NCBI RefSeq assembly: GCF_003367375.1 | Contig: NZ_CP031416.1 | Location: forward strand, 1,185,501 to 1,249,500 | Source of the DNA: Gallaecimonas mangrovi | GTDB taxonomy: Bacteria > Pseudomonadota > Gammaproteobacteria > Enterobacterales > Gallaecimonadaceae | DNA: 64,000 nt | Direction of reading: 5' to 3' | Shown here: piece after piece, positions 1 through 64,000 of the stretch | Layout: every line of letters begins with the position of its first letter | Numbering within the stretch: the first letter of the stretch is position 1 | Translations under genes and position numbers: made by a program | Notes under the pieces: model-generated | The model's input: the letters and a program-made list of their open reading frames with translations, nothing else | The model's database searches: none | Told to the model about the DNA's origin: nothing

Positions 1-31
1 AATTGCAATACCGCGTTCATGTTGCTCCCAC

Positions 32-57
32 AAAAAAAGGCCCTGACGGGCCTTTTT
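32..57. terminator. Bidirectional intrinsic terminator after icd
   Basis: GGCCC (39-43) pairs with GGGCC (48-52) around a TGAC loop. An A-run (32-38) lies on one side and a T-run (53-57) on the other, so the hairpin can stop the minus-strand icd transcript and also any plus-strand transcript entering from the left edge. Confidence 0.85.
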
Positions 58-71
58 ATCAAGCCTTAGGC

Positions 72-1079
72 TTAGAGGCGGTCCAGGATGGACTGGGTGA
101 AGTCGGTGGTGGAACCGTTACCGCCCAAGTCGCGGGTAGTGCGGTCGCCAGACTCAATCACCTCGGTTAAGGCTTTACGGATCTTCTCGGCCTTGTCTTG
201 CATGCCTAAGTATTCGAGCATCTGGATAGAAGCCAGAATGACGGAGCTTGGGTTAGCAATGTTTTTACCGGCGATGTCGGGGGCTGAGCCGTGTACGGCT
301 TCAAAGATAGCAGCGCCAGCACCGATGTTAGCGCCAGGCGCCATACCCAGGCCACCGACCAAACCGGCGCACAGGTCGGAAACGATGTCGCCGAACAGGT
401 TAGTGGTCACGATAACGTCGAAACGCTCGGGGTACATCACCAAGTTCATGCAGCAGGCATCAACAATCATTTCTTCAAACTGGATGTCGCTGTAGTTTTT
501 GGCAACATCACGGGCCACTTCCAGGAACAAGCCCGAGGTGGTTTTTAAAATGTTGGCCTTGTGAACGGCGGTGACTTTTTTGCGGTTTTCGCGGCGTGCC
601 AGTTCAAAGGCAAACTCAACGATACGCTTGGCACCATCGCGGGTGATAAGTGACTTGGCTTCAGCCTGGGTGCGATCGTCGTTAACGATTTGGCCAGCAC
701 CGGAATACATGCCTTCGGTGTTTTCACGCACGGTGATGATATCAATGTTCTCGTAACGGGCCTTGGTGCCTTTAAAAGACAGTACCGGGCGTACGTTTGC
801 GTAGAGCTGGAATTTTTTACGCAGTGACACATTGATAGAGGTAAAACCGCCACCCACTGGGGTAGTCAGCGGGCCTTTCAGGCTTACCTTGTTTTTTTCG
901 ATAAGGTCCAGCGTGCTCTGGGGCAGCAATTCGCCGGTTTCTTCCAAAGCCGCTAGACCTGCTTTGGCAAAATCGTATTCGAAGTCGCAGCCTGCTTTTT
1001 CGAGGACTTTCAGGGCGGAATCGATAATATCAGGACCGATCCCGTCTCCAGGGATCACGGTAATACGTTGTTTGCTCAT
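72..1079 (-). CDS. icd: NAD-dependent isocitrate dehydrogenase
   Basis: The 335-aa protein belongs to the isocitrate/isopropylmalate dehydrogenase family of beta-decarboxylating enzymes, which oxidise isocitrate to 2-oxoglutarate in the TCA cycle. It opens with the family signature ITVIPGDGIGPDI. It has the substrate loop VRENTEGMYSG, the metal-binding Asp segment NLFGDIVSDL, and the C-terminal HGSAPDIAGKNIANP motif that contacts the dinucleotide. The short length and this last motif fit the NAD-type enzymes, not the longer E. coli NADP enzyme. I start at the ATG at 1079 (MSKQRITV) because a GGAG lies just upstream; the open frame extends to 1145 without family similarity. It stands alone, divergent from the S9 peptidase gene. 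Isopropylmalate dehydrogenase is less likely given the loop sequence. Confidence 0.88.
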   Translation of the reverse strand: MSKQRITVIPGDGIGPDIIDSALKVLEKAGCDFEYDFAKAGLAALEETGELLPQSTLDLIEKNKVSLKGPLTTPVGGGFTSINVSLRKKFQLYANVRPVLSFKGTKARYENIDIITVRENTEGMYSGAGQIVNDDRTQAEAKSLITRDGAKRIVEFAFELARRENRKKVTAVHKANILKTTSGLFLEVARDVAKNYSDIQFEEMIVDACCMNLVMYPERFDVIVTTNLFGDIVSDLCAGLVGGLGMAPGANIGAGAAIFEAVHGSAPDIAGKNIANPSSVILASIQMLEYLGMQDKAEKIRKALTEVIESGDRTTRDLGGNGSTTDFTQSILDRL

Positions 1080-1266
1080 GACGCACGGGCTCCGCAATTT
1101 ACTTGCTTGGTATTGTAGTAGGTAGAGGCGACCGTACTGCCGCACTTGCCACAGCCCGGTGCCTATAACCGCGAATTTATACCACGTTCAGTGTTATTTC
1201 TCCATGTAAAGCGGTGTTACGACATATCAATTGGTCGTTGGCTGGTGGCGGTTTGTAGCCTGTTTA

Positions 1267-1295
1267 TTGGTGCTGTTAATGGCCGTTGTTACACT
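1267..1295 (+). promoter_or_regulatory. Candidate sigma-70 promoter of the S9 peptidase gene
   Basis: TTGGTG (1267-1272) and TACACT (1290-1295) are separated by 17 bp. Transcription would begin near 1303, giving a leader of about 20 nt before the ATG at 1323. Prediction by eye only. Confidence 0.45.
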
Positions 1296-1322
1296 CGACA
1301 CAAATCGATAACAGGAACAATC

Positions 1323-4064
1323 ATGCCGATGTTTCGCGTCTTACTGCTAAGCGCTTTACTCACTACCCCTGCCTTGGCCGCTGGCAGGCCGGTCACCTTG
1401 CAAGACTTAATGGCTTTTAAAGCCTTGGAAACGCCAACCGTGGCTGAGAACGGCAAGGTGATGGCTTTTTCAGCCCAGCCAGACCGGGGCGACCCTGTTG
1501 GTGTGGTGCGCCTGACCGATGGCAGCAAAAAACTGACGGTTGAACGTGGCACCGAGCCAACATTAACCCCCGATGGGCGCTATGTAGCGTTTTGGCAGCA
1601 GCCAACACTGTTGGCGCAAATAGAAGCCAAGCAACAAAAGAAAAAGGATAAGCCGCAAAAAGGCCTGGTGGTGATCGACAGCCAAACCGGGGCCAAGCAG
1701 CTGTTTGCCGATGTTAGCCGCTTTGCGCTGGCTGATAAGGGCGGCAAACTGGCGGTTGAAATGGCTGAAAAATCCGCAACCAAGGCTGATGACGACAAAA
1801 AAGCCAAGGCTGTCAAACAGCTTTGGCTGGTAGACCTTACCTCTGGTAAACGCCAAAACCTGGGCGCTGTGGGCGACTTTGCCTTTAAGCCGGCAAGCGA
1901 CGTACTGGCCTACGCTTTGGACCCTAAAGATGACAGCGCTGCCGGTGAGGTGCATTTACTGGCCGCTAAAGACCAGCTGCTGCAAAGCCGCAGTGGCCAG
2001 CTGTACCGGGACCTGACCTTTAGTAAAGACGGCAAACAGTTTGCTGCGCTACGTGGCCCTAAAAAAGAGGACGATAAAACCCGCGCCTATCAGGTGCTGG
2101 TCTTACAGGGCAGCCGCTTGCAGGCGCTGGTTACGCCGCAAGACAACTTTTATGTCAGTGCCCCTAATGAACTGCGCTTTAGTGAAGACGGCCGCCGCCT
2201 CTTTGTTGGCCGCAAACCCGTTGTAAAGCCTGATACCCGAACCACGCCGGATGTGCACAGCCAGGCCGATTTAACCAATATTGATAAAATCGTTGCCAGC
2301 CGAACCCTAGAGGTATGGCAGGGCGATGACCCACGTATTAAGCCAGAGGAAAAACTCACCTACAAAGAGCGCCAAAAGCACCTGTATTTAGGGGTTTTTC
2401 ACCTCAACAATGGCCGCTTTGTGCAGTTGGCTGACCGCAGCATGCCGGATGTCACTGTCGGTGAACAAAGCGGATTTTTACTGGGCGCCAGTGATATTCC
2501 CTACTTAAAAGCGGTTACCTGGAATGGTTTTTACAGTGATTACTATGCGGTGAACCCCTCGACCGGTGAGCGCACGCTGATTGCCAAGCACCTTAGCCAG
2601 CAACCCAGCCTGTCGCCACAGGGCCACTATGCGGTGTTCTTCCAAGGCGGCGACGTCAAAATTGCCGACATACGCCGCCACAAAGTGCTGAACCTGACCA
2701 AAGGTTTGCCAATCGGCTTTGGCAATGAAGACAACGACTACCCGGCGCCGGCGCCAGGCTACGGTTTTGGTCCTTGGTACAAGGATGGCTCGGCGGTACT
2801 GGTCTATGACAAGTTCGATGTCTGGCAGATGGGCAGCAACGGTAAAGCTACCCAGCTAACCCACAAGCGTGCTGACCAGTTGGAACTGCGGGTGGTGACC
2901 CCTGATGCCGACCAGCCTTATGTGGCCAAAGGCGACAAGCTGCTGCTGACCGGCTATTCCGACAAAGACAAATACACCGGCTTTTTTAGGCTAACCCTGG
3001 GCGAAAGCGGCGTGTCGCCGTTGCTGGTTTCCCCGAACACCTATCAGTTTGTGGCCAAAGCCAAAAACAGCGACACCTGGCTTTTCAGCAAAGAAGCCTT
3101 TAGCGAGTTCCCTGACTTGTGGGTGGCAAAAAGCGATTTTAGCGCGCCACGTAAACTGACCGATGTTAACCCGGTAACCAAAGAGTTTGCCTGGGGCAAA
3201 CCGGAGCTGGTGCATTGGCACAATATGGATGGCACTCCCCTTGATGGTGTGCTCATTAAGCCAGCGGGTTATCAGCCCGGTAAGCGCTACCCGGTATTGG
3301 TGTACTACTACCGCTTTATGACCGACCGCCTCTACCGTTTTAACGAGTTTAAAATCAACCACCGCCCTAACTTTGCCTATTACACCTCGCACGGTTACGC
3401 CATGTTCCTGCCTGACATTCGCTTTGATGTGGGCACGCCGGGTAAAAGCTCGGTATCAGCGTTGGTGCCAGGGGTGCAAAAACTGATTGATATGGGCATT
3501 GCCGACCCGAAAGCCATTGGCCTGCACGGTCATAGCTGGTCTGGTTATCAAACTGCCTATGTGGTGACCCAAACCAATATCTTTGCCGCCGCGGTGGCCG
3601 GGGCACCGGTAACCAATATGACCAGCGCTTATTCGGGTATTCGCTTGGGCAGCGGTCTTTCCCGCCAGTTCCAATATGAAACCGGCCAGAGCCGCATTGG
3701 CCAGAGCCTGTTTGAAGCGCCGGAGCTTTATATCGAGAACTCGCCCGTCTTTTATGCCGACCGTATTCATACACCACTGGTGATTGAATTTGGCGACAAA
3801 GACGATGCAGTGCCCTGGCAGCAAGGTATTGAGCTGTATTCGGCCATGCGCCGATTAGACAAACCCGTGGTTATGCTGCAATACGAGGGGGAGCCTCACC
3901 ACTTAAAGCAATACGGCAACAAGCTCGATTACACCATCAAGATGAAAGCGTTTTTTGACCACTTCTTAAAAGGCGCGCCAGCACCTGCCTGGTGGAGTAA
4001 AGGCCAGCCTTACCGGCCAGCGCCGAAAGCCAAAGAGCAGGAAAAAGCTCCTGCAAAAGTATAA
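1323..4064 (+). CDS. Secreted S9-family (prolyl oligopeptidase type) serine peptidase
   Basis: The product is 913 aa. A signal peptide (about residues 1-19, ending PALAA) sends it to the periplasm or outside. The middle resembles a WD/beta-propeller-like N-terminal domain as in S9 peptidases. The C-terminal third is an alpha/beta-hydrolase with nucleophile Ser738 in GHSWSG, Asp827 in DDAVP and a His at 859/860 in EPHHLK, so the catalytic triad looks complete. Family members cleave short peptides, often after Pro, Glu or dipeptides; the specificity cannot be read here. The start ATG at 1323 has AGGA upstream, and a second ATG at 1329 is possible. The open frame reaches back to 1146, but that part would hide the signal peptide. 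The gene is monocistronic and ends in a strong terminator. Confidence 0.85.
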   Translation: MPMFRVLLLSALLTTPALAAGRPVTLQDLMAFKALETPTVAENGKVMAFSAQPDRGDPVGVVRLTDGSKKLTVERGTEPTLTPDGRYVAFWQQPTLLAQIEAKQQKKKDKPQKGLVVIDSQTGAKQLFADVSRFALADKGGKLAVEMAEKSATKADDDKKAKAVKQLWLVDLTSGKRQNLGAVGDFAFKPASDVLAYALDPKDDSAAGEVHLLAAKDQLLQSRSGQLYRDLTFSKDGKQFAALRGPKKEDDKTRAYQVLVLQGSRLQALVTPQDNFYVSAPNELRFSEDGRRLFVGRKPVVKPDTRTTPDVHSQADLTNIDKIVASRTLEVWQGDDPRIKPEEKLTYKERQKHLYLGVFHLNNGRFVQLADRSMPDVTVGEQSGFLLGASDIPYLKAVTWNGFYSDYYAVNPSTGERTLIAKHLSQQPSLSPQGHYAVFFQGGDVKIADIRRHKVLNLTKGLPIGFGNEDNDYPAPAPGYGFGPWYKDGSAVLVYDKFDVWQMGSNGKATQLTHKRADQLELRVVTPDADQPYVAKGDKLLLTGYSDKDKYTGFFRLTLGESGVSPLLVSPNTYQFVAKAKNSDTWLFSKEAFSEFPDLWVAKSDFSAPRKLTDVNPVTKEFAWGKPELVHWHNMDGTPLDGVLIKPAGYQPGKRYPVLVYYYRFMTDRLYRFNEFKINHRPNFAYYTSHGYAMFLPDIRFDVGTPGKSSVSALVPGVQKLIDMGIADPKAIGLHGHSWSGYQTAYVVTQTNIFAAAVAGAPVTNMTSAYSGIRLGSGLSRQFQYETGQSRIGQSLFEAPELYIENSPVFYADRIHTPLVIEFGDKDDAVPWQQGIELYSAMRRLDKPVVMLQYEGEPHHLKQYGNKLDYTIKMKAFFDHFLKGAPAPAWWSKGQPYRPAPKAKEQEKAPAKV

Positions 4065-4069
4065 AAAAA

Positions 4070-4091
4070 GCGGCCTTCGGGCCGCTTTTTT
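4070..4091. terminator. Bidirectional terminator between convergent genes
   Basis: GCGGCC (4070-4075), TTCG loop, GGCCGC (4080-4085), then six T on the plus strand and an A-run on the left. It serves the S9 peptidase gene (+) and the SDR operon (-), whose last stop codon touches the hairpin. Confidence 0.92.
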
Positions 4092-4758
4092 ACCAAGGTA
4101 GTGGTGTGCCATCAAAGCTTTGAAATTGCCCTGACTGATTATCATCAAGGCTTGCAATACGTTCACTAAGGCCTGCAGCCGAGGTGCCAACATCCAATAG
4201 CGCACGCGGGCCGCCCATATCGGTTTGCACCCAGCCTGGGTGATACAAACCCACCTTGATACCCTCGCTTTTCAAATCGGCCGCCAGGCTTTTGGCTACG
4301 GCATTCAGCGCCGCCTTACTGGCCCGGTAGCTGTAGAAACTGCCGGAGCCGTTGTCGGTCATGGACCCCATCAGGGAAGTAATAAACACCAGCTTTTTAG
4401 CCTTGCCTGCCAGCAGGTTTGGCAGCAGCGCCTGGGTTAGCAGCAGCGGCCCCAGGGCATTGACTTGCATGCTTTGCAAAAAGTTAAAAGCGTCGATATC
4501 GTCCAGGTCGTGCTCGGGATAGAGCACACCGGCGTTATTGATAAGGATATCGATGGGCGTATCGGTTAAGGCCTTGGCTAAGGCTTTAATACTGGCAGGT
4601 TGGTTTAGGTCAAGGTGCAGCGCCTCGGCGCCGAGGCTGGTGAGCTTATGGGCGTGGCGTTCGTCTCTAACGGTGCCAAAAACCCGGTGGCGCATGGCGT
4701 AAAAACTGGCCAGCTCTAGGCCGATGCCCCGGCCAGCCCCTGTAATTAACACATTCAT
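4090..4758 (-). CDS. Short-chain dehydrogenase/reductase (SDR)
   Basis: The 222-aa protein is a classical SDR. It has the nucleotide-binding glycine motif TGAGRGIG (6-13), NNAG (74-77), the catalytic Ser near 128 and the YRASK catalytic Tyr144-Lys148 pair. It should reduce or oxidise a carbonyl/alcohol substrate with NAD(P)H in the cytoplasm; the substrate is unknown. Length and sequence resemble the C-factor/CsgA-like SDR subgroup. It is the last gene of a minus-strand chain (TPR-GGDEF, DGC, ppnN, xni, SDR) and overlaps xni by 4 nt, which suggests translational coupling. Confidence 0.85.
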   Translation of the reverse strand: MNVLITGAGRGIGLELASFYAMRHRVFGTVRDERHAHKLTSLGAEALHLDLNQPASIKALAKALTDTPIDILINNAGVLYPEHDLDDIDAFNFLQSMQVNALGPLLLTQALLPNLLAGKAKKLVFITSLMGSMTDNGSGSFYSYRASKAALNAVAKSLAADLKSEGIKVGLYHPGWVQTDMGGPRALLDVGTSAAGLSERIASLDDNQSGQFQSFDGTPLPW

Positions 4759-5498
4759 CCGGCTCCCCTTCTTAACTCTGACAAACCAAAGGGCAGAGGC
4801 AAATCACAGCGCAGGGTAACCAATTCCTTCGCCAGCAGTGCCGCCTCCTTGTCGGCTTGTACTTTCAGCACTGCCTTATCGCTAGCCTCTGATGCCAGTA
4901 TGTCAGCAAGATGACGATATTGCCCAAGAAGCTGCATCGCCGTTTTGGCACCGACGCCGGTCACCCCTGGCACGGCATTGGTGCTATCGCCGGTCAGCGC
5001 CAAGTAGTCGGTCAGCTGAGAAGGCCTTATGCCGAGCTTTTGCTGCCAATGCTCGCCGCCGAGAAATTGGCGGCTAAAAGCATCAAACTGCACTACGCCG
5101 GCATCGAGCAGTTGTGCGTAACCCTTGTCGGTTGAAACCACTGCGACCGCCACGCCATGGCTGCGCGCAGCTACGGCGGCGCTGGCGATAAGGTCATCGG
5201 CTTCTTCGCCGTCAGGAAACCAGCTTTTTAGCCCTAATTGTTGCCAAGCTTGGCTGATGTCGGTGAGTTTTGGAACCAGATCTTCCGGCATTGGGCTGCG
5301 CCCGGCTTTGTACTGCGCAAAGCGTTGGTAACGCCAAGACGGTGCCTTGCCATCAAAAACGGCCAGGGCATGGCTGGGCTGAAGTTCATCAGCGATGCGC
5401 TGCCAGGCGCTTTCACAGGCTTTAACCACCTGCGCACTGTTAGCAGCATGCAGGCGGCGAATAAGATTTAAGGCATCAATTAAAACCAGACGGAGCAT
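4755..5498 (-). CDS. xni: Flap endonuclease Xni (ExoIX-like)
   Basis: The 247-aa protein matches the Xni/YgdG family, a standalone homologue of the 5' nuclease domain of DNA polymerase I that cleaves 5' flaps. Acidic metal-binding clusters are visible in LIDALN, VFDGK and EEADDL. The later STDKGYAQLL and GVTGVGAKTA (helix-hairpin-helix DNA-binding) segments are typical. The start overlaps the ppnN stop by one base (TAATG), and its end overlaps the SDR start. In E. coli xni is also near ppnN, which supports the call. Confidence 0.9.
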   Translation of the reverse strand: MLRLVLIDALNLIRRLHAANSAQVVKACESAWQRIADELQPSHALAVFDGKAPSWRYQRFAQYKAGRSPMPEDLVPKLTDISQAWQQLGLKSWFPDGEEADDLIASAAVAARSHGVAVAVVSTDKGYAQLLDAGVVQFDAFSRQFLGGEHWQQKLGIRPSQLTDYLALTGDSTNAVPGVTGVGAKTAMQLLGQYRHLADILASEASDKAVLKVQADKEAALLAKELVTLRCDLPLPFGLSELRRGAG

Positions 5499-6856
5499 TA
5501 GTTTCGGGCAATTTTGTAGCAGGGATGATAGGCGGTGCCGGGTAATTTCATACGGCCCTGGAAGACGAAGTCTTTCAGAAGCTTGTCCATATCGGCCATG
5601 ATTTTCGGGTCGCCGTCGATAACAAAGGGGCCGTGCTTTTCAACGGCGCGAATACCTTGTTCTTTGACGTTACCGGCAACAATGCCCGAGAACACCCGAC
5701 GCAGGTTGGCGGCCAGAGCCACTTTACTTTGCCCAGGGTGCAAATGCAGATCGCGGATATTTTCGTGGTTGGGCTCGAAGGGCAGCTGCAATTCCGGCTC
5801 AATTTTTAGCGACCAGTTGTAGTAAAAGGCATCACCTTCTGCGCGCCGGTAGGCCAGCACTTCTGGCATGGCAGCTTTGAGGTGGCGGGCTACCATGTCG
5901 GCATCGTCAATGATGATTTGATAATGGTTGGCGGCTTCTTCGCCCAAGGTGGCACGAATGAACTCATCGAGCTTTTTAAAGTAACTGGCGCTTTGCTCGG
6001 GGCCAGTGAAAACAACAGGCAACGACTGCTTGCGGTTTTCCGGGTGCATTAATATCCCCAGCAGATAAAGGATCTCCTCGGCGGTACCCACACCACCCGG
6101 GAAAACAATAATGCCGTGGGCCATACGCACAAAGGCTTCCAGCCGTTTTTCAATGTCCGGCATGATGATCAGTTCGTTGACGATGGGGTTAGGTGGCTCG
6201 GCAGCAATAATGGACGGTTCTGTTAGCCCCATATAGCGTGCGCCACCTACCCGCTGCTTGGCATGGCCGATGGTGGCACCTTTCATTGGCCCTTCCATGG
6301 CGCCCGGCCCGCAGCCGGTGACAATGTTGAGTTCACGAAGGCCAAGCTGATACCCCACCGCGTGGCAATAATCGTATTCGGTATCACTAATGGAATGGCC
6401 GCCCCAGCACACAATCATGTTGGCTTCACCGCTGGGTTTTAAGGCATCGGCGTTACGCAGCATCGAAAACACCAGGTTAGTGACGTGGCTGGCCTGGGTG
6501 AGGTTAAGGTCGTCTTGGGCCTGCAGGCGTGTGGAAACGTACAAAATATCCCGCAGCACCGAGAACAGATTTTCGTGAATACCGCGAATAAGTTTGCCGT
6601 CAACAAAGGCTTCTTCCGGCGGGTTGACCAGTTCCAGTTTCACACCGCGCTCCCGGCGCAGGATGTTCACTTCAAAATTCTTGTATTTTTCTAATATTTC
6701 TTTGCTGGAGTCGGTTTTGCTACCGGAATTGAGTACCGCCAAGCAGCAATTTCGAAAGAGTTGGTAAAGGCTGGAACGGGAACTGGCTTTGAGGCTATCG
6801 ACTTCCAATTGCGACAGCATACTCATACTGCCGATGGGACTGAGCTGTACGATCAT
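5498..6856 (-). CDS. ppnN: Nucleotide 5'-monophosphate nucleosidase PpnN (YgdH)
   Basis: At 452 aa this matches the PpnN family, which hydrolyses purine and pyrimidine nucleoside monophosphates to base and ribose 5-phosphate. The central LOG-type Rossmann domain shows [14 protein letters not shown] and the PGGVGTAEE nucleotide-binding motif. The N- and C-terminal flanking domains are those of PpnN, not of the short LOG proteins. The E. coli enzyme is regulated by (p)ppGpp; I cannot confirm the binding residues here. The start has an excellent ribosome site (GGAGTAAGG directly before ATG) lying across the end of the upstream diguanylate cyclase gene, two bases away. Confidence 0.92.
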
Positions 6857-6858
6857 CC

Positions 6859-8376
6859 TTACTCCACAGACAAAATCACGACTTGGTCACGGCCATTGTG
6901 CTTGGCTTGATACAGCGCTTTGTCAGCACGTTCAAAGGCCACCATGGGTTGTTCTGAAGCATGCACTTCAGTGGCACCGATAGAGACGGTCACTCTGACA
7001 TCTTCTTCTTTGAATTTAAAAGGAATACTACGTACTGCTTCGCGAATTTTTTGTAATGGCCGCTGAATGTCTTCGGCCTTGAGTTCTGGAAACAAAATCA
7101 CGAACTCTTCGCCGCCAAAGCGGGCGATAAAGTCGGTATCTCGCAGGCAGCGCCTGATGGTGCTGGCAATCACTCTTAAGGTTTTATCGCCGGCACTATG
7201 GCCGAACTGATCATTAACCTCTTTAAAGTGGTCAACATCCAAAATGGCTAGCCACAAAGGGTGGCCAAAGCGTTGTAGCCTTTTATGTTCTGACAAGAGC
7301 GCTTCATCAAATGAGGCCCGGTTGGGTAACTGGGTAAGGCTGTCGTGCAAGCTATCAAGGCGCTGCTGAGCCAACTGTTCACGATATTGGCGGGCTTCGG
7401 TTTCTAATTGCGTCAGCTGCTGGCGCAGTTCTTCAAGCTGCTGCTGGTGCGTTTGCCGGTGTTGCTGTTCTTGCTCGGCTCTTTCCTGCCAAAGCTGGCT
7501 AAGGGCTAAGCGGGCGGCGTTGGCTTGCTGCCAATCCTGGTCGGCAAAGCCGCTCTCTAGGCTGTTAAGGGCGCCTTGCATGTCGTTATCGAACTGCTGT
7601 TGCCATTCGCCTGATTGCTGATGCGATGCCAGTACCTTGTCATTGTGAAGATGTAATTCTTTTAGCCTGCCCGTCGCCTGCGCCAAAAACTGCTTGGCTT
7701 GGTTGCGTTCTTGCTCTAACACCGAGGTCAGCACGTTGATAAATTCAATGCACAGTACCAGTAGCTCGTCTTGGTTGATGGGCGAGAGCAGCCGGCGCCT
7801 TATTTGGTGTAACTCGTGGTCAGCGCCCGACAGATGCAGCCGGGATATAAGAGTGACCAGCTGATTAATTTGCTCGGAAACGGAGGTTGCAGGCTCATGC
7901 TCCGGGGCGGGTAAAGCGGCAACTCTCACCAGCAGGTTTAGGGCGTCTTGGGTGAGCGGCAGTAACCGATAAAGGCTTAGCCTTGGCAGCTGTAAATCGC
8001 CCAATAGCACCTTTAACCGGCTACGAAGATCAACGGGAATATGCTGCATTTGGTTTAAATGCCGCAAAGAGCCGTTAAGGTTGTCTTGCCAGCCACTGAG
8101 CCATTTCTCATGCTTTTCTTGCTGGCCGGCAAGCTGGTTGTTCAGGGCTTTTAAGTGGAATTGATTGTCGCTGATTTTCTCAGGTGTCCAAATGAGGCTG
8201 GACAGGCTTTGCAGCTGAGTATCAAGCTCGGGATCGAGACCAAAGGCGAGGTGGCAGGTGCGTTGTAATAACTGACCCATCAGCTCAAGCTGCTGATTTA
8301 ATTGTGTGACTTGATGCGGCAAACTAGCCGTGGCATTGACGGTAGCTTTGGCATCCAGATCGTTATTATGACTCAT
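6859..8376 (-). CDS. Diguanylate cyclase with coiled-coil N-terminus
   Basis: The 505-aa cytoplasmic protein makes c-di-GMP. The C-terminal GGDEF domain (about 340-505) has an intact GGEEF active site at 421-425. An RDTD inhibitory I-site lies five residues upstream, so product inhibition is expected. Residues about 1-300 are helical and Gln/Leu-rich with no recognisable sensor; a long coiled coil (about 225-340) probably drives dimerisation. No membrane segment is seen. Its start overlaps the stop of the upstream TPR/degenerate-GGDEF gene by 4 nt, so the two are probably made together and may work together (inference). Confidence 0.9.
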
Positions 8377-10535
8377 ATAAAGGCACGATCCTCTGCTGAG
8401 CTAGGGCTATTACCCTTCATGAGTTGCTGCCGGGCGGACAATAGCTGCAATCGTTGCGTTAACTCTGCATAAGATAGCCCAACCACCTTAATAGTACCGT
8501 TCTGCATCGCCTCCCCAAGGCGTGAACGCAGCGGCTCTGATAAGGCTGACGGTAAGGTGCAGCTTTGCCCCAGTAACCACAAATCATAGTGTGGCAGTTC
8601 AATACTCCCAAGACTTTGCAGCAATAACAATGCTTCGAAGATAGTCATCGCCGAGCCGACCCTGGGGTGATAAGGCAGTAGCGGCAACAAGGTACTGGCA
8701 ATATTGAGCTGATGCATGCTCAAAAAGGTGCCCTGGGCGGCAGCATGAATATGTTGGCGTAGCCGCTCGGTTAGCTGCATTTCTTTACCGGATGCCGGGC
8801 TTGGCAAGATAAAGAGCAAATAGTCTCGGGAGGGCTGCACCATCATCCTGGCTTCTGGAAGTGCTTTTTTAAGGCGGTCTGCAAAACGGCGCAGCTCATC
8901 TCGCGTTGCTTCAAAGCCATAGGTTTCATACGCCAGGCCCATACCTGGCATAGAGCAAAGCATGGCTGCTAGTGGTTGATGCACGGGTTGGTTTTGGCCA
9001 ACGGTTGTGACTTCCATGGCCCGGCGTAGCTCTGCCAATAAATATTCGCCCTCGGAAAGGTAGCCTTGGAGATTAAAAAAGCCGGTTGCCGGATGCAAAA
9101 AGGCTTGGCTAAGCCGATTTTTACGCTGTTTTCGCCGTATGCGAAGCAGCCAAAGCCAGGCCATAGAGGCACCCAACAGCAGTGCCAGTGGCACACTTAG
9201 TAGCAGCCAATAGAGTGAGACCCCCAGCGTTTTGGTCGGCGTTGTTGGAACGGGGGCAATAACTTTGACGGTGACAGACTGTGGCTGCACATGTTCCTTG
9301 GGCAGTGCCTGGCGCTCTATTGACACGCTAAGCGCTTCTTTATACATGCCTTTTTCCCGGTACACGCTGACCAAGGTGTCCATGATTTCCTTGCGAAGGT
9401 CGTATTCAATCACCGGGTTATCTTTGGCGCCAGCAATGGCTTTTTTTAGTTCACTGACGGTGTTATCCAACTGATGTTGCTGGCGATAAAGCAGAGCCAG
9501 TTGATAATGCGCCTGGGGTTCATAAAGGCTCAGATTATGGCTGCGCATCAGCAGCAGAGCTTGGTCTAGGAAGGTCCTTGCCTTTTTATATTCGCCCATG
9601 ATCCGGTAGGTTTTACCAATGTCGGTCATCAGGTGGCTGGCATAAAGGTCATTTTTTAGCTGGTTGAGCAAGTCTAGGGCGTTGTAGAACTGCATGATGG
9701 CCATCTTGGGCTGATTCTCAGCCAGCATCATTTCACCCAAATAACGGTAGGTTTCAGCGGTACCGATTTGGTCGTTACTTTGCTGAAAAATACTCAGCGC
9801 ATTCATCAGCTGCTGTTTGGCTTGCTGATATTGGCCAAGATCTTTGTAAATCATGCCCTGGCGGCTCATGGCTGTGGCTTGCTGAAGGGCGTTATGGGTT
9901 TGCTCCGCTTCCAGCTCGACTTCTTTGAGTAAGGTTAACGCCTGAGCCGTGTGGCCTTGGCGCCGTGCCAGGGCGGATTCCAACGACTTTACAACCAAAA
10001 AGGTGTTGCTATCACCGCCCAATTTGGCAAAGCGGTAGGCTTCGCTGATTAACGATTGGGCGCGGTCAAGGTCGCCGTTAAGGGCGTAGCTGTTGGCTGC
10101 AAAGGCAGTAATTTGTGCGCAATAGCGGTACGCCGTCATTTGGTTAAAGGGGCGGCAATAGCTCATGGCTTCTTCTAGAAGCGGCAATGCCTTGGTGAGG
10201 TTCGAGCTTAGCCGCTGGGCAACGCTGGCCCGTAAAAAGGCGTAGTCAGCCTTAATGAGTGGATCGATACCTTCACCGGCTTGCGCTTTTAGTTTGGCAA
10301 GGGTGCTGTTGAGGTCGTTAGGGTTGTTATGGGCCATAAACTGCACCCAGCCTTTAAGCAGTAAGGCCTGGAAGTGCACCGAGCCTTCTTTAGGGTCGTC
10401 CAAAGCCTGGTTTGCTAAATCGAGTGCCTGCTGGCTTTGTTCAGGAAGCGCCATGCGTGCGTCTAACAGCTGATCTGAGGTTACCGCCAAGGCAGGCCAG
10501 CTTAATAAAGTAAGACACAGCAAGAGTTTTTTCAT
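8373..10535 (-). CDS. Periplasmic TPR-repeat sensor with one TM and a degenerate GGDEF-like domain
   Basis: About 720 aa. It starts with a signal peptide (MKKLLLCLTLLSWPALA). Many TPR repeats follow (about 40-400), such as EAYRFAKLGG and YQQAKQQLMNALSIF. One transmembrane segment lies near 436-460 with a basic stop (RIRRKQRKNR). The cytoplasmic part begins HPATGFFNLQGY, which resembles the start of GGDEF domains, but no GGDEF or I-site motif is present. The domain is therefore probably a non-catalytic receptor or partner. The open frame extends 10 codons upstream to an ATG at 10565. An AGGAAAGG lies between the two ATGs, closer to neither at ideal spacing, so the start is uncertain; I chose the ATG that begins the signal peptide. 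Confidence 0.75.
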   Translation of the reverse strand: MKKLLLCLTLLSWPALAVTSDQLLDARMALPEQSQQALDLANQALDDPKEGSVHFQALLLKGWVQFMAHNNPNDLNSTLAKLKAQAGEGIDPLIKADYAFLRASVAQRLSSNLTKALPLLEEAMSYCRPFNQMTAYRYCAQITAFAANSYALNGDLDRAQSLISEAYRFAKLGGDSNTFLVVKSLESALARRQGHTAQALTLLKEVELEAEQTHNALQQATAMSRQGMIYKDLGQYQQAKQQLMNALSIFQQSNDQIGTAETYRYLGEMMLAENQPKMAIMQFYNALDLLNQLKNDLYASHLMTDIGKTYRIMGEYKKARTFLDQALLLMRSHNLSLYEPQAHYQLALLYRQQHQLDNTVSELKKAIAGAKDNPVIEYDLRKEIMDTLVSVYREKGMYKEALSVSIERQALPKEHVQPQSVTVKVIAPVPTTPTKTLGVSLYWLLLSVPLALLLGASMAWLWLLRIRRKQRKNRLSQAFLHPATGFFNLQGYLSEGEYLLAELRRAMEVTTVGQNQPVHQPLAAMLCSMPGMGLAYETYGFEATRDELRRFADRLKKALPEARMMVQPSRDYLLFILPSPASGKEMQLTERLRQHIHAAAQGTFLSMHQLNIASTLLPLLPYHPRVGSAMTIFEALLLLQSLGSIELPHYDLWLLGQSCTLPSALSEPLRSRLGEAMQNGTIKVVGLSYAELTQRLQLLSARQQLMKGNSPSSAEDRAFI

Positions 10536-10574
10536 AAGCGAGTTAACGATGTCCTTTCCTGGCATGCTGAATTT

Positions 10575-10602
10575 TTGTAACTCAACTGTTAATTGCTACC
10601 AT
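10575..10602 (+). promoter_or_regulatory. Candidate promoter of the M61 peptidase gene
   Basis: TTGTAA (10575-10580) and TACCAT (10597-10602) are separated by 16 bp, about 40 bp upstream of the chosen start at 10644. Weak -10 match; read by eye. Confidence 0.35.
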
Positions 10603-10643
10603 AACAGGCAGATACGATAAGCATAATGACCAACGGACACCTC

Positions 10644-12401
10644 ATGAAAGCCTTTTTATCGATTTTGTTTGTCTCACTTAGCCTTCCTCTTGCTGCCAAT
10701 GTGCAATATCAGATGACGGTCACAGATGCGGCCCATCATCTCGCCCAAGTGACTGTCACTATGGACAAAAGCGCTGGCCCTTTTGAGGTGATGCTACCAG
10801 CATGGCGCACTGGCCGTTACCAGATCATCAACCAAGCAGATGGCATTCGCCACCTGACGGCAACCCTTGACGGCCAAGCGGTATCGGTCAGCAAAGTGGA
10901 TAAAAGCACTTGGCAGGTGCCCGCGTCACCGGCGGGTTTACTGAAGGTAAGCTATCAAATTTATGCCGACCGGCTGGGGGAGCGTCTTTATCATATTGAC
11001 GACAGTCATGCCTTTATCGATGCCAGTGGCGCATTTGTTTATAACCCGTCACTGCGCCAGCAACCGGTTAGCGTGGTACTCAATGTGCCAGACAACTGGC
11101 AGTCGGTTTCTGGCATGCAGCGAACCGGTGAACACTGTTTCAGTGCCCCCAATTATGACGTGTTGATTGATTCACCCATCGAAACCGGTGTGCATCAGCG
11201 CTATCAGTTTATGGCCGATGGCAAAAGCTACGAGCTGGTGATTTGGGGAGCGGGCAATTACCACGGCCAAAAGATGGCTGATGATTTAAAAAAGGTAGTG
11301 GTTGCCAGCCAGGCAATATGGAAAGGCTATCCCTTTGACCACTACGTTTTTATGGTACATGCCACCAGTGGTGAGCGCGGGGCCACCGAGCATCTTAATT
11401 CCACCATTATTCAAACCGGCCGCTATAATTTTGCCCCCCATGAAAATTACCTGAAATTTTTAGGTACTGCCGCCCACGAGTTTGTCCATACCTGGAATGT
11501 AAAAGCCTATCGTGGCCAAGGCTTAGTGCCTTATGACTACCAGCATGAAAACTACACCCGGCTTTTGTGGCTGGCGGAAGGGTCCACCAGTTATTTTCAA
11601 AACCAGCTGTTGTTGCGCTCAGGGCTAATGACCGCCGATGAATACTTCTCCATTCTCGGTAAATCCATCACCGCGTTTAAGCATAATCCTGGGCGTTTCC
11701 AGCAGTCGGTTTCACAAGCCTCTTTTGACAACTGGATAGCGCAGCGCGGTAATTACGGCCATAACTTCAGCGTCAATATTTATAGCGAAGGGGCCATGGT
11801 GTCTTGGTTGCTGGATGCCGATTTGCTGAAAACCACTCAAAACCGGGTGAGCTATCGTAATTTGCATCAGCGTTTGTATGCGAAGCATCGTTTGCCTGGC
11901 ACTTTTGATGACCAAACCTTACTGACTGAACTTAAAGCGATTTCGGGAAAAGACTACAGCGCTTTTTGGGCGCATAACGTGAAAGCGCCGCTGGGCGATA
12001 TCGACTTTGCCTCGCTGTTAGCGCAGTTTGGCCTGAAATTAACCAACCAAGACAAGGGTGTAGTAACAGGGCTGGATGTCAGTAAAGACGGTACTGTTAG
12101 TACCGTTGATGCAGGCTCGCCGGCTTGGCAAGCTGGGCTGACTAACGGTGATGTGTTGGTGGCCTTGGATGGGCTGCGCTTGTTGCCTGCAAGCCTTGAT
12201 AAGCGCCTTAAGGCCTATAAGGCTGGCGATAAAATCGAGCTGACCTTTTTTAGGCGTGACCAATTACAAAATCGCAGTTTGGTGTTGCAACAACAACCGG
12301 CTAAATACCAGGTTGAAGCGGTTGCAAATCCAAGCCGAGCCCAAAAGGCAGCTTTTAAAGCCTGGCTGGGTATCGAGTTTCCTAAACCCAAAAAAGCCTA
12401 G
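10644..12401 (+). CDS. Secreted M61-family metallo-aminopeptidase with PDZ domain
   Basis: The 585-aa exported peptidase belongs to the M61 (glycyl aminopeptidase) family. A signal peptide ends near PLAAN. The zinc site HEFVH (278-282) followed by TWN is the family signature, and the third ligand is probably the Glu in AEGSTSYF (near 312). A PDZ domain at about 470-560 (VSTVDAGSPAWQAGLTNGD) should bind peptide C-termini. Family members release N-terminal Gly or Ala from peptides in the periplasm. A second ATG six codons upstream (10626) is in frame, but the ATG at 10644 starts the signal peptide cleanly. The gene is monocistronic, ending in a terminator shared with queF. Confidence 0.88.
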   Translation: MKAFLSILFVSLSLPLAANVQYQMTVTDAAHHLAQVTVTMDKSAGPFEVMLPAWRTGRYQIINQADGIRHLTATLDGQAVSVSKVDKSTWQVPASPAGLLKVSYQIYADRLGERLYHIDDSHAFIDASGAFVYNPSLRQQPVSVVLNVPDNWQSVSGMQRTGEHCFSAPNYDVLIDSPIETGVHQRYQFMADGKSYELVIWGAGNYHGQKMADDLKKVVVASQAIWKGYPFDHYVFMVHATSGERGATEHLNSTIIQTGRYNFAPHENYLKFLGTAAHEFVHTWNVKAYRGQGLVPYDYQHENYTRLLWLAEGSTSYFQNQLLLRSGLMTADEYFSILGKSITAFKHNPGRFQQSVSQASFDNWIAQRGNYGHNFSVNIYSEGAMVSWLLDADLLKTTQNRVSYRNLHQRLYAKHRLPGTFDDQTLLTELKAISGKDYSAFWAHNVKAPLGDIDFASLLAQFGLKLTNQDKGVVTGLDVSKDGTVSTVDAGSPAWQAGLTNGDVLVALDGLRLLPASLDKRLKAYKAGDKIELTFFRRDQLQNRSLVLQQQPAKYQVEAVANPSRAQKAAFKAWLGIEFPKPKKA

Positions 12402-12407
12402 TGAAAA

Positions 12408-12428
12408 GCCCGCTAAGCGGGCTTTTTT
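12408..12428. terminator. Bidirectional terminator between M61 gene and queF
   Basis: GCCCGC (12408-12413) pairs with GCGGGC (12417-12422), followed by six T. An A-run lies upstream, so the minus-strand queF transcript can end here too. Confidence 0.88.
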
Positions 12429-13278
12429 ATTGGCGTGGCAAGCGAGGGTTGGCCATTGTTACCTGCTCACTTGCCCGCCACGGGTTAATGTCCAGGCCGC
12501 CGCGGCGAGTATAGCGGGCGGATACCAGCAAAAACTGCGGCTGTAGCCGCCGCATCAGGTCGGTGTAGATGCGCTCAACGCATTGCTCATGAAATTCATT
12601 GTGCTGGCGAAAACTGATGATGTAGCGCAGCAACTTTTCTCGGTCGATTTGTGGGCCGCGGTACTCCACTAGCAGCGAGCCCCAGTCAGGCTGCGAGGTG
12701 ATAAGGCAATTGGATTTTAACAAATGGCTGACCAGGCTTTCCTCAACGACGTTGCTGCCAGCCAAGCCATCCAGTAACGCCGGGTTGAAGTCGTAGTTAT
12801 CTATTTCAATGTCCAAGTCATCAATGCATTCGCCACTGAGGTTGGCAAGTGGCATTGCGTCAATGTCGTCAGGGCGGTATAGCGTCGCTGTTGCCACACC
12901 TTTGGCTGTTGCACCAAGATCTCTTTCCAAGGTGGCCTTTACCGCATTGGTGTCAGTAAAGCGGGTTTGGTTAAAGCTATTGAGATAAAGCTTAAAGGAC
13001 TTTGACTCAACTAAATTGGGGCTGGTGGCCGGGAAACGAAATTGCGCCAAGGCAACGACGGGTTTGCCTTTACTGTTAAGCCAAGACAGCTCATAGCCAT
13101 TCCATATGTCTTCGCCAACAAAGGGCAAAGTATCGCCAAGTGCCAAGGTGTCCCGGTTGAGACTGCGAGGTACCGCACACAGCAGCGATGCATCGTAGCT
13201 GTCTTGGTAGCGGCTGGTTTTACCTAGCGGCAGGTCGGCAAGCGCTTTGGCACCGTCGTAAAGAGAGTTCTTTGGCAT
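12427..13278 (-). CDS. queF: NADPH-dependent 7-cyano-7-deazaguanine reductase QueF
   Basis: The 283-aa protein reduces the nitrile preQ0 to the amine preQ1 in queuosine tRNA modification. It is the long two-domain form typical of Gammaproteobacteria. The QueF signature [11 protein letters not shown] begins at residue 91. The catalytic Cys191 and Asp198 lie in [11 protein letters not shown], equivalent to C190/D197 of E. coli. It is divergent from syd, as in E. coli. Confidence 0.95.
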
Positions 13279-13331
13279 TCGTTAAGGCCTTGGCTAAACT
13301 GGCGGACTATTGTACTCAACAAGCATGACCG

Positions 13332-13844
13332 ATGGACAGTCTCAACGCCCTTGAACGCCTTTTCGCCCGCCTGCCTGAAGATCACAGCTGTTGGCGCTAT
13401 CAGCCAGACCCTAAATGGCCATCACCTTGTGAAGGTGACGGGCGCTGGCATCCGGTAAAACGCCAGCCGGGTGCGGATTTTGCCAATGTGGAAGCGGCAT
13501 TAGGCATGGCCCTGCACCCCAGCATTAAAGCCTTTTATGGCCATTATTTTATGGAATACCTGAAGGTATGGCATCCGCGTGGCGAGGTGCAGCTATTAGG
13601 GGCCTGGAATGAAGAAGACTTTGACCGCTTACAGCAAAACCTGATTGGCCATGTGCTGATGAAGCGTCGATTAAAGCAACCCATAACGCTGTTTTTTGCT
13701 TGCACCGATGATGAGAATTTCATGCTGAGCATCGATAACGACAGTGGTGAAGTGGTGCTTGAGCCGGTAGGGCAGCCAGCCCAAGAGGTGCTGGCCAAGG
13801 ATTTAGCCAGCTTTTTAGACAGCCTTACTGAAAATCCCAACTGA
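13332..13844 (+). CDS. syd: SecY-interacting protein Syd
   Basis: The 170-aa soluble protein matches Syd, which binds SecY at the cytoplasmic face of the inner membrane and is thought to help check the SecYEG complex. It has the conserved acidic, aromatic-rich body (FYGHYFMEYL, LLGAWNEEDF, FACTDDENFMLSIDND). It is slightly shorter than the E. coli protein. Its 3' end overlaps the convergent DUF2310 gene by 20 bp. Position next to queF is conserved in E. coli. Confidence 0.92.
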   Translation: MDSLNALERLFARLPEDHSCWRYQPDPKWPSPCEGDGRWHPVKRQPGADFANVEAALGMALHPSIKAFYGHYFMEYLKVWHPRGEVQLLGAWNEEDFDRLQQNLIGHVLMKRRLKQPITLFFACTDDENFMLSIDNDSGEVVLEPVGQPAQEVLAKDLASFLDSLTENPN

Positions 13845-14595
13845 GATTGGACACTAACCGGCAGTTATCACATTTGAAGTCGATAATGCCGTGCAGCGCT
13901 TCGGTCAATCGCCAAGGTTGGCCGCAGCTGGGGCAAAGCCGGTTTTGTTCTGCCTCCAAGCTTTCCCCCCCCACCCGATACAAGTAGTAGTAGGTTGGTA
14001 TCTTGGTTAGATACTCAATACGCTTGGCAAAGTCATGGCCGCGTCTACCCAGCGGGCTTTTCGGGTCGCCCAGCTCAAAGAGAGCTGCTTGTTCAGCACT
14101 CACCCCGTTCATTTGCAGTTGGTCGCAAGCCATCCAGTCATCTTGCCAGCGCAATAGCAATTTGTGGTCGCCGTTAGCAATGGCGGGCACCCGGTAAAGT
14201 GGGATAGGCGCCAGGCTGTCGCCACTGCGAAGGGGGCTGCAGTTGTGTACAAAGGTGGCATAAAGTAACTGCCAGCTAGGTGCTGGGTTTTCAGCGGTAG
14301 TATCAGAGAACAGATCTCGCCCTAATACTTTCACTCGCGGCTGGGTAAGACCGGCGTCAGCCAGCTTGCTAAGGGCATGTTTACCAGCGGGTGACAGGTA
14401 GCGTGCATGTAAGCTGTCGGGCTCTGGACAAACCACACGGACATTTAATGCGCCGTCCTTGACCCAGGTCGGTAATTCTCGACCTAACACTTGGCCTTGG
14501 TGTCGCCAGGCATCAAACACGCGCATAACGGCGCCTTCTAACGCACTCAGCTGGCTATCTGCAAACAGCTCGAAAGAGACTTCAACTAAATACAT
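13825..14595 (-). CDS. Zn-ribbon protein of the DUF2310 family
   Basis: 256 aa. The C-terminus carries a zinc-ribbon made of CPSC and CDNC knuckles about 22 residues apart. The rest matches my recollection of the DUF2310 family, annotated as possibly nucleic-acid binding. No enzymatic motif is seen and the function is unknown. It overlaps the upstream 93-aa gene by 10 bp, so the two are probably cotranscribed. Several gammaproteobacteria keep this gene next to syd. Confidence 0.75.
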   Translation of the reverse strand: MYLVEVSFELFADSQLSALEGAVMRVFDAWRHQGQVLGRELPTWVKDGALNVRVVCPEPDSLHARYLSPAGKHALSKLADAGLTQPRVKVLGRDLFSDTTAENPAPSWQLLYATFVHNCSPLRSGDSLAPIPLYRVPAIANGDHKLLLRWQDDWMACDQLQMNGVSAEQAALFELGDPKSPLGRRGHDFAKRIEYLTKIPTYYYLYRVGGESLEAEQNRLCPSCGQPWRLTEALHGIIDFKCDNCRLVSNLSWDFQ

Positions 14596-14867
14596 GCTTG
14601 GGTCTCGTCCAATACAATGCCATGTTTTTTAAGGGCGGCTTTGAAAGGTGCGAGCTGCGCTTCAACATAGTGCTGTAACCAGATTTTTTGAGCCTCAGTA
14701 AAAGGTGCGGGCGGTTCAATTACCGGCTCCACAGGCTCACCTTGCAGGGCCTTTATGATGACAGGAAGCGGTAATGGCGATGTCAGTCTGGCTTTTACCA
14801 GCGCCAGTGTCGGCTTTCGCCCTTCGGCTTTTAGGGCGTCAATAACCGTTTTTAATTCTGAGGACAT
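14586..14867 (-). CDS. Small conserved hypothetical protein (93 aa)
   Basis: I do not recognise the family. The first 40 residues (VIDALKAEGRKPTLALVKARL...LPLPVIIKAL) look like a small helix-turn-helix-type segment. A Pro/Glu linker (EPVIEPPAPF) and a C-terminal helix (about 58-85) follow. It has no signal peptide or membrane segment. It overlaps the DUF2310 gene by 10 bp and follows the DUF2789 gene by 42 bp, which points to one transcription unit. A DNA-binding or adaptor role is possible but unproven. Confidence 0.6.
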   Translation of the reverse strand: MSSELKTVIDALKAEGRKPTLALVKARLTSPLPLPVIIKALQGEPVEPVIEPPAPFTEAQKIWLQHYVEAQLAPFKAALKKHGIVLDETQACI

Positions 14868-14909
14868 ATTGGGCTCCCACCGGTAGAAGGAGCCCTATGA
14901 TCCACAAAT

Positions 14910-15140
14910 TCAGCGCAAACGCACGTTTAACTCGTCGATACTCTCGGCCCAATCTGAATCGGCTTTCAATCCTTCGCGCAAGAAGCTGGCTTGTGCCTGA
15001 TTCCAAAACGGTGCATCAGCCAAGTTAACTCGAGCATTTAAACCGTTGTGATTGGCGATAAAGGTTTCAATATCACCATGGCCATCGGGCAAACCGAGTT
15101 GAGCAAAGAGTTCACCGAGAGAATGAATAGGCTGTTCCAT
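14910..15140 (-). CDS. DUF2789 family small protein
   Basis: The 76-aa protein fits DUF2789: a helical start HSLGELFAQLGLP, the DAPFWNQAQASFLREGL core and a C-terminal ELNVRLR. The function is unknown. A ribosome site (AGGAGAACGCG, read on the minus strand) precedes the ATG. It is the first gene of the short minus-strand set DUF2789, 93-aa protein, DUF2310, and its start borders the Csr RNA locus. Confidence 0.8.
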   Translation of the reverse strand: MEQPIHSLGELFAQLGLPDGHGDIETFIANHNGLNARVNLADAPFWNQAQASFLREGLKADSDWAESIDELNVRLR

Positions 15141-15247
15141 ACGCGTTCTCCTATGTCAGGTCACAGCTTTAAGACTACCACTGGCATAAAAAACTGCCTG
15201 ATCCCGGGATGAACCCAACAAGCCTTGTGCCAATTTAAGCGTGTCTT

Positions 15248-15265
15248 TGTGCGAGATCTCTTACA
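15248..15265. promoter_or_regulatory. GacA/UvrY-type upstream activating palindrome 1
   Basis: TGTGCGAGATCTCTTACA matches the 18-bp inverted repeat recognised by GacA/UvrY/SirA-type response regulators (TGTnnG-N6-CTTACA with central AGATCT). Its centre is about 181 bp upstream of the predicted start of Csr RNA 1. Confidence 0.85.
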
Positions 15266-15331
15266 GACGTTAGGGTAAAGGCTGCTTCAACGGTCGAGAT
15301 AAGGCTGAAGTTCATTTTTAAGTTCATTACT

Positions 15332-15344
15332 AATCAATTGGTTA
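15332..15344 (+). promoter_or_regulatory. Candidate IHF site upstream of Csr RNA 1
   Basis: AATCAATTGGTTA is an exact match to the IHF consensus WATCAANNNNTTR. It lies between the GacA-type palindrome and the RNA 1 promoter. IHF is known to help activate csrB or rsmZ in some species by bending this interval. Comparably good matches were not seen upstream of RNA 2 or 3. Confidence 0.5.
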
Positions 15345-15403
15345 GTGTTTTTTTAGGGGCTTAACTAGGCATTTGGGTTGCCGCGAACTTAGAGAATGGG
15401 GGC

Positions 15404-15431
15404 TTGCGACGAGGCCTGAGTGACATATTAT
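15404..15431 (+). promoter_or_regulatory. Predicted promoter of Csr RNA 1
   Basis: TTGCGA (15404-15409) and TATTAT (15426-15431) with a 16-bp spacer. Initiation is expected near 15438, just before the first GGA hairpin. Confidence 0.55.
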
Positions 15432-15580
15432 TTATCACGTCAGCAGGACGCTGGCGGCAGGGATGAAGTAAGGAAATGCTGCAGGATGTAGCAAGCCTCA
15501 GGACGAGGATGGCAAGGCAGGATGTCTTGCCAGGTAAGGATAGCCAAATAGGACACCGGCATGAAGCCGTATTAGGGAAG

Positions 15581-15640
15581 TCCCAAGGATTGGGAGCATC
15601 AAGGAATGATGCAAGGAGCATGTAGCGCAAGGAATCGACA
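15581..15640 (+). repeat. 60-nt block shared by Csr RNAs 1 and 2 (copy 1)
   Basis: This block is repeated at 16072-16131 with a single difference (G versus A at position 42). It carries five AGGA/GGGA motifs in consecutive small hairpins, so it is a conserved CsrA-binding module. Confidence 0.92.
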
Positions 15641-15653
15641 CCGAGCCGCTCTT

Positions 15654-15692
15654 GGCCGGGATGGGGAAACCCACCCCGGCCGCCTTGTTTTT
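15654..15692 (+). terminator. Terminator of Csr RNA 1
   Basis: GGCCGGGATGGG (15654-15665), GAAA loop, CCCACCCCGGCC (15670-15681): a 12-bp stem with one mismatch, followed by the U-rich tail ending near 15692. Confidence 0.9.
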
Positions 15693-15744
15693 GGAACACC
15701 AAAAAGTACTTCCGCCTACCTTTAGAGAGATCGCAGCGCTTGTG

Positions 15745-15762
15745 TGTGCGAGATCTCTTACA
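15745..15762. promoter_or_regulatory. GacA/UvrY-type upstream activating palindrome 2
   Basis: TGTGCGAGATCTCTTACA, identical over all 18 bp to the copy at 15248. The centre is about 178 bp upstream of the predicted start of Csr RNA 2 and 497 bp from palindrome 1. Confidence 0.85.
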
Positions 15763-16071
15763 ATGCATAGCGTGATCAGCGAATTCGATATTTATCTTTT
15801 TATGCTTTTTTTCTAAAAAAGTATTTAGAAACATATGGTTGGTTTTGTTGTTTCTACGTTTTTATTATTACTTAAAACTTTTGTTTAGCTCTTTTCCGGT
15901 TGTTCTTGTTACGCCAAAAGATAATCTGGATATGTCAGATGGAGCTGACATGGAATGCAGGGATGAGGTTGCCGGAGTGGCAACAGGCCTCAGGAAGAGG
16001 TTGGTGGAGTAGGATGCTCGACCAGGTAGGGAAACGAGACAGGACAAAGGCACGGAGCCTAATAACGGAAA

Positions 16072-16131
16072 TCCCAAGGATTGGGAGCATCAAGGAATGA
16101 TGCAAGGAGCATATAGCGCAAGGAATCGACA
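16072..16131 (+). repeat. 60-nt block shared by Csr RNAs 1 and 2 (copy 2)
   Basis: 59 of 60 bases match 15581-15640. The flanking bases are more divergent, which suggests either recent duplication or gene conversion confined to this module. Confidence 0.92.
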
Positions 16132-16145
16132 TCCAAGCCGCTCTC

Positions 16146-16182
16146 ACCGGGAAGGGTTAACACTCTTCCCGGTTTCTTGTTT
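16146..16182 (+). terminator. Terminator of Csr RNA 2
   Basis: ACCGGGAAG (16146-16154) pairs with CTTCCCGGT (16165-16173), followed by TTCTTGTTT. Confidence 0.88.
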
Positions 16183-16217
16183 ATAAGGCCAAGCATTTTG
16201 TTTCTCCCCCTAAGGTT

Positions 16218-16235
16218 TGTGAGATATCTCTTACA
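16218..16235. promoter_or_regulatory. GacA/UvrY-type upstream activating palindrome 3
   Basis: TGTGAGATATCTCTTACA is a third copy of the 18-bp inverted repeat, with TGTGAG in place of TGTGCG and an ATATCT core. The centre is about 169 bp upstream of the predicted start of Csr RNA 3 and 473 bp from palindrome 2. Confidence 0.85.
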
Positions 16236-16361
16236 AGGCTGTAAGTCATTACATGCAAATGGCTAGCGACTTTTACTTTGTTGAATTGTCAAGTTGATGT
16301 TTTTAAATGATTTTATCTTTAATTTGTGGATCTCGTTTACGTTTTGTTTAAACTTTGGTGG

Positions 16362-16389
16362 TTGAGCTAAAACACCAATCCATTAATCT
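16362..16389 (+). promoter_or_regulatory. Predicted promoter of Csr RNA 3
   Basis: TTGAGC (16362-16367) and TAATCT (16384-16389) with a 16-bp spacer, giving initiation near 16396, right before the first hairpin. Confidence 0.45.
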
Positions 16390-16395
16390 CTTAAG

Positions 16396-16624
16396 TGTGG
16401 CAAGGGAAATCGCCACAAGGATGAAACCAAGGTTGGTGAGGACAAGGACTCAAGCTTTAGGGATGAAGAAGGCGATGCAGGAAGCGAGCCTGGCAGGATG
16501 CCGAAAAGGACAGCGGTAGGATACCGAAAGGGAACTGCAAGGAACGCAGGAACGGATTCCAGCAAAACGGATTTTTCTTTTATGATGCGCCGACCAGTGA
16601 AAGCTGGCCGGCGCTTCCATTTTT
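16396..16624 (+). ncRNA. CsrB/RsmZ-like CsrA-sequestering sRNA, copy 3 (divergent)
   Basis: About 230 nt with 14 GGA triplets before the terminator. Clear GGA-loop hairpins are GTGGC/GCCAC at the 5' end (16397-16416), GGC-AGGAT-GCC, CGGT-AGGAT-ACCG and CTGC-AAGGAA-CGCAG. It lacks the 60-nt module of copies 1 and 2, so only the architecture is shared. It has its own GacA-type palindrome and terminator. The terminator stem lies directly against the 3' end of the convergent DUF3301 gene. Confidence 0.86.
16587..16624 (+). terminator. Terminator of Csr RNA 3
   Basis: GCGCCGACCAG (16587-16597) pairs with CTGGCCGGCGC (16604-16614) with one mismatch, then TTCCATTTTT. The convergent DUF3301 stop codon overlaps the T-run. 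Confidence 0.85.
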
Positions 16625-16922
16625 AGGTCGGAAAAATTTCTCGCATCACCGGCCACTGCACATCAATCACCCGGCGCCCATGCATCACAAAGTGCGCCTG
16701 GTAGCGCTCTTCTGGTGCCAGGCTAAAGTCCAGCAAATAGTGGTGCAAGAGTTTGCCCTTTTGCCATTGCCTTTTAACCAAGGCGACATCTAGCATCTGT
16801 AGCTGCTGGCGTTGGCAGAGCTGCTTTGCACTATTGCGTGCCCATTCTTCCTGCTGGCGCAGTCGCCAAAATAGAAAAATGCCAATGGCAGCCAACAGCA
16901 AAAACAGCCATTGCTCATTCAA
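16623..16922 (-). CDS. DUF3301 family membrane-anchored small protein
   Basis: 99 aa. An N-terminal membrane segment (LFLLLAAIGIFLFW, about 6-19) is followed by a basic soluble part. The pattern WARNSAKQLCQRQQLQMLDVALV and the C-terminal WPVMREIFP match the DUF3301 family. Function unknown. It overlaps the upstream DUF3549 gene by 4 bp, so the two are coupled. Known neighbours in other gammaproteobacteria are the same. Confidence 0.75.
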   Translation of the reverse strand: MNEQWLFLLLAAIGIFLFWRLRQQEEWARNSAKQLCQRQQLQMLDVALVKRQWQKGKLLHHYLLDFSLAPEERYQAHFVMHGRRVIDVQWPVMREIFPT

Positions 16923-17866
16923 AAAAGCCTCCCAATGGCTTTGGTCAGTGCATCGGAACGTTCGGGATCTCTGAGCTTAGCCAACAGTTCAGGCCGCAAG
17001 CTTGGCAGCATGACCAAGTCGGCAAAAAGAGGTGGAAAATGCCTTCCACCTTCCAGTTGTGCCGCCTTTTCCAGAAAACAATCCAAACGGCTTGGTGTTT
17101 CCAGCGACTCCCATAACCTGCCTGCTACCACCATGAGTGCCTGAATGTCAGCCTTTTCAAGCAGCCGGTCTGCGGCGTCATCGCGTAAGTGGCTGCCACC
17201 CAAGGCGCGGCCAATGAGCAGAGGACTGTCGTTAAATCTCTGCCATAGCGCATCGGCAAGTGCAGGTTCAATCACATAGTTTTCAAGCTGAATTGCCAAG
17301 GCTTCCAGTACCGGTAGCGGTGCTTGAGTAATAAAGGCTGCAAACCAAGTGGTATTTTTGTCACGAGCTACTAAATCGGCTAAGCCTTGTAAACCGATAG
17401 CTTGCCAGTCGGCTCGCTGGCCATTGGCAAAGGCGGCTGCATCTTCATAATAAATTGAAGCGGGTTCACCTAAGTACAGCCGTGACTGACTGTGAAAAGC
17501 GGCCCGCTTTTCTTCATTAGGAACAAAGGTGTATGGATTGTCAGGCAGGGTGTCTTTACCTTGCTGCATCGCGGTAAGGACCTGCGCCATAAACTGCGCC
17601 GCATCGCCTTGGTTAAGTAAGCCTTGCTCGTCTAACCCCAGGCGCACAAACCAAACATAAGGCTGTTGTTGCCAAAAGAGGATACCAAGCCAAGCCTGAC
17701 GTTGAAGAGGGTAGGGATAGGGGCACTCGCCTTTGGCGCAACGTTCAAAGTCGGCCTGTGGTAGTGGGCGCACTCTTCTGCCCATATCGAATATTTGGTA
17801 GCGGGCACCGCTGGCGGCCAGAAAATCGGCAAGATTACTGAGTTCCATGAGCAGCTTCTGTTGCAT
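16919..17866 (-). CDS. DUF3549 family protein
   Basis: 315 aa, soluble, no signal peptide. The N-terminus (LADFLAASGARYQIFDMGRR) and the segment NPYTFVPNEEKRAAFHS fit the DUF3549 family. The second half is helical and repeat-like. No function is known. An in-frame ATG seven codons in (17848, MELSNL) is an equally plausible start, because neither ATG has a strong ribosome site. It is divergent from yqcC. Confidence 0.72.
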   Translation of the reverse strand: MQQKLLMELSNLADFLAASGARYQIFDMGRRVRPLPQADFERCAKGECPYPYPLQRQAWLGILFWQQQPYVWFVRLGLDEQGLLNQGDAAQFMAQVLTAMQQGKDTLPDNPYTFVPNEEKRAAFHSQSRLYLGEPASIYYEDAAAFANGQRADWQAIGLQGLADLVARDKNTTWFAAFITQAPLPVLEALAIQLENYVIEPALADALWQRFNDSPLLIGRALGGSHLRDDAADRLLEKADIQALMVVAGRLWESLETPSRLDCFLEKAAQLEGGRHFPPLFADLVMLPSLRPELLAKLRDPERSDALTKAIGRLF

Positions 17867-17927
17867 AAAAAGGGCATTATAGGGAGCTTGGCTTTGCTAT
17901 CCTAGGCACTCTTTTCAAGGAGTGGTT

Positions 17928-18263
17928 ATGGCGGATAAAAAACAGCAAGCATTGCTGCTGCTTCAAGAGATTGAAATGCAAATGCGTTTACAGCGACTGT
18001 GGGCTGACGAGCACCCCGGTGAGGCAGCCTTATCAAGTGCTGAACCCTTCGCTGTTGACACCTTAAGTTTTGAACAATGGGTGCAGTTTATTTACCTGCC
18101 CAAGCTCAAAGTATTGATTGAAATTGACCAAGCGCCTGTCAATGTCAGCGTTTGCCCTATGGCGGAAGAATCCTGGCGTGAACACGGTGACCGCTTAAAT
18201 CCGTTGCTGGATTTGGTCGCTGATCTTGACGAACTACTTAGTGGTAAACGTGTACGCGAATGA
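17928..18263 (+). CDS. yqcC: YqcC family protein
   Basis: 111 aa from the ATG at 17928, which has an ideal AAGGAG five bases upstream; a GTG two codons earlier overlaps that site and is rejected. It matches the YqcC/DUF446 family: helical, acidic, with the FEQWVQFIYLPKLKVLIE core. Function unknown. It is the first gene of yqcC-truC-yqcA-PTS and overlaps truC (ATGA). The same trio follows csrB in E. coli. Confidence 0.88.
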   Translation: MADKKQQALLLLQEIEMQMRLQRLWADEHPGEAALSSAEPFAVDTLSFEQWVQFIYLPKLKVLIEIDQAPVNVSVCPMAEESWREHGDRLNPLLDLVADLDELLSGKRVRE

Positions 18264-19021
18264 TGCTGCCCATCTGTTATCAAGACCAACATCTGGTGGT
18301 GATAGATAAGCCTGCCGGGCTTATGGTGCATCGCTCAAAAATTGCCAGTGGTGAACGTGTCTTTGCCATGCAGTTATTAAGGGACCAGCTAGGGCAACAT
18401 GTCTTTCCGGTGCACCGCTTAGACAGGCCCACCTCGGGGTTACTTTTGTTCGCACTGTCGAGTGATGTTGCAAGGTTACTTACCGCACAGTTCACCGAGC
18501 GGCAGGTAAAGAAAAGTTACCTAAGCATTGTGCGTGGCTGGGTTCAAGAAGGGGCTTTGCTGGACTACCCGCTAGTAGAAGAACATGACCCTATCATGGG
18601 CCAGCCCCGTAAAGATAAAAGCGCGCAAGAAGCGGTAACGGCTTATGCGCCCTTGGTACACGGTGAATTGCCCTTTGCGGTGGGGCGCTATAATTCAGCG
18701 CGTTACAGCTTAATGAGCTGCTCACCTAAAACCGGGCGACGCCATCAATTGCGGCGACACTTTGACCACTTGCGTCATCCTATTATCAATGACACCACCC
18801 ATGGTGACGGCAAACATAACCGCTTTTTTAGAGAGCAAATGGCCTTTAGTGAACTTGGCTTGCGGGCCTGGCGGTTGTCGTTCACTCACCCCGTTACCGG
18901 CTTGGCGTTGGATATTAAAGCCCAACTGCCGGTAAGCTGGCTGTCGTTATTTGAAAAGTTTGGCTGGGACAGCAATGCCGTGATGGCAAAAGCGGATGCC
19001 TGGCACCAACAGGAAGCATAA
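18260..19021 (+). CDS. truC: tRNA pseudouridine(65) synthase TruC
   Basis: The 253-aa RluA-family enzyme isomerises U65 in certain tRNAs. The catalytic motif HRLDRPTSGLLLFA contains the nucleophile Asp55. The N-terminal YQDQHLVVIDKPAGLMVH and the C-terminal KTGRRHQLRRHF segments are family hallmarks. The start may be either of two adjacent ATGs (18260/18263); the first overlaps the yqcC stop. It is followed with no gap by yqcA. Confidence 0.93.
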   Translation: MMLPICYQDQHLVVIDKPAGLMVHRSKIASGERVFAMQLLRDQLGQHVFPVHRLDRPTSGLLLFALSSDVARLLTAQFTERQVKKSYLSIVRGWVQEGALLDYPLVEEHDPIMGQPRKDKSAQEAVTAYAPLVHGELPFAVGRYNSARYSLMSCSPKTGRRHQLRRHFDHLRHPIINDTTHGDGKHNRFFREQMAFSELGLRAWRLSFTHPVTGLALDIKAQLPVSWLSLFEKFGWDSNAVMAKADAWHQQEA

Positions 19022-19471
19022 ATGGCCTCAATCCATATGGTATGTGGCACCGTTTATGGTGCTGCGGAACAATTAGCGCAAACCCTTGCAAAAAAACTTC
19101 AAGCCGCCGGCCATCAGGCCCGGTTAATTGATCCACCTACCGTTGCCGAAGTGGTGCGTGACCGCCCAGACGCACTGTTGGTAGTTACCTCTACCACCGG
19201 CCAGGGGGATATTCCCGACAACTTGGTTCCTTTTTTTACAGAACTAAATGACCAGTTTCCCATGTTAAACGGCTTACCTTTTGGGGTGGTCACGTTAGGC
19301 GACTCCAGCTACGGCGACACCTACTGCGGCGCCGGTGTGCAGTTTGAAGCGCTGCTTGAGGAGCTTGGTGGCAAGGCGTTATTGCCAATGCTAAAAATTG
19401 ACGCCTGTGAAACCCTAGAGCCTGAGGAAGACGCTCTGCCGTGGCTCGATAAATGGAGCCAAGCCCTTTAA
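19022..19471 (+). CDS. yqcA: Flavodoxin YqcA
   Basis: The 149-aa short flavodoxin is of the MioC/YqcA type. FMN-phosphate loop GTVYGAAEQLA (about 9-19), the TTGQGDIP loop and GDSSYGDTYCGAG near 100 are the FMN-binding segments. It probably carries electrons for an unidentified reductase. It starts one base after the truC stop. In E. coli it closes the same operon. Confidence 0.9.
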   Translation: MASIHMVCGTVYGAAEQLAQTLAKKLQAAGHQARLIDPPTVAEVVRDRPDALLVVTSTTGQGDIPDNLVPFFTELNDQFPMLNGLPFGVVTLGDSSYGDTYCGAGVQFEALLEELGGKALLPMLKIDACETLEPEEDALPWLDKWSQAL

Positions 19472-20911
19472 GTGAGCAAACTCCTTTTCGCCAGGGCCCA
19501 ACGCTTGGGCCAAGCCTTAATGCTGCCGGTTGCGATTTTACCGGCGGCAGGTTTGGTGCTGGGCTTGGGGGCAGCGGCGCCTAGCTGGCTGTCGCCGTCT
19601 ATAGCGGCGTGGTTTTATCAAACCGGTGATGCCGTTTTTGCGCATCTCGGGTTGTTATTTGCGGTTGGCGTGGCAACAGGCCTTAGCCGCAATGATGGCA
19701 GCGCCGCGCTGGCGGCGGTGATTGCCTATCTCATTACTAACGCCGGGCTCAATGCTTTTACCGGTGGCCCGGTGGACACCGGGGCGGCGGGTGGCGTGGT
19801 CGTTGGGTTAATGGTGGCTTATGTGGCTTCTTTTAGCCGTCACTGGCAGCCGCCTGCAGCGCTAGCCTTTTTCTCTGGTCCCCGGCTGTTAGCGGCGCTG
19901 GTGGTTTTCCCGGCATTAATGTTGTCGGCAAGTCTTGCCACCATTTGGCCGACCTTGTCGCAATGGATAGCGCACTTTTCCCATTGGGTATCCGATGGCG
20001 ACCCGGTTGCGGCCTGGGGCCTTTATGGCGTTGTTGATCGTTTTCTTTCGCCGCTTGGGCTTCAGCATATTTGGAATGTGCCTTTCTTTACCGAATCGGG
20101 CGGTGTCTGTGTGTGGGACGGCAAAGTGGTGCCCGTTGATAAGGCCAGCTGCTATGGCAGTTGGATCCGTGGTGAAATTCGGCGGTTTCTGGCCGGCGAT
20201 CCAACGGCTGGCCACTTAGCGGGCGGTTATCTCACCAAACTGGTGGGCCTGCCTGCAGCTGCCTTGGCCATTTGGTTAAGGGCACGCCCGGCAGAAAGGG
20301 CTAAAGTGGGCGGCATTATGTTGTCGGCGGCTCTGGCCTCGGCAATAACCGGGGTCACTGAACCATTAGAATTCTCGTTTTTGTTTGTGGCGCCATCGCT
20401 TTATGTGTTTCATGCACTGATGAATGGCTTGGCCTTTGTGGTGTGTATTCTGTTAGGCGTTCACCATGGCATGGGGTATTCGCAAGGGCTTATTGATTTT
20501 GTTGCCTATTGGCCTCTTGCCAATCACTTAGGGCCGCTTTTTTGGTTAGCGCCACTGTGGGCTTTTATTTATTTTTCAGTGTTCTATGTGTCTATCGGTG
20601 CGTTTAAATTACCCACGCCAGGGCGCGCTGATAGTGCCGAAAAAGAACCTGAAGCAGAACAAGTGCCGAAAACCATTCAAGTGGTGGCAGACGCGCTGCT
20701 GGCAGCCCTTGGCGGCCGTGACAATCTGCGTCAGGTGGATGCCTGTATTACCCGCCTGCGTTTACAAGTGGCAGACCCTGACATGGTTGATAAAAAGGCT
20801 TGTCGCCGCTTGGGGGCAAGTGGGGTACTGGTGATAGGGCAGGGGGTACAATTGGTGTTTGGGGTGAGAGCTGCCAATCTGCGAGACGCTTTAAACCGGT
20901 TACTGACCTAA
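19472..20911 (+). CDS. PTS permease EIIBC, glucose/GlcNAc family
   Basis: The 479-aa inner-membrane protein takes up and phosphorylates a hexose using phosphate from PEP via HPr/EIIA. The EIIC domain (about 1-385) has the family sequences QHIWNVPF, GEIRRFLAGDPTAG and ITGVTEPLEFSFLF. The C-terminal EIIB domain carries phospho-acceptor Cys425 in DACITRLRL. No EIIA is fused or adjacent, so it must use one encoded elsewhere. It is closest to PtsG/NagE, with glucose or N-acetylglucosamine as likely substrate. The start is GTG, one base after the yqcA stop. A loop with extra Cys residues (GGVCVWDG...ASCYG) is unusual. Confidence 0.85.
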   Translation: MSKLLFARAQRLGQALMLPVAILPAAGLVLGLGAAAPSWLSPSIAAWFYQTGDAVFAHLGLLFAVGVATGLSRNDGSAALAAVIAYLITNAGLNAFTGGPVDTGAAGGVVVGLMVAYVASFSRHWQPPAALAFFSGPRLLAALVVFPALMLSASLATIWPTLSQWIAHFSHWVSDGDPVAAWGLYGVVDRFLSPLGLQHIWNVPFFTESGGVCVWDGKVVPVDKASCYGSWIRGEIRRFLAGDPTAGHLAGGYLTKLVGLPAAALAIWLRARPAERAKVGGIMLSAALASAITGVTEPLEFSFLFVAPSLYVFHALMNGLAFVVCILLGVHHGMGYSQGLIDFVAYWPLANHLGPLFWLAPLWAFIYFSVFYVSIGAFKLPTPGRADSAEKEPEAEQVPKTIQVVADALLAALGGRDNLRQVDACITRLRLQVADPDMVDKKACRRLGASGVLVIGQGVQLVFGVRAANLRDALNRLLT

Positions 20912-20915
20912 AAAA

Positions 20916-20937
20916 GCCGCCCGAAGGCGGCTTTTTT
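20916..20937. terminator. Bidirectional terminator after the PTS gene
   Basis: GCCGCC (20916-20921), CGAA loop, GGCGGC (20926-20931) and six T. The A-run on the left lets it also end the convergent dapD transcript. Confidence 0.92.
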
Positions 20938-20938
20938 A

Positions 20939-21976
20939 TCAGTTGTGCGAGTGCAGCTCGGCGTTAAGCTCAATGGCCGATTTATTGGTTTTTACCTCAA
21001 TGCGGCCGCTTTCGGAATTGCGGCGGAATAACAGATCAGGCTTACCTGCCAGTTCACCGGCCTTAACCGTTTCTACCGCCTTGCCGTTTTCATCCAGCAC
21101 CACCACTTTTGAGCCGCCGGTAACATAAAGACCGGCTTCAATGGTGCAGCGGTCGCCAAGTGGCAGACCAAGGCCGGCATTAGCACCGATAAGGCAGCCT
21201 TCGCCGACAGAAATTACCACGTTGTTCCCACCTGAAAGGGTGCCCATGGTGGAGCAACCGCCGCCTAAGTCGGAACCGTTACCCACCACAACACCGGCAG
21301 AAATGCGGCCTTCCACCATGCTGGTGCCCAAGGTGCCGGCATTAAAGTTAACGAAGCCTTCGTGCATGATGGTAGTGCCTTCGGCCAAATGCGCGCCCAA
21401 GCGCACCCGGGATGCGTCGCCAATGCGAATGCCGGCAGGCACAACGTAATTGCTCATTTTCGGGAATTTATCCACCGATTGCACATCCAGCACCCGGCCT
21501 TCAGCGCGGGCTTTTAGCTGGCGCATTGGCAACTCGGCCAAGGCGATAGCGCCTTCGTTAGTCCAGGCCACATTTGGCAGCAGCCCAAACATGCCGCTTA
21601 GGTTGATGCCATGGGGTTTGACCAAGCGGTGCGACAACATTTGTAGCTTAAGGTAAACCTCAGGAGTGGAAGCCGGCGCCGCATCGGTCTCTAAAAGGGT
21701 TAATACCAGCGGCTCTGTGGTGCCTGTTAACGCCTCACAAATGGCCTGCTGCTCACTAATATTATTTTTGGCAAAGGCGTCGCTAACGGCTGCTAATTGT
21801 GCGCTATCTAAGGCAATTGCCTGGTTGCCGCCGCTGTAGCCTGTGGCGGCTTTCAGGGCGTCAACCAAGGCTGCAGACGGTGCCAGCAGCGGCTTACTGT
21901 AAAATACTTCCAGCCAATCGCCAGCCGCGCTTTGGGTACCAATGCCCAGGCCCAAACTAAAGTGGTTACCACTCAT
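20939..21976 (-). CDS. dapD: Tetrahydrodipicolinate N-succinyltransferase DapD (long type)
   Basis: 345 aa from the ATG at 21976, preceded by AGGAG; an upstream in-frame extension to 22018 lacks family similarity. It transfers succinyl from succinyl-CoA to tetrahydrodipicolinate in lysine and diaminopimelate synthesis. The C-terminal half is a left-handed beta-helix with hexapeptide repeats (RIGDASRVRLGAHLAEG, VVVGNGSDLGGG, VGEGCLIGANAG). The N-terminal domain is larger than in the 274-aa E. coli enzyme and resembles the longer Pseudomonas/actinobacterial type. It lies downstream of glnD, as in E. coli. Confidence 0.9.
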   Translation of the reverse strand: MSGNHFSLGLGIGTQSAAGDWLEVFYSKPLLAPSAALVDALKAATGYSGGNQAIALDSAQLAAVSDAFAKNNISEQQAICEALTGTTEPLVLTLLETDAAPASTPEVYLKLQMLSHRLVKPHGINLSGMFGLLPNVAWTNEGAIALAELPMRQLKARAEGRVLDVQSVDKFPKMSNYVVPAGIRIGDASRVRLGAHLAEGTTIMHEGFVNFNAGTLGTSMVEGRISAGVVVGNGSDLGGGCSTMGTLSGGNNVVISVGEGCLIGANAGLGLPLGDRCTIEAGLYVTGGSKVVVLDENGKAVETVKAGELAGKPDLLFRRNSESGRIEVKTNKSAIELNAELHSHN

Positions 21977-22111
21977 GAAACCGATCTCCTGTGAGTCGTA
22001 GTAATAATGGCGGCGCACAGGCGCTCAACCGCAATAAAATCGTTACCAGGGCTTATCGCCCTGGATAGGGGAGCAAGGCACCATGCCAGTATTGCCATGG
22101 CCTCGCAAGGG

Positions 22112-24688
22112 TTAGTCCAGCCCTTCTACCAGAGCGGTTCTTAAATGTTGCTGCTCGTCGGCAGTTAAGGCGTCGCCATCGGCGGTAATTAAGATAAAAA
22201 AGTCTTCTGCCCGTTCACCAATGGTGGTGATTTTTGCCGCCTTCAATGACACCCCGCAGCTGGCAAAAATGCGGCCTACTTGTGCCAGTAAGCCGGGGCG
22301 GTCCAGTGCCACAAATTCCACCAGGGTTTGTTTGCGGCTAGAGGGCAAAAAGGTGACATCGGTGCGCACGTTAAAGGGCTTTAACTGCCTTGGCAGCGGC
22401 CGCCTAATAGCCTCGGGTAGTTGGCTTTGCAGCAGCGCTTTTTCAATGGCGCGGCGGGTACCTTGCACCCGTGAAGGGCTTTCCACCGGGTTACCGTCTC
22501 GCTCTACAATCACCATTGAATCTAAGGCCCAGCCGTCTTTGCTGGTCATGATTTGCGCGTCAAAAATTGACAAGTTTTTACCGTCAAGAACGCTGGCAAT
22601 AGTGGTAAACAAGAACGAGCGGTCGCGGGTATAAACAAAAAGCTCGGTGCCGCCCCGGGTGGTGTGTTTTGACAGCTTGACCAAGGGGCCGTCTTTTTGC
22701 TGGTGCTTAAGAATGGCTTCGGCGTGCCAGGCAATTTGCTCTGGGGTGTGGCGTAAAAAATAGTCGGCGCGAAAGGTTTTCCAAATCGCTTTCAGCTGGT
22801 TTGGGGTAATGGTTCTTTTGGCCAATAGCCTTGCCGCTTGGTCCTTGGCTTCGCGAATGGCCGGGCGTACGTCGATAGGCTTTTCCAGGCCCCGGCGCAG
22901 CGCCTTTTGTGCTGCGAAATAAAGTTCGCGCAGTAAAGAGCCTTTCCAGTCGTTCCACAGTTTGTCGTTGGTGGCACGAATGTCGGCCACCGTTAGGCAA
23001 TACAGATAATTGAGGTGCGTTTCATCCCGTACTAAACCGGCAAATTGGCGAATAACTTCGGGGTCGGAAATATCCCGGCGCTGGGCGGTGACCGACATCA
23101 CCAAGTGATGCTCTACCAGCCAGGCAATAAGCCGGGTTTCGGTATCTGACAAGCCATGTAGTTGGCCAAAGGCCAAGGCATCGGCAGCGCCAAGCTCTGA
23201 ATGATCGCCGCCGCGGCCTTTGGCAATGTCGTGAAAAAGCGCGGCTAAATACAGCAGCTCTGGTTTTCGCATCTGGTTAACCAGCAGGCTTGCCAGTGGA
23301 AATTCCTTGGCGCGGTCGGTTTGCGAAAAACGGTAAGTGTTGCGCACCACCCGGTAGGTGTGTTCGTCAACGGTAAAGGCATGGAACAGGTCAAACTGCA
23401 TCTGGCCAACAATGTGGTTCCAGGCGGGCAGGTAGGCAGCCATGATGCCGTGGCGATGCATCAGCTTAAACGGTAACCCCATGCCGCGTGGATGGCGGAC
23501 CAGAGCAATAAAGCGCTCCCGGCACAGATGGTCATCGCTTAACGGCGCTTTAAGCTCCCGGCGCACTTTTCTAAGGGCGCGCAGCGTGCCGGACGCAATA
23601 CCGGTAAGGTTAGAGTCGCGGGCCAGGTGTAAGAACAGATCCAACAGATAATGTGGGTGCTCATCCATATGCTCGGGGGCGGAACAGACCAAGAGGCTAC
23701 CACGGGCTTCAAACAACGAGTCGAGCTGGCGGCTGGGCGGCTGTGGTTCAGGGCTTAGCTCTTCGGCCAGCACTTCGAGCAAAATCGAGTTGAGTTCGGT
23801 AACTCGGGTTAGGGTTTGATAAACCTGCTGCATCATCGCTTCAATAGCTTGGCGATTGTTGCCTTCAAAGCCCAGGCAGCGTGCTACTTCCGGTTGCAAG
23901 TCAAAGAGTAAGCGGTCTTCACTGCGCCCTGCCGCAAGGTGCAGAGCAAAGCGCACACGCCATAACAGGTCGCGACAGGCTATAAGCTCGTCTAACTCGT
24001 CTTGCTCCAGCCAACCGTGTTCTGCCAGGGTGGACAAATCTTGGCGGCTTAAGTGCCTTAGCAGCACCCAAACCACCGTTTGAATATCACGCAGGCCGCC
24101 AGGGTTGCCTTTCAGGTTGGGCTCTAAATTGTAGGCCGTAGAGTCATAGCGGCCATGGCGCAGCCGCTGCTCTTCAACCTTGGCTTTAAAAAACTCGGCC
24201 ACCGGCCAGCAATGAGCCGGTGACATGCCGCGCTTTAAGGCATCAAACAGCGACTGCGAGCCACACAACAGCCTGGCTTCAAGCAAATTGGTGGCAATGG
24301 TGATGTCGTCGCGGGCCTTTTCCAGGCAATCTTCTAGCGTGCGCGCCGCGTGGCCAACCTCCAAGCGCGCATCCCAAAGTTCGGTAATAAATTGGCTAAT
24401 GGCTTCCTTTTCAGAACTGCTGAGCTCCTTTTCAGACAAAATCAGCAAATCCACGTCGGAATAAGGGTGCAGTTCACCGCGGCCATAGCCACCAACGGCA
24501 ATGAGCGCTAAGCGGTTGCTATCGAGCCCCAAGGCTTGCCAGCGTTCGACCAAGAGCCGGTCCATCACGGCCGCTCTTTCGTGAATAAGGGTGATGATGT
24601 CAGCATCCGGGCTTAACCGGGCTTTTAAGCTTTCCAGGTGGGCTTTTAGGCGTTCACGTAAGGCCAGTGCGGCATTCATCTCTTGCAT
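22112..24688 (-). CDS. glnD: Bifunctional [protein-PII] uridylyltransferase/uridylyl-removing enzyme GlnD
   Basis: 858 aa. The nitrogen sensor adds UMP to PII proteins when glutamine is low and removes it when glutamine is high. Order of domains: nucleotidyltransferase with GGYGRGELHPYSDVDL (about 66-81), helical region, HD hydrolase domain with LFHDIAKGRGGDHS, and two C-terminal ACT domains that bind glutamine (FTTIASVLDG and DRPGLLAQVG). All catalytic motifs look intact. A second ATG three codons in (24679) could be the start. It follows the map terminator, so read-through or its own promoter would be needed. Confidence 0.94.
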   Translation of the reverse strand: MQEMNAALALRERLKAHLESLKARLSPDADIITLIHERAAVMDRLLVERWQALGLDSNRLALIAVGGYGRGELHPYSDVDLLILSEKELSSSEKEAISQFITELWDARLEVGHAARTLEDCLEKARDDITIATNLLEARLLCGSQSLFDALKRGMSPAHCWPVAEFFKAKVEEQRLRHGRYDSTAYNLEPNLKGNPGGLRDIQTVVWVLLRHLSRQDLSTLAEHGWLEQDELDELIACRDLLWRVRFALHLAAGRSEDRLLFDLQPEVARCLGFEGNNRQAIEAMMQQVYQTLTRVTELNSILLEVLAEELSPEPQPPSRQLDSLFEARGSLLVCSAPEHMDEHPHYLLDLFLHLARDSNLTGIASGTLRALRKVRRELKAPLSDDHLCRERFIALVRHPRGMGLPFKLMHRHGIMAAYLPAWNHIVGQMQFDLFHAFTVDEHTYRVVRNTYRFSQTDRAKEFPLASLLVNQMRKPELLYLAALFHDIAKGRGGDHSELGAADALAFGQLHGLSDTETRLIAWLVEHHLVMSVTAQRRDISDPEVIRQFAGLVRDETHLNYLYCLTVADIRATNDKLWNDWKGSLLRELYFAAQKALRRGLEKPIDVRPAIREAKDQAARLLAKRTITPNQLKAIWKTFRADYFLRHTPEQIAWHAEAILKHQQKDGPLVKLSKHTTRGGTELFVYTRDRSFLFTTIASVLDGKNLSIFDAQIMTSKDGWALDSMVIVERDGNPVESPSRVQGTRRAIEKALLQSQLPEAIRRPLPRQLKPFNVRTDVTFLPSSRKQTLVEFVALDRPGLLAQVGRIFASCGVSLKAAKITTIGERAEDFFILITADGDALTADEQQHLRTALVEGLD

Positions 24689-24696
24689 CCGTCGAT

Positions 24697-24719
24697 AAAA
24701 AAGCCCCTAAACGGGGCTT
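24697..24719 (-). terminator. Terminator of map
   Basis: On the minus strand a GCCCC/GGGGC stem with a GTTTA loop is followed by six T. It lies between the map stop codon and the glnD start. Confidence 0.82.
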
Positions 24720-24726
24720 GTTGGCA

Positions 24727-25518
24727 TCAGTGCTCGATAATCCTTGGCAGGTCGGTCTCTTCTTCCCTAAGGGTGAGAACTTCAACGCCATTATCGGTTA
24801 CCAGCAGTGTGTGCTCCCATTGCGCTGACAGGCTACGGTCTCGGGTGACCACTGTCCACTCATCTTTAAGCACTTTGCAGTCATATTTACCCACGTTAAC
24901 CATGGGCTCAATGGTTAAACACATACCGGCCTTAAGCTCAAGGCCGGTGCCAGGTTCACCGTAGTGCAGCACTTGCGGTTCTTCATGGAATTCACTGCCG
25001 ATGCCGTGGCCACAATAATCACGTACAACTGAGTAATTATGTGATTCCACATATTTTTGAATGGCGGCACCAATATCGCCAAGGGTTACCCCAGGTTTCA
25101 CCATTTTGATGCCTACCAGCATTGATTCACGGGCAACCTGGCTAACGCGCTCGCCTTGAATGGTGGGTTTACCTACCAAGAACATCTTAGAGGTATCGCC
25201 ATGGTAGCCGTCTTTGATAACCGTGATATCGATGTTGAGGATGTCGCCGTTTTTCAGCTTTTTGTCCTCAGAGGGAATGCCGTGACAGACCACATGGTTA
25301 ACCGAAGTACAAATCGACTTGGGGAAACCGTGGTAGTTGAGCGGCGCCGGAATGGCTTTTTGCACATTGACGATATGCTCATAGGCGATACGGTCCAATT
25401 CCTCGGTGCTCACGCCGGGCTTGACGTGTGGTGCCAGGATGTCCAGTACCTCGGCAGCCAGCTTGCCGGCCACACGCATCTTCGCTATTTCATCAGCGGT
25501 TTTGATTTTGACACTCAT
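24727..25518 (-). CDS. map: Methionine aminopeptidase, type I
   Basis: The 263-aa cytoplasmic enzyme removes the N-terminal Met of nascent proteins. The five metal ligands of the pita-bread fold are in view: the two Asp in NIDITVIKDGYHGDTSKMF, the His in GHGIGSEFHEEP, the Glu in TIEPMVN and the C-terminal Glu in AQWEHTLLVT. It is divergent from rpsB, the usual arrangement. Confidence 0.96.
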   Translation of the reverse strand: MSVKIKTADEIAKMRVAGKLAAEVLDILAPHVKPGVSTEELDRIAYEHIVNVQKAIPAPLNYHGFPKSICTSVNHVVCHGIPSEDKKLKNGDILNIDITVIKDGYHGDTSKMFLVGKPTIQGERVSQVARESMLVGIKMVKPGVTLGDIGAAIQKYVESHNYSVVRDYCGHGIGSEFHEEPQVLHYGEPGTGLELKAGMCLTIEPMVNVGKYDCKVLKDEWTVVTRDRSLSAQWEHTLLVTDNGVEVLTLREEETDLPRIIEH

Positions 25519-25554
25519 TCAACTACTCTTTTGGCGCAAAAAACACGCACTGTA

Positions 25555-25584
25555 TTGGTTTCAGTCAGAGCTTTATGGTATAAA
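25555..25584 (+). promoter_or_regulatory. Promoter of rpsB-tsf
   Basis: TTGGTT (25555-25560) and TATAAA (25579-25584) with an 18-bp spacer. The following discriminator GCGCGCCGG is very GC-rich, the pattern of stringently (ppGpp/DksA) repressed ribosomal promoters. Confidence 0.6.
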
Positions 25585-25629
25585 GCGCGCCGGCAATTTA
25601 CAAACATTGCCATTAACCCTAAACCACAC

Positions 25630-25683
25630 ACGTATCGACACATGTGCCGGGGTGCCCGCAAGGGTCGGATGCATGGGATACGT
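25630..25683 (+). promoter_or_regulatory. Structured rpsB mRNA leader (candidate S2 autoregulatory element)
   Basis: ACGTATC (25630-25636) pairs perfectly with GATACGT (25677-25683). Inside it CATG (25641-25644) can pair with CATG (25672-25675) and CC with GG, enclosing a small G/C-rich loop. The element ends about 19 nt before the GGAG of rpsB. Ribosomal protein S2 represses its own operon through a conserved leader in gammaproteobacteria; equivalence here is inferred from position and structure. Confidence 0.5.
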
Positions 25684-25714
25684 GGAGGCCTAACCCCAAT
25701 TTTGGAGACAAACA

Positions 25715-26437
25715 ATGTCCAAAGTTTCAATGCGCGACATGCTGCAAGCTGGTGTTCACTTCGGTCACCAAACCCGTTTCTGGAACCCGAAAATGAAACC
25801 TTTCATCTTCGGCGCCCGTAACAAGGTTCACATCATTAACCTCGAGCAAACTCTGCCGATGTTCAATGACGCCCTGAACTACCTGTCTTCCGTTGCCGGT
25901 AAGAAAGGTAAAATCCTGTTTGTAGGTACCAAGCGCGCTGCCGGTGAAGCAGTAAAAGAAGCCGCTAAAAGCTGTGGTCAGTTCTACGTGAACCACCGCT
26001 GGTTGGGCGGCATGCTGACTAACTGGAAAACTGTTCGTCAATCCATCAAGCGTCTGAAAGACCTGGAAACTCAGTCTCAAGACGGCACCTTCGAAAAGCT
26101 GACCAAGAAAGAAGCGCTGGATCTTACCCGCGAAATGGAAAAGCTTGAGAAGTCTCTGGGCGGTATCAAAGACATGGGCGGCCTGCCTGACGTTCTGTTT
26201 GTGATCGACGCTGACCACGAACATATCGCTATCAAAGAAGCCAACAACCTGGGTATTCCTGTTGTATCCATCGTTGATACCAACTCCAACCCTGACGGTG
26301 TTGACTATGTCGTTCCGGGTAACGATGACGCTATCCGCGCTATCCAACTCTACGTTGGTGCCGTGGCCGCCACTGTGAACGACGCTAAAGGCGCCGCTCC
26401 GGTAGCTGAAAGCGAGTTCGTTGAGGCTGCCGAGTAA
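25715..26437 (+). CDS. rpsB: 30S ribosomal protein S2
   Basis: 240 aa. Starts [28 protein letters not shown], contains the S2 signatures [25 protein letters not shown] and the later [21 protein letters not shown]. The small-subunit protein sits at the 30S head-body junction and recruits S1. GGAG lies 9 bases before the ATG. Codon use is strongly biased, as expected for a highly expressed gene. It is followed by an attenuating terminator and tsf. Confidence 0.98.
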
Positions 26438-26482
26438 GGCATCGCCTCGCCCTTGATTAACCATCGAGGATGGATTGGTTAA

Positions 26483-26509
26483 CAGGGGCCCACAAGGCCC
26501 CTGTTTTTT
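26483..26509 (+). terminator. Attenuator/terminator between rpsB and tsf
   Basis: CAGGGGCC (26483-26490), CACAA loop, GGCCCCTG (26496-26503), six T. Partial termination here would lower tsf relative to rpsB, as described for E. coli. Confidence 0.88.
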
Positions 26510-26534
26510 GGCAAGTAAAACCGAGGAATTTCAC

Positions 26535-27410
26535 ATGGCAATTACTGCTGCCCTGGTAAAAGAACTCCGTGACCGCACCGCTGCGGGCATGATGGATTGT
26601 AAAAAAGCCCTGACCGAAACCAACGGCGATATCGAAGCTGCCATCGAACTGATGCGCAAAAACGGCCAAGCCAAAGCGGCTAAGAAAGCCGGTCGTATCG
26701 CTGCTGAAGGTACTATTGTTATCGCTCACGAAGGTAACAAAGCGGCCATTCTGGAAGTGAACTGCGAAACCGACTTCGTGGCTAAAGACGCTTCCTTCCT
26801 GGCGCTGGCTGACGCTGCTGCGCAAGCGGCTCTGGCCAACGGTATCACTGATATCGAAGCTCTGGGCGCTGCCGAAGTAAACGGTGAAACCTTAGATACC
26901 ACCCGTACTAGCCTTATCGCCAAAATCGGTGAAAACATGAGCTTCCGCCGTGTAACCATCGTTGAAGGTGATAACCTGGGCGTATACAAACACGGTAGCC
27001 GTATCGGTGTTGTGGTTAGCCTGGTTGGTGGTGACGAAGAGCTGGCTAAAGACGTGGCTATGCACGTAGCAGCTTCTAAACCTGAGTTCACCAAGCCTGA
27101 AGATGTATCTGCTGAAGTCGTTGCTAAAGAGCGCGAAATTCAAGTAGACATCGCCATTCAATCTGGTAAGCCTAAAGAAATTGCTGAAAAAATGGTTGAA
27201 GGCCGTATGAAGAAATTCACCGGCGAAATTTCTTTGACTGGTCAGCCTTTCGTTAAAGATCCTGCGCAAAGCGTTGGCCAACTGCTTAAAGCTGCTGGCG
27301 CCGACGTAACCGGCTTCGTACGTTTCGAAGTGGGTGAAGGTATCGAAAAAGAAGTGGTCGACTTCGCTACCGAAGTTGCCCAGCAGGCTGCCGCTGCAGC
27401 CAAGCAGTAA
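26535..27410 (+). CDS. tsf: Elongation factor Ts
   Basis: 291 aa from the ATG at 26535 (GAGGAA upstream); the open frame to 26475 includes the attenuator and is not coding. EF-Ts exchanges GDP for GTP on EF-Tu. Family motifs are [17 protein letters not shown] at the N-terminus and [12 protein letters not shown] near residue 80, where TDFV contacts EF-Tu. Strong codon bias. Confidence 0.97.
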
Positions 27411-27416
27411 AGTAAA

Positions 27417-27442
27417 GAGGCCGGCTTGCCGGCCTCCTTTTT
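27417..27442 (+). terminator. Terminator after tsf
   Basis: GAGGCCGG (27417-27424), CTTG loop, CCGGCCTC (27429-27436), then CTTTTT. Confidence 0.9.
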
Positions 27443-27498
27443 ATCCGGGCCGTGGCAACCGCCGCGGTCGATTTGTGTCTGCAAGGTGAGAAAGGATC

Positions 27499-28230
27499 AT
27501 GAGCACCAGTTCCAAGCCCCAATATCGTCGCATTTTGCTGAAACTGTCCGGTGAAGCCCTGATGGGCAATGAAGGTTTCGGTATCGATCCCAAGGTCCTG
27601 GACCGTATGGCTACCGAAATCAAAGAGCTGATTGAACTGGGTGTTCAAGTTGGCCTGGTGATCGGTGGTGGTAACCTGTTCCGTGGTGAAGGCCTGGCCA
27701 AAGCCGGCATGAACCGCGTTGTCGGTGACCATATGGGGATGCTGGCTACCGTGATGAACGGCCTGGCCATGCGTGATGCCCTGCACCGTGCTTATGTGAA
27801 CGCCAAGCTGATGAGCGCCATTGACCTTAAAGGGGTCTGCGAAAGCTACAATTGGGCTGATGCCATTGGTATGCTTCGTGATGGCAAAGTGGTCATTTTC
27901 TCTGCTGGCACCGGTAATCCCTTCTTTACCACTGATTCTGCCGCTTGCTTGCGCGGCATCGAAATCGAAGCCGACTGCGTGCTTAAAGCCACCAAAGTGG
28001 ATGGTGTTTACTCTGCCGATCCGGTGAAAAACCCTGATGCGGTGAAATATGATAAATTGACTTATGCGCAAGTGCTGGACCAAGAGCTGAAAGTCATGGA
28101 CTTGGCTGCCTTTACCTTGGCCAGGGACCACAACATGCCCATTCGCGTATTCAATATGAACAAACCTGGGGCCCTCAAAGCGGTGGCCATGGGCGAGCCA
28201 GAAGGCACCTTAATTAGCCACCAGGCCTGA
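27499..28230 (+). CDS. pyrH: UMP kinase
   Basis: 243 aa. It phosphorylates UMP to UDP in pyrimidine nucleotide synthesis and belongs to the amino-acid kinase fold, hexameric and allosterically regulated by GTP and UTP. Visible motifs: [37 protein letters not shown] and [14 protein letters not shown] precedes the ATG. First gene of the pyrH-frr pair, 88 bp after tsf. Confidence 0.97.
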
Positions 28231-28250
28231 TAAGAAGAGGACGTCAATCC

Positions 28251-28808
28251 GTGATCAACGAGATCAAAGCCGACGCTAAAGAGCGTATGGAAAAAACCGT
28301 GGAAGCCACCAGGAGCCAGATGGCCAAAGTACGCACTGGCCGGGCACACCCCAGTCTTCTCGATTCAATTCGTGTTGACTACTACGGTAGCGCTACGCCG
28401 CTTAAGCAGGTGGCTAACATCACTGCTGAAGACGCCCGTACCCTGGCCGTAACGGTGTTCGATAAGTCGATGATCCAAGCCATTGAAAAAGCGATCATGA
28501 CCTCGGATCTGGGCCTTAACCCGGCATCTGCGGGTACCACTATCCGTATTCCGCTGCCGCCGCTGACCGAAGAGCGCCGTAAAGATCTGGTGAAACTGGT
28601 TCGCGCCGAAGCCGAAAATGGCCGCGTTGCAATCCGCAATGTGCGCCGTGATGCCAACAGCGACATTAAAGCGCTGCTCAAGGATAAAGAAATTTCTGAG
28701 GACGACGACCGTCGTGCCCAAGATGAAATTCAGAAATTGACCGACGTTTTTGTTAAACAAGTTGACGACGTTCTGGCCGCTAAAGAAGCCGAGTTAATGG
28801 AATTCTAA
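28251..28808 (+). CDS. frr: Ribosome recycling factor
   Basis: 185 aa. With EF-G it splits post-termination ribosomes. The helical domain shows [21 protein letters not shown] (family signature begins here) and the C-terminal coiled part ends KEAELMEF. The start codon is GTG, with AGAGG about 11 bases upstream; no ATG fits the family N-terminus. Confidence 0.96.
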
Positions 28809-28831
28809 GGTCCGATCGGGTAAGGTTTGGA

Positions 28832-28865
28832 CGCCGCATGGCATGGCTATGCGGCGTTTGTTTAT
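28832..28865 (+). terminator. Terminator/attenuator between frr and uppS
   Basis: ACGCCGCAT (28832-28840) and ATGCGGCGT (28850-28858) form a perfect 9-bp stem, followed by a moderately U-rich TTTGTTTATTTT. Confidence 0.72.
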
Positions 28866-28888
28866 TTTAGAACCAAGGTAACCCGTCA

Positions 28889-29665
28889 ATGACGAATAGT
28901 CCCGCCTTTGAAGCCACATTGGGGAAAGCTTTTCCCAGACACATTGCCATTATCATGGATGGCAATGGGCGCTGGGCCGAGAGCCGTGGCAAGGCACGTA
29001 TTATGGGGCATAAACAGGGTGTTGAAGCGGTACGGGAAACCGTGCGCTGTGCCAATAAGCTGGGCATGACTTCATTGACTCTGTTTGCTTTTTCATCGGA
29101 AAACTGGCGCCGCCCAGAAGAGGAAGTGAGCTTTCTGATGGAATTGTTTCTGCTGGTGTTAGGCAGAGAAGTCAAAAAACTCCATAAGAACAATATTAAG
29201 CTGAACATCATCGGCGATTGCAGTGCCTTTTCTGAGCGACTGATTAAAAAGATTAACGAAGCCCAGGCGCTAACGGCCAATAATACTGGTCTCATTCTGA
29301 ATGTGGCAGCTAACTATGGCGGCTGCTGGGATATTACTCAGGCAGCTCAACATCTGGCCGAACAGGTTAGCCAAGGTAAGTTGCAAAGCAGTGACATCAC
29401 CGAAGCCATGTTTGCCCAGCAACTGATGTTAGCCGAGCAACCCGCCGTTGATTTAATGATCCGTACCGGCGGTGACCACCGCATTTCCAATTTCTTGCTG
29501 TGGCAGTTGGCCTACGCCGAACTGTATTTTACCGATACCTTGTGGCCTGATTTTGGCGAACAAGCACTGACGGATGCGGTCGCTGCATTTTTAAGCCGGG
29601 AGCGCCGCTTTGGTTGTACCGGTGCCCAGGTCAGAGCCTGGATGAATGATTCAAAACAAGGATAA
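28889..29665 (+). CDS. uppS: Undecaprenyl diphosphate synthase
   Basis: 258 aa. It is the cis-prenyltransferase that makes the C55 carrier lipid for peptidoglycan and O-antigen. [13 protein letters not shown] holds the catalytic Asp24 and the diphosphate-binding residues. [15 protein letters not shown] and the C-terminal [10 protein letters not shown] are family signatures. The common RTGGE is RTGGD here, a mild substitution. First gene of the long envelope cluster that continues with cdsA. Confidence 0.96.
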
Positions 29666-29670
29666 CCATT

Positions 29671-30531
29671 TTGCTTAAGCAAAGGATCTTGACTGCCTTA
29701 TTGTTGTTGCCGGTCGCGTTACTGGTCATTTTTTGGTTGCCGATTAATGCCTTTGGCTGGGTAGCCGCCGTATTGGTGGCTTTGGGAGCCTGGGAATGGG
29801 CGGGACTAGCGCAATTAGAAGGGCGCATTTATCAAGTGCTGTTAGCGGTACTGGCCTTTGCTTTGCTGGCGTTAGTGCAATTGGTGGTGCCGGTCTCTAA
29901 TTTATGGGAGCAAGGTCAACCGGCTGGATTTTATAGCTTGATGGTGTTGCTGGCTGGCTTTTGGTGGGCTGTGGCGGCGGTACTCGTTACCCAATATCCA
30001 GAACCTAAGCGTTTTTGGCAGCACAACCGGCGCTGGCGTATTCTTTTTGGCGCTTTAACCTTGTTGCCTACCTGGACCGGACTAATGGTGCTCAGGTCGT
30101 GGCATCACGACACTGACCCGATGCTGGGCGCTTGGGCCATTTTGTTTGTCTTGTTGTTGGTTTGGGCGGCAGATACCGGCGCCTATTTTGCTGGCCGCAG
30201 CTTTGGCAAACGCAAATTATCCCCGAAAGTCAGCCCCAATAAATCCATTGAAGGCGCCATTGGTGGTTTGGTGTTGGCGATGGTGATTTGTGGGCTGTGT
30301 ATTTATTTTCGCCCGGCCGGTATTTCGCCAACCTCAATGGTGGTGGCAAGCCTGTTAACGGTGATGGCATCGATTTTGGGCGACTTGGCCGAGTCGATGT
30401 TCAAACGTGAAGCCGGCATCAAAGATTCTGGCACTATTTTGCCTGGCCATGGTGGCATCCTTGACCGAATCGACTCTATTACCGCGGCAGTGCCAGTATT
30501 TGTGCTGGTGATGCTGGCGATGGGGGTTTGA
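29671..30531 (+). CDS. cdsA: Phosphatidate cytidylyltransferase CdsA
   Basis: 286 aa, inner membrane, seven or eight hydrophobic helices. It makes CDP-diacylglycerol, the precursor of all phospholipids. The family signature [19 protein letters not shown]...[11 protein letters not shown] is complete. The start is TTG, with AAGGA 8 bases upstream and only five bases after the uppS stop. The next gene dxr begins on its stop codon. Confidence 0.95.
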
Positions 30532-31709
30532 TGCAAGGCATCGTTGTACTGGGCGCCACCGGTTCAATTGGCGACTCCACCTTGGATGTGGTGGCGCGCC
30601 ACCCGGATAAATATCGTATCGTTGCGCTTTCTGCCCACACCAATGCCAAAAAATTGCTAGCGCTGTGCTTGAAATTTAAGCCGCTGCAAGCAGTGTTGGT
30701 GGACGACAGTCAAGCCGCCTGGCTTCAGGGCGAGCTAAAAAAGGCCGGTTCAACCACGGAGCTTTTAACCGGCAGTGCCGCTCTTTGCGATATTGCCGCG
30801 CACCCTGAAGCGCGGCAGGTGATGGCTGCTATTGTTGGCGCCGCTGGTCTGCTCCCCACGTTAGCGGCGGTAAAAGCCGCTAAGCGGGTACTGCTGGCCA
30901 ATAAAGAAGCCTTGGTGATGTCAGGTCAGCTTTTTATGGCGGCGGTTAAAGAGCATGGCGCTGAATTGTTACCTATCGATTCCGAGCACAACGCCATTTT
31001 TCAGTCTCTGCCATATGCCTGTCAGCAAGGCGCAGCTTATGGGCAGCACGGTGTTACTCAAATTCTACTGACCGGTTCTGGTGGGCCATTTAGGACGCGG
31101 GATTTAACCACCTTTGACAGCATTACCCCTGCGCAGGCCGTCGCTCACCCCAATTGGTCTATGGGGCAAAAAATCTCGGTAGATTCGGCCACCATGATGA
31201 ACAAAGGGTTGGAGTTCATTGAAGCGCGTTGGCTGTTTGACTGCCGCGGCGATGATATTCAGGTGGTTTTGCATCCGCAAAGTATCATTCATTCCATGGT
31301 GCGTTACGCCGATGGCTCGGTGCTAGCGCAGATGGGCAACCCTGATATGCGCACCCCCATTGCCCATGCCATGGCGTACCCAGAGCGCATTGCCGCTGGG
31401 GTTGAACCTTTAGATTTCTTCGCGTTAAGCCAATTTAGCTTTGAAAAGGCCGATGCGGCGCGTTACCCCTGCCTTTATCTCGCAATGGACGCTTGCCGGG
31501 CAGGCCAAGGTGCCACCACCGTACTTAACGCCGCCAATGAAGTGGCCGTGGATGCCTTCTTAAAAGGTGCGCTTTCTTTTAACGGTATCGCAAAAATGGT
31601 GGAGAAAACGCTGAATCGCTTTGCAAGCGAGACAGCGAGCGACTTAGCCGCTATCCTGGCTCTGGATAATGAAAGTCGCCAATACCTGAGAACGCTCCTG
31701 CCATGTTGA
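30531..31709 (+). CDS. dxr: 1-deoxy-D-xylulose 5-phosphate reductoisomerase
   Basis: 392 aa. Second enzyme of the MEP isoprenoid pathway, producing 2-C-methyl-D-erythritol 4-phosphate with [19 protein letters not shown] is the NADPH loop, [12 protein letters not shown] carries the metal-binding Asp and Glu, and [13 protein letters not shown] is the substrate and metal site. The ATG at 30531 shares a base with the cdsA stop (TGATG). Its product ultimately feeds UppS upstream. In E. coli dxr lies before uppS, so the order is rearranged here. Confidence 0.96.
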
Positions 31710-33040
31710 CCCTGCTGTGGAATCTCTTTTTCTTCATCCTTGCCCTTGGCATCTTAGTGACCATTCATGAGTTTGGTCATTTTTGGGTGGCAAGACGTTG
31801 CGGCGTGAAAGTAGAACGTTTTTCCATTGGCTTTGGCCCTGCGCTTTGGAAGCGGGTTGCCAAAGACGGTGTGGAATATGTGGTTGCCGGTATTCCGCTC
31901 GGTGGTTACGTCAAAATGCTCGACGAGCGGGTAGCTGAAGTGCCAGAAGCCGAGCGGCATATGGCCTTTAATAACAAGTCATTGAAAGCGCGTACCGCCA
32001 TTGTTTCAGCGGGGCCCATTGCCAATATCCTTTTTGCCATTGTGGTGTACTGGCTGATGTGGATGGTGGGGGTGCCGGCAGTCAAGCCGGTTGTCGGTGG
32101 CACTGCCGCCGGTTCTATCGCGGCTCAAGCACATTTACCCAAAGGCGCACAAATTACCGCTGTTGATGGGCAATCTACCCGCAGCTGGGAAGATGTGAAT
32201 TTGGCGCTGGTCGGCCATATTGGCGACAAAGAAATTCCGCTGACATTCTTGGATGATAAGGGCATTAGCCGGCATTTGGTGCTGGATACGCGCTATTGGC
32301 AGTTTAATCCAGACAAAGAAAGTAGCCTTGCCAGCTTGGGGATCAAGCCCTTTAGCCCCAAGTTTGATGTGGTGGTGGCCAAGGTTGTTGCCGGCGGCGC
32401 TGCAGACAAGGCCGGGTTAAAGCCTGGTGACAAAATTTTAGCCTTACATGGCACCGGCAAGGTCGATTGGGACGGCTTTGCCAAGGCGGTGAAAAATGGC
32501 GCTAACAAACCATTAGCGTTCGATATTGAACGCGGCGGTGAACGAATGACATTAACCGTGGTCCCAGATGAGCGAGACGGACAAGGTTATGTCGGACTCT
32601 ACCCTCAGGCGCCTAAGTGGCCTGAGCATATTTTGACCGAGATACGCTTTGGGCCAGTGGATGCCCTGGTCGAAGGGGTAAAACGTACTTGGCAGATGGT
32701 CAGCTTAACGGTGACCACGCTGGTAAAACTGGTGACAGGTGAGTTGGCATTGGACAATCTGTCCGGGCCTATCTCAATTGCCCAGGGTGCAGGGGCGTCA
32801 GCCGGTATCGGCTTCGCCTATTTTCTTGGTTTTTTAGGGCTTATCAGTGTTAATCTGGGCATCATTAACTTGCTGCCTTTGCCTGTTCTCGATGGGGGAC
32901 ATTTAATGTTCTTCGTCTGTGAAGCAGTGCGTAAAAAGCCTCTGTCGGAGCGAGCCCAGGAAGTGGGCTATCGGATAGGTGCGGCTTTATTACTGATGCT
33001 GATGGGCATTGCCATATTCAACGACCTCGCAAGGTTATAG
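31703..33040 (+). CDS. rseP: Site-2 intramembrane zinc protease RseP
   Basis: 445 aa. It cleaves RseA inside the membrane to release sigma-E in the envelope stress response. The zinc site HEFGH (22-26) is in the first transmembrane helix. Two periplasmic PDZ domains (about 115-300) follow, and the third ligand motif [13 protein letters not shown] is near residue 390. It overlaps the dxr end by 7 bp. Confidence 0.96.
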
Positions 33041-33067
33041 CGGGGCAAGGACGGATAAATAAAATCA

Positions 33068-35524
33068 ATGAGAGCCGTGCAATCATTGCTGTGCGCCTCC
33101 GTACTGGCGGCCGTTTCTGTGCCCAGCCAGGCGATGGATGCCTTTAAAGTTAACGACATTCGTATCGACGGTTTGCAGCGGGTTGCCCTGTCTGCCGCTC
33201 TGACTTATGTTCCTGTGAGAAAAGGCGATGTGGTCGATCAGACCCGTGTCGCCCAGATAATCCGCTCCCTCTACAGCTCCACTCACTTTGAAAATATCGA
33301 AGTATTGCGTGATGGGCACACTCTGATCATTAAGGTGAAAGAACGCCCGACCATCAGTTCAATTGACTTCAGCGGTAACAAAGACATTAAGGAAGAGCAG
33401 CTCAAGCAGAGCTTGTCGGATTCCAATGTCAAAGTGGGTGAACCGCTAGACCGCACCATGCTGACCCAAATAGAAAAGGGTCTGGTGGATTTTTACTACT
33501 CGGTAGGTAAATACGACGCCTCTGTCAAAGCACAGGTAACGGATTTGCCACGTAACCGGGTTGGGCTGAAGTTTATCTTTAAAGAGGGCAAAGCGGCCTC
33601 TATTCAGCAGATCAACATCGTTGGTAACAAAGCCTTTTCTAACAAAGAATTGTTAGACCAGTTTGAGCTTAAAGACCACCTGGCCTGGTGGAAGGTGTTT
33701 TCTGAAAAACGTTATCAGAAACAAAAGCTTGAGTCAGACTTGGAAACCCTGAAGTCCTACTATTTGGACCGTGGTTACCTAAAGTTCAAGGTAGATTCAA
33801 CTCAGGTGTCGATGACGCCGGATCGCAGCGGTGTTTATATCACTGTTAACGTTCATGAAGGCGATATCTACAAGGTTAAGGCCATTAAGCTGACCGGCAA
33901 CCTGTTGAATAAAAAAGACATCATGGAACGGTTGGTGCCAATCAAGCCGGGGGCTACCTACTCCGGTGCCGAGGTGACATTCACCGAAAACATGCTGTCT
34001 AAATTCTTGGGGCGTTTCGGTTATGCCTATCCGAAGGTGAAAACCTACCCTGAGGTGGATCCGAAGACCAAAGAAGTCACCCTTAATATCCATGTTGAGC
34101 CTGGCTCACGGATTTACGTGCACCGCATTAACTTCTCCGGTAACGAAACCACCTCCGATGAAGTATTGCGCCGTGAAGTTCGCCAAATGGAAGGCACTTG
34201 GCTGTCTAACAGCCTAGTTGAGTTGTCTAAAGACCGTTTGAACCGTTTGGGCTTCTTTGACACCGTCGATAGCACCACTGACCGTTCAACCGAAGACCCA
34301 GATCAGGTCGATGTTAACTTCAAGGTAAAAGAACAGCCTTCCGGCTCCTTGAATGCCGGTATCGGCTACGGCTCCTATGGCGGCCTGTCGCTAACGGCCG
34401 GTATTACCCAGAAAAACTGGCTGGGTACCGGTAAAACCATCGGCATTAATAGCTCGACCAACAGCTACCAGAAAAGTATCAGCCTGAGCTACCTAGACCC
34501 TTACTTCACCATTGATGCGGTGAGCTTGGGCGGTAAGGTGTATTACACCAAGACCGACTACGGCAGTGCTTATCTGGAAGCCTATAAACAAAGTGCCTAT
34601 GGCGTGAACGCCTCTCTTGGCTTCCCGGTGAACGAATATAACCGGCTGAGTTTAGGGGTGGGCTATAAGAACTCGCGGTTGAGCTCCATCTCGTCTTACG
34701 AGCAGGCCTTGCAGTTCTACGAAGTGTACTCTGACCAGGATATCTTGGACGGTAAAATTCATTACGATCAGTACACTGTTAATGCCGGTTGGTCGCGCCG
34801 CACCTTGAACCGCGGTACTTTCCCGACGGCGGGTTCTAGTCAGAGTGCGGGTTTTGAAATGACCACGCCAAACTCTGAGTTGAAGTTCTATAAATTGAGC
34901 TTTGATGCCAGCAACTACTTCCCGCTGGATAGGGCCCAAGATTGGGTATTCTCTACCAGTGTTACCCTGGGCTACGGCCAGGGCTACGGTAAGGTTAATG
35001 GTAATGACACCATACTGCCGTTCTGGGAAAACTATTACGCCGGTGGTAGCCGCACGCTGCGGGGCTTTGAGTCCAACTCCGTTGGTTCGCGGGCCATCTA
35101 TCGTGAAAAGACCAGCGTAACCGGCGATGGCGCCCCTTACCTGCCATCCTCCCTTGACCAGGTTTATGTTGGTGGTGCGCTGGGTGGTAACGCCAAAGCC
35201 GTTGCAACGCTGGAATTGATCACCCCAACGCCATTCTTGGATGAAGCTTACAAACACTCGGTACGGACTTCCGTATTCTTGGATGTGGGTAACGTTTGGG
35301 ATACCGAATTCGACTATGACGAATATAAGGATCTCGAAAAAGCCAGTGGCAGTAAGGATTTCTACGACTATAGCGATGCAAGTGCTTACCGAGCCTCTTT
35401 CGGTATCAGCCTGCAGTGGTTGTCACCCATGGGCCCAATGGTGTTTAGCTTGGCTAAGCCCATTAAGAAACAGCCTGGTGACCAAACTGAAATCTTCTCC
35501 TTTAACATCGGCACCACCTTCTAA
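33068..35524 (+). CDS. bamA: Outer membrane protein assembly factor BamA
   Basis: 818 aa. Signal peptide (cleavage after PSQA), five POTRA domains (about 25-425) and a C-terminal Omp85 beta-barrel. The barrel contains the RGF motif ([10 protein letters not shown]) and ends in the aromatic residue (NIGTTF) needed for outer-membrane insertion. BamA is the core of the machine that folds outer-membrane proteins. It follows rseP by 27 bp. Normally skp follows directly; here udp intervenes. Confidence 0.97.
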
Positions 35525-35532
35525 GGGCGCTT

Positions 35533-36297
35533 ATGGGGAAGTTTCATATAGGTGTTAGCCAATCCGACCTTAATGGGGCTTCCCTGGCCATAGTGCCTGG
35601 GGATCCTGCTCGGGTTGAGCGTATCGCACGTCATTTAGATGAACCTAAGTTTCTGGCCGCTCAGCGTGAGTTCACCCTTTGGGGGGGCAAAATAGCAGGC
35701 CAAGCAGTGGTTGTGTGTTCCACCGGTATCGGTGGGCCTTCTACGTCAATCGCGGTTGAAGAGTTAGCCCAATTGGGTATCAGGACTTTCTTGCGCATTG
35801 GTACTACGGGTGCCATTCAGCCAGAGATTCCGGTAGGCTCGATGATTGTGACCACAGGTTCAGTTCGCCTTGACGGCGCTAGCCAACACTTTGCGCCGCT
35901 GGAGTTTCCAGCGGTTGCCGATTTTGAATGTACCGAGGCGCTGGTGAATGCGGCTCGGTCTTTGGGCATTAAGCCCGTGGTAGGGGTGACGGCATCGTCC
36001 GACACCTTTTATCCTGGCCAGGAGCGGTATGACACTTATTCTGGTCGGGTTGTTCAGCGATTCCAGGGCTCCCTCAAGGAGTGGCAAGCCATGGGCGTAC
36101 TGAATTACGAAATGGAGTCGGCCACTCTTTTAACCATGTGTGCTAGCCAAGGATTGAAAGCTGGCTGCGTGGCAGGAGTGGTAGTAAACCGAACCCAGCA
36201 AGAGATCCCCGATGAGTCGTTAATGGCCAACACTGAAGCCAAGGCAATCGAGGTAGTGCTGGGTGCTGCCAAGCAGTTGCTTGTATCTAAACAATAA
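35533..36297 (+). CDS. udp: Uridine phosphorylase
   Basis: 254 aa. It converts uridine and phosphate to uracil and ribose 1-phosphate in the cytoplasm. Conserved parts: [12 protein letters not shown] at the phosphate site, [28 protein letters not shown], and [13 protein letters not shown], which binds ribose. It sits 8 bp after bamA with AGGG before its ATG and 10 bp before the skp start, so it is almost certainly cotranscribed. This insertion into bamA-skp is unusual: E. coli udp is elsewhere. Codon use resembles the neighbours. Confidence 0.93.
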
Positions 36298-36307
36298 GGA
36301 GAGAACC

Positions 36308-36817
36308 TTGAAGAAGTCATTGATTGGTGCCGTTCTGGCTTTGGGTCTGACTGCCGGTATGGCGGCTCCTGCCTCTGCCGAAACCCGTATTGCTGTGATC
36401 GACATGGGTAAAATTTTCCAATCTCTGCCCCAACGTCAGCAGGTTGAAGAAAAGCTCAAGAAAGAGTTTAGCGATCGTATTGAAGACGTACGCAAGCTTG
36501 AAAAGCAGATGCAGGACATCCAAGAAAAAGCGCGCCGTGATTCTTCCATCATGACCGATACTCAAAAGACAGACATGTCTCGTAAGATGGAACAGCTGCA
36601 GGCAGATTATAAGCTCAAACGCAAAGCGCTTGACGAAGATATGCGCAGCGCCCAGGAAGATGAACGCAATAAATTACTTGCCACAATTCAAGATGCGGTG
36701 AATAAGGTCGCTAAGGGCAAGTATGACGTTGTTCTTCAAAGCGGCGCAGTAGCCTATACATCCAGCAATGTCGATATTTCCGATAAGGTCATTGCGCAGG
36801 TATCCAAAGGTAAGTAA
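36308..36817 (+). CDS. skp: Periplasmic chaperone Skp (OmpH)
   Basis: 169 aa from a TTG start at 36308, preceded by AAGGAG with 6-base spacing. This gives a proper signal peptide MKKSLIGAVLALGLTAG..ASA. The mature part is the long helical, basic tentacle of Skp (RIEDVRKLEKQMQDIQ, KLKRKALDEDM) and ends in the beta-type trimerisation segment. Skp holds unfolded outer-membrane proteins on the way to BamA. An upstream ATG in frame (36263) would mask the signal peptide and lies inside udp. Confidence 0.93.
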   Translation: MKKSLIGAVLALGLTAGMAAPASAETRIAVIDMGKIFQSLPQRQQVEEKLKKEFSDRIEDVRKLEKQMQDIQEKARRDSSIMTDTQKTDMSRKMEQLQADYKLKRKALDEDMRSAQEDERNKLLATIQDAVNKVAKGKYDVVLQSGAVAYTSSNVDISDKVIAQVSKGK

Positions 36818-36820
36818 TTC

Positions 36821-37858
36821 ATGGCATATAGCCTGGCCAAACTGGCCGAGCTGGTAGGCGCCGAAGTAAAAGGAGATGGCAACCTCAGCATTGAGCGGGT
36901 TGCCACCCTTGAAAGCGCAAGCCAAGGCCAGATAGCGTTTCTGGCTAACAGTAAATACCGTAAACACCTGGAACAAACCCAGGCTTCAGCGGTGATCCTA
37001 TCCGAGGCGGACTTGCCCTTTTGCAAGTCCGCCGCTTTAGTCATGAAGAACCCCTATTTGGGGTTTGCCAAAGTGGCGCAATTACTTGATACCACTCCGG
37101 CCCCCGCCGAAGGCGTGCATCCAACTGCGGTGATAAGCGACAGTGCCAGCGTGGCACCCAGCGCTAGCATTGGTGCCAATACCGTGATTGAAGCCGGCGC
37201 GGTTATTGGCGAAGGTACCGCTATTGGCCCTAATGGCTTTATCGGTAAAGGCACGCAGATAGGCGATAACTGCACTATTTGGAGTAACGTTGCCATTTAC
37301 CACGGTGTGTCGTTAGGTCATCACTGTAAAGTGCATGCGGGTGTGGTTATTGGTGCCGATGGCTTTGGCTATGCCAATGACAAAGGCAAGTGGGAAGCTA
37401 TTCCTCAAACCGGCGGCGTGCGTATTGGTGACGCCGTTGAAATCGGTGCTGGCACCACTATCGACCGTGGCGCTTTAGAAGATACCGTTATCGAAGACAA
37501 CGTCATTATCGATAACCAGGTGCAAATTGCCCATAACGTGGTGATTGGCACCGGTAGTGCGGTTGCCGGTACCACAGTGTTTGCGGGCTCCGTTACTGTT
37601 GGAAAATATTGTATCATTGGCGGCGCCTGCGCCATTGCCGGGCATTTAAGTATCGCCGACGGAACCACCATTACCGGTATGTCGATGGTGACCAAAGCCA
37701 TCAGCGAACCCGGTGTATACAGTTCCGGCACCCCAGCCCAGCCTAATCGCGAGTGGCGCAAGAGTGCAGCGCGCTTCCGCCAATTAGATGAGATGCACAG
37801 GCGGTTAAAAAGCCTGGAAGAGAAGCTGGCCGCCCTGGGGGGCGATACCAGCGAATAA
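36821..37858 (+). CDS. lpxD: UDP-3-O-(3-hydroxyacyl)glucosamine N-acyltransferase LpxD
   Basis: 345 aa. It adds the second 3-hydroxyacyl chain in lipid A synthesis. An N-terminal uridine-binding domain (1-100) is followed by a left-handed beta-helix of hexapeptide repeats and a C-terminal helix ([13 protein letters not shown]). The catalytic His is in [10 protein letters not shown]. It is 3 bases after skp. Confidence 0.96.
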
Positions 37859-37880
37859 TAGTGAGTGGACGACACCCAAC

Positions 37881-38333
37881 ATGACTGAAATGAATACCAT
37901 GGATATCCTCGAGGTGATGGAGCATTTGCCCCACCGCTATCCGTTCCTGCTGGTGGACAAGGTGGTTGATTACACCTTGGGTGAACGCCTGGTTGCCTTA
38001 AAAAATGTAACCATCAACGAGCCCTTTTTCCAAGGACACTTTCCGCAAAAGCCGGTTATGCCTGGTGTTTTGCTTATGGAAGCCATGGCCCAGGCCACGG
38101 GGATTTTGGCCTTTAAAACCGCCAATCAAAAACCCACCGACGGTGTGCTGTACTACTTTGCCGGTATCGATAACGCCCGTTTCAAGCAGCCCGTGGTGCC
38201 AGGTGATACCCTGATCTTTGAAGTGGAAATCGTCAAACTCAAAGCGGGCATCGGCAAATTCCATTGTAAGGCCACGGTTGATGGCAACCTGGTATGTGAA
38301 GCTGATCTGATGTGCGCCAAACGCGAGATCTGA
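37881..38333 (+). CDS. fabZ: 3-hydroxyacyl-[acyl-carrier-protein] dehydratase FabZ
   Basis: 150 aa hot-dog fold enzyme that dehydrates 3-hydroxyacyl-ACP. Catalytic His18 in LPHRYPF and Glu67 in [11 protein letters not shown] are present. ATGs at 37881, 37890 and 37899 are all possible; family alignment does not decide. It shares its precursor pool with LpxA and LpxD, which explains the clustering. Confidence 0.96.
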
Positions 38334-38335
38334 AC

Positions 38336-39106
38336 GTGATCGATCCTCAAGCTTTCGTACATCCCGAGGCAAAGCTCGGTAAAAACGTCAAAGTCGGCCC
38401 CTGGACTTACATCGGTGCAGACGTTGAGATCGGTGATGACACCGAGATCATGTCGCATGTGGTCATCAAGGGACCCACTGTTATTGGTAAGCGCAACCGT
38501 ATTTTCCAGTTCGCCTCCGTTGGTGAGGAGTGCCAGGATAAAAAATACAACGGTGAGCCTACGCGTCTGGTCATTGGCGATGACAACGTTATTCGTGAGT
38601 CTGTCACCATCCATCGCGGCACCGTGCAAGACCAAGGCCTGACCGCCATCGGCAGTAACTGCTTGTTGATGGCTTATGTTCACGTTGCTCATGATTGCAT
38701 CATCGGTGATAACGTAATCATGGCTAACTACTCGGCGCTGGCCGGGCATGCGCAATTAGGTGACTGGGCCATCATGGGTGGCCAAAGTGGCGTGCATCAG
38801 TTCTGCCGCGTCGGTGCCCATGCTTTTGTGGGGGCTTGTGCGCTGGTGGTACAAGATGTGCCGCCCTTTGTCACTTGCGCCGGTATGCGCGCTGAACCTT
38901 TTGGTATCAACTTTGAAGGCTTAAAGCGCCGCGGCTTCTCCAAAGACAGCTTGCAGGCACTGCGTAAGGCCTACAAAGCGCTTTACCGTCAAAACCTGAC
39001 CTTAGAGCAAGCCAAGGAAGAACTGGCTAAAATGGCCGCTGGCGAACCTGCTGTTGGCGAGCTGCTGGGCTTTATCGAAAAGTCAGAACGCGGCATTATT
39101 CGCTGA
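38336..39106 (+). CDS. lpxA: UDP-N-acetylglucosamine acyltransferase LpxA
   Basis: 256 aa. First step of lipid A synthesis, acylating UDP-GlcNAc. Hexapeptide beta-helix with catalytic His119 in VHVAHDC (H125 in E. coli numbering). The start is a GTG at 38336, two bases after the fabZ stop; the protein then begins [10 protein letters not shown] like other LpxA proteins. The open frame that runs back to 38312 lies inside fabZ. Confidence 0.95.
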
Positions 39107-39113
39107 GGTGATC

Positions 39114-40241
39114 ATGTCCAAACCATTACGGGTGGGCATGATTGCAGGCGAGGCCTCCGGCGATCTGCTGGGGGCCGATCTGATGGCCTCTTTGCAGGCC
39201 CACCACCCCGACATTGAGTTTTTTGGTATCGGTGGCCCGCGCATGCAGGCCCTCGGCTTTGACAGCCTGTTCGATATGGAAGAACTGTCAATCATGGGCT
39301 TGGTGGAGGTTATCAAGCACTTGCCGCGACTGCTTCATGTCCGCAAAACCATTGTTAAGCATTTCCTCGATAACCCGCCGGATGTGTTTATTGGTATTGA
39401 TGCTCCCGACTTTAACCTCGGTGTTGAAAAGCGCTTGAAGGATAAGGGCATTAAAACCGTGCATTACGTTAGTCCGTCGGTATGGGCTTGGCGGGAAAAG
39501 CGTGTCTTTAAGGTGAAAGCCGCCACCGATTTGGTGCTGGCGCTGCTACCTTTCGAAAAAGCCTTTTACGACCGTTACCAACATCCTTGCGCCTTTGTTG
39601 GCCACCCGCTTGCTGACCGCATGCCGCTGGATGTTGACGTGCCTGGTGCCTGGCAAAAGCTAGGGCTTGATGAGCACCACCCCACCTTGGCGATTTTGCC
39701 TGGGTCCCGGGGCGGGGAAGTGGCGAGAATGGCGCCACTTTTTAAAGAGGCTGTGTTAAAGCTAAAGGCGGATAACCCGGCGCTGCACTTTTTAATTCCG
39801 GCAGCCAATGCTAAACGCCGCGAACAAATTGCAGCGGTCTTTAGTGATGTCAGTGATGTAACAGTGGTGGACGGCCAGGGCCGACAGGTAATGGTGGCAA
39901 GCGATGCGGTATTACTGGCATCGGGCACAGCTACCCTTGAAGCCATGCTGGCTAAAAAGCCGATGGTGGTTGCCTACCAGGTTCATCCCTTTACCTATTG
40001 GCTGGCGAAAAAGCTGGTGCGGGTAAAACGCTTTAGTTTGCCAAACCTCCTTGCCAACGACGACTGGGTGCCAGAGCTTATTCAAGATGACGCCACGCCA
40101 GAGCGTATTTTCGAAGCCGTCAAAGGTGCTCTAGGTGACGCCCAGGCGCAAAATCCGCAACGTTTTCGCGCCTTGCACCAAGATATCCGCCAAAACGCCT
40201 CAGAGCAGGCTGCCAAGGCCGTATTGGAGTTACTATGCTGA
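39114..40241 (+). CDS. lpxB: Lipid-A-disaccharide synthase LpxB
   Basis: 375 aa, GT19 glycosyltransferase joining two lipid X-type units. N-terminal [35 protein letters not shown] and LPGSRGGEV are diagnostic. ATG at 39114 with GAGGTG upstream. It overlaps rnhB by 7 bp. Confidence 0.96.
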
Positions 40242-40804
40242 TAGCCGGTGTCGATGAAGTCGGTCGTGGCCCTTTGGTCGGAGATGTGGTCACCGCCGCG
40301 GTGATTTTAGACCCCAACAATCCCATTGCCGGTCTTACCGATTCAAAAAAGCTCAGTGCCAAGCGCCGCGAAGCTTTGGCCATCGAAATTCGCGAAAAGG
40401 CGCTGGCGTGGTGTGTGGCGCGGGCAACCCCGGCCGAAATTGATGATATCAATATTTTTCAAGCCACCATGCTGGCCATGACCCGCGCTGTTGAAGGCTT
40501 GCCCCTAGCAGCCGACGAAGCGCTGATTGATGGCAACAAGGTGCCCAAGCTCAACATTCCAGCTCGGGCTATCGTTAAAGGCGACGCCTCAGAGCCAGCG
40601 ATTGGCGCGGCCAGCATTCTTGCCAAAGTGGCAAGGGATGCAGAAATGGTTGAATTGCATCAGCGCCACCCCCAGTATGGGTTTGATAAGCACAAGGGTT
40701 ACCCAACCGCCGAGCACCTGGCAAGGCTCAGCGAATTTGGGCCCATTGATGAGCACAGGCGCAGTTTTAAACCGGTGCGATTAGCACTGGGACTTCAGGC
40801 ATGA
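40235..40804 (+). CDS. rnhB: Ribonuclease HII
   Basis: 189 aa. It removes RNA from RNA/DNA hybrids, including single ribonucleotides. [15 protein letters not shown] contains the metal-binding Asp7 and Glu8; [11 protein letters not shown] and [18 protein letters not shown] complete the site. It overlaps both neighbours (7 bp with lpxB, ATGA with dnaE). Confidence 0.96.
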
Positions 40805-43800
40805 CAACACCTCGTTTTATTCACCTTCGGGTACATTCTGACTTTTCTATGGCCGACGGTGTGGCCAAGGTTGGCCCCATTGTTAAAGAAGCCGAAAGCC
40901 AAGGTTTTCCGGCGCTAGCTATTACCGACCAAGGCAATATGTGCGGGCTGGTGCGCTTTTATGGCGCCGCCCACAGCGCCGGTATCAAGCCCATTGTTGG
41001 TGCCGACTTGTGGCTGCAAAGCGGCCCGATGGAAGATCAGCTCTATCGCCTAACGGTGCTATGCCAAGACAACGTCGGCTATCAGAACCTCACCATGCTG
41101 ATTTCCAAGTCTTACCTGCGTGGCCATGTGCAAGGCCGACCGGTGGTAGACAGGGACTGGCTGGCCCATCATAGCCAGGGGCTGATTTTACTTTCCGGTG
41201 GCAAGGAAGGGGACGTTGGCGTTGGCTTACTTAAAGGCAACACCGCGCTGGTGGACGATGCTGTCGCATTTTACCAGAAGTATTTTCCCAATCGGTTTTT
41301 CTTAGAACTGCTGCGTACCGGCCGAACCGACGAAGAAAACTACCTGCATTACGCGGTCGAGCTTGCTCAGCAACAAGGTTTACCAGTGGTTGCCACCAAT
41401 GAAGTGGTGACCTTAAAAAAAGACGATTTTGACGCCCACGAAACGCGGGTGGCTATTCGTGACGGTTACGTCCTTGCGGACCCCAACCGCCCCAAACGCT
41501 ACAGCAGCGAACAATATTTAAAATCGGCGCAGGAAATGGCAGAACTGTTTTCTGACATTCCCTCTGCCCTTGAAAACACCGTAGAAATTGCCAAACGCTG
41601 TAATGTCACCATTCGTCTGGGCGAATACTTCCTACCCAATTTTCCCACCGGCGATTTGAGCATTGAAGACTATTTGGTCAAGGTCTCCGAAGATGGCTTG
41701 GAAGATCGCTTAAAATTTCTGTTCCCGGATGAAAAAGTCCGGGCAGAAAAACGCGGCGAATACGATGAACGCCTGAAAATCGAGCTGGGCGTTATCAACC
41801 AAATGGGCTTTCCCGGCTATTTTCTTATCGTAATGGAGTTTATCCAGTGGTCGAAGGATAACGACATTCCTGTTGGTCCTGGGCGTGGTTCCGGTGCCGG
41901 TTCTTTGGTGGCCTATGCGCTTAAGATAACCGACTTAGACCCACTGGAATTTGACTTACTGTTCGAACGCTTCTTGAACCCAGAACGGGTGTCCATGCCC
42001 GACTTTGACGTCGACTTTTGCATGGACAAACGCGATCAGGTTATCGACCACGTTGCCGAGCTTTATGGCCGCGACGCGGTATCGCAAATTATCACCTTCG
42101 GTACCATGGCCGCCAAAGCGGTGGTGCGGGACGTGGGCCGGGTGATGGGCCACCCTTACGGCTTTGTAGACCGTATCTCCAAGCTCATTCCGGGCGACCC
42201 GGGCATGACCCTTAAAAAAGCCTTTGAGGAAGAACCGCGCCTGCAAGAGGTGTACGACGCCGACGAAGAAGTGCGCGCCGTGATTGATATGGCGCGAAAA
42301 CTTGAAGGCGTTACCCGTAATGCCGGTAAACACGCCGGTGGCGTGGTGATTGCGCCCACCACCATTACCGACTTTGCACCCATTTATTGCGATGACCAGG
42401 GCAATCACCCGGTTACGCAGTTTGATAAAAACGACGTTGAATACGCCGGGCTGGTTAAGTTCGACTTCTTGGGTCTAAGAACCCTGACCATTATTGACTG
42501 GGCGCTGGAAATGATTAACCCGCGCCTGGAAAAACAAGGCAAAGCGCCGGTTGATATTGCTGCCATTCCATTGGATGACCGCTACAGCTTTAAAAAGCTA
42601 TTAAACGCGGAAACCACCGCGGTGTTCCAGCTGGAATCGCGGGGCATGAAGGAGCTGATTAAGCGCCTTAAACCCGACTGTTTCGAAGACATGATAGCCC
42701 TGGTGGCGCTGTTTCGGCCCGGGCCTTTGCAGTCTGGCATGGTGGATAACTTTATCGACCGTAAGCACGGCCGCGAAGACATCTCTTACCCCGATGCCCA
42801 GTATCAGCATGAAAGCCTAAAACCCATTCTTGACCCGACGTACGGCATCATCCTCTACCAAGAACAGGTGATGCAGATAGCCCAGGTTCTGGCCGGGTAT
42901 AGCCTCGGCGGCGCCGACCTTTTGCGCCGTGCCATGGGTAAGAAAAAGCCCGAAGAGATGGCCAAGCAGCGTTCAACCTTTGAAGAGGGCGCTATCGCCA
43001 ACGGGGTTGACGGCGAACTGGCAATGAAGATCTTCGATTTGGTGGAGAAATTTGCCGGTTACGGTTTTAACAAGTCGCACTCCGCCGCTTACGCCTTGGT
43101 GTCGTATCAAACGCTGTGGTTAAAGGCGCATTTCCCTGCCGAATTTATGGCCGCGGTAATGTCGGCGGATATGGACAACACCGACAAGATAGTCACCCTT
43201 GTTGATGAAGTACGCCGCCTTGGCTTGACCATGCTGCCGCCGGATGTAAACGTCGGTCTTTATAAATTTACCGTCAATGACCAAGGTGAAGTCATTTACG
43301 GTATCGGCGCTATCAAAGGGGTAGGGGAAGGCCCTATTGAAGCCATTCTTGAAGCCCGTAAAGACGGCCCCTTTAGCGACCTTTTTGATTTTTGTAACCG
43401 GGTAGACATCAAGCGGGTTAATCGCCGGGTGCTAGAAAAACTGGTGCAAGCCGGCGCCATGGACAAATTAGGCCCGATAAAAGGCAGCCTTAAAGGCCGC
43501 CTGGGTGAGCAGCGGGCACGGCTATTTGCCACCTTGCCTGAGGCCATTAAGGCCGCAGACCAACACGCCAAAGCCGAAAGTATTGGCCAAGGCGATTTGT
43601 TTGGCTTGGTCAACGAAAGCCCGGACGATAACCAGCAAACCTTTGCCACAGCCCCTTCCTGGCCTGATGAGCAATGGCTAATGGGTGAGCGCGAAACCCT
43701 GGGGCTTTACCTGTCAGGGCACCCTATCGATCGCTATTTACCTGAATTAAAACACCTTGTTCGTTCAAGACTTAGCGATGTACAGCCGACTCCTAAAGGA

Positions 43801-44304
43801 GGGAGTGTTGTATTGTCGGGGCTGGTTTTAGCGGTTCGGCCGATGATCAACAAGCGTAATGGCAAGCGTTGGGGTATTGTTACCCTCGACGATGGTTCAG
43901 CACGCCTCGATGTCATGCTATATGCTGACACTTACGAGCAATATCAGGACCTTTTAGCGCCAGATCTGGTATTGGTTGTGGAAGGACAGGTCAGCTTTGA
44001 TGACTTTTCCGGGGGTTATAGAATGACGGCACGCAATGTGATGACCATCACTCAAGCCCGTGAACGCCATGCCCGAGGGCTCAAACTGCAAATTGGAGGG
44101 CAAGTACAACCAGAGCAATTGCTCGATGTGCTTGAACCTTTTAGCCAGGGCACTTGCCCTGTGACCTTGAGTCTGACCAATCAGCAGGCCCAAGGGGAGC
44201 TGAAATTAGGTGTAAAATGGCGGGTAATGCCAGAAGATGCCTTGCTCCACCAATTGGGTACCTTATTGGGGAAAGAAGCAGTTACGCTTCAGTATGACGC
44301 TTAA
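40801..44304 (+). CDS. dnaE: DNA polymerase III alpha subunit
   Basis: 1167 aa, replicative polymerase of the C family. The N-terminal PHP domain starts [13 protein letters not shown]. The polymerase active site Asp401 and Asp403 are in PDFDVDF, with Asp555 in [10 protein letters not shown], the same numbers as in E. coli. Then come the fingers, the tandem helix-hairpin-helix, the OB fold (about 985-1080) and the C-terminal tau-binding region. Start overlaps the rnhB stop (ATGA). Confidence 0.98.
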
Positions 44305-44333
44305 GGCGAAGCTTTCAGGATAACGGATACAAC

Positions 44334-45290
44334 ATGAGCCTTAACTTTTTAGATTTTGAACAACCTATCGCTGAATTGCTGGCCCAAATTGAGGAGCTCA
44401 GAGCGGTAGGAGATAACAACGGTGTTGATCTCAATCTGAGCGAAGAGATTGGCCGTTTGAATGACAAATGCGATGAACTCACCAAAAAGCTGTTCAGCGA
44501 TTTAACGCCTTGGCAAGTTGCCCAACTGGCCCGCCATCCGCAACGCCCATACAGCTACGACTACATCAAGCATATCTTCACCGAATTCGACGAATTGGCC
44601 GGTGACCGAGCCTTTGCCGACGACAAAGCCATTGTTGGCGGTATTGCCCGCCTTGACGGTGAGCCGGTAATGGTGATTGGCCACCAAAAAGGCCGCGATG
44701 TGCGCGAGCGTACCAAGCGCAACTTTGGCATGCCGCGCCCGGAAGGTTACCGCAAGGCACTGCGACTGATGCAAATGGCCGAGCGCTTTAAAATGCCCAT
44801 TTTGACCTTTATCGATACCCCCGGTGCCTACCCGGGTGTTGGCGCTGAAGAGCGCGGGCAAAGTGAAGCCATTGCCCATAACTTAAAAGTGATGGCCACC
44901 TTAAAGGTACCGGTTATCTGTACTGTTATTGGCGAAGGCGGCTCTGGTGGCGCTCTGGCCATTGGCGTGGGCGACCGCGTTAATATGCTGCAGTACTCCA
45001 CCTATTCGGTTATTTCCCCGGAAGGTTGCGCCTCCATTCTTTGGAAAAGCGCTGATAAAGCCAGCACTGCGGCTGAAGCCATGGGTATTACTGCTCAGCG
45101 TCTTAAAGAGCTTAACTTGATTGATTCCGTGGTTGATGAGCCTTTGGGCGGTGCCCACCGCAACCCAACCCTGATGGCCGAGCGCCTGAAAGCCCGCTTG
45201 CTGGCCGACCTTAATGGCCTTCGCGATCTTGACGGTGACACCTTGCTCGACAAGCGCTATGAGCGCCTGATGGGGTACGGCTACTGCTAA
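44334..45290 (+). CDS. accA: Acetyl-CoA carboxylase carboxyltransferase alpha subunit
   Basis: 318 aa. With AccD it transfers the carboxyl group from biotin to acetyl-CoA, giving malonyl-CoA. [18 protein letters not shown] at the N-terminus, [19 protein letters not shown] and [15 protein letters not shown] are characteristic. It is 29 bp after dnaE, and its stop shares a base with the tilS start. Confidence 0.97.
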
Positions 45291-46558
45291 TGCAGTCGGT
45301 ACTTCGCGCCCTTGATGAACAACTGGGCCCCCGTCTTGGCGGGGGCTCTGTCGTTTTAGCCCTTTCCGGTGGCCTTGACTCAATGGTGCTTCTAAAAGGG
45401 CTGGCGCTGTGGCGGCAACAGCATCAACGTTTCCCGTTAAAAGCAGTGCATGTGCACCATGGCCTGTCAGCCAATGCTGACAGCTGGGCCGAGCACTGTC
45501 AGCAACAGTGCGACCAAGTTAAGGTGCCGCTATCGGTGGTGCGGTTAAGTCTTAACAAAGGCCCGCGGCAAAGCCTGGAAGCGCTCGCCAGAGAAGCGCG
45601 CTATAGGGTGCTGGAAAGCGCCATGCAGCCCGGCGACCTGTTGCTTACCGCCCACCATTTAGACGACCAGGCCGAAACTTTTTTACTGGCCGCCCGTCGC
45701 GGCGCCGGGCTGGAAGGGCTTTGTGCCATGCCAGTTGCCCGCCCTTTTGGCCCTGGCACTTTGTTAAGGCCGCTACTGCAACTTAGTCGCCAACAGTTGG
45801 AAGTGGCGGCCGAAGGGCTTGACTGGGTGGAGGACGAGTCGAATCTCGATACCCGCTTTGACCGCAACTTTTTGCGCCAAGAACTGTTACCCAAAGCCGA
45901 GGCTCGGCTTGCCGGTTTCAGCCAAGGGCTTGCCCGCAGCGCCAGCTTATTACAGCAGCAACTTCCCGCTCAGACATGGCTTATTGAACAAGCACTTGAA
46001 CGTTACGTTAGTAGCGATGGTAGTTTGAATATTAACGCTGTCCCGGCTGATGTGGCCCCCTTGCTGATTAAAGCCTGGGCGCAGCATTTGGCTGTGAAAG
46101 TCAGTCATAACCTCTTGGCAGAAATGCTTGCTCAGCAAAGCGCTGCGAGTGATGCCTTGGTGCGGGTTGGTCCTTTCGGGCGTTTCCAAGGGCGCTGGTA
46201 TTGGGTTCCCGATACCTTGAGCTGGCAGCGGCCGGTGATTAATTGGCAGCGCGGCGGCGGTGTTAGCGTGCCTGCAGGTAGCGATTGGCACTGTAATTTA
46301 CCGGGCAGTAAACGCTTTCACCCGTCTGACAGAAATAAAGCCCGGACCTTAAAAAAGCTTTGGCAGGAGTGGGGTATTCCACCCTGGTTAAGGGCAACCT
46401 GGCCAGTACTGGTAAGCCCTGATGGCGATATTATTGCCGTTGCCGGGTTAGCACTCTCTAAAGACCATGTAAGTGAGGCGGGGCTAATGCCCGTTTGGCA
46501 AGCCCCACCTGTTTATCAGCCTTTTCTCAGGCAGCCACGACCGGCGTCTTTGGCCTGA
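45290..46558 (+). CDS. tilS: tRNA(Ile)-lysidine synthase TilS
   Basis: 422 aa. It converts C34 of tRNA-Ile(CAU) to lysidine using ATP. N-ATPase PP-loop SGGLDS (26-31). Family segments HVHHGLSANADSW and LLTAHHLDDQAETFLL follow. C-terminal substrate domain present. Start coupled to accA (TAATG). Its last 43 bp overlap the convergent diguanylate cyclase gene. Confidence 0.94.
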   Translation: MQSVLRALDEQLGPRLGGGSVVLALSGGLDSMVLLKGLALWRQQHQRFPLKAVHVHHGLSANADSWAEHCQQQCDQVKVPLSVVRLSLNKGPRQSLEALAREARYRVLESAMQPGDLLLTAHHLDDQAETFLLAARRGAGLEGLCAMPVARPFGPGTLLRPLLQLSRQQLEVAAEGLDWVEDESNLDTRFDRNFLRQELLPKAEARLAGFSQGLARSASLLQQQLPAQTWLIEQALERYVSSDGSLNINAVPADVAPLLIKAWAQHLAVKVSHNLLAEMLAQQSAASDALVRVGPFGRFQGRWYWVPDTLSWQRPVINWQRGGGVSVPAGSDWHCNLPGSKRFHPSDRNKARTLKKLWQEWGIPPWLRATWPVLVSPDGDIIAVAGLALSKDHVSEAGLMPVWQAPPVYQPFLRQPRPASLA

Positions 46559-47355
46559 TAAAGTGCAGCATCAGCACGGGTTTGCAGGGCGCGCGGGTGC
46601 TCGCCCGGCTGCCACTGGGCCAGGCCCATACTAACGCCAATGTTGTGACTCGCTAAAAAGTCGTTACTTTTCAGCGCTTCTAGTAAGCGTTCAGCCAAGG
46701 CTTCGGCGCCTTCCTGGTCGGTGTCAGGCAGTAGAATGGCAAATTCATCGCCCCCTAACCGAAAACACAGATCCTCGGTACGCGCTTGTGCTTTCATCAC
46801 GTGGGCAACGCGGAACAAAATGGAGTCGCCCCGCTGGTGGCCATAAACATCGTTTACCGGCTTAAAGTTATCTAAATCCAATAGCAGTAAACAAAAGGCA
46901 TGCTGGTGACGGTCAGAACGTGCCACTAAGCGCTGCTCAACTTCGGCAAAAGCGGTGCGATTGCCAAGGCCGGTTAACTGGTCCGTTCTCGCCTGGTTAA
47001 TGGCTTGCTGGTGTACTAAGGCATTGGTCAGTGCCGGTACTAAGGCGTCGTGCCAGTGTTCCAGTAACTGTTCTTGCCACAGGCTCAGTGGACCCTTTAG
47101 TTGATAGAAAATGCCTTCCAGCGCTGGGTGGTCATGAGTCAGATAGCGCTCGGTGTTACCCGCTCGCCACTGCAAACGCAGATCGGGGTGTACAAAAATG
47201 CCGGCAAGGGGGAGGCAATGTTTTGCCAGGGCGGCAAAACGCATTATCACTTGTTGAGGCTCTAATGTCTGATACAGGCTAATGACATCCTCCGCTTTTG
47301 GCGTCACCACCAACTGCGGATTTAATGCTTGTGCCTTAACGGGATGGTATTGCAT
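46516..47355 (-). CDS. Diguanylate cyclase (GGDEF)
   Basis: 279 aa from the ATG at 47355, which has GAGGG 7 bases upstream (an in-frame ATG at 47382 lacks one). The N-terminal about 110 residues have no membrane segment and no domain I recognise. The C-terminal GGDEF domain is intact: GGDEF in RLGGDEFAILLP (about 201-205), with an RTED I-site five residues upstream. Expected to make c-di-GMP under product inhibition. It is probably cotranscribed with the patatin gene upstream; the open frame ends 11 bp before it. Overlaps tilS 3' end. Confidence 0.85.
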   Translation of the reverse strand: MQYHPVKAQALNPQLVVTPKAEDVISLYQTLEPQQVIMRFAALAKHCLPLAGIFVHPDLRLQWRAGNTERYLTHDHPALEGIFYQLKGPLSLWQEQLLEHWHDALVPALTNALVHQQAINQARTDQLTGLGNRTAFAEVEQRLVARSDRHQHAFCLLLLDLDNFKPVNDVYGHQRGDSILFRVAHVMKAQARTEDLCFRLGGDEFAILLPDTDQEGAEALAERLLEALKSNDFLASHNIGVSMGLAQWQPGEHPRALQTRADAALYQAKDAGRGCLRKG

Positions 47356-47393
47356 ATCAATGCCCTCATAACCACTTGGCATATTGAAAGCAA

Positions 47394-48533
47394 TTAATGG
47401 GCCATAATGCCAAGGTGGCTAGCGATGGCTGCTTTCTGCCGCTCGGCATCTTGCTCGCCTAAAGCGATAAGTTCCTGACAATAGGGCGCTTCGAACAATA
47501 AATACGACAGCAAAGACGCGTCTTCTTCATCTGCGACGCCCAGCCTTGCCAACAGCCAGCGAATAGCCGCTGGCAGGCTGGAATAGTGCTGAGCGGCAAT
47601 AGCGTCAAGATCTCGACTGGGTTGTATCACTAAGGTGTCAAGGGTACGCAGCGGCAGTTGGCGGCGTTTTCGCTCGGGAATGAGTTCCAAGGTTTGATTG
47701 ACGCGCCAGGTTCGCTCTAAATCGGCGTTGAGGGCGTCGGTAAAGACGCTTTCCATCAAATGGCCGGCAATGGTGCCGGCTGTGGGCGGGTGGACATGGG
47801 CCGGTTTGAGGGTATGGAGTTGCTGGTACTGGGTACCTATCACCAAAATGCGGCTGGCACCAAGATGAATGGCAGGGCTAAGCGGGTTTAGCTGGTGAAT
47901 GGTACCGTCACAAAAAAACTGGTTACGAATGCGTACCGGCGGAAACAAAAAAGGCAGGGCAGTACTGGCCATTAAGTGCGTTTCATTGAAGTGAATTCGC
48001 ACCCCTGAGCGCCTGGCCCGCTGCCAGGGCTGGCACTGGCTGTCACCAGTAAAAAAGGTTACTGAGCTGCGCTCGGTATAAGACGAGGCCGTAACGGCCA
48101 GCGCTTTTAGGCGGCCAAGTTTGATTTGCCGGTCCAGTAAGTGGAAGGGTAATCGTTCAGCAAGTAACTGCTGTAATGGCTGTGGGTTGAGTAGGCAAGG
48201 TTGCAGTTGCCGCGCGTAGTCGGCTTGGAAAAAGCGCCCGACACGGCGCAGCAGATGCATACCAAGGTGCCAGGCATCGGCATGAAAAACTTGGCCGGTC
48301 TCAAACTGGCCCCAAACCCTTTCTAGTTGTTTAACGCCGCGGCATAAACAGTGAGACCAGATCCCAAGGGCAGTGGCATTGATGGCACCCGCTGAGGTGC
48401 CGCATAAAATTTGAAACGGAATACCTTTATGGCGGCCTTGCCAACGGCCTATGGCTTTTAGTACCCCCACTTGATAAGCGGCGCGGGCGCCGCCACCGGT
48501 AAGAATAAGGGCTGTTTGGGCTGGGCTGGACAT
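47394..48533 (-). CDS. Patatin-like phospholipase
   Basis: 379 aa, no signal peptide. The patatin fold is marked by the oxyanion loop TGGGARAAYQVGVL (12-25), nucleophile Ser47 in GTSAGA and the Asp of the catalytic dyad in CDGTIHQ (about 210). It should hydrolyse acyl esters of phospholipids or lysophospholipids in the cytoplasm or at the inner membrane. Sits between the AT-rich foreign-looking gene and the diguanylate cyclase gene. Confidence 0.87.
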   Translation of the reverse strand: MSSPAQTALILTGGGARAAYQVGVLKAIGRWQGRHKGIPFQILCGTSAGAINATALGIWSHCLCRGVKQLERVWGQFETGQVFHADAWHLGMHLLRRVGRFFQADYARQLQPCLLNPQPLQQLLAERLPFHLLDRQIKLGRLKALAVTASSYTERSSVTFFTGDSQCQPWQRARRSGVRIHFNETHLMASTALPFLFPPVRIRNQFFCDGTIHQLNPLSPAIHLGASRILVIGTQYQQLHTLKPAHVHPPTAGTIAGHLMESVFTDALNADLERTWRVNQTLELIPERKRRQLPLRTLDTLVIQPSRDLDAIAAQHYSSLPAAIRWLLARLGVADEEDASLLSYLLFEAPYCQELIALGEQDAERQKAAIASHLGIMAH

Positions 48534-48539
48534 CGCCGT

Positions 48540-49555
48540 ATCCCTTTTTATTTTAATCCCTCAAAAATTATAGCCATCTTATCTATAATTTGTGTTCATA
48601 TTCATCGAAAAATTTCATTTTATCTGCACATCCGGCGAAGTGAAAAAAATAAACACTTTCATATGTAGAAAACATACACTTTTTAGTTAGTTTTTCATTT
48701 TTAAATAAAGATATCGTAAAAGGAATCCTTGATATTAACTTCATTAAAATTGATTTTTTATTTTCTCTTAAAAAAGGAAAATATGTGTTTTTAATGGAAT
48801 CCCAAGTGGCATTAAACTTATAGTTAAGCCATTTTATATTGCAGTTTTTTTGTAGTTCATAACTTAGAGGCCGCATTTCATAATTCCATTCAGGACCTCC
48901 TTTATCTTCATAGTTGTAGTATACATACTCCAATATGTCTGCATGGTATTTTGGAGATAGAACAATTACTCCTGTTTGAACAACATAATCAAATTTATCT
49001 GGCAACCCAAATACATTGTGATATTCATGAGGGTGTAAGTTTTCAATATAAGGAAGGTTTATAGATTCCCAATATTTATATCGATCTTCAAGAATTCGAA
49101 TGTGATTTTCTCTATCAGGGACTGAGTAACCATCCACAGCTCCAATTTCATCTTCCTTCACGAATTCGAATATGTTTGGACTATTGGGATTGATCAATAT
49201 ATCTGAATCAACCCAAGCTACTTGATCGTAATTTTTAACTCTTTCATCTTTTAGTATTAAGCATTTCTGCCATGCGGGGCTTCTATTCTTAGCGATGTCT
49301 GATGTATCAATAGGAGACTCTATCACTATAAGGTCGATATCATATTTTTTTGTATAAAGAAGCCAGTTAGAGCGACAATGATTGTTGAATAAATTTATGT
49401 ATTTTTCACCTATTGCCAAGGTTACTATTGCTCTTTTCATATATCATTCCGCTAGTGGTATTATATTCTTGACAAGTCTAATATGTTTTCTTTAGGAATT
49501 AAAGGATATAAGAGCTTGCTTATATCAAGTAAAAGGAGATTTATTTTCTTGCAAT
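48540..49555. other. AT-rich island (putative horizontally acquired segment)
   Basis: Base composition drops sharply here. For example 48661-48720 has 11 G/C of 60, against well over half in most neighbouring lines. The island contains one gene and its flanks. It lies between patatin and the proS terminator, with no transposase, tRNA or obvious direct repeats at its edges. Confidence 0.7.
48583..49440 (-). CDS. Putative glycosyltransferase (DxD-containing)
   Basis: 285 aa, AT-rich with codon use unlike its neighbours. The N-terminus MKRAIVTLAIGEKYINLF resembles the start of GT-A-fold proteins. WVDSDILI (DSD at 78-80) is a DxD motif for divalent metal and sugar nucleotide. Many aromatic residues and the segment VVQTGVIVLSP (aligned with the acceptor region of galactosyltransferase-like families) fit. 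A hydrophobic stretch near the C-terminus is short and may not be a membrane anchor. On the minus strand TATAAT (49460-49465) could be its own -10. The family is not certain: it may act on surface polysaccharide, but no partner genes are present. Confidence 0.6.
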   Translation of the reverse strand: MKRAIVTLAIGEKYINLFNNHCRSNWLLYTKKYDIDLIVIESPIDTSDIAKNRSPAWQKCLILKDERVKNYDQVAWVDSDILINPNSPNIFEFVKEDEIGAVDGYSVPDRENHIRILEDRYKYWESINLPYIENLHPHEYHNVFGLPDKFDYVVQTGVIVLSPKYHADILEYVYYNYEDKGGPEWNYEMRPLSYELQKNCNIKWLNYKFNATWDSIKNTYFPFLRENKKSILMKLISRIPFTISLFKNEKLTKKCMFSTYESVYFFHFAGCADKMKFFDEYEHKL

Positions 49556-49583
49556 AAAAAGCCCCGCATCGGCGGGGCTTTTT
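49556..49583. terminator. Bidirectional terminator downstream of proS
   Basis: GCCCCGC (49561-49567), ATCG loop, GCGGGGC (49572-49578), five T on the plus strand and five A on the left, so it ends the minus-strand proS message. Confidence 0.88.
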
Positions 49584-49598
49584 AGGGGCGAAATGCGA

Positions 49599-51308
49599 TT
49601 ATAGCTGTGCTTTGAGGTGGCTTAGCACATCGCTGATGGCCAGCTCTTGCTTTTCACCTTGGCGGCGGCTCTTGTACTCGACGCTGTCGTTGTCCAGGCC
49701 GCGCTCACCAATAATGATGCTGTGGGGAATACCAATCAGCTCCATGTCGGCAAACATTACGCCTGGGCGCTCTTTACGGTCATCAAACAGCACTTCAATA
49801 CCAGCATCGGTGAGCTCGGCATAGAGTTTCTCGGCCGCGTCTTGTACCCGGTGCGACTTGTGCATGTTCATCGGGATGATAACCACTTGGAACGGGGCTA
49901 TGGCGTCGGGCCAGATAATGCCTTTGTCGTCGTGATTTTGTTCAATAGCAGCGGCAACGACTCGCGATACACCAATGCCGTAGCAACCCATTTCCAGTAC
50001 TGTGGCTTTGCCTTGCTCAGACAGAACCGTGGCTTTCATCGCCTCGGAATATTTGCTGCCAAGCTGGAAGATATGGCCAACCTCAATACCGCGTTTAAGC
50101 TCGATAACGCCTTTGCCACAAGGGCTCGGGTCGCCCGCAACCACATTACGGATATCGGCTACTTGGCTAAAGTGGGCATCACGGTCCCAGTTAATGCCGG
50201 TTTGGTGCTTACCGTCGATGTTGGCGCCAGCGGTGAAATCGCTCATCACCGCCACACTGCGGTCAACGATAATAGGCATGTTAAGGTTCACCGGCCCCAA
50301 AGAACCGGGGAGGGCACCTACCGCAGTTTTGATGGCTTCTTCACTGGCCAGGCTAAAGGGGCTGGCCACTTCAGCCAGTTTTTCCGCCTTGATTTCATTG
50401 AGTTCGTGGTCGCCGCGCACCAAAAGTGCAACCAGCGGCGCCTCGTCACTGGCCCCTTTAACAATCAGGGTTTTCACCGCGCTGCTGGCGGCAATACCAA
50501 ACTGCTCGACCAACTCGTCAATGCTTTTGGCATTGGGAGTGTCAAGCTCGGCCAGCGCTTTAGCTGGCGCGGCGCGCTCAGTGCTTGGGGCCAGTGCTTC
50601 TGCCATTTCAACGTTGGCGGCAAAATCTGACTCGCTAGAGATAGCAATGACATCTTCGCCGCTTTGGGCCAGTACCTGAAACTCATGGGAGGCCGAGCCA
50701 CCGATAGAGCCGGTGTCGGCAACCACCGGGCGAAAATCGAGCCCTAAGCGGGTAAAGATATTGCAGTAGGCGCGGTGCATGCGCTGGTAGGTGTCTTCCA
50801 GGCTCGCTTTATCCATGTGAAAGGAGTAAGCGTCTTTCATCAAAAATTCGCGGCCACGCATCACCCCGAAGCGCGGGCGCACTTCGTCACGGAACTTGGT
50901 TTGAATTTGAAACAGGTTCAGCGGCAGCTGCTTGTAACTGCTGACTTCATTACGGACTAAGGCGGTAACCACTTCTTCGTGGGTTGGGCCCAGTACAAAC
51001 TCACGGTTGCCACGATCTTTAAAGCGGCACAGCTCTGGGCCGTAATCTTCCCAGCGGCCGGATTCTTGCCACAGTTCGGCAGGCTGTACAACCGGCATCG
51101 ACACTTCAATGGCACCGGCTTTTTCCATTTCGTCGCGCACAACGGCTTCTACCTTGCGCAAGGTGCGAAGGCCGGTGGGCAGCCAAGTATAAAGCCCGGC
51201 GGCGATGCGGCGTACCATACCGGCACGCATCATCAACTGATGACTTTTAACCTCAGCGTCGGCTGGGGTTTCTTTGAGTGTGGACAGCAGATATTGGCTG
51301 GTACGCAT
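49599..51308 (-). CDS. proS: Prolyl-tRNA synthetase
   Basis: 569 aa from the ATG at 51308 (a TTG two codons earlier is also open). Class II synthetase: motif 1 around [17 protein letters not shown], motif 2 [21 protein letters not shown], motif 3 near [13 protein letters not shown]. The middle insertion (about 225-405) is the YbaK-type editing domain that clears Ala-tRNA-Pro. C-terminal anticodon-binding domain present. Monocistronic; proS, trmO and rcsF are neighbours in E. coli too. Confidence 0.96.
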
Positions 51309-51370
51309 TTTCAAACAAGGCCGTGGTGTGGTTGAAAAAGGAGACGTAGTGTAGCAGCCCCTTTGGTCCC

Positions 51371-52855
51371 CTAGAAGCCCTGATCGGCCAAGCGTTGTTC
51401 TTCTAGCTGTGCCAGCAGTTTATCAACGTTACTGCGGTCGTTGACGGTGCCAATAGCCCAAGACAATACCAAGCCCAGCGGCGGGCCTAATTGCAGGCCC
51501 AGCTCTTCTGCAAAACGTTCGCCATGGGGGTGATTGCGCTTGGGCAGATACAACAGCAAGCGGGCACCGTCGCCTTTGGCGAGAATATCGTCGTTAAGGC
51601 ATTCTTGCGCCAAGCGCTCGGCAAGGGCTTTTAATTGCTTATCCCCTTCGCTAAAACCACCGCCCAAGTTAATGGTGCGCAGGTTATCGATATGGATCAG
51701 CAGCAGCCAGGCATCTAAATCGCTTTTGGCTATCATGCGGCAAAGACGGCTGCGGCTGGGCAGGCCGGTGGCGTTGTCATGGTTTAGGCGGTGTTCGAGT
51801 TTTGCCAGGCGGCTCATGTTGCGATGTAAGCGTTGTTGGCTGCTGCGCCAGCGCCAGAAAGTAATGGCTAGCAGCGGCACTAGTAGTAGCAACAACCAAA
51901 CCCATTTGCCGGTATAGCTTGGTGGTGGCGGTGAATACAAAAAGTGCGAGATGTCTTTGACCGGCGGAATTTGCCCGCTGTCGTAAAGGATGTCGGCAAT
52001 TTTGCGCCAGCGCCTTGGGTTCATTTCACCGATATTGACCATGTCGGGCATGATGAGTTGCCGGGCCGTGTCCATTTCAAAGCGCATATGGCCTTGGGAT
52101 TTATCGGTTTTATAGTGCTGGTTGATAAGGTCGATGACCTCTTCTGGGTGATCCACCGCGTAGTTCCAGCCTTTTAATGAGGCGGCGCGAAAGGCGGCAA
52201 CTTGCTTGGGGTGGGCTTTTAAAAAACGTTTTGAGGTAAACAGAATATCGGAATAAAAATCCATGCCCATGGCCCGCGGGTCAAGGAGCATATAAGGCAT
52301 GCCCAGTTTATCCAGCTGGTAAGGCTCGTTGGTTAGGTAGGCGTTAAAGGCATCGACTTTGCCGGAGATAAAGTCTTGGATATTGGTGGAGGTGTCAACC
52401 CGAATAAGCTGGCTGGGCTTTATCCCCGCTTTATTGAGCATGGCCAGAATTTCCGGGTCAAGGCCGCCTGGGAAAAACATCACCTTGTGGCCAACCAAAT
52501 CTTTGACGCTTTTAATGCCGGTATCGGTTCTTGCCACTAACACCGATGGCGAATGCTGATAAATAGCGGCCAATGCCACAAAGGGGTAGCCCTCAGCCCA
52601 AAAGCTAAACACTTCCGTGTTGCCCACCCCGAATTGGGCGCGGCCTTCGTTGACTTCAATCACCGGGAAACGGTTTGGGCCGCCTTCTCGGATAACCACA
52701 TCCAGGCCTGCCTCTTTGTAGTACCCCTTGTACAGCGCAACATAATAGCCGGCGAATTGCGGTTGATGATGCCAACGTAATTGCAGCACCAGCGGTTCGG
52801 CGAAAAGAGCGGCACTAAAAAGCAAAGCAATAAGGGATAACCCCAGACGCAGCAT
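51371..52855 (-). CDS. NMT1/THI5-like binding protein fused to TM and degenerate GGDEF domain
   Basis: 494 aa. Signal peptide (ends LFAEP), then a periplasmic binding-protein domain of the NMT1/THI5/SsuA type (about 20-310, starting [23 protein letters not shown]). One transmembrane helix lies at about 318-336. The cytoplasmic end begins [13 protein letters not shown] like a GGDEF domain, but the active-site loop reads GDGAR (428-432) in place of GGDEF and no I-site is clear. It should sense a periplasmic ligand and signal by protein contact, not by making c-di-GMP. The THI5 CCCFC motif is absent. The ligand is unknown. Confidence 0.8.
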
Positions 52856-52894
52856 GAACCCACCTGAATACTAAGAGCGTAAAATCAATATGGT

Positions 52895-53599
52895 TCAAGC
52901 ACTTGGGTTAGTAAAGGAAGTAATTGTCTCAATAAGTACCCTATCACTTTCTACTTTAAACCGAATATTGAGCCCAGCCAGTGTGACGCCGTATTGGCGG
53001 CTGTCTAGCTGTTGCTTTTTATAGGCAGGCCTGGGGTCTTGAGCCAGTACTTCACTGATAAATTGTTGGTGGTGCTCTTGCTGAAGCTGCTTTAGCGTAT
53101 CCAAAGCGCTATCGGACCAAGTTACCGCCAAGGCCGTTGGCGCTTGTGGTGCGTAGCCAGCGGTTGCATCAGGCAGCGCATCGGCATAAGGAATATAAGG
53201 CTTGATATCGATAATTGGGGTGCCATCGACTAAGTCGACACCGCCTAAGGTTAACACCCCGGTTTTGGCGTCAACATCGAGAAGTTTTACCACCGACAAG
53301 CCAAGGGGGTTGGGTCTGAAGGTTGAACGGCTGGCAAAAACGCCGGTTTTAGCGTTGCCTCCTAAACGGGGCGGGCGCACCAACGGTTGCCAATCGCGGT
53401 CCAGGTGCTGGTGAAACACAAAACTCAGCCACAAATGCGAAAAGGCTTCGATGCCGCGCAAGGCCTCGCCCCGGTAAGGCGCATCGAGCACAAGCTGCGC
53501 CCTGGCTGACGGTACCAAACCGGGTTGGCGCGGCACCGCGAATTTTTCGGCGTAGGGGCTTTTAATGTAACCAATTGCCGCAAAAGTAAAAGCGCCCAT
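52895..53599 (-). CDS. trmO: tRNA (N6-threonylcarbamoyladenosine(37)-N6)-methyltransferase TrmO
   Basis: 234 aa, TsaA/YaeB family, which methylates t6A37 of some threonine tRNAs with SAM. Signatures: IGYIKSPYAEKFAVPRQPG, GIEAFSHLWLSFVFH, and SRSTFRPNPLGLSVVKL. Start codon overlaps the rcsF stop (TGATG). Same neighbour as in E. coli. Confidence 0.93.
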   Translation of the reverse strand: MGAFTFAAIGYIKSPYAEKFAVPRQPGLVPSARAQLVLDAPYRGEALRGIEAFSHLWLSFVFHQHLDRDWQPLVRPPRLGGNAKTGVFASRSTFRPNPLGLSVVKLLDVDAKTGVLTLGGVDLVDGTPIIDIKPYIPYADALPDATAGYAPQAPTALAVTWSDSALDTLKQLQQEHHQQFISEVLAQDPRPAYKKQQLDSRQYGVTLAGLNIRFKVESDRVLIETITSFTNPSA

Positions 53600-53979
53600 C
53601 AGGGCGCCTCTATCTTGACGGCTTCAGCCTGGCACATCACCTCGCTCAGGCAGCCAGGGGCGGCGTCACCACCGTTTAAGCTTACACACTGTTTGATGAC
53701 CACCGCATTGGCGCCCATTTTGGCCGCTTTGGCTCTGGCATCAGTGCGGGCGTCGCTGGCTTGGGCCGGTGGCAGGTTAGCCGCTTCCTGGCAGGCTTCC
53801 CCGGTGACCATACCGAGAATACGATACTGCTGACCGGCCAAAGCGTCACTGCCGACAATGTGCACCTGCCCTGGAGCAAAGTAACCGGCAATACGGTCTT
53901 TATCGAGGTTAGTGTTGACCTGATAATCACTGGCACAGCCAGTTAATACCAGGGCCATCAGCAGCAGGCCCTTTTTCAT
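53599..53979 (-). CDS. rcsF: Rcs stress-sensing lipoprotein RcsF
   Basis: 126 aa. Lipobox LTGC (lipidated Cys15). The mature part has four further cysteines (63, 98, 110, 116), matching the two nonconsecutive disulfides of E. coli RcsF. It is an outer-membrane sensor that triggers the Rcs phosphorelay on envelope damage. It begins right after the stop codon of the upstream amidohydrolase-like gene (TAAATG) with AAAGGA inside it, and is coupled to trmO. The other Rcs genes are not in the window. Confidence 0.88.
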   Translation of the reverse strand: MKKGLLLMALVLTGCASDYQVNTNLDKDRIAGYFAPGQVHIVGSDALAGQQYRILGMVTGEACQEAANLPPAQASDARTDARAKAAKMGANAVVIKQCVSLNGGDAAPGCLSEVMCQAEAVKIEAP

Positions 53980-55209
53980 TTATTGTCCTTTCTGAAGATA
54001 CTTGCGATACAGGCGTTTCTGACGATTATCCAGATCCACACTGCGTCCGTCGATATAAAGTGCCTTTACATTGACGCCCGCATAATCAAACAGAGGATGG
54101 TCGGTAATGATAAGGGTTGCGCTGCGGCCGACGGTTAGGTCGCCATAGTGCGTATCAATACCCAATAGTTTTGCTGGCACTAGTGTTACTGAAGCCAGTC
54201 CCTTTTGGGCATCAAGGCCCCAAGCCTCGGCTTGACCGACCGCAAAAGGTAAATCCCGTGACGACCAAGAATAGGGCAGGGCAATGGCGACCTTGACGCC
54301 CGCTTTGGCCAAGAGCCCCGAGAGGGCATAAGCCTCGTCATAAGGGGCGTCGTCGCTAGACGGCAGCCCTTCTGGGTCTGTTACTACCACCGCCACATCG
54401 CGTTTGGCCAAGGCTTTGGCATAGCTTTCAGCGCCGCGGCCGCCAACTAAGGTCCAGTGCAAGCCAAAACGGTCACCAAAACGCAGTACTTGGTGAATAG
54501 CGGCGCTACCGTTGACATGAATAAACAGCGGTACGCGTTTTTCCATTACCCCGCGCATGGCCTCTAAGCGGGTATCCAGTGGCTGCTGTTTATTGTCGAT
54601 ACGGCGCTGGCGATAGGCTTCGGCGTCGGCAAAGAAGGTTTCAAGCTTTTCTCTACCGGTTTCATCCCCGACCTTGGGCCAGTAAAGGTGCATGCCGGTA
54701 TCGGCTTTAATCAGCATGTCGCGGCGGTTCCAGCCATCAAGACGCATGGCGGCTGAACGACCTGCTACCAAGCCACCGGTGGGGGCTATTTCCACCAGGG
54801 CAATGCCGTTACTGCGGATGGTTGGAATAATATCGGAGTCGCCATTAAAGGCGGTTTCGGCTGCCACTTCCGGGGTCAGCTCACCGACTTCTTCTTCATC
54901 ATTGGTGGCGCGTACCGCTTCTATTTCCTGCAGGCCAAGCACCGTTGAAAGCCCGATTAAGCCGCTGTAAAGGTGTTTGCCTTTGGCGTCGATAACCTTG
55001 GCGCCAGCAGGCACGGCTAAACCCTGGCCGATAGCAATAATCACCCCTTTGTCGAACAATAAATCGGTGCCCGGTTGGGTGCCAGAGGTCACGCTGTGCA
55101 CTGTGGCGCCTTTAATTAAAATCGGTTGGCTTTGTGGCTTGCCGGGAAGCATGTCATGGGCCACAGCTGGCAAAGCCAATAGCATCAGTACCGCAAAAAA
55201 CGTGCGCAT
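53980..55209 (-). CDS. Secreted amidohydrolase-fold protein lacking the HxH metal motif
   Basis: 409 aa from the ATG at 55209 (GGAGG upstream; a GTG one codon earlier is possible). Signal peptide ends PAVAHD. It has the N-terminal beta-sandwich (ILIKGATVHSV) and the C-terminal GDLTVGRSATLIITD of imidazolonepropionase-like amidohydrolases. At the place of the metal-binding DxHxH it reads SGLIGLSTVLGL, so it may be inactive. Some downstream His/Asp (LFIHVNGSAAIHQ, VVVTDPEG) remain. Its start overlaps the stop of the 999-aa amidohydrolase gene, so the two are probably made together. Confidence 0.72.
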   Translation of the reverse strand: MRTFFAVLMLLALPAVAHDMLPGKPQSQPILIKGATVHSVTSGTQPGTDLLFDKGVIIAIGQGLAVPAGAKVIDAKGKHLYSGLIGLSTVLGLQEIEAVRATNDEEEVGELTPEVAAETAFNGDSDIIPTIRSNGIALVEIAPTGGLVAGRSAAMRLDGWNRRDMLIKADTGMHLYWPKVGDETGREKLETFFADAEAYRQRRIDNKQQPLDTRLEAMRGVMEKRVPLFIHVNGSAAIHQVLRFGDRFGLHWTLVGGRGAESYAKALAKRDVAVVVTDPEGLPSSDDAPYDEAYALSGLLAKAGVKVAIALPYSWSSRDLPFAVGQAEAWGLDAQKGLASVTLVPAKLLGIDTHYGDLTVGRSATLIITDHPLFDYAGVNVKALYIDGRSVDLDNRQKRLYRKYLQKGQ

Positions 55210-58208
55210 CACATTGCCTCCAGGTGGTTGTCCATATCTTCGCAGTGCCAGTGCACCACCGTTGGCCGGTAGCCTTCTCTATCCTCTGCCGGTTTTTCGC
55301 CAGACTTAAGCACCTTGGCTATAAGGGCGGCTTTCTCGGTTTTTATGGCTTGGCGTTCGGCCAGGTCGTGCTTGCGGTCAAAATAGCGTTTGCCATCAAC
55401 CCAGGTGTCTTGTACCCGCGCTTTTGCAGACAACGGGTTAGCGTCCCAAAGCACCAGGTCGGCGTCTTTACCTTCCTTTATCGAGCCGGTGTATTGGTCC
55501 ACCTTCAGCTGCTTAGCCGGGTTGATGGTGGCCATTTTCCAGGCGTCTTCTGGGCTCATGCCGCAGTAAGCCATCGACTTTGCTGCTTCTAAGTTCAGCC
55601 GGCGAATAAGCTCTTCCGAGTCGGAGTTGATGGAGGTAATAAGGCCTTTTTTATTCATCAGGCAGGCATTCTCGGGAATGGCGTCATAAACCTCGAACTT
55701 ATAAGCCCACCAGTCGGCAAAAGTAGAGGCGGTGGTGCCATGGGCCTTCATTTCGTCAGCCACTTTGTAGCCTTCCAAAATGTGGGTGAAGGTTTGAATG
55801 TGAAAGTCAAAGTCGTCAGCCACTTCCATTAACGCCAAAATCTCGGAAGCAACATAGGAGTGGGCGTGAACAAAACGCTCCTTATTCATGACTTCTACTA
55901 GCGCGTCCAGGCGAAAATCGCGGCGTGGCGGCAGCACTTCGCGTTTTTGCCGGCGCGACAATAAGTCGTAGCGGGTGCGTTGCTCCTGGTATTCTTTAGC
56001 TGTTTGAAAAGCGTCTTCCATCAAGGTTTTTACCCCCATCCGGCTTTGCGGGTAGCGGATGGTAAAGCTGTCGCCCCAGTTGGACTGCTTGACGTTCTCA
56101 CCCAGGGCAAATTTGATGGTGCCGGGGGCCCTTTTGAACTTCATGTCATCAGCGGTTTCGCCCCAGCGCAGTTTCACCACTTTTGACTGGCCGCCAATGG
56201 GATTAGCGGAGCCATGTAGCAATTGCGCACTGGTAGTGCCGCCGGCCAGAGCCCGGTAGATGCTGATATCGTTAGGGTTTATCACATCTTCAATACGCAC
56301 TTCCGAGGTTACCGCTTCGCTGGCTTCGTTAACGCCACCACTGATGGCAATGTGCGAATGCTCGTCGATGATACCTGCCGTTAAATGCATCCCGGTGGCA
56401 TCAATCACCTGCGCGCCACGCGGTGCTGACAGCTTGTTACCTATCTTGTCGATTTTCCCGTTTGCAATGAGCACGTCGGTATTTTTTAAAATACCGGCCT
56501 TTTCTGAGGTCCAGACGGTGGCATTTTTAATCAGCAACTTTTCTGCTTTCGGATGACTGCCAAGACCGTAAGCCTGGTTGGGGAAGGTCACCCGGCTAAC
56601 GATTTGCGTTTTCTCTGGCGCCTTGCCGCTACTGTCAGCCGCGAGCGGATTAATGCTCAGCGTTTGCCATTGCCCTGACTGAAAAGCGCTTAGCTTCGGT
56701 GTTTTATGGCTACCGGATAGCTGCCAGTAATGGCTGGTATTGCCATCAACAAACCGCAGTTCAAGGTGATTGTCTTGGTAACGGCTGCTTAAGCTTTCCA
56801 AGGGCTCGTCGCCTTTTTTGAGAACCACTTCGCCTTTGGGATCAATGCTTAAGCTGTAATCATTAGCCAGGGTGTAGCTCCCCCAAAGCGCCGCCAAATT
56901 GATTGGCACTTGGCTATGGGGCTGGCCTTGGGTCCAGGTTGATAAAATATGCCCCTGTTCAAAGAGGTTGCCTGATGCCACCACAAAGTCCGCCATCATG
57001 CCGGCTTTGAGTTGGCCTGCCAGTTGGCTAATACCACTGATTTCGGCGGGCACTGTGGTCAGCGCGGCCAGGGCGTTGTCTTCACTGAGCCCGGCTTGCA
57101 GCGCCTTTTTAATTTGTGGCCACATGGAGCCTTCAACACCGTGGCGGCTAAAGGCGACGGCAACGTGGCGCTTGCTAAGTTCTGCAGCAGTGGTGGGAGC
57201 GCGTTCCCAATGGCGAAGGTCGGCCAGTTGCACCCGCTCTAAGTCGGCTTCGGTGGTGACCTTGGGCGGCTTCGGAAAGTTAAGCGGCAGCACCACGGTT
57301 TTAGCGACTTTGGCGACGGCATCGGCGCGGTCATATTCAAAGTTAGAACCCACATAAACCGGGGTTAGGCCAAAGCGGTTAAAAAGCTGCGCCGCTTCTA
57401 ATAATTCATCTTCATGACGGGTGGCCATCAAAATGCCCTGGCTTGGCAAGTTAGCCAGGGCGGCCAGGTCAGTATTGGCTTCCAATTTACGGCGAGCGCC
57501 ATTATGGCTTTGCGCTTCTTTATACCAAGCCGCATCCGATAACGTTTGCCGCACCAGGGCAATGGCGCCCATCAGCGAGGTTGGGTATTCCTGCGGCGAG
57601 CTGCCTTTGTCAAAGGCCATAAATTGGCGGCCGGTATCTTTATAAATCAGTTGGTTGCTTGGAAGCTGCGCCAATGACAAAGAGACACTGTAGCCTCGGA
57701 AAATACCATCTAGCCGTGCGCTTTCAACGCTGGTAAAGCCATCATCTAGGTAGATTTTTGCGGCGTCCTTGTCGGCGGTGGCGACGCTTCGCCACATTTC
57801 ACTGCCATGTATGGCGGCATTGTGGGCCTGGGCACCGGCGCGCTGCCAGCTGTAGTGGGGCGCATCGTCATCGCTGGCCTCATAAGCTTTGCTGGGCAAA
57901 CCGTAATTGGAATAAGGGTCAATAAAACCGGGGTAGATCCAGGCGCCTTGGGTATCAATAACTCTGGCCCCATTGGGCACCTTGTTACCCACCGAGACAA
58001 TTACGCCGTCTTTAATCACCAAAGTGGCATCGCTGAGTTTTTTGCCGGGGGCGGTGATAAGGGTGGCGTGGGTTAGTGCTAGGGTTTGCCCTGGTTTTGC
58101 ATAGAGGCCGTGCGGATCAGCGGTTTGCACCTGGCTGCCCTGCGCGATAAACGGCAGTAACGCACTGGCGAGAAGAGACAGTGTGGCTGCCTGTTTCCTT
58201 GCCATCAT
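55209..58208 (-). CDS. Secreted large amidohydrolase (two amidohydrolase-like halves)
   Basis: 999 aa with a signal peptide. The first half (about 25-470) begins like an amidohydrolase (LALTHATLI, VIKDGVIVSVG) but reads DPYSNYG where DxHxH should be. The second half (about 540-999) repeats the fold (LLIKNATVWTS, VLIANGKIDKIG) and has DEHSHIA, a later HAHSYVASEI, FTHILEGY and INSDSEEL, consistent with a working metal site. So one active half follows one degenerate half. Substrate unknown; relatives act on cyclic amides or dipeptides. AGGA precedes the ATG. Head of a four-gene coupled chain ending in trmO. Confidence 0.78.
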   Translation of the reverse strand: MMARKQAATLSLLASALLPFIAQGSQVQTADPHGLYAKPGQTLALTHATLITAPGKKLSDATLVIKDGVIVSVGNKVPNGARVIDTQGAWIYPGFIDPYSNYGLPSKAYEASDDDAPHYSWQRAGAQAHNAAIHGSEMWRSVATADKDAAKIYLDDGFTSVESARLDGIFRGYSVSLSLAQLPSNQLIYKDTGRQFMAFDKGSSPQEYPTSLMGAIALVRQTLSDAAWYKEAQSHNGARRKLEANTDLAALANLPSQGILMATRHEDELLEAAQLFNRFGLTPVYVGSNFEYDRADAVAKVAKTVVLPLNFPKPPKVTTEADLERVQLADLRHWERAPTTAAELSKRHVAVAFSRHGVEGSMWPQIKKALQAGLSEDNALAALTTVPAEISGISQLAGQLKAGMMADFVVASGNLFEQGHILSTWTQGQPHSQVPINLAALWGSYTLANDYSLSIDPKGEVVLKKGDEPLESLSSRYQDNHLELRFVDGNTSHYWQLSGSHKTPKLSAFQSGQWQTLSINPLAADSSGKAPEKTQIVSRVTFPNQAYGLGSHPKAEKLLIKNATVWTSEKAGILKNTDVLIANGKIDKIGNKLSAPRGAQVIDATGMHLTAGIIDEHSHIAISGGVNEASEAVTSEVRIEDVINPNDISIYRALAGGTTSAQLLHGSANPIGGQSKVVKLRWGETADDMKFKRAPGTIKFALGENVKQSNWGDSFTIRYPQSRMGVKTLMEDAFQTAKEYQEQRTRYDLLSRRQKREVLPPRRDFRLDALVEVMNKERFVHAHSYVASEILALMEVADDFDFHIQTFTHILEGYKVADEMKAHGTTASTFADWWAYKFEVYDAIPENACLMNKKGLITSINSDSEELIRRLNLEAAKSMAYCGMSPEDAWKMATINPAKQLKVDQYTGSIKEGKDADLVLWDANPLSAKARVQDTWVDGKRYFDRKHDLAERQAIKTEKAALIAKVLKSGEKPAEDREGYRPTVVHWHCEDMDNHLEAM

Positions 58209-58406
58209 GTTGTTTTCCTGTGGAGTTTTATTATCGGTATATCAACATATGTTTTACATAACGGCAATGATTTCACGGCCAGTTGCCAATAAGGCTAAAC
58301 GAGTCGTAAAAGTGGGAACGGCGGTAGGCGTGGGGCGGGTAGAAAGGTGGGTTTGGGGTAGCAAGATACCGCAGCTAACAAAGCTGGCGTGGGTGCAACA
58401 GCGCCG

Positions 58407-58874
58407 TTATTTGGCTAAGGTGCCAGGAGCCAGATAGGCTTGCACAAATTGCTGTAACTGCTGCAAATCGTCTTCGCTGGGTTCGGCGTAATAAGCCTGA
58501 AATGTGCGTTCGCTACCGTCACGGCATTCAACCCGCAGTTCTGAGCGGTGTTTTGCCAAGGGCTCGACGTTTTTAACAACAGTTAACGGTAAGCGTTCAC
58601 AGCGGCGGGTACGAATGGAGCGAAACAGCAGCTGGCCTTTTTGGATGATTAAGAACTCTTCAGCAGGATTATTCAGTACCCAATACACCAGCGCTGCCGA
58701 GCAAGCGGCACCTAACAGTGGCAACCAGTCTGGCAGGTCAAAAAGCGGCAAAGCCAGCGACAGCAGGGTAATGGCTACGGCTACCAGCAATGTTTTTACG
58801 CTCATGGGTTTAGCGCGATGAAGGCTGTATTTTTTCGGCATTGATTCTATGTTTGCTTCCATGCATGGCGACAA
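58407..58874 (-). CDS. Small membrane protein of unknown function
   Basis: Up to 155 aa. Two adjacent hydrophobic helices (LLVAVAITLLSLALPLF and WLPLLGAACSAALVYWVL) are followed by a soluble beta-rich part (EEFLIIQKGQLLFRSIR...) of PH-like appearance. I do not recognise the family. Several in-frame ATGs occur (58874, 58862, 58838), and no ribosome site decides between them. Spaced by about 200 bp from the amidohydrolase start. Confidence 0.55.
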   Translation of the reverse strand: MSPCMEANIESMPKKYSLHRAKPMSVKTLLVAVAITLLSLALPLFDLPDWLPLLGAACSAALVYWVLNNPAEEFLIIQKGQLLFRSIRTRRCERLPLTVVKNVEPLAKHRSELRVECRDGSERTFQAYYAEPSEDDLQQLQQFVQAYLAPGTLAK

Positions 58875-58951
58875 TTCTGGCTAACAGTGTAAGGCCTGAC
58901 AAGTCACTTGATTGTTAATTAAAGTAATTGACTCGGTATTTTCACCATCAG

Positions 58952-59863
58952 CTAGTTATTTTCATCTTCTTCCACGGGTAAACCATGCAGTGTCTTTATG
59001 GTATCGGCTAACAGCCGGGTACCTGGTCCTATCTGATCGGGGTCGGGAATAACCAGGTTAAGTACCGCTGCGCGACTGCCACCATCTTTTATATCCAACT
59101 GGACTAATTGGCCCGAGGCGAGCTTGTCATCCACCCAGTGACAGGGGATCCACATAAAGCCCATGCCTTGTTCCAGCACCTGCAGGGCATCAAAAAAATG
59201 GCCAAAGGTCCAGCGGTTTTCGGCTTTAAGCCAACCTGATACTTCCTTGGGTTTGTTGGCGGTATCGCGGATCACCAACTGCAACTCTTGCGCCAGCTCA
59301 TCGGCATTAATGGCTTTTTTACGCGTTGCTAAGTGGTGGCTGTGATGGACCACCGGCACCATATCGACGGTGGTTAAGGCCAGGCCCATAAAGCCGCGAG
59401 GAATAATGCTGGTGATAGCAAGGTCCACCTGGCCGTTGAGTATCAATTCTTCCGAGCCGGTGATCACCGAGTTGTAGATCTGTAACCGTGAGCCGCGACT
59501 TTGCGGCTGAAAACGTTCCAGTAGCTGCATTAATAAGCTATTGGGATACACCGATTCAACCGAAAGCCGGATCTCTGGCTCCCAGCCACATTCAATGTTT
59601 TTGGCCAAACTCTCTAAGGTTTCAACGGTATCTGTGAGTACCCGAGAGCGGCGTAGCAACACTTCACCGGTAGGCGTTAAGAAGGCCTTTCTGCCTCTGA
59701 CCTCTAACAGTTGCACTCCCAGTTGGTCTTGCAGTTTTGACACCGCATGGTTGAGTGACGACTGGCTTTTATTTAGCGCTGCCGCTGCCTGGGCGTAGCC
59801 GCCATTATCGACAACTGCTTGTAGCATTCGCCATTGTTCGAGGGTGCTTTTGGGCCTGTACAT
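58952..59863 (-). CDS. LysR-family transcriptional regulator
   Basis: 303 aa. N-terminal winged HTH (about 6-65, with GGYAQAAAALNKSQSSLNHAVSKLQDQLG) and a C-terminal effector domain. The target is unknown. The nearest divergent gene on the right is far away, with the 480-bp spacer between them. No autoregulatory T-N11-A box was assigned. Confidence 0.85.
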   Translation of the reverse strand: MYRPKSTLEQWRMLQAVVDNGGYAQAAAALNKSQSSLNHAVSKLQDQLGVQLLEVRGRKAFLTPTGEVLLRRSRVLTDTVETLESLAKNIECGWEPEIRLSVESVYPNSLLMQLLERFQPQSRGSRLQIYNSVITGSEELILNGQVDLAITSIIPRGFMGLALTTVDMVPVVHHSHHLATRKKAINADELAQELQLVIRDTANKPKEVSGWLKAENRWTFGHFFDALQVLEQGMGFMWIPCHWVDDKLASGQLVQLDIKDGGSRAAVLNLVIPDPDQIGPGTRLLADTIKTLHGLPVEEDENN

Positions 59864-59941
59864 AAATTGCCTTCATTCCGTTAGAAGCAGCTAATCGAAA
59901 GGTTACTGATAAAAAGCCCCTTTTGCCGCTACTTTTTTCAC

Positions 59942-59953
59942 GAAAACGTTTTC
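59942..59953. promoter_or_regulatory. LacI/GalR-type operator-like palindrome
   Basis: GAAAACGTTTTC is a perfect 12-bp palindrome with the central CG typical of LacI-family operators (GnAAnCGnTTnC). It is about 79 bp upstream of the LysR start and upstream of the orphan terminator. No LacI-family gene is in the window. Confidence 0.4.
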
Positions 59954-60051
59954 TTTTTGGTTTTGCTATGGCATATTGCTGCCAATGGTGAGCTGCAAAG
60001 CCGCCATTCCTCAAAAGCATGTTTGTTTATCAATCATCCTGTGAAGCCAAA

Positions 60052-60084
60052 ACCCCGTGGGGATTTCCCACGGGGTATTTTTTT
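60052..60084 (+). terminator. Orphan intrinsic terminator
   Basis: CCCCGTGGG (60053-60061) pairs with CCCACGGGG (60067-60075) around GATTT, followed by a T-rich TATTTTTTT. No plus-strand gene precedes it, so a small RNA or a degraded gene may have been here. The minus-strand side has only four T. Confidence 0.7.
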
Positions 60085-60300
60085 ATCTGGCTGTGTTATC
60101 AAGCTGTTGCCCTGACTTTTTTACCCGTTAGCCAGTCTTGGTATGGCGCTTGGATTAGCGCTACTGCCGACCGCCTGATTTTTGTACAGCGCCGTTGCCG
60201 CCTTAAATTGTGCTGGCAGCGACGTTTTACCAACAAGAGGTAGCGCAAAGAGAGCCAAGACACCGGCTTGATGCGGCCGGAGCATTGCTTTTTGGTATAA

Positions 60301-60328
60301 AAAAAGAGCAGCCAAGGCTGCTCTTTTT
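60301..60328. terminator. Bidirectional terminator after the GH3 gene
   Basis: Perfect inverted repeat: GAGCAGCC (60306-60313), AA, GGCTGCTC (60316-60323), with A5 and T5 at the ends. It ends the minus-strand GH3 gene. Confidence 0.9.
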
Positions 60329-60342
60329 ACTAACCGTAGTGG

Positions 60343-63036
60343 TTAATCTTGATTCCAATCACCAAGGGCGGTGGAACGGTCCACTTGTACGGCTTCTTGT
60401 ACCGGTCCCGGTAGCGGGTTCGAGGCCGCCGTGGTTTCGGTAATGTCGCTATCGGCAGCAACGGTGCTGGTAAGTGGCAGGTTGTCTGAACTGTCACCCA
60501 CTTGCACTACAAACTGCTCACCGGCGTCAACTTGCCAGCTGTCAGTGCTTTGTTTGTAGTAAGCAAAAGAACGTGCATCAAGCGGCAAGGTTACCTGCTT
60601 GCTTTCACCGGCTTTGAGGTAAATTTTTGAGAAGCCTTTTAGCTCATGCTCTGGCTCATCAATGCTGGCATTTAACGGCTTCACATAAAGCTGGGCGACT
60701 TCATAACCGTCGCGGCCACCGGTGTTGGTTACCGTGAAGGTGGCATTAATGGTGCCATTGGCGGTGACGTTGCTGCTGTCCAAAGACAGGTTGCTAAAGG
60801 CGAAAGTGGTGTAAGACAAACCAAAACCGAAGGGGTAGAGCGGCTTACGGCCTGATTTGTCATAACCGCGGTAGCCACTGTAGATACCTTCAGAGTAGGT
60901 CATGGTGGTTTTAGCGTCGTCGCCCACGTAGTCTGCCGGGTCAGAGTAAGAGGCGTAGCTTGGGTTGTATTTCACCTTCTTATCTAGGGTGATAGGCAGC
61001 TTGCCTGATGGGTTTACATCACCATAAATAATTTCTGCCAGGGCCTGGCCACCTAATTGCCCGGAATACCACGCGTGCAAAATCGCGCCAGCGTTATCGT
61101 TCCACGGCTCCATATTCATGCCGCCACCGGCGTGCATGACCACTACCGTATTGGGGTTCAGCTTGGTGAGCTTTTTAAGCATGATTTTTTGCTGGTCGGG
61201 AATATCAAACTCTGGGTCAATACTTTCCCCTTCGTTTTCGTAATTGCGACCTACCACAGCTACAACCGCATCATAATTAGCCAAAGACTTCGGTGGTGTT
61301 AGCGCCGCCCAACTCATTTGCAAGCCTTCAAGGCCGCCCAGGGTGCCTAGGAAGGTTTGGTCGCGGCTGTACTCTAATTTGACGTCATAAAGCTGGCCCG
61401 CTTTCAGGCGCTTGGTAGCCACACTTTTAACCACGGCATCAGGTAAGTCTGACGCTAAGGGTTCACCATCGCTTTGCATCACCAACTCGCCGTCAACCCA
61501 CAGCTTGAAGGGGCCGTCGGCACGTACCTTAAAGACCTGTTTACCGGTAACGGTAGGCTTGAACTTACCGGTAAAGCGAGCAGAGAAAGCGCCAACAGTG
61601 GGGGTGAAGTCACTGATACTGCGGGAGTTGTTTTCAGTGTCGTTGGTGAGATCGGTCCAACTAAAGTTCACCCCTTGCTCGGTGCGCTCCAGTTCCGGGT
61701 CGCCAGACAAGTCGGTATTGGCAAAGTATTCTGCTTCCAGGCCGCTCGCACAGGCATCACCGTCGGTGCAGTCAGGTTGGTACCACTGGCTGGTTTTTGG
61801 GGTCAATGACATGCTGGAGATAAAGGTGACATTACCTTCGCTGTTATTAAGCTGTTTAAGGCCACTTACCTCGGTGATGTAGTCTGAATCGGCGACTGAA
61901 TAAGGGGTTCCCAAGGGGGAGCTTGGAGCATGGTCTGCCATGTCACCAATAACAGCGATTTTCGCACTTTTGCTCAGCGGCAATACGCCATTGTTTTTGA
62001 GCAGTACGATGCCTTCACGGGCGGTATCCAGTGAGGCTTTTAAGCCATATTCCGGGTGGGTGAGCGTTTGCGCGCTATAGCCTTCTTGATCAACGCCGTA
62101 GCGTACGGCGGCCCGCAGGTTACGTTTTACTTTGTCGTCAATGACGTTCTGGGTAATGGCGCCGCTGGCGAGCAGTGGGTCAAGGTTACTTTCGGTAAAT
62201 TGCAGGCCCGACGGCATATCAAGGTCAGTACCGGCCCAGGCGCCTTGGAAGGGGTCTTGGATAGAGTTGAAGTCAGAGACCACAAAACCTTGATAGCCCC
62301 ATTCACCTTTTAAAATATCGGTGATGATGTGGTGGTTTTCACAAGCGTAATAACCATTGACCTTGTTAAAGCCACACATAATTGACGCAATGTCAGCATT
62401 TTTTACCAGTGATTCGAAAGGAACCAGATAAAGTTCGCGCAGGGTGCGCTCTGATACTTCCACATCCAAGTTATGGCGATTGGCTTCCTGTTCGTTAGCG
62501 ATAAGGTGCTTGGCGCCAGCCATCACCCCTTCGCTTTGAATGCCGTTGGTAATAGAGGGGGCCATTACTGAGCAAAGATAAGGGTCTTCACCACAAATTG
62601 ATTCTGCCGCCCGGCCATTAAAAGGGGTGCGATAGACGTTCACCACCGGTGACAGCATCTGTTCGCCACCGGCGATACGGGTTTCATAACCCAGAGCCTG
62701 GCCGACTTCTTTGGCACGGTTAATGTTCCAAGTGGCCGCAAGGGCACTTTGTGACGGGTAACCTGCACCAAAGTTAGTGCCATCGACATGCACCGCCATG
62801 GAAGAGTCATAAGCGATGGTGCCAGGAATGCCAAAGGCGTCTGATTCTGGGATCATGTGGCCATCATCAACGCGAATAAAAGCGATCTTTTGCGATTCGC
62901 TCATATTGTCCAAAATAGCACTGACTCTGGCTTCAACTTGGGACCAAGTTTTACCACTGTAATAATTTGCATAAACGCTAGCTGGTAAGCTAACAAGCAG
63001 CATGCTGGCAAGCAGCTTTTTCTTGAAATGTCGCAT
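60343..63036 (-). CDS. Secreted GH3 beta-glucosidase with PA14 insert
   Basis: 897 aa. Signal peptide (1-23, ends VYA). The GH3 N-terminal barrel holds KHLIANEQE and the nucleophile Asp255 in VVSDFNS (usually SDW). The (alpha/beta)6 sandwich follows with a PA14 sugar-binding insert (about 440-590), and the C-terminal fibronectin-III-like domain (LSLDSSNVTANGTINATFTV). A Glu in NYENEGESIDPE is a candidate acid/base. It should cleave beta-glucosides released from plant or microbial polysaccharide. AGGGA precedes the ATG. It is 36 bp downstream of the small exported protein, so they may share a transcript. Confidence 0.88.
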   Translation of the reverse strand: MRHFKKKLLASMLLVSLPASVYANYYSGKTWSQVEARVSAILDNMSESQKIAFIRVDDGHMIPESDAFGIPGTIAYDSSMAVHVDGTNFGAGYPSQSALAATWNINRAKEVGQALGYETRIAGGEQMLSPVVNVYRTPFNGRAAESICGEDPYLCSVMAPSITNGIQSEGVMAGAKHLIANEQEANRHNLDVEVSERTLRELYLVPFESLVKNADIASIMCGFNKVNGYYACENHHIITDILKGEWGYQGFVVSDFNSIQDPFQGAWAGTDLDMPSGLQFTESNLDPLLASGAITQNVIDDKVKRNLRAAVRYGVDQEGYSAQTLTHPEYGLKASLDTAREGIVLLKNNGVLPLSKSAKIAVIGDMADHAPSSPLGTPYSVADSDYITEVSGLKQLNNSEGNVTFISSMSLTPKTSQWYQPDCTDGDACASGLEAEYFANTDLSGDPELERTEQGVNFSWTDLTNDTENNSRSISDFTPTVGAFSARFTGKFKPTVTGKQVFKVRADGPFKLWVDGELVMQSDGEPLASDLPDAVVKSVATKRLKAGQLYDVKLEYSRDQTFLGTLGGLEGLQMSWAALTPPKSLANYDAVVAVVGRNYENEGESIDPEFDIPDQQKIMLKKLTKLNPNTVVVMHAGGGMNMEPWNDNAGAILHAWYSGQLGGQALAEIIYGDVNPSGKLPITLDKKVKYNPSYASYSDPADYVGDDAKTTMTYSEGIYSGYRGYDKSGRKPLYPFGFGLSYTTFAFSNLSLDSSNVTANGTINATFTVTNTGGRDGYEVAQLYVKPLNASIDEPEHELKGFSKIYLKAGESKQVTLPLDARSFAYYKQSTDSWQVDAGEQFVVQVGDSSDNLPLTSTVAADSDITETTAASNPLPGPVQEAVQVDRSTALGDWNQD

Positions 63037-63072
63037 AAGAAATTCCCTGTATAAAAAAACGAACGCTGGGGG

Positions 63073-63327
63073 TTAGTCGTGGCTTTTATCCGCAGACGTA
63101 GTGTCCGTTTTTGCATCATCTTTTTTGACGGAATAGTCGAATAGCTGATGATTTTTCGTGCTGCTCTTTTCTTTATAATCTTTAGCGTGAGTAAGACTTT
63201 CTTTTTGTTTTTCCAGTTTTTGGTGAGCTTTTACGCCTTGATGGTGTTGGTCGGTATCGGCCAAGGCATTTGTGGTGATGAATGAAAAAAGTATGCTCAA
63301 AGCATACAACGGTGCTTTTTTATTCAT
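63073..63327 (-). CDS. Small exported Lys/His-rich protein
   Basis: 84 aa. Signal peptide (MKK-type, ends ALADTD) then about 60 residues rich in Lys, His, Asp and Ser (HHQGVKAHQKLEKQKESL), without cysteines or a domain I know. A strong AGGAG lies 7 bases before the ATG, so it looks genuine. It precedes the GH3 gene in the same direction. A metal-binding, cell-surface or chaperone-like role is only a guess. Confidence 0.6.
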   Translation of the reverse strand: MNKKAPLYALSILFSFITTNALADTDQHHQGVKAHQKLEKQKESLTHAKDYKEKSSTKNHQLFDYSVKKDDAKTDTTSADKSHD

Positions 63328-63360
63328 AACAAGGCTCCTGAAAAAAAGTTAATTTAAAAT

Positions 63361-63385
63361 TGCCTATTGGTAAATTTATTAGGCA
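63361..63385. promoter_or_regulatory. Inverted repeat in the 5' region of the small exported protein
   Basis: TGCCTA (63361-63366) and TAGGCA (63380-63385) form a 25-bp dyad in an AT-rich 245-bp spacer, 34 bp upstream of the start at 63327. It could be an operator or a leader hairpin. The rest of 63386-63570 shows only AT-rich sequence. Confidence 0.3.
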
Positions 63386-63571
63386 AATCTGTTTTTACAT
63401 ATCTTTGATGAATGAAAAATTAATATTTTTATTTGCTTTATTTTTTTAAATTAAAAATAAATAAGCTCTATTTAAAATCTCAATTTGTAGATAAATGCCA
63501 TTGTCAATGCTGAAAAACTTTGTACAGCTTTGTGCATGAAATGTGTAAATCTAGGCACGTTGCTTTTAAAT

Positions 63572-63596
63572 AAAAAAAGGCGAGCCTAGGCCCGCC
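63572..63596 (-). terminator. Terminator of the partial GH3 gene
   Basis: On the minus strand GGCGGG and CTCGCC (one G-U pair) flank CCTAGG and are followed by seven T. It lies just below the stop codon at 63606. Confidence 0.82.
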
Positions 63597-63605
63597 TTTG
63601 GTTAT

Positions 63606-64000
63606 TTAATAAGCTTCATCAGCACTGACCTGCACTGCTTGCTGCAGTGGGTAAGGTAGGGGATTGGAATAATAGGTCCCGACACTGATGGCGTCTGGCG
63701 CCGTTACCGCTTGGCTAAGGGGTAAGTTGTCGGAGCTGTCGCCAACCAGAACATTGAACTCACTGCCAGCCGGTACTTTCCAGGTGTTATCGCTCTGCAC
63801 GTAATAAGAGAAAGAACGGGCGTTAAGCGGAATGGTGACAGTTTTGCTTTCACCTGCTTCCAGATACACCTTGGCAAAGCCTTTTAACTCATGGTCAGGG
63901 CGATCAACCGACGGGTTAACCGGCTGCACATAAAGCTCGGCCGTTTCATAGCCAGCCCGGCCACCGCTATTGGTAACGGTAACAGTGGCGTTAATGGTGC
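63606..64000 (-). CDS. GH3 beta-glucosidase paralogue, C-terminal part (runs off the window)
   Basis: About 131 C-terminal codons are inside the window; the rest lies beyond 64000. The fibronectin-III-like domain is close to that of the complete GH3 protein next door: ELYVQPVNPSVDRPDHELKGF, LNARSFSYYVQSDNTWKV, VLVGDSSDNLPLSQAV, and the same tail SNPLPYPLQQAVQVSADEAY. The two are therefore paralogues in tandem. The first in-frame Met inside the window (63929) is not the start. Confidence 0.85.
   Translation of the reverse strand, partial: TINATVTVTNSGGRAGYETAELYVQPVNPSVDRPDHELKGFAKVYLEAGESKTVTIPLNARSFSYYVQSDNTWKVPAGSEFNVLVGDSSDNLPLSQAVTAPDAISVGTYYSNPLPYPLQQAVQVSADEAY

Follow-up and report, generated by a model that had tools for sequence, protein, structure and literature searches.

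The closest described relative of the locus reported here is csrB of E. coli K-12 (Rfam family RF00018), a single gene annotated at 369 nt, whose RNA has 22 GGA motifs (PMC11882849), whose UvrY box is centred at -183/-182 and whose expression is reported to be aided by IHF (both PMC4682653); papers are cited here and below from portions of their text. Copies that lie side by side have also been described. In Shewanella, csrB1 and csrB2 (about 420 bp each; their prediction is credited to Kulkarni et al. 2006 by PMC3171408) are neighbours, each with a UvrY box and each dependent on BarA and UvrY; a transposase gene lies between them in S. oneidensis MR-1, and they are adjacent in S. putrefaciens CN-32 (PMC3171408). 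Two tandem pairs are tabled for Pseudomonas (PMC7911923): rsmX-1/rsmX-2 of P. brassicacearum, where each rsmX copy has a GacA box and belongs to the Gac-Rsm system, and rsmX-3/-4 of P. syringae. A triple has been reported for Alteromonas macleodii Te101, in which Aln1a, b and c are made from three start sites mapped within a single intergenic region of 404 bp, and this region gave most of the sRNA-type primary reads of the strain (PMC5864184). A 2014 review, in the part available, gives Csr/Rsm siblings as distal only (PMC4211561), and no tandem arrays are described in the available parts of papers on the Csr sRNAs of Vibrio (PMC6262261) and Pseudoalteromonas (PMC11882849, PMC9927453).

We analysed a stretch of 64,000 nucleotides from Gallaecimonas mangrovi (NZ_CP031416.1, positions 1,185,501 to 1,249,500; hereafter the window). 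A gap of ∼1.5 kb between its DUF2789 and DUF3301 genes has no recognised protein gene (judged from the list of open frames and a Pfam comparison of the longest one), and was proposed in a preliminary description to hold three tandem CsrB-type sRNA units. Our analysis agrees: the three units lie in direct tandem on the plus strand, between 15248 and 16627 (∼1.4 kb; Table 1). That they are three CsrB-type sRNA genes is well supported by comparison of sequences; unit 3 is divergent, and its assignment is less certain. The identification is carried by Rfam matches that are significant although below threshold, the spacing of the boxes, the place of the array at the csrB locus, conservation in the genus, covariation in units that resemble units 1 and 2, and the presence of a full Csr system. 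We therefore read the gap as the csrB locus, with three tandem CsrB-type sRNA genes that would be driven by UvrY, would titrate CsrA and would have arisen by local duplication, and give this reading a probability of about 0.93.

Table 1. Features of the array, its surroundings and related loci (positions are those of the window unless a stretch label is given)
Feature	Position	Strand	Basis and remarks
DUF2789 gene, flanking	14910..15140	-	Pfam PF10982
Unit 1 UvrY/GacA box TGTGCGAGATCTCTTACA	15248..15265	+	0 mismatches; centre -181.5
IHF-consensus match AATCAATTGGTTA, unit 1, between box and promoter	15332..15344	+	0 mismatches; -106 from unit start
Unit 1, putative CsrB-type sRNA, 17 GGA	15438..15694	+	RF00018, fold, covariation; start inferred
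Unit 1 terminator-like hairpin and T-run	15654..15692	+	read from sequence; -17.1 kcal/mol for piece from 15656
Unit 2 UvrY/GacA box TGTGCGAGATCTCTTACA	15745..15762	+	0 mismatches; centre -178.5
Unit 2, putative CsrB-type sRNA, 17 GGA	15932..16183	+	RF00018, fold, covariation
Unit 2 intrinsic terminator	16146..16182	+	consensus scan; -19.8 kcal/mol
Unit 3 UvrY/GacA box TGTGAGATATCTCTTACA	16218..16235	+	1 mismatch; centre -169.5
Unit 3, putative CsrB-type sRNA, 14 GGA, divergent	16396..16627	+	RF00018, fold
Unit 3 terminator-like hairpin and T-run, touching DUF3301 3' end	16587..16624	+	read from sequence; -16.7 kcal/mol for piece from 16588
DUF3301 gene, flanking, convergent with unit 3	16623..16922	-	Pfam PF11743
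yqcC-truC-yqcA, csrB neighbours in E. coli K-12	17922..19471	+	Pfam DUF446, PseudoU_synth_2, Flavodoxin_1; tblastn with E. coli proteins
Extra segment before array, congeners	L119 ~2653-3680; L120 ~2602-3404; L121 ~4885-5871		
Giant CsrB-like gene, G051	L133:2729-3582	+	12.6 copies; 63 GGA in ~850 nt
Giant CsrB-like gene, G005	L123:2512-3264	+	10.8 copies; 56 GGA in ~750 nt

The array has in common with E. coli csrB its chromosomal place, a UvrY palindrome some 180 bp upstream, hairpins rich in GGA and a terminator-like end; it differs in having three copies where E. coli has one, in the length of the units (232-257 nt) and in the number of GGA motifs in each (14-17), and its units score under the RF00018 gathering threshold, the inclusion rule of formal CsrB/RsmB family members. 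Aln1a-c likewise are three CsrB-like sRNAs in one intergenic region, packed into less than a third of the length occupied here, a likeness in number and arrangement (PMC5864184, in part). The Shewanella locus has two copies, each longer than the three units of the window (PMC3171408, in part), and the rsmX genes of Pseudomonas, tandem like the window units, are ∼107-113 nt long, have fewer GGA motifs and come in pairs instead of triples (PMC7911923, in part).

The Rfam CsrB model aligned over its full length in all three units, with 42.8 bits for unit 1 (E 5.7e-10; match 15399-15691), 33.0 bits for unit 2 (E 5.2e-7) and 33.5 bits for unit 3 (E 3.8e-7). The Rfam check proposed beforehand thus found the expected family for every unit, every score being below the gathering level (71 bits), so the filing of the units in this family rests on the other evidence. 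When Rfam is run at gathering scores no match is reported in the gap, which is why it is blank in routine annotation; the only RNA match of gathering level in the window is a t44 RNA (RF00127; 25607-25694, plus strand, 79.5 bits). RF00018 found no further csrB copy in the genome at E≤10, a search that could miss a strongly diverged copy and that is loose (eight of 14 control genomes also match at this level, and one of 14 at E 0.001).

In E. coli K-12, csrB is flanked by syd, beyond which lies queF, on one side and by yqcC-truC-yqcA on the other. The gene order in the window is queF-syd-DUF2310-small frame-DUF2789-array-DUF3301-DUF3549-yqcC-truC-yqcA; the array thus lies between the same neighbours, with DUF2310, the small frame and DUF2789 in between on the syd side and DUF3301 and DUF3549 on the yqcC side. 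We take the site to be the old gamma-proteobacterial csrB locus, as judged from gene order. The order of the window is kept in four congeners (G001-G004; stretches L118-L121), in some of which queF is cut by the end of the stretch, and in G053, a genome of another family, as far as its stretch reaches. In G014, syd, the array, DUF3549, yqcC, truC and yqcA are present, and DUF2310, DUF2789 and DUF3301 were not detected in its stretch. Two observations may be added on the surroundings: in G002, G003 and G004 the first box is separated from DUF2789 by an extra 0.8-1.0 kb that may hold another gene, and a frame directly after yqcA in the window (19472-20911, plus strand) looks by eye like a sugar PTS transporter.

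An 18-bp palindrome of the GacA/UvrY type had been noticed before each unit, and a search of the whole 4.07-Mb genome with the pattern TGTNNGAGATCTCTTACA (at most three mismatches) bears this out: among 16 strand-matches the best three sites are the boxes of the array. The reversed pattern gave nine matches in the same genome, a number that is a total only, without mismatch numbers. The next-best site (G000:C1:1651103-1651120; L008) is a weak palindrome (two mismatches) that precedes, by a few hundred bases, the match to the kinase domain in a frame for a hybrid histidine kinase; it may be a chance match or sit inside that frame, and we do not count it as a further UvrY site, as it is indistinguishable from chance by this control. 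The predicted UvrY palindromes are centred 170-182 bp before the starts of the units, a spacing that resembles that of E. coli csrB. Across the units of the genus the box centres range from -157.5 to -182.5; the unit 2 box is identical in all five genomes of the genus, and the remaining boxes have 0-3 mismatches (the better orientation being taken).

The interval that follows each box had been called AT-rich, and it is: the box-to-start intervals (160-172 bp) have 58, 71 and 68% AT for units 1, 2 and 3, compared with 48% for the window. A promoter scan reported a single sigma-70-like site, immediately upstream of unit 1 (2.1 are expected in shuffles); for units 2 and 3 it reported no promoter of the sigma-70 consensus type. 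An IHF-type site was scored against a consensus that we take to be WATCAANNNNTTR. Besides the perfect match before unit 1, perfect matches are found at -104 in unit 1 of G001 and at -106 in unit 1 of G003; none with at most one mismatch is found for units 2 and 3 of the window or for unit 1 of G002 and G004.

The preliminary count of 14-16 GGA motifs per segment was slightly off (see Table 1 for the actual numbers), and these numbers are reached in 0, 0.14 and 0.5% of 5000 dinucleotide shuffles of units 1, 2 and 3 (shuffle means 8.4, 9.9 and 8.4). The window has on average ∼2 GGA per 250 nt. Ranked by GGA density over both strands, the 60 stretches of this length at the top of the list all overlap the array. 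Folding of the segments, proposed in the same description, found each unit stabler than all of its 200 shuffles (z-scores -5.0, -4.6 and -2.9). The statement that the motifs are mostly in hairpin loops was too strong: in the minimum-energy folds 7/17, 7/17 and 3/14 motifs are wholly inside hairpin loops, and 10/17, 11/17 and 6/14 are wholly unpaired, so that many GGA motifs are free in units 1 and 2 and this is only partly the case in unit 3.

It is very improbable that there are no sponge RNAs here at all and that the gap is GGA-rich by chance or codes for protein. Open frames do exist in it, the longest one encoding 157 aa on the minus strand (15361-15834) along with smaller ones; the 157-aa frame, the only one scanned, has no Pfam match, for which reason we rejected the coding reading of the gap, and a box, a GGA-rich structured segment and a hairpin occur together three times and are kept in the congeners with compensatory changes, which argues against both chance and coding.

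An intrinsic terminator had been described for each unit; a hairpin is indeed found at all three unit ends, and a consensus scan flagged only that of unit 2 (by eye, the T-runs of units 1 and 3 begin a few bases late). The offset T-run of unit 1, the direct same-strand arrangement and the distances from one unit end to the next start (237 and 212 bp) would be compatible with read-through of the inner terminators, by which a long double or triple RNA would be made as a distinct product, in the manner of PrrH of Pseudomonas aeruginosa, which comes from the prrF genes, likewise in tandem (PMC4211561, in part). We consider such a product unlikely: every unit has a strong hairpin and, at activator distance, a box of its own, and the two csrB RNAs of Shewanella oneidensis are transcribed separately (PMC3171408, in part).

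The array is conserved in the genus: the locus has three GGA-rich units in each of G001, G003 and G004, while G002 has two, and RF00018 at E≤0.01 matches three in G001, three in G003, two in G004 and two in G002. The unit of G004 that has no RF00018 match is its unit 1, counted by GGA density, box and hairpin; this unit (L121:4321-4703, minus strand) is enlarged to 383 nt with 26 GGA, and the enlargement consists, by eye, of internal repeats of ∼75 nt. For an analysis of covariation we aligned ten of the 14 units of the genus, omitting as divergent unit 3 of the window, of G001 and of G003 and unit 1 of G004. The consensus fold has 54 pairs, of which 47 in ten hairpins were kept (two long-range and five inner pairs were dropped), and 95.5% of the alignment cells are paired. 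Two-sided changes are seen in 19 of the 47 pairs, compared with a shuffle mean of 7.5 (none of 500 shuffles reaches 19; kinship among the units inflates this contrast) and with 0-7 in controls with slid partners (part of this excess is built in, as the structure was drawn from the same alignment). The compensatory changes support the predicted hairpins of units 1 and 2, and covarying hairpins are thus found on ten of the 14 units, with unit 3 of the window among those omitted. The 3' part is near-invariant in sequence and for this reason says little on pairing. A 3' block (∼15576-15652 in unit 1, ∼16067-16144 in unit 2) is almost invariant across the ten aligned units and extends well beyond the GGA motifs; it is perhaps a decay or processing signal.

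Units 1 and 2 share a block of 104 nt that is 85% identical, and unit 3 has 52% identity to unit 1 and 48% to unit 2. In a tree of the 14 units, unit 2 of the window groups with unit 2 of G001 (support 97) and unit 3 of the window with unit 3 of G001 (99; mutual identity 77%), and the latter group is joined by unit 3 of G003 and unit 1 of G004 (97, 93). The two units of G002 are sisters (100 and 99 in two trees), and so are units 2 and 3 of G004 (79 and 83); both pairings can be due to recent duplication or conversion. The remaining nodes are weaker (12-82), and the deeper branching order is uncertain, as the sequences are short and the branches long. Gene conversion between units 1 and 2 is hinted at by some shared species-specific sites of the 3' block, but they are too few for a claim.

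The divergence of unit 3 raises the question whether CsrA sponge function is confined to units 1 and 2, with unit 3 decaying or repurposed. Besides its low identity to the other two, unit 3 has the weakest fold, one mismatch in its box and no copy of the conserved 3' block, and the third copy of G003 is only 57% identical to that of the window and 60% to that of G001. The third copies of the window and G001, however, form the strongly supported group given above, keep their richness in GGA, the box (one and three mismatches) and the terminator hairpin, and RF00018 scores unit 3 of the window as high as unit 2. A loss of sponge function in unit 3 is thus a minor possibility, to be taken more seriously than the read-through product, and we keep to three CsrB-type genes.

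The genome has the proteins that such RNAs would work with: CsrA (one gene), UvrY (69% identity), BarA (47% identity over residues 1-913) and a CsrD-like protein (30% over residues 149-628; 195.8 bits, compared with 85.4 for the next match). The sites, the folds of units 1 and 2, synteny, conservation and the presence of CsrA, UvrY and BarA are computed; from them we infer transcription, binding of UvrY, IHF and CsrA and an effect of dosage, as follows. Local duplication at the csrB locus is the most likely origin of the three copies, each of which is probably its own transcription unit. UvrY phosphorylated by its kinase BarA would bind the palindrome upstream of each start, perhaps assisted at unit 1 by IHF; RNA polymerase would start an RNA of ∼232-257 nt, and an intrinsic terminator would end each. 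The GGA motifs of each RNA would be exposed in loops and single-stranded linkers, and by titration the RNAs would draw CsrA, encoded by one gene only, away from mRNAs; with tandem copies a single regulatory input may yield a larger dose of sponge.

Three copies in direct tandem had been thought uncommon, and here the preliminary description was not supported. We surveyed 59 genomes (G. mangrovi, the four congeners and 54 others of the order) with RF00018 at E≤0.001, a strict filter by which weak matches are lost (it finds two of the three units of the window). Matches are found in 30 of the 59 genomes, and 24 have two or more. Copies are clustered (at least two on one strand, within 1.5 kb and 100 nt or more apart) in 16 of these 24 genomes, from eight families, five of the 16 being from the genus of the window; the other eight have scattered or abutting matches. 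Three genomes of family f2 (G005, G030 and G051) were rejected as direct tandems, as a frame of ∼218 aa lies between their copies, which leaves 13 of the 24 genomes, from seven families, with tandem copies without a long intervening frame (among them G023, in which one of two gaps holds a 154-aa frame). In family f10, arrays of three to five copies, with less than 1 kb between any two neighbours, are found in nine of 12 genomes. In the f10 arrays of G013, G037 and G057 a clear box is found before the first copy only, and by eye each copy ends with its own hairpin and T-run; the array of G013 (L124:3364-6435, minus strand) has five tandem csrB-like units, with a perfect UvrY box at the first only. 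Other tandem arrays (e.g. those of G013, G023 and G037) have none of the neighbour genes of the window within the fetched stretches, so they are probably elsewhere than at the csrB locus.

From the survey counts and the f10 arrays, the tandem csrB arrangement is recurrent across the order as far as such matches tell, and together with Aln1a-c, csrB1/csrB2 and the rsmX pairs already in print this speaks against the supposed rarity. The preliminary interpretation is as a whole partly supported: its identification of the locus stands, and its claim of rarity is not supported.

Family f2 has, in addition, a giant CsrB-like RNA gene made of tandem units of 51-52 nt with four GGA each (Table 1). The gene in L133 folds with a z-score of -8.4 against 20 shuffles; a site at -215 has five mismatches to the UvrY consensus and resembles the sites before the other copies of that genus. 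The repeat is matched in all 11 genomes of its genus that were examined (in one of them by 58 bases only, and in several at contig ends). We suggest, tentatively and at well below even odds, that tandem csrB arrays may be a dose-setting device that many lineages of the order reached independently, by duplication at the csrB locus or elsewhere or by repeat expansion within one RNA (up to 63 GGA), and that graded boxes, with one perfect box kept and the others drifting, might let phosphorylated UvrY recruit the copies stepwise.

Among the papers listed in our literature searches, none deals with three csrB copies at this site, and a search for Gallaecimonas together with csrB gave none. The locus is newly identified; tandem CsrB-type arrays as such are already known, a triple having been published as Aln1a-c. 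Rfam at its gathering threshold misses the locus in all five genomes of the genus. For the biology of the bacterium, the finding fills a blank of 1.4 kb with what is likely the main output of BarA/UvrY, and, as tandem copies recur across the order, the genus and its relatives are well suited to the question of why sponge RNAs have multiplied at one site.
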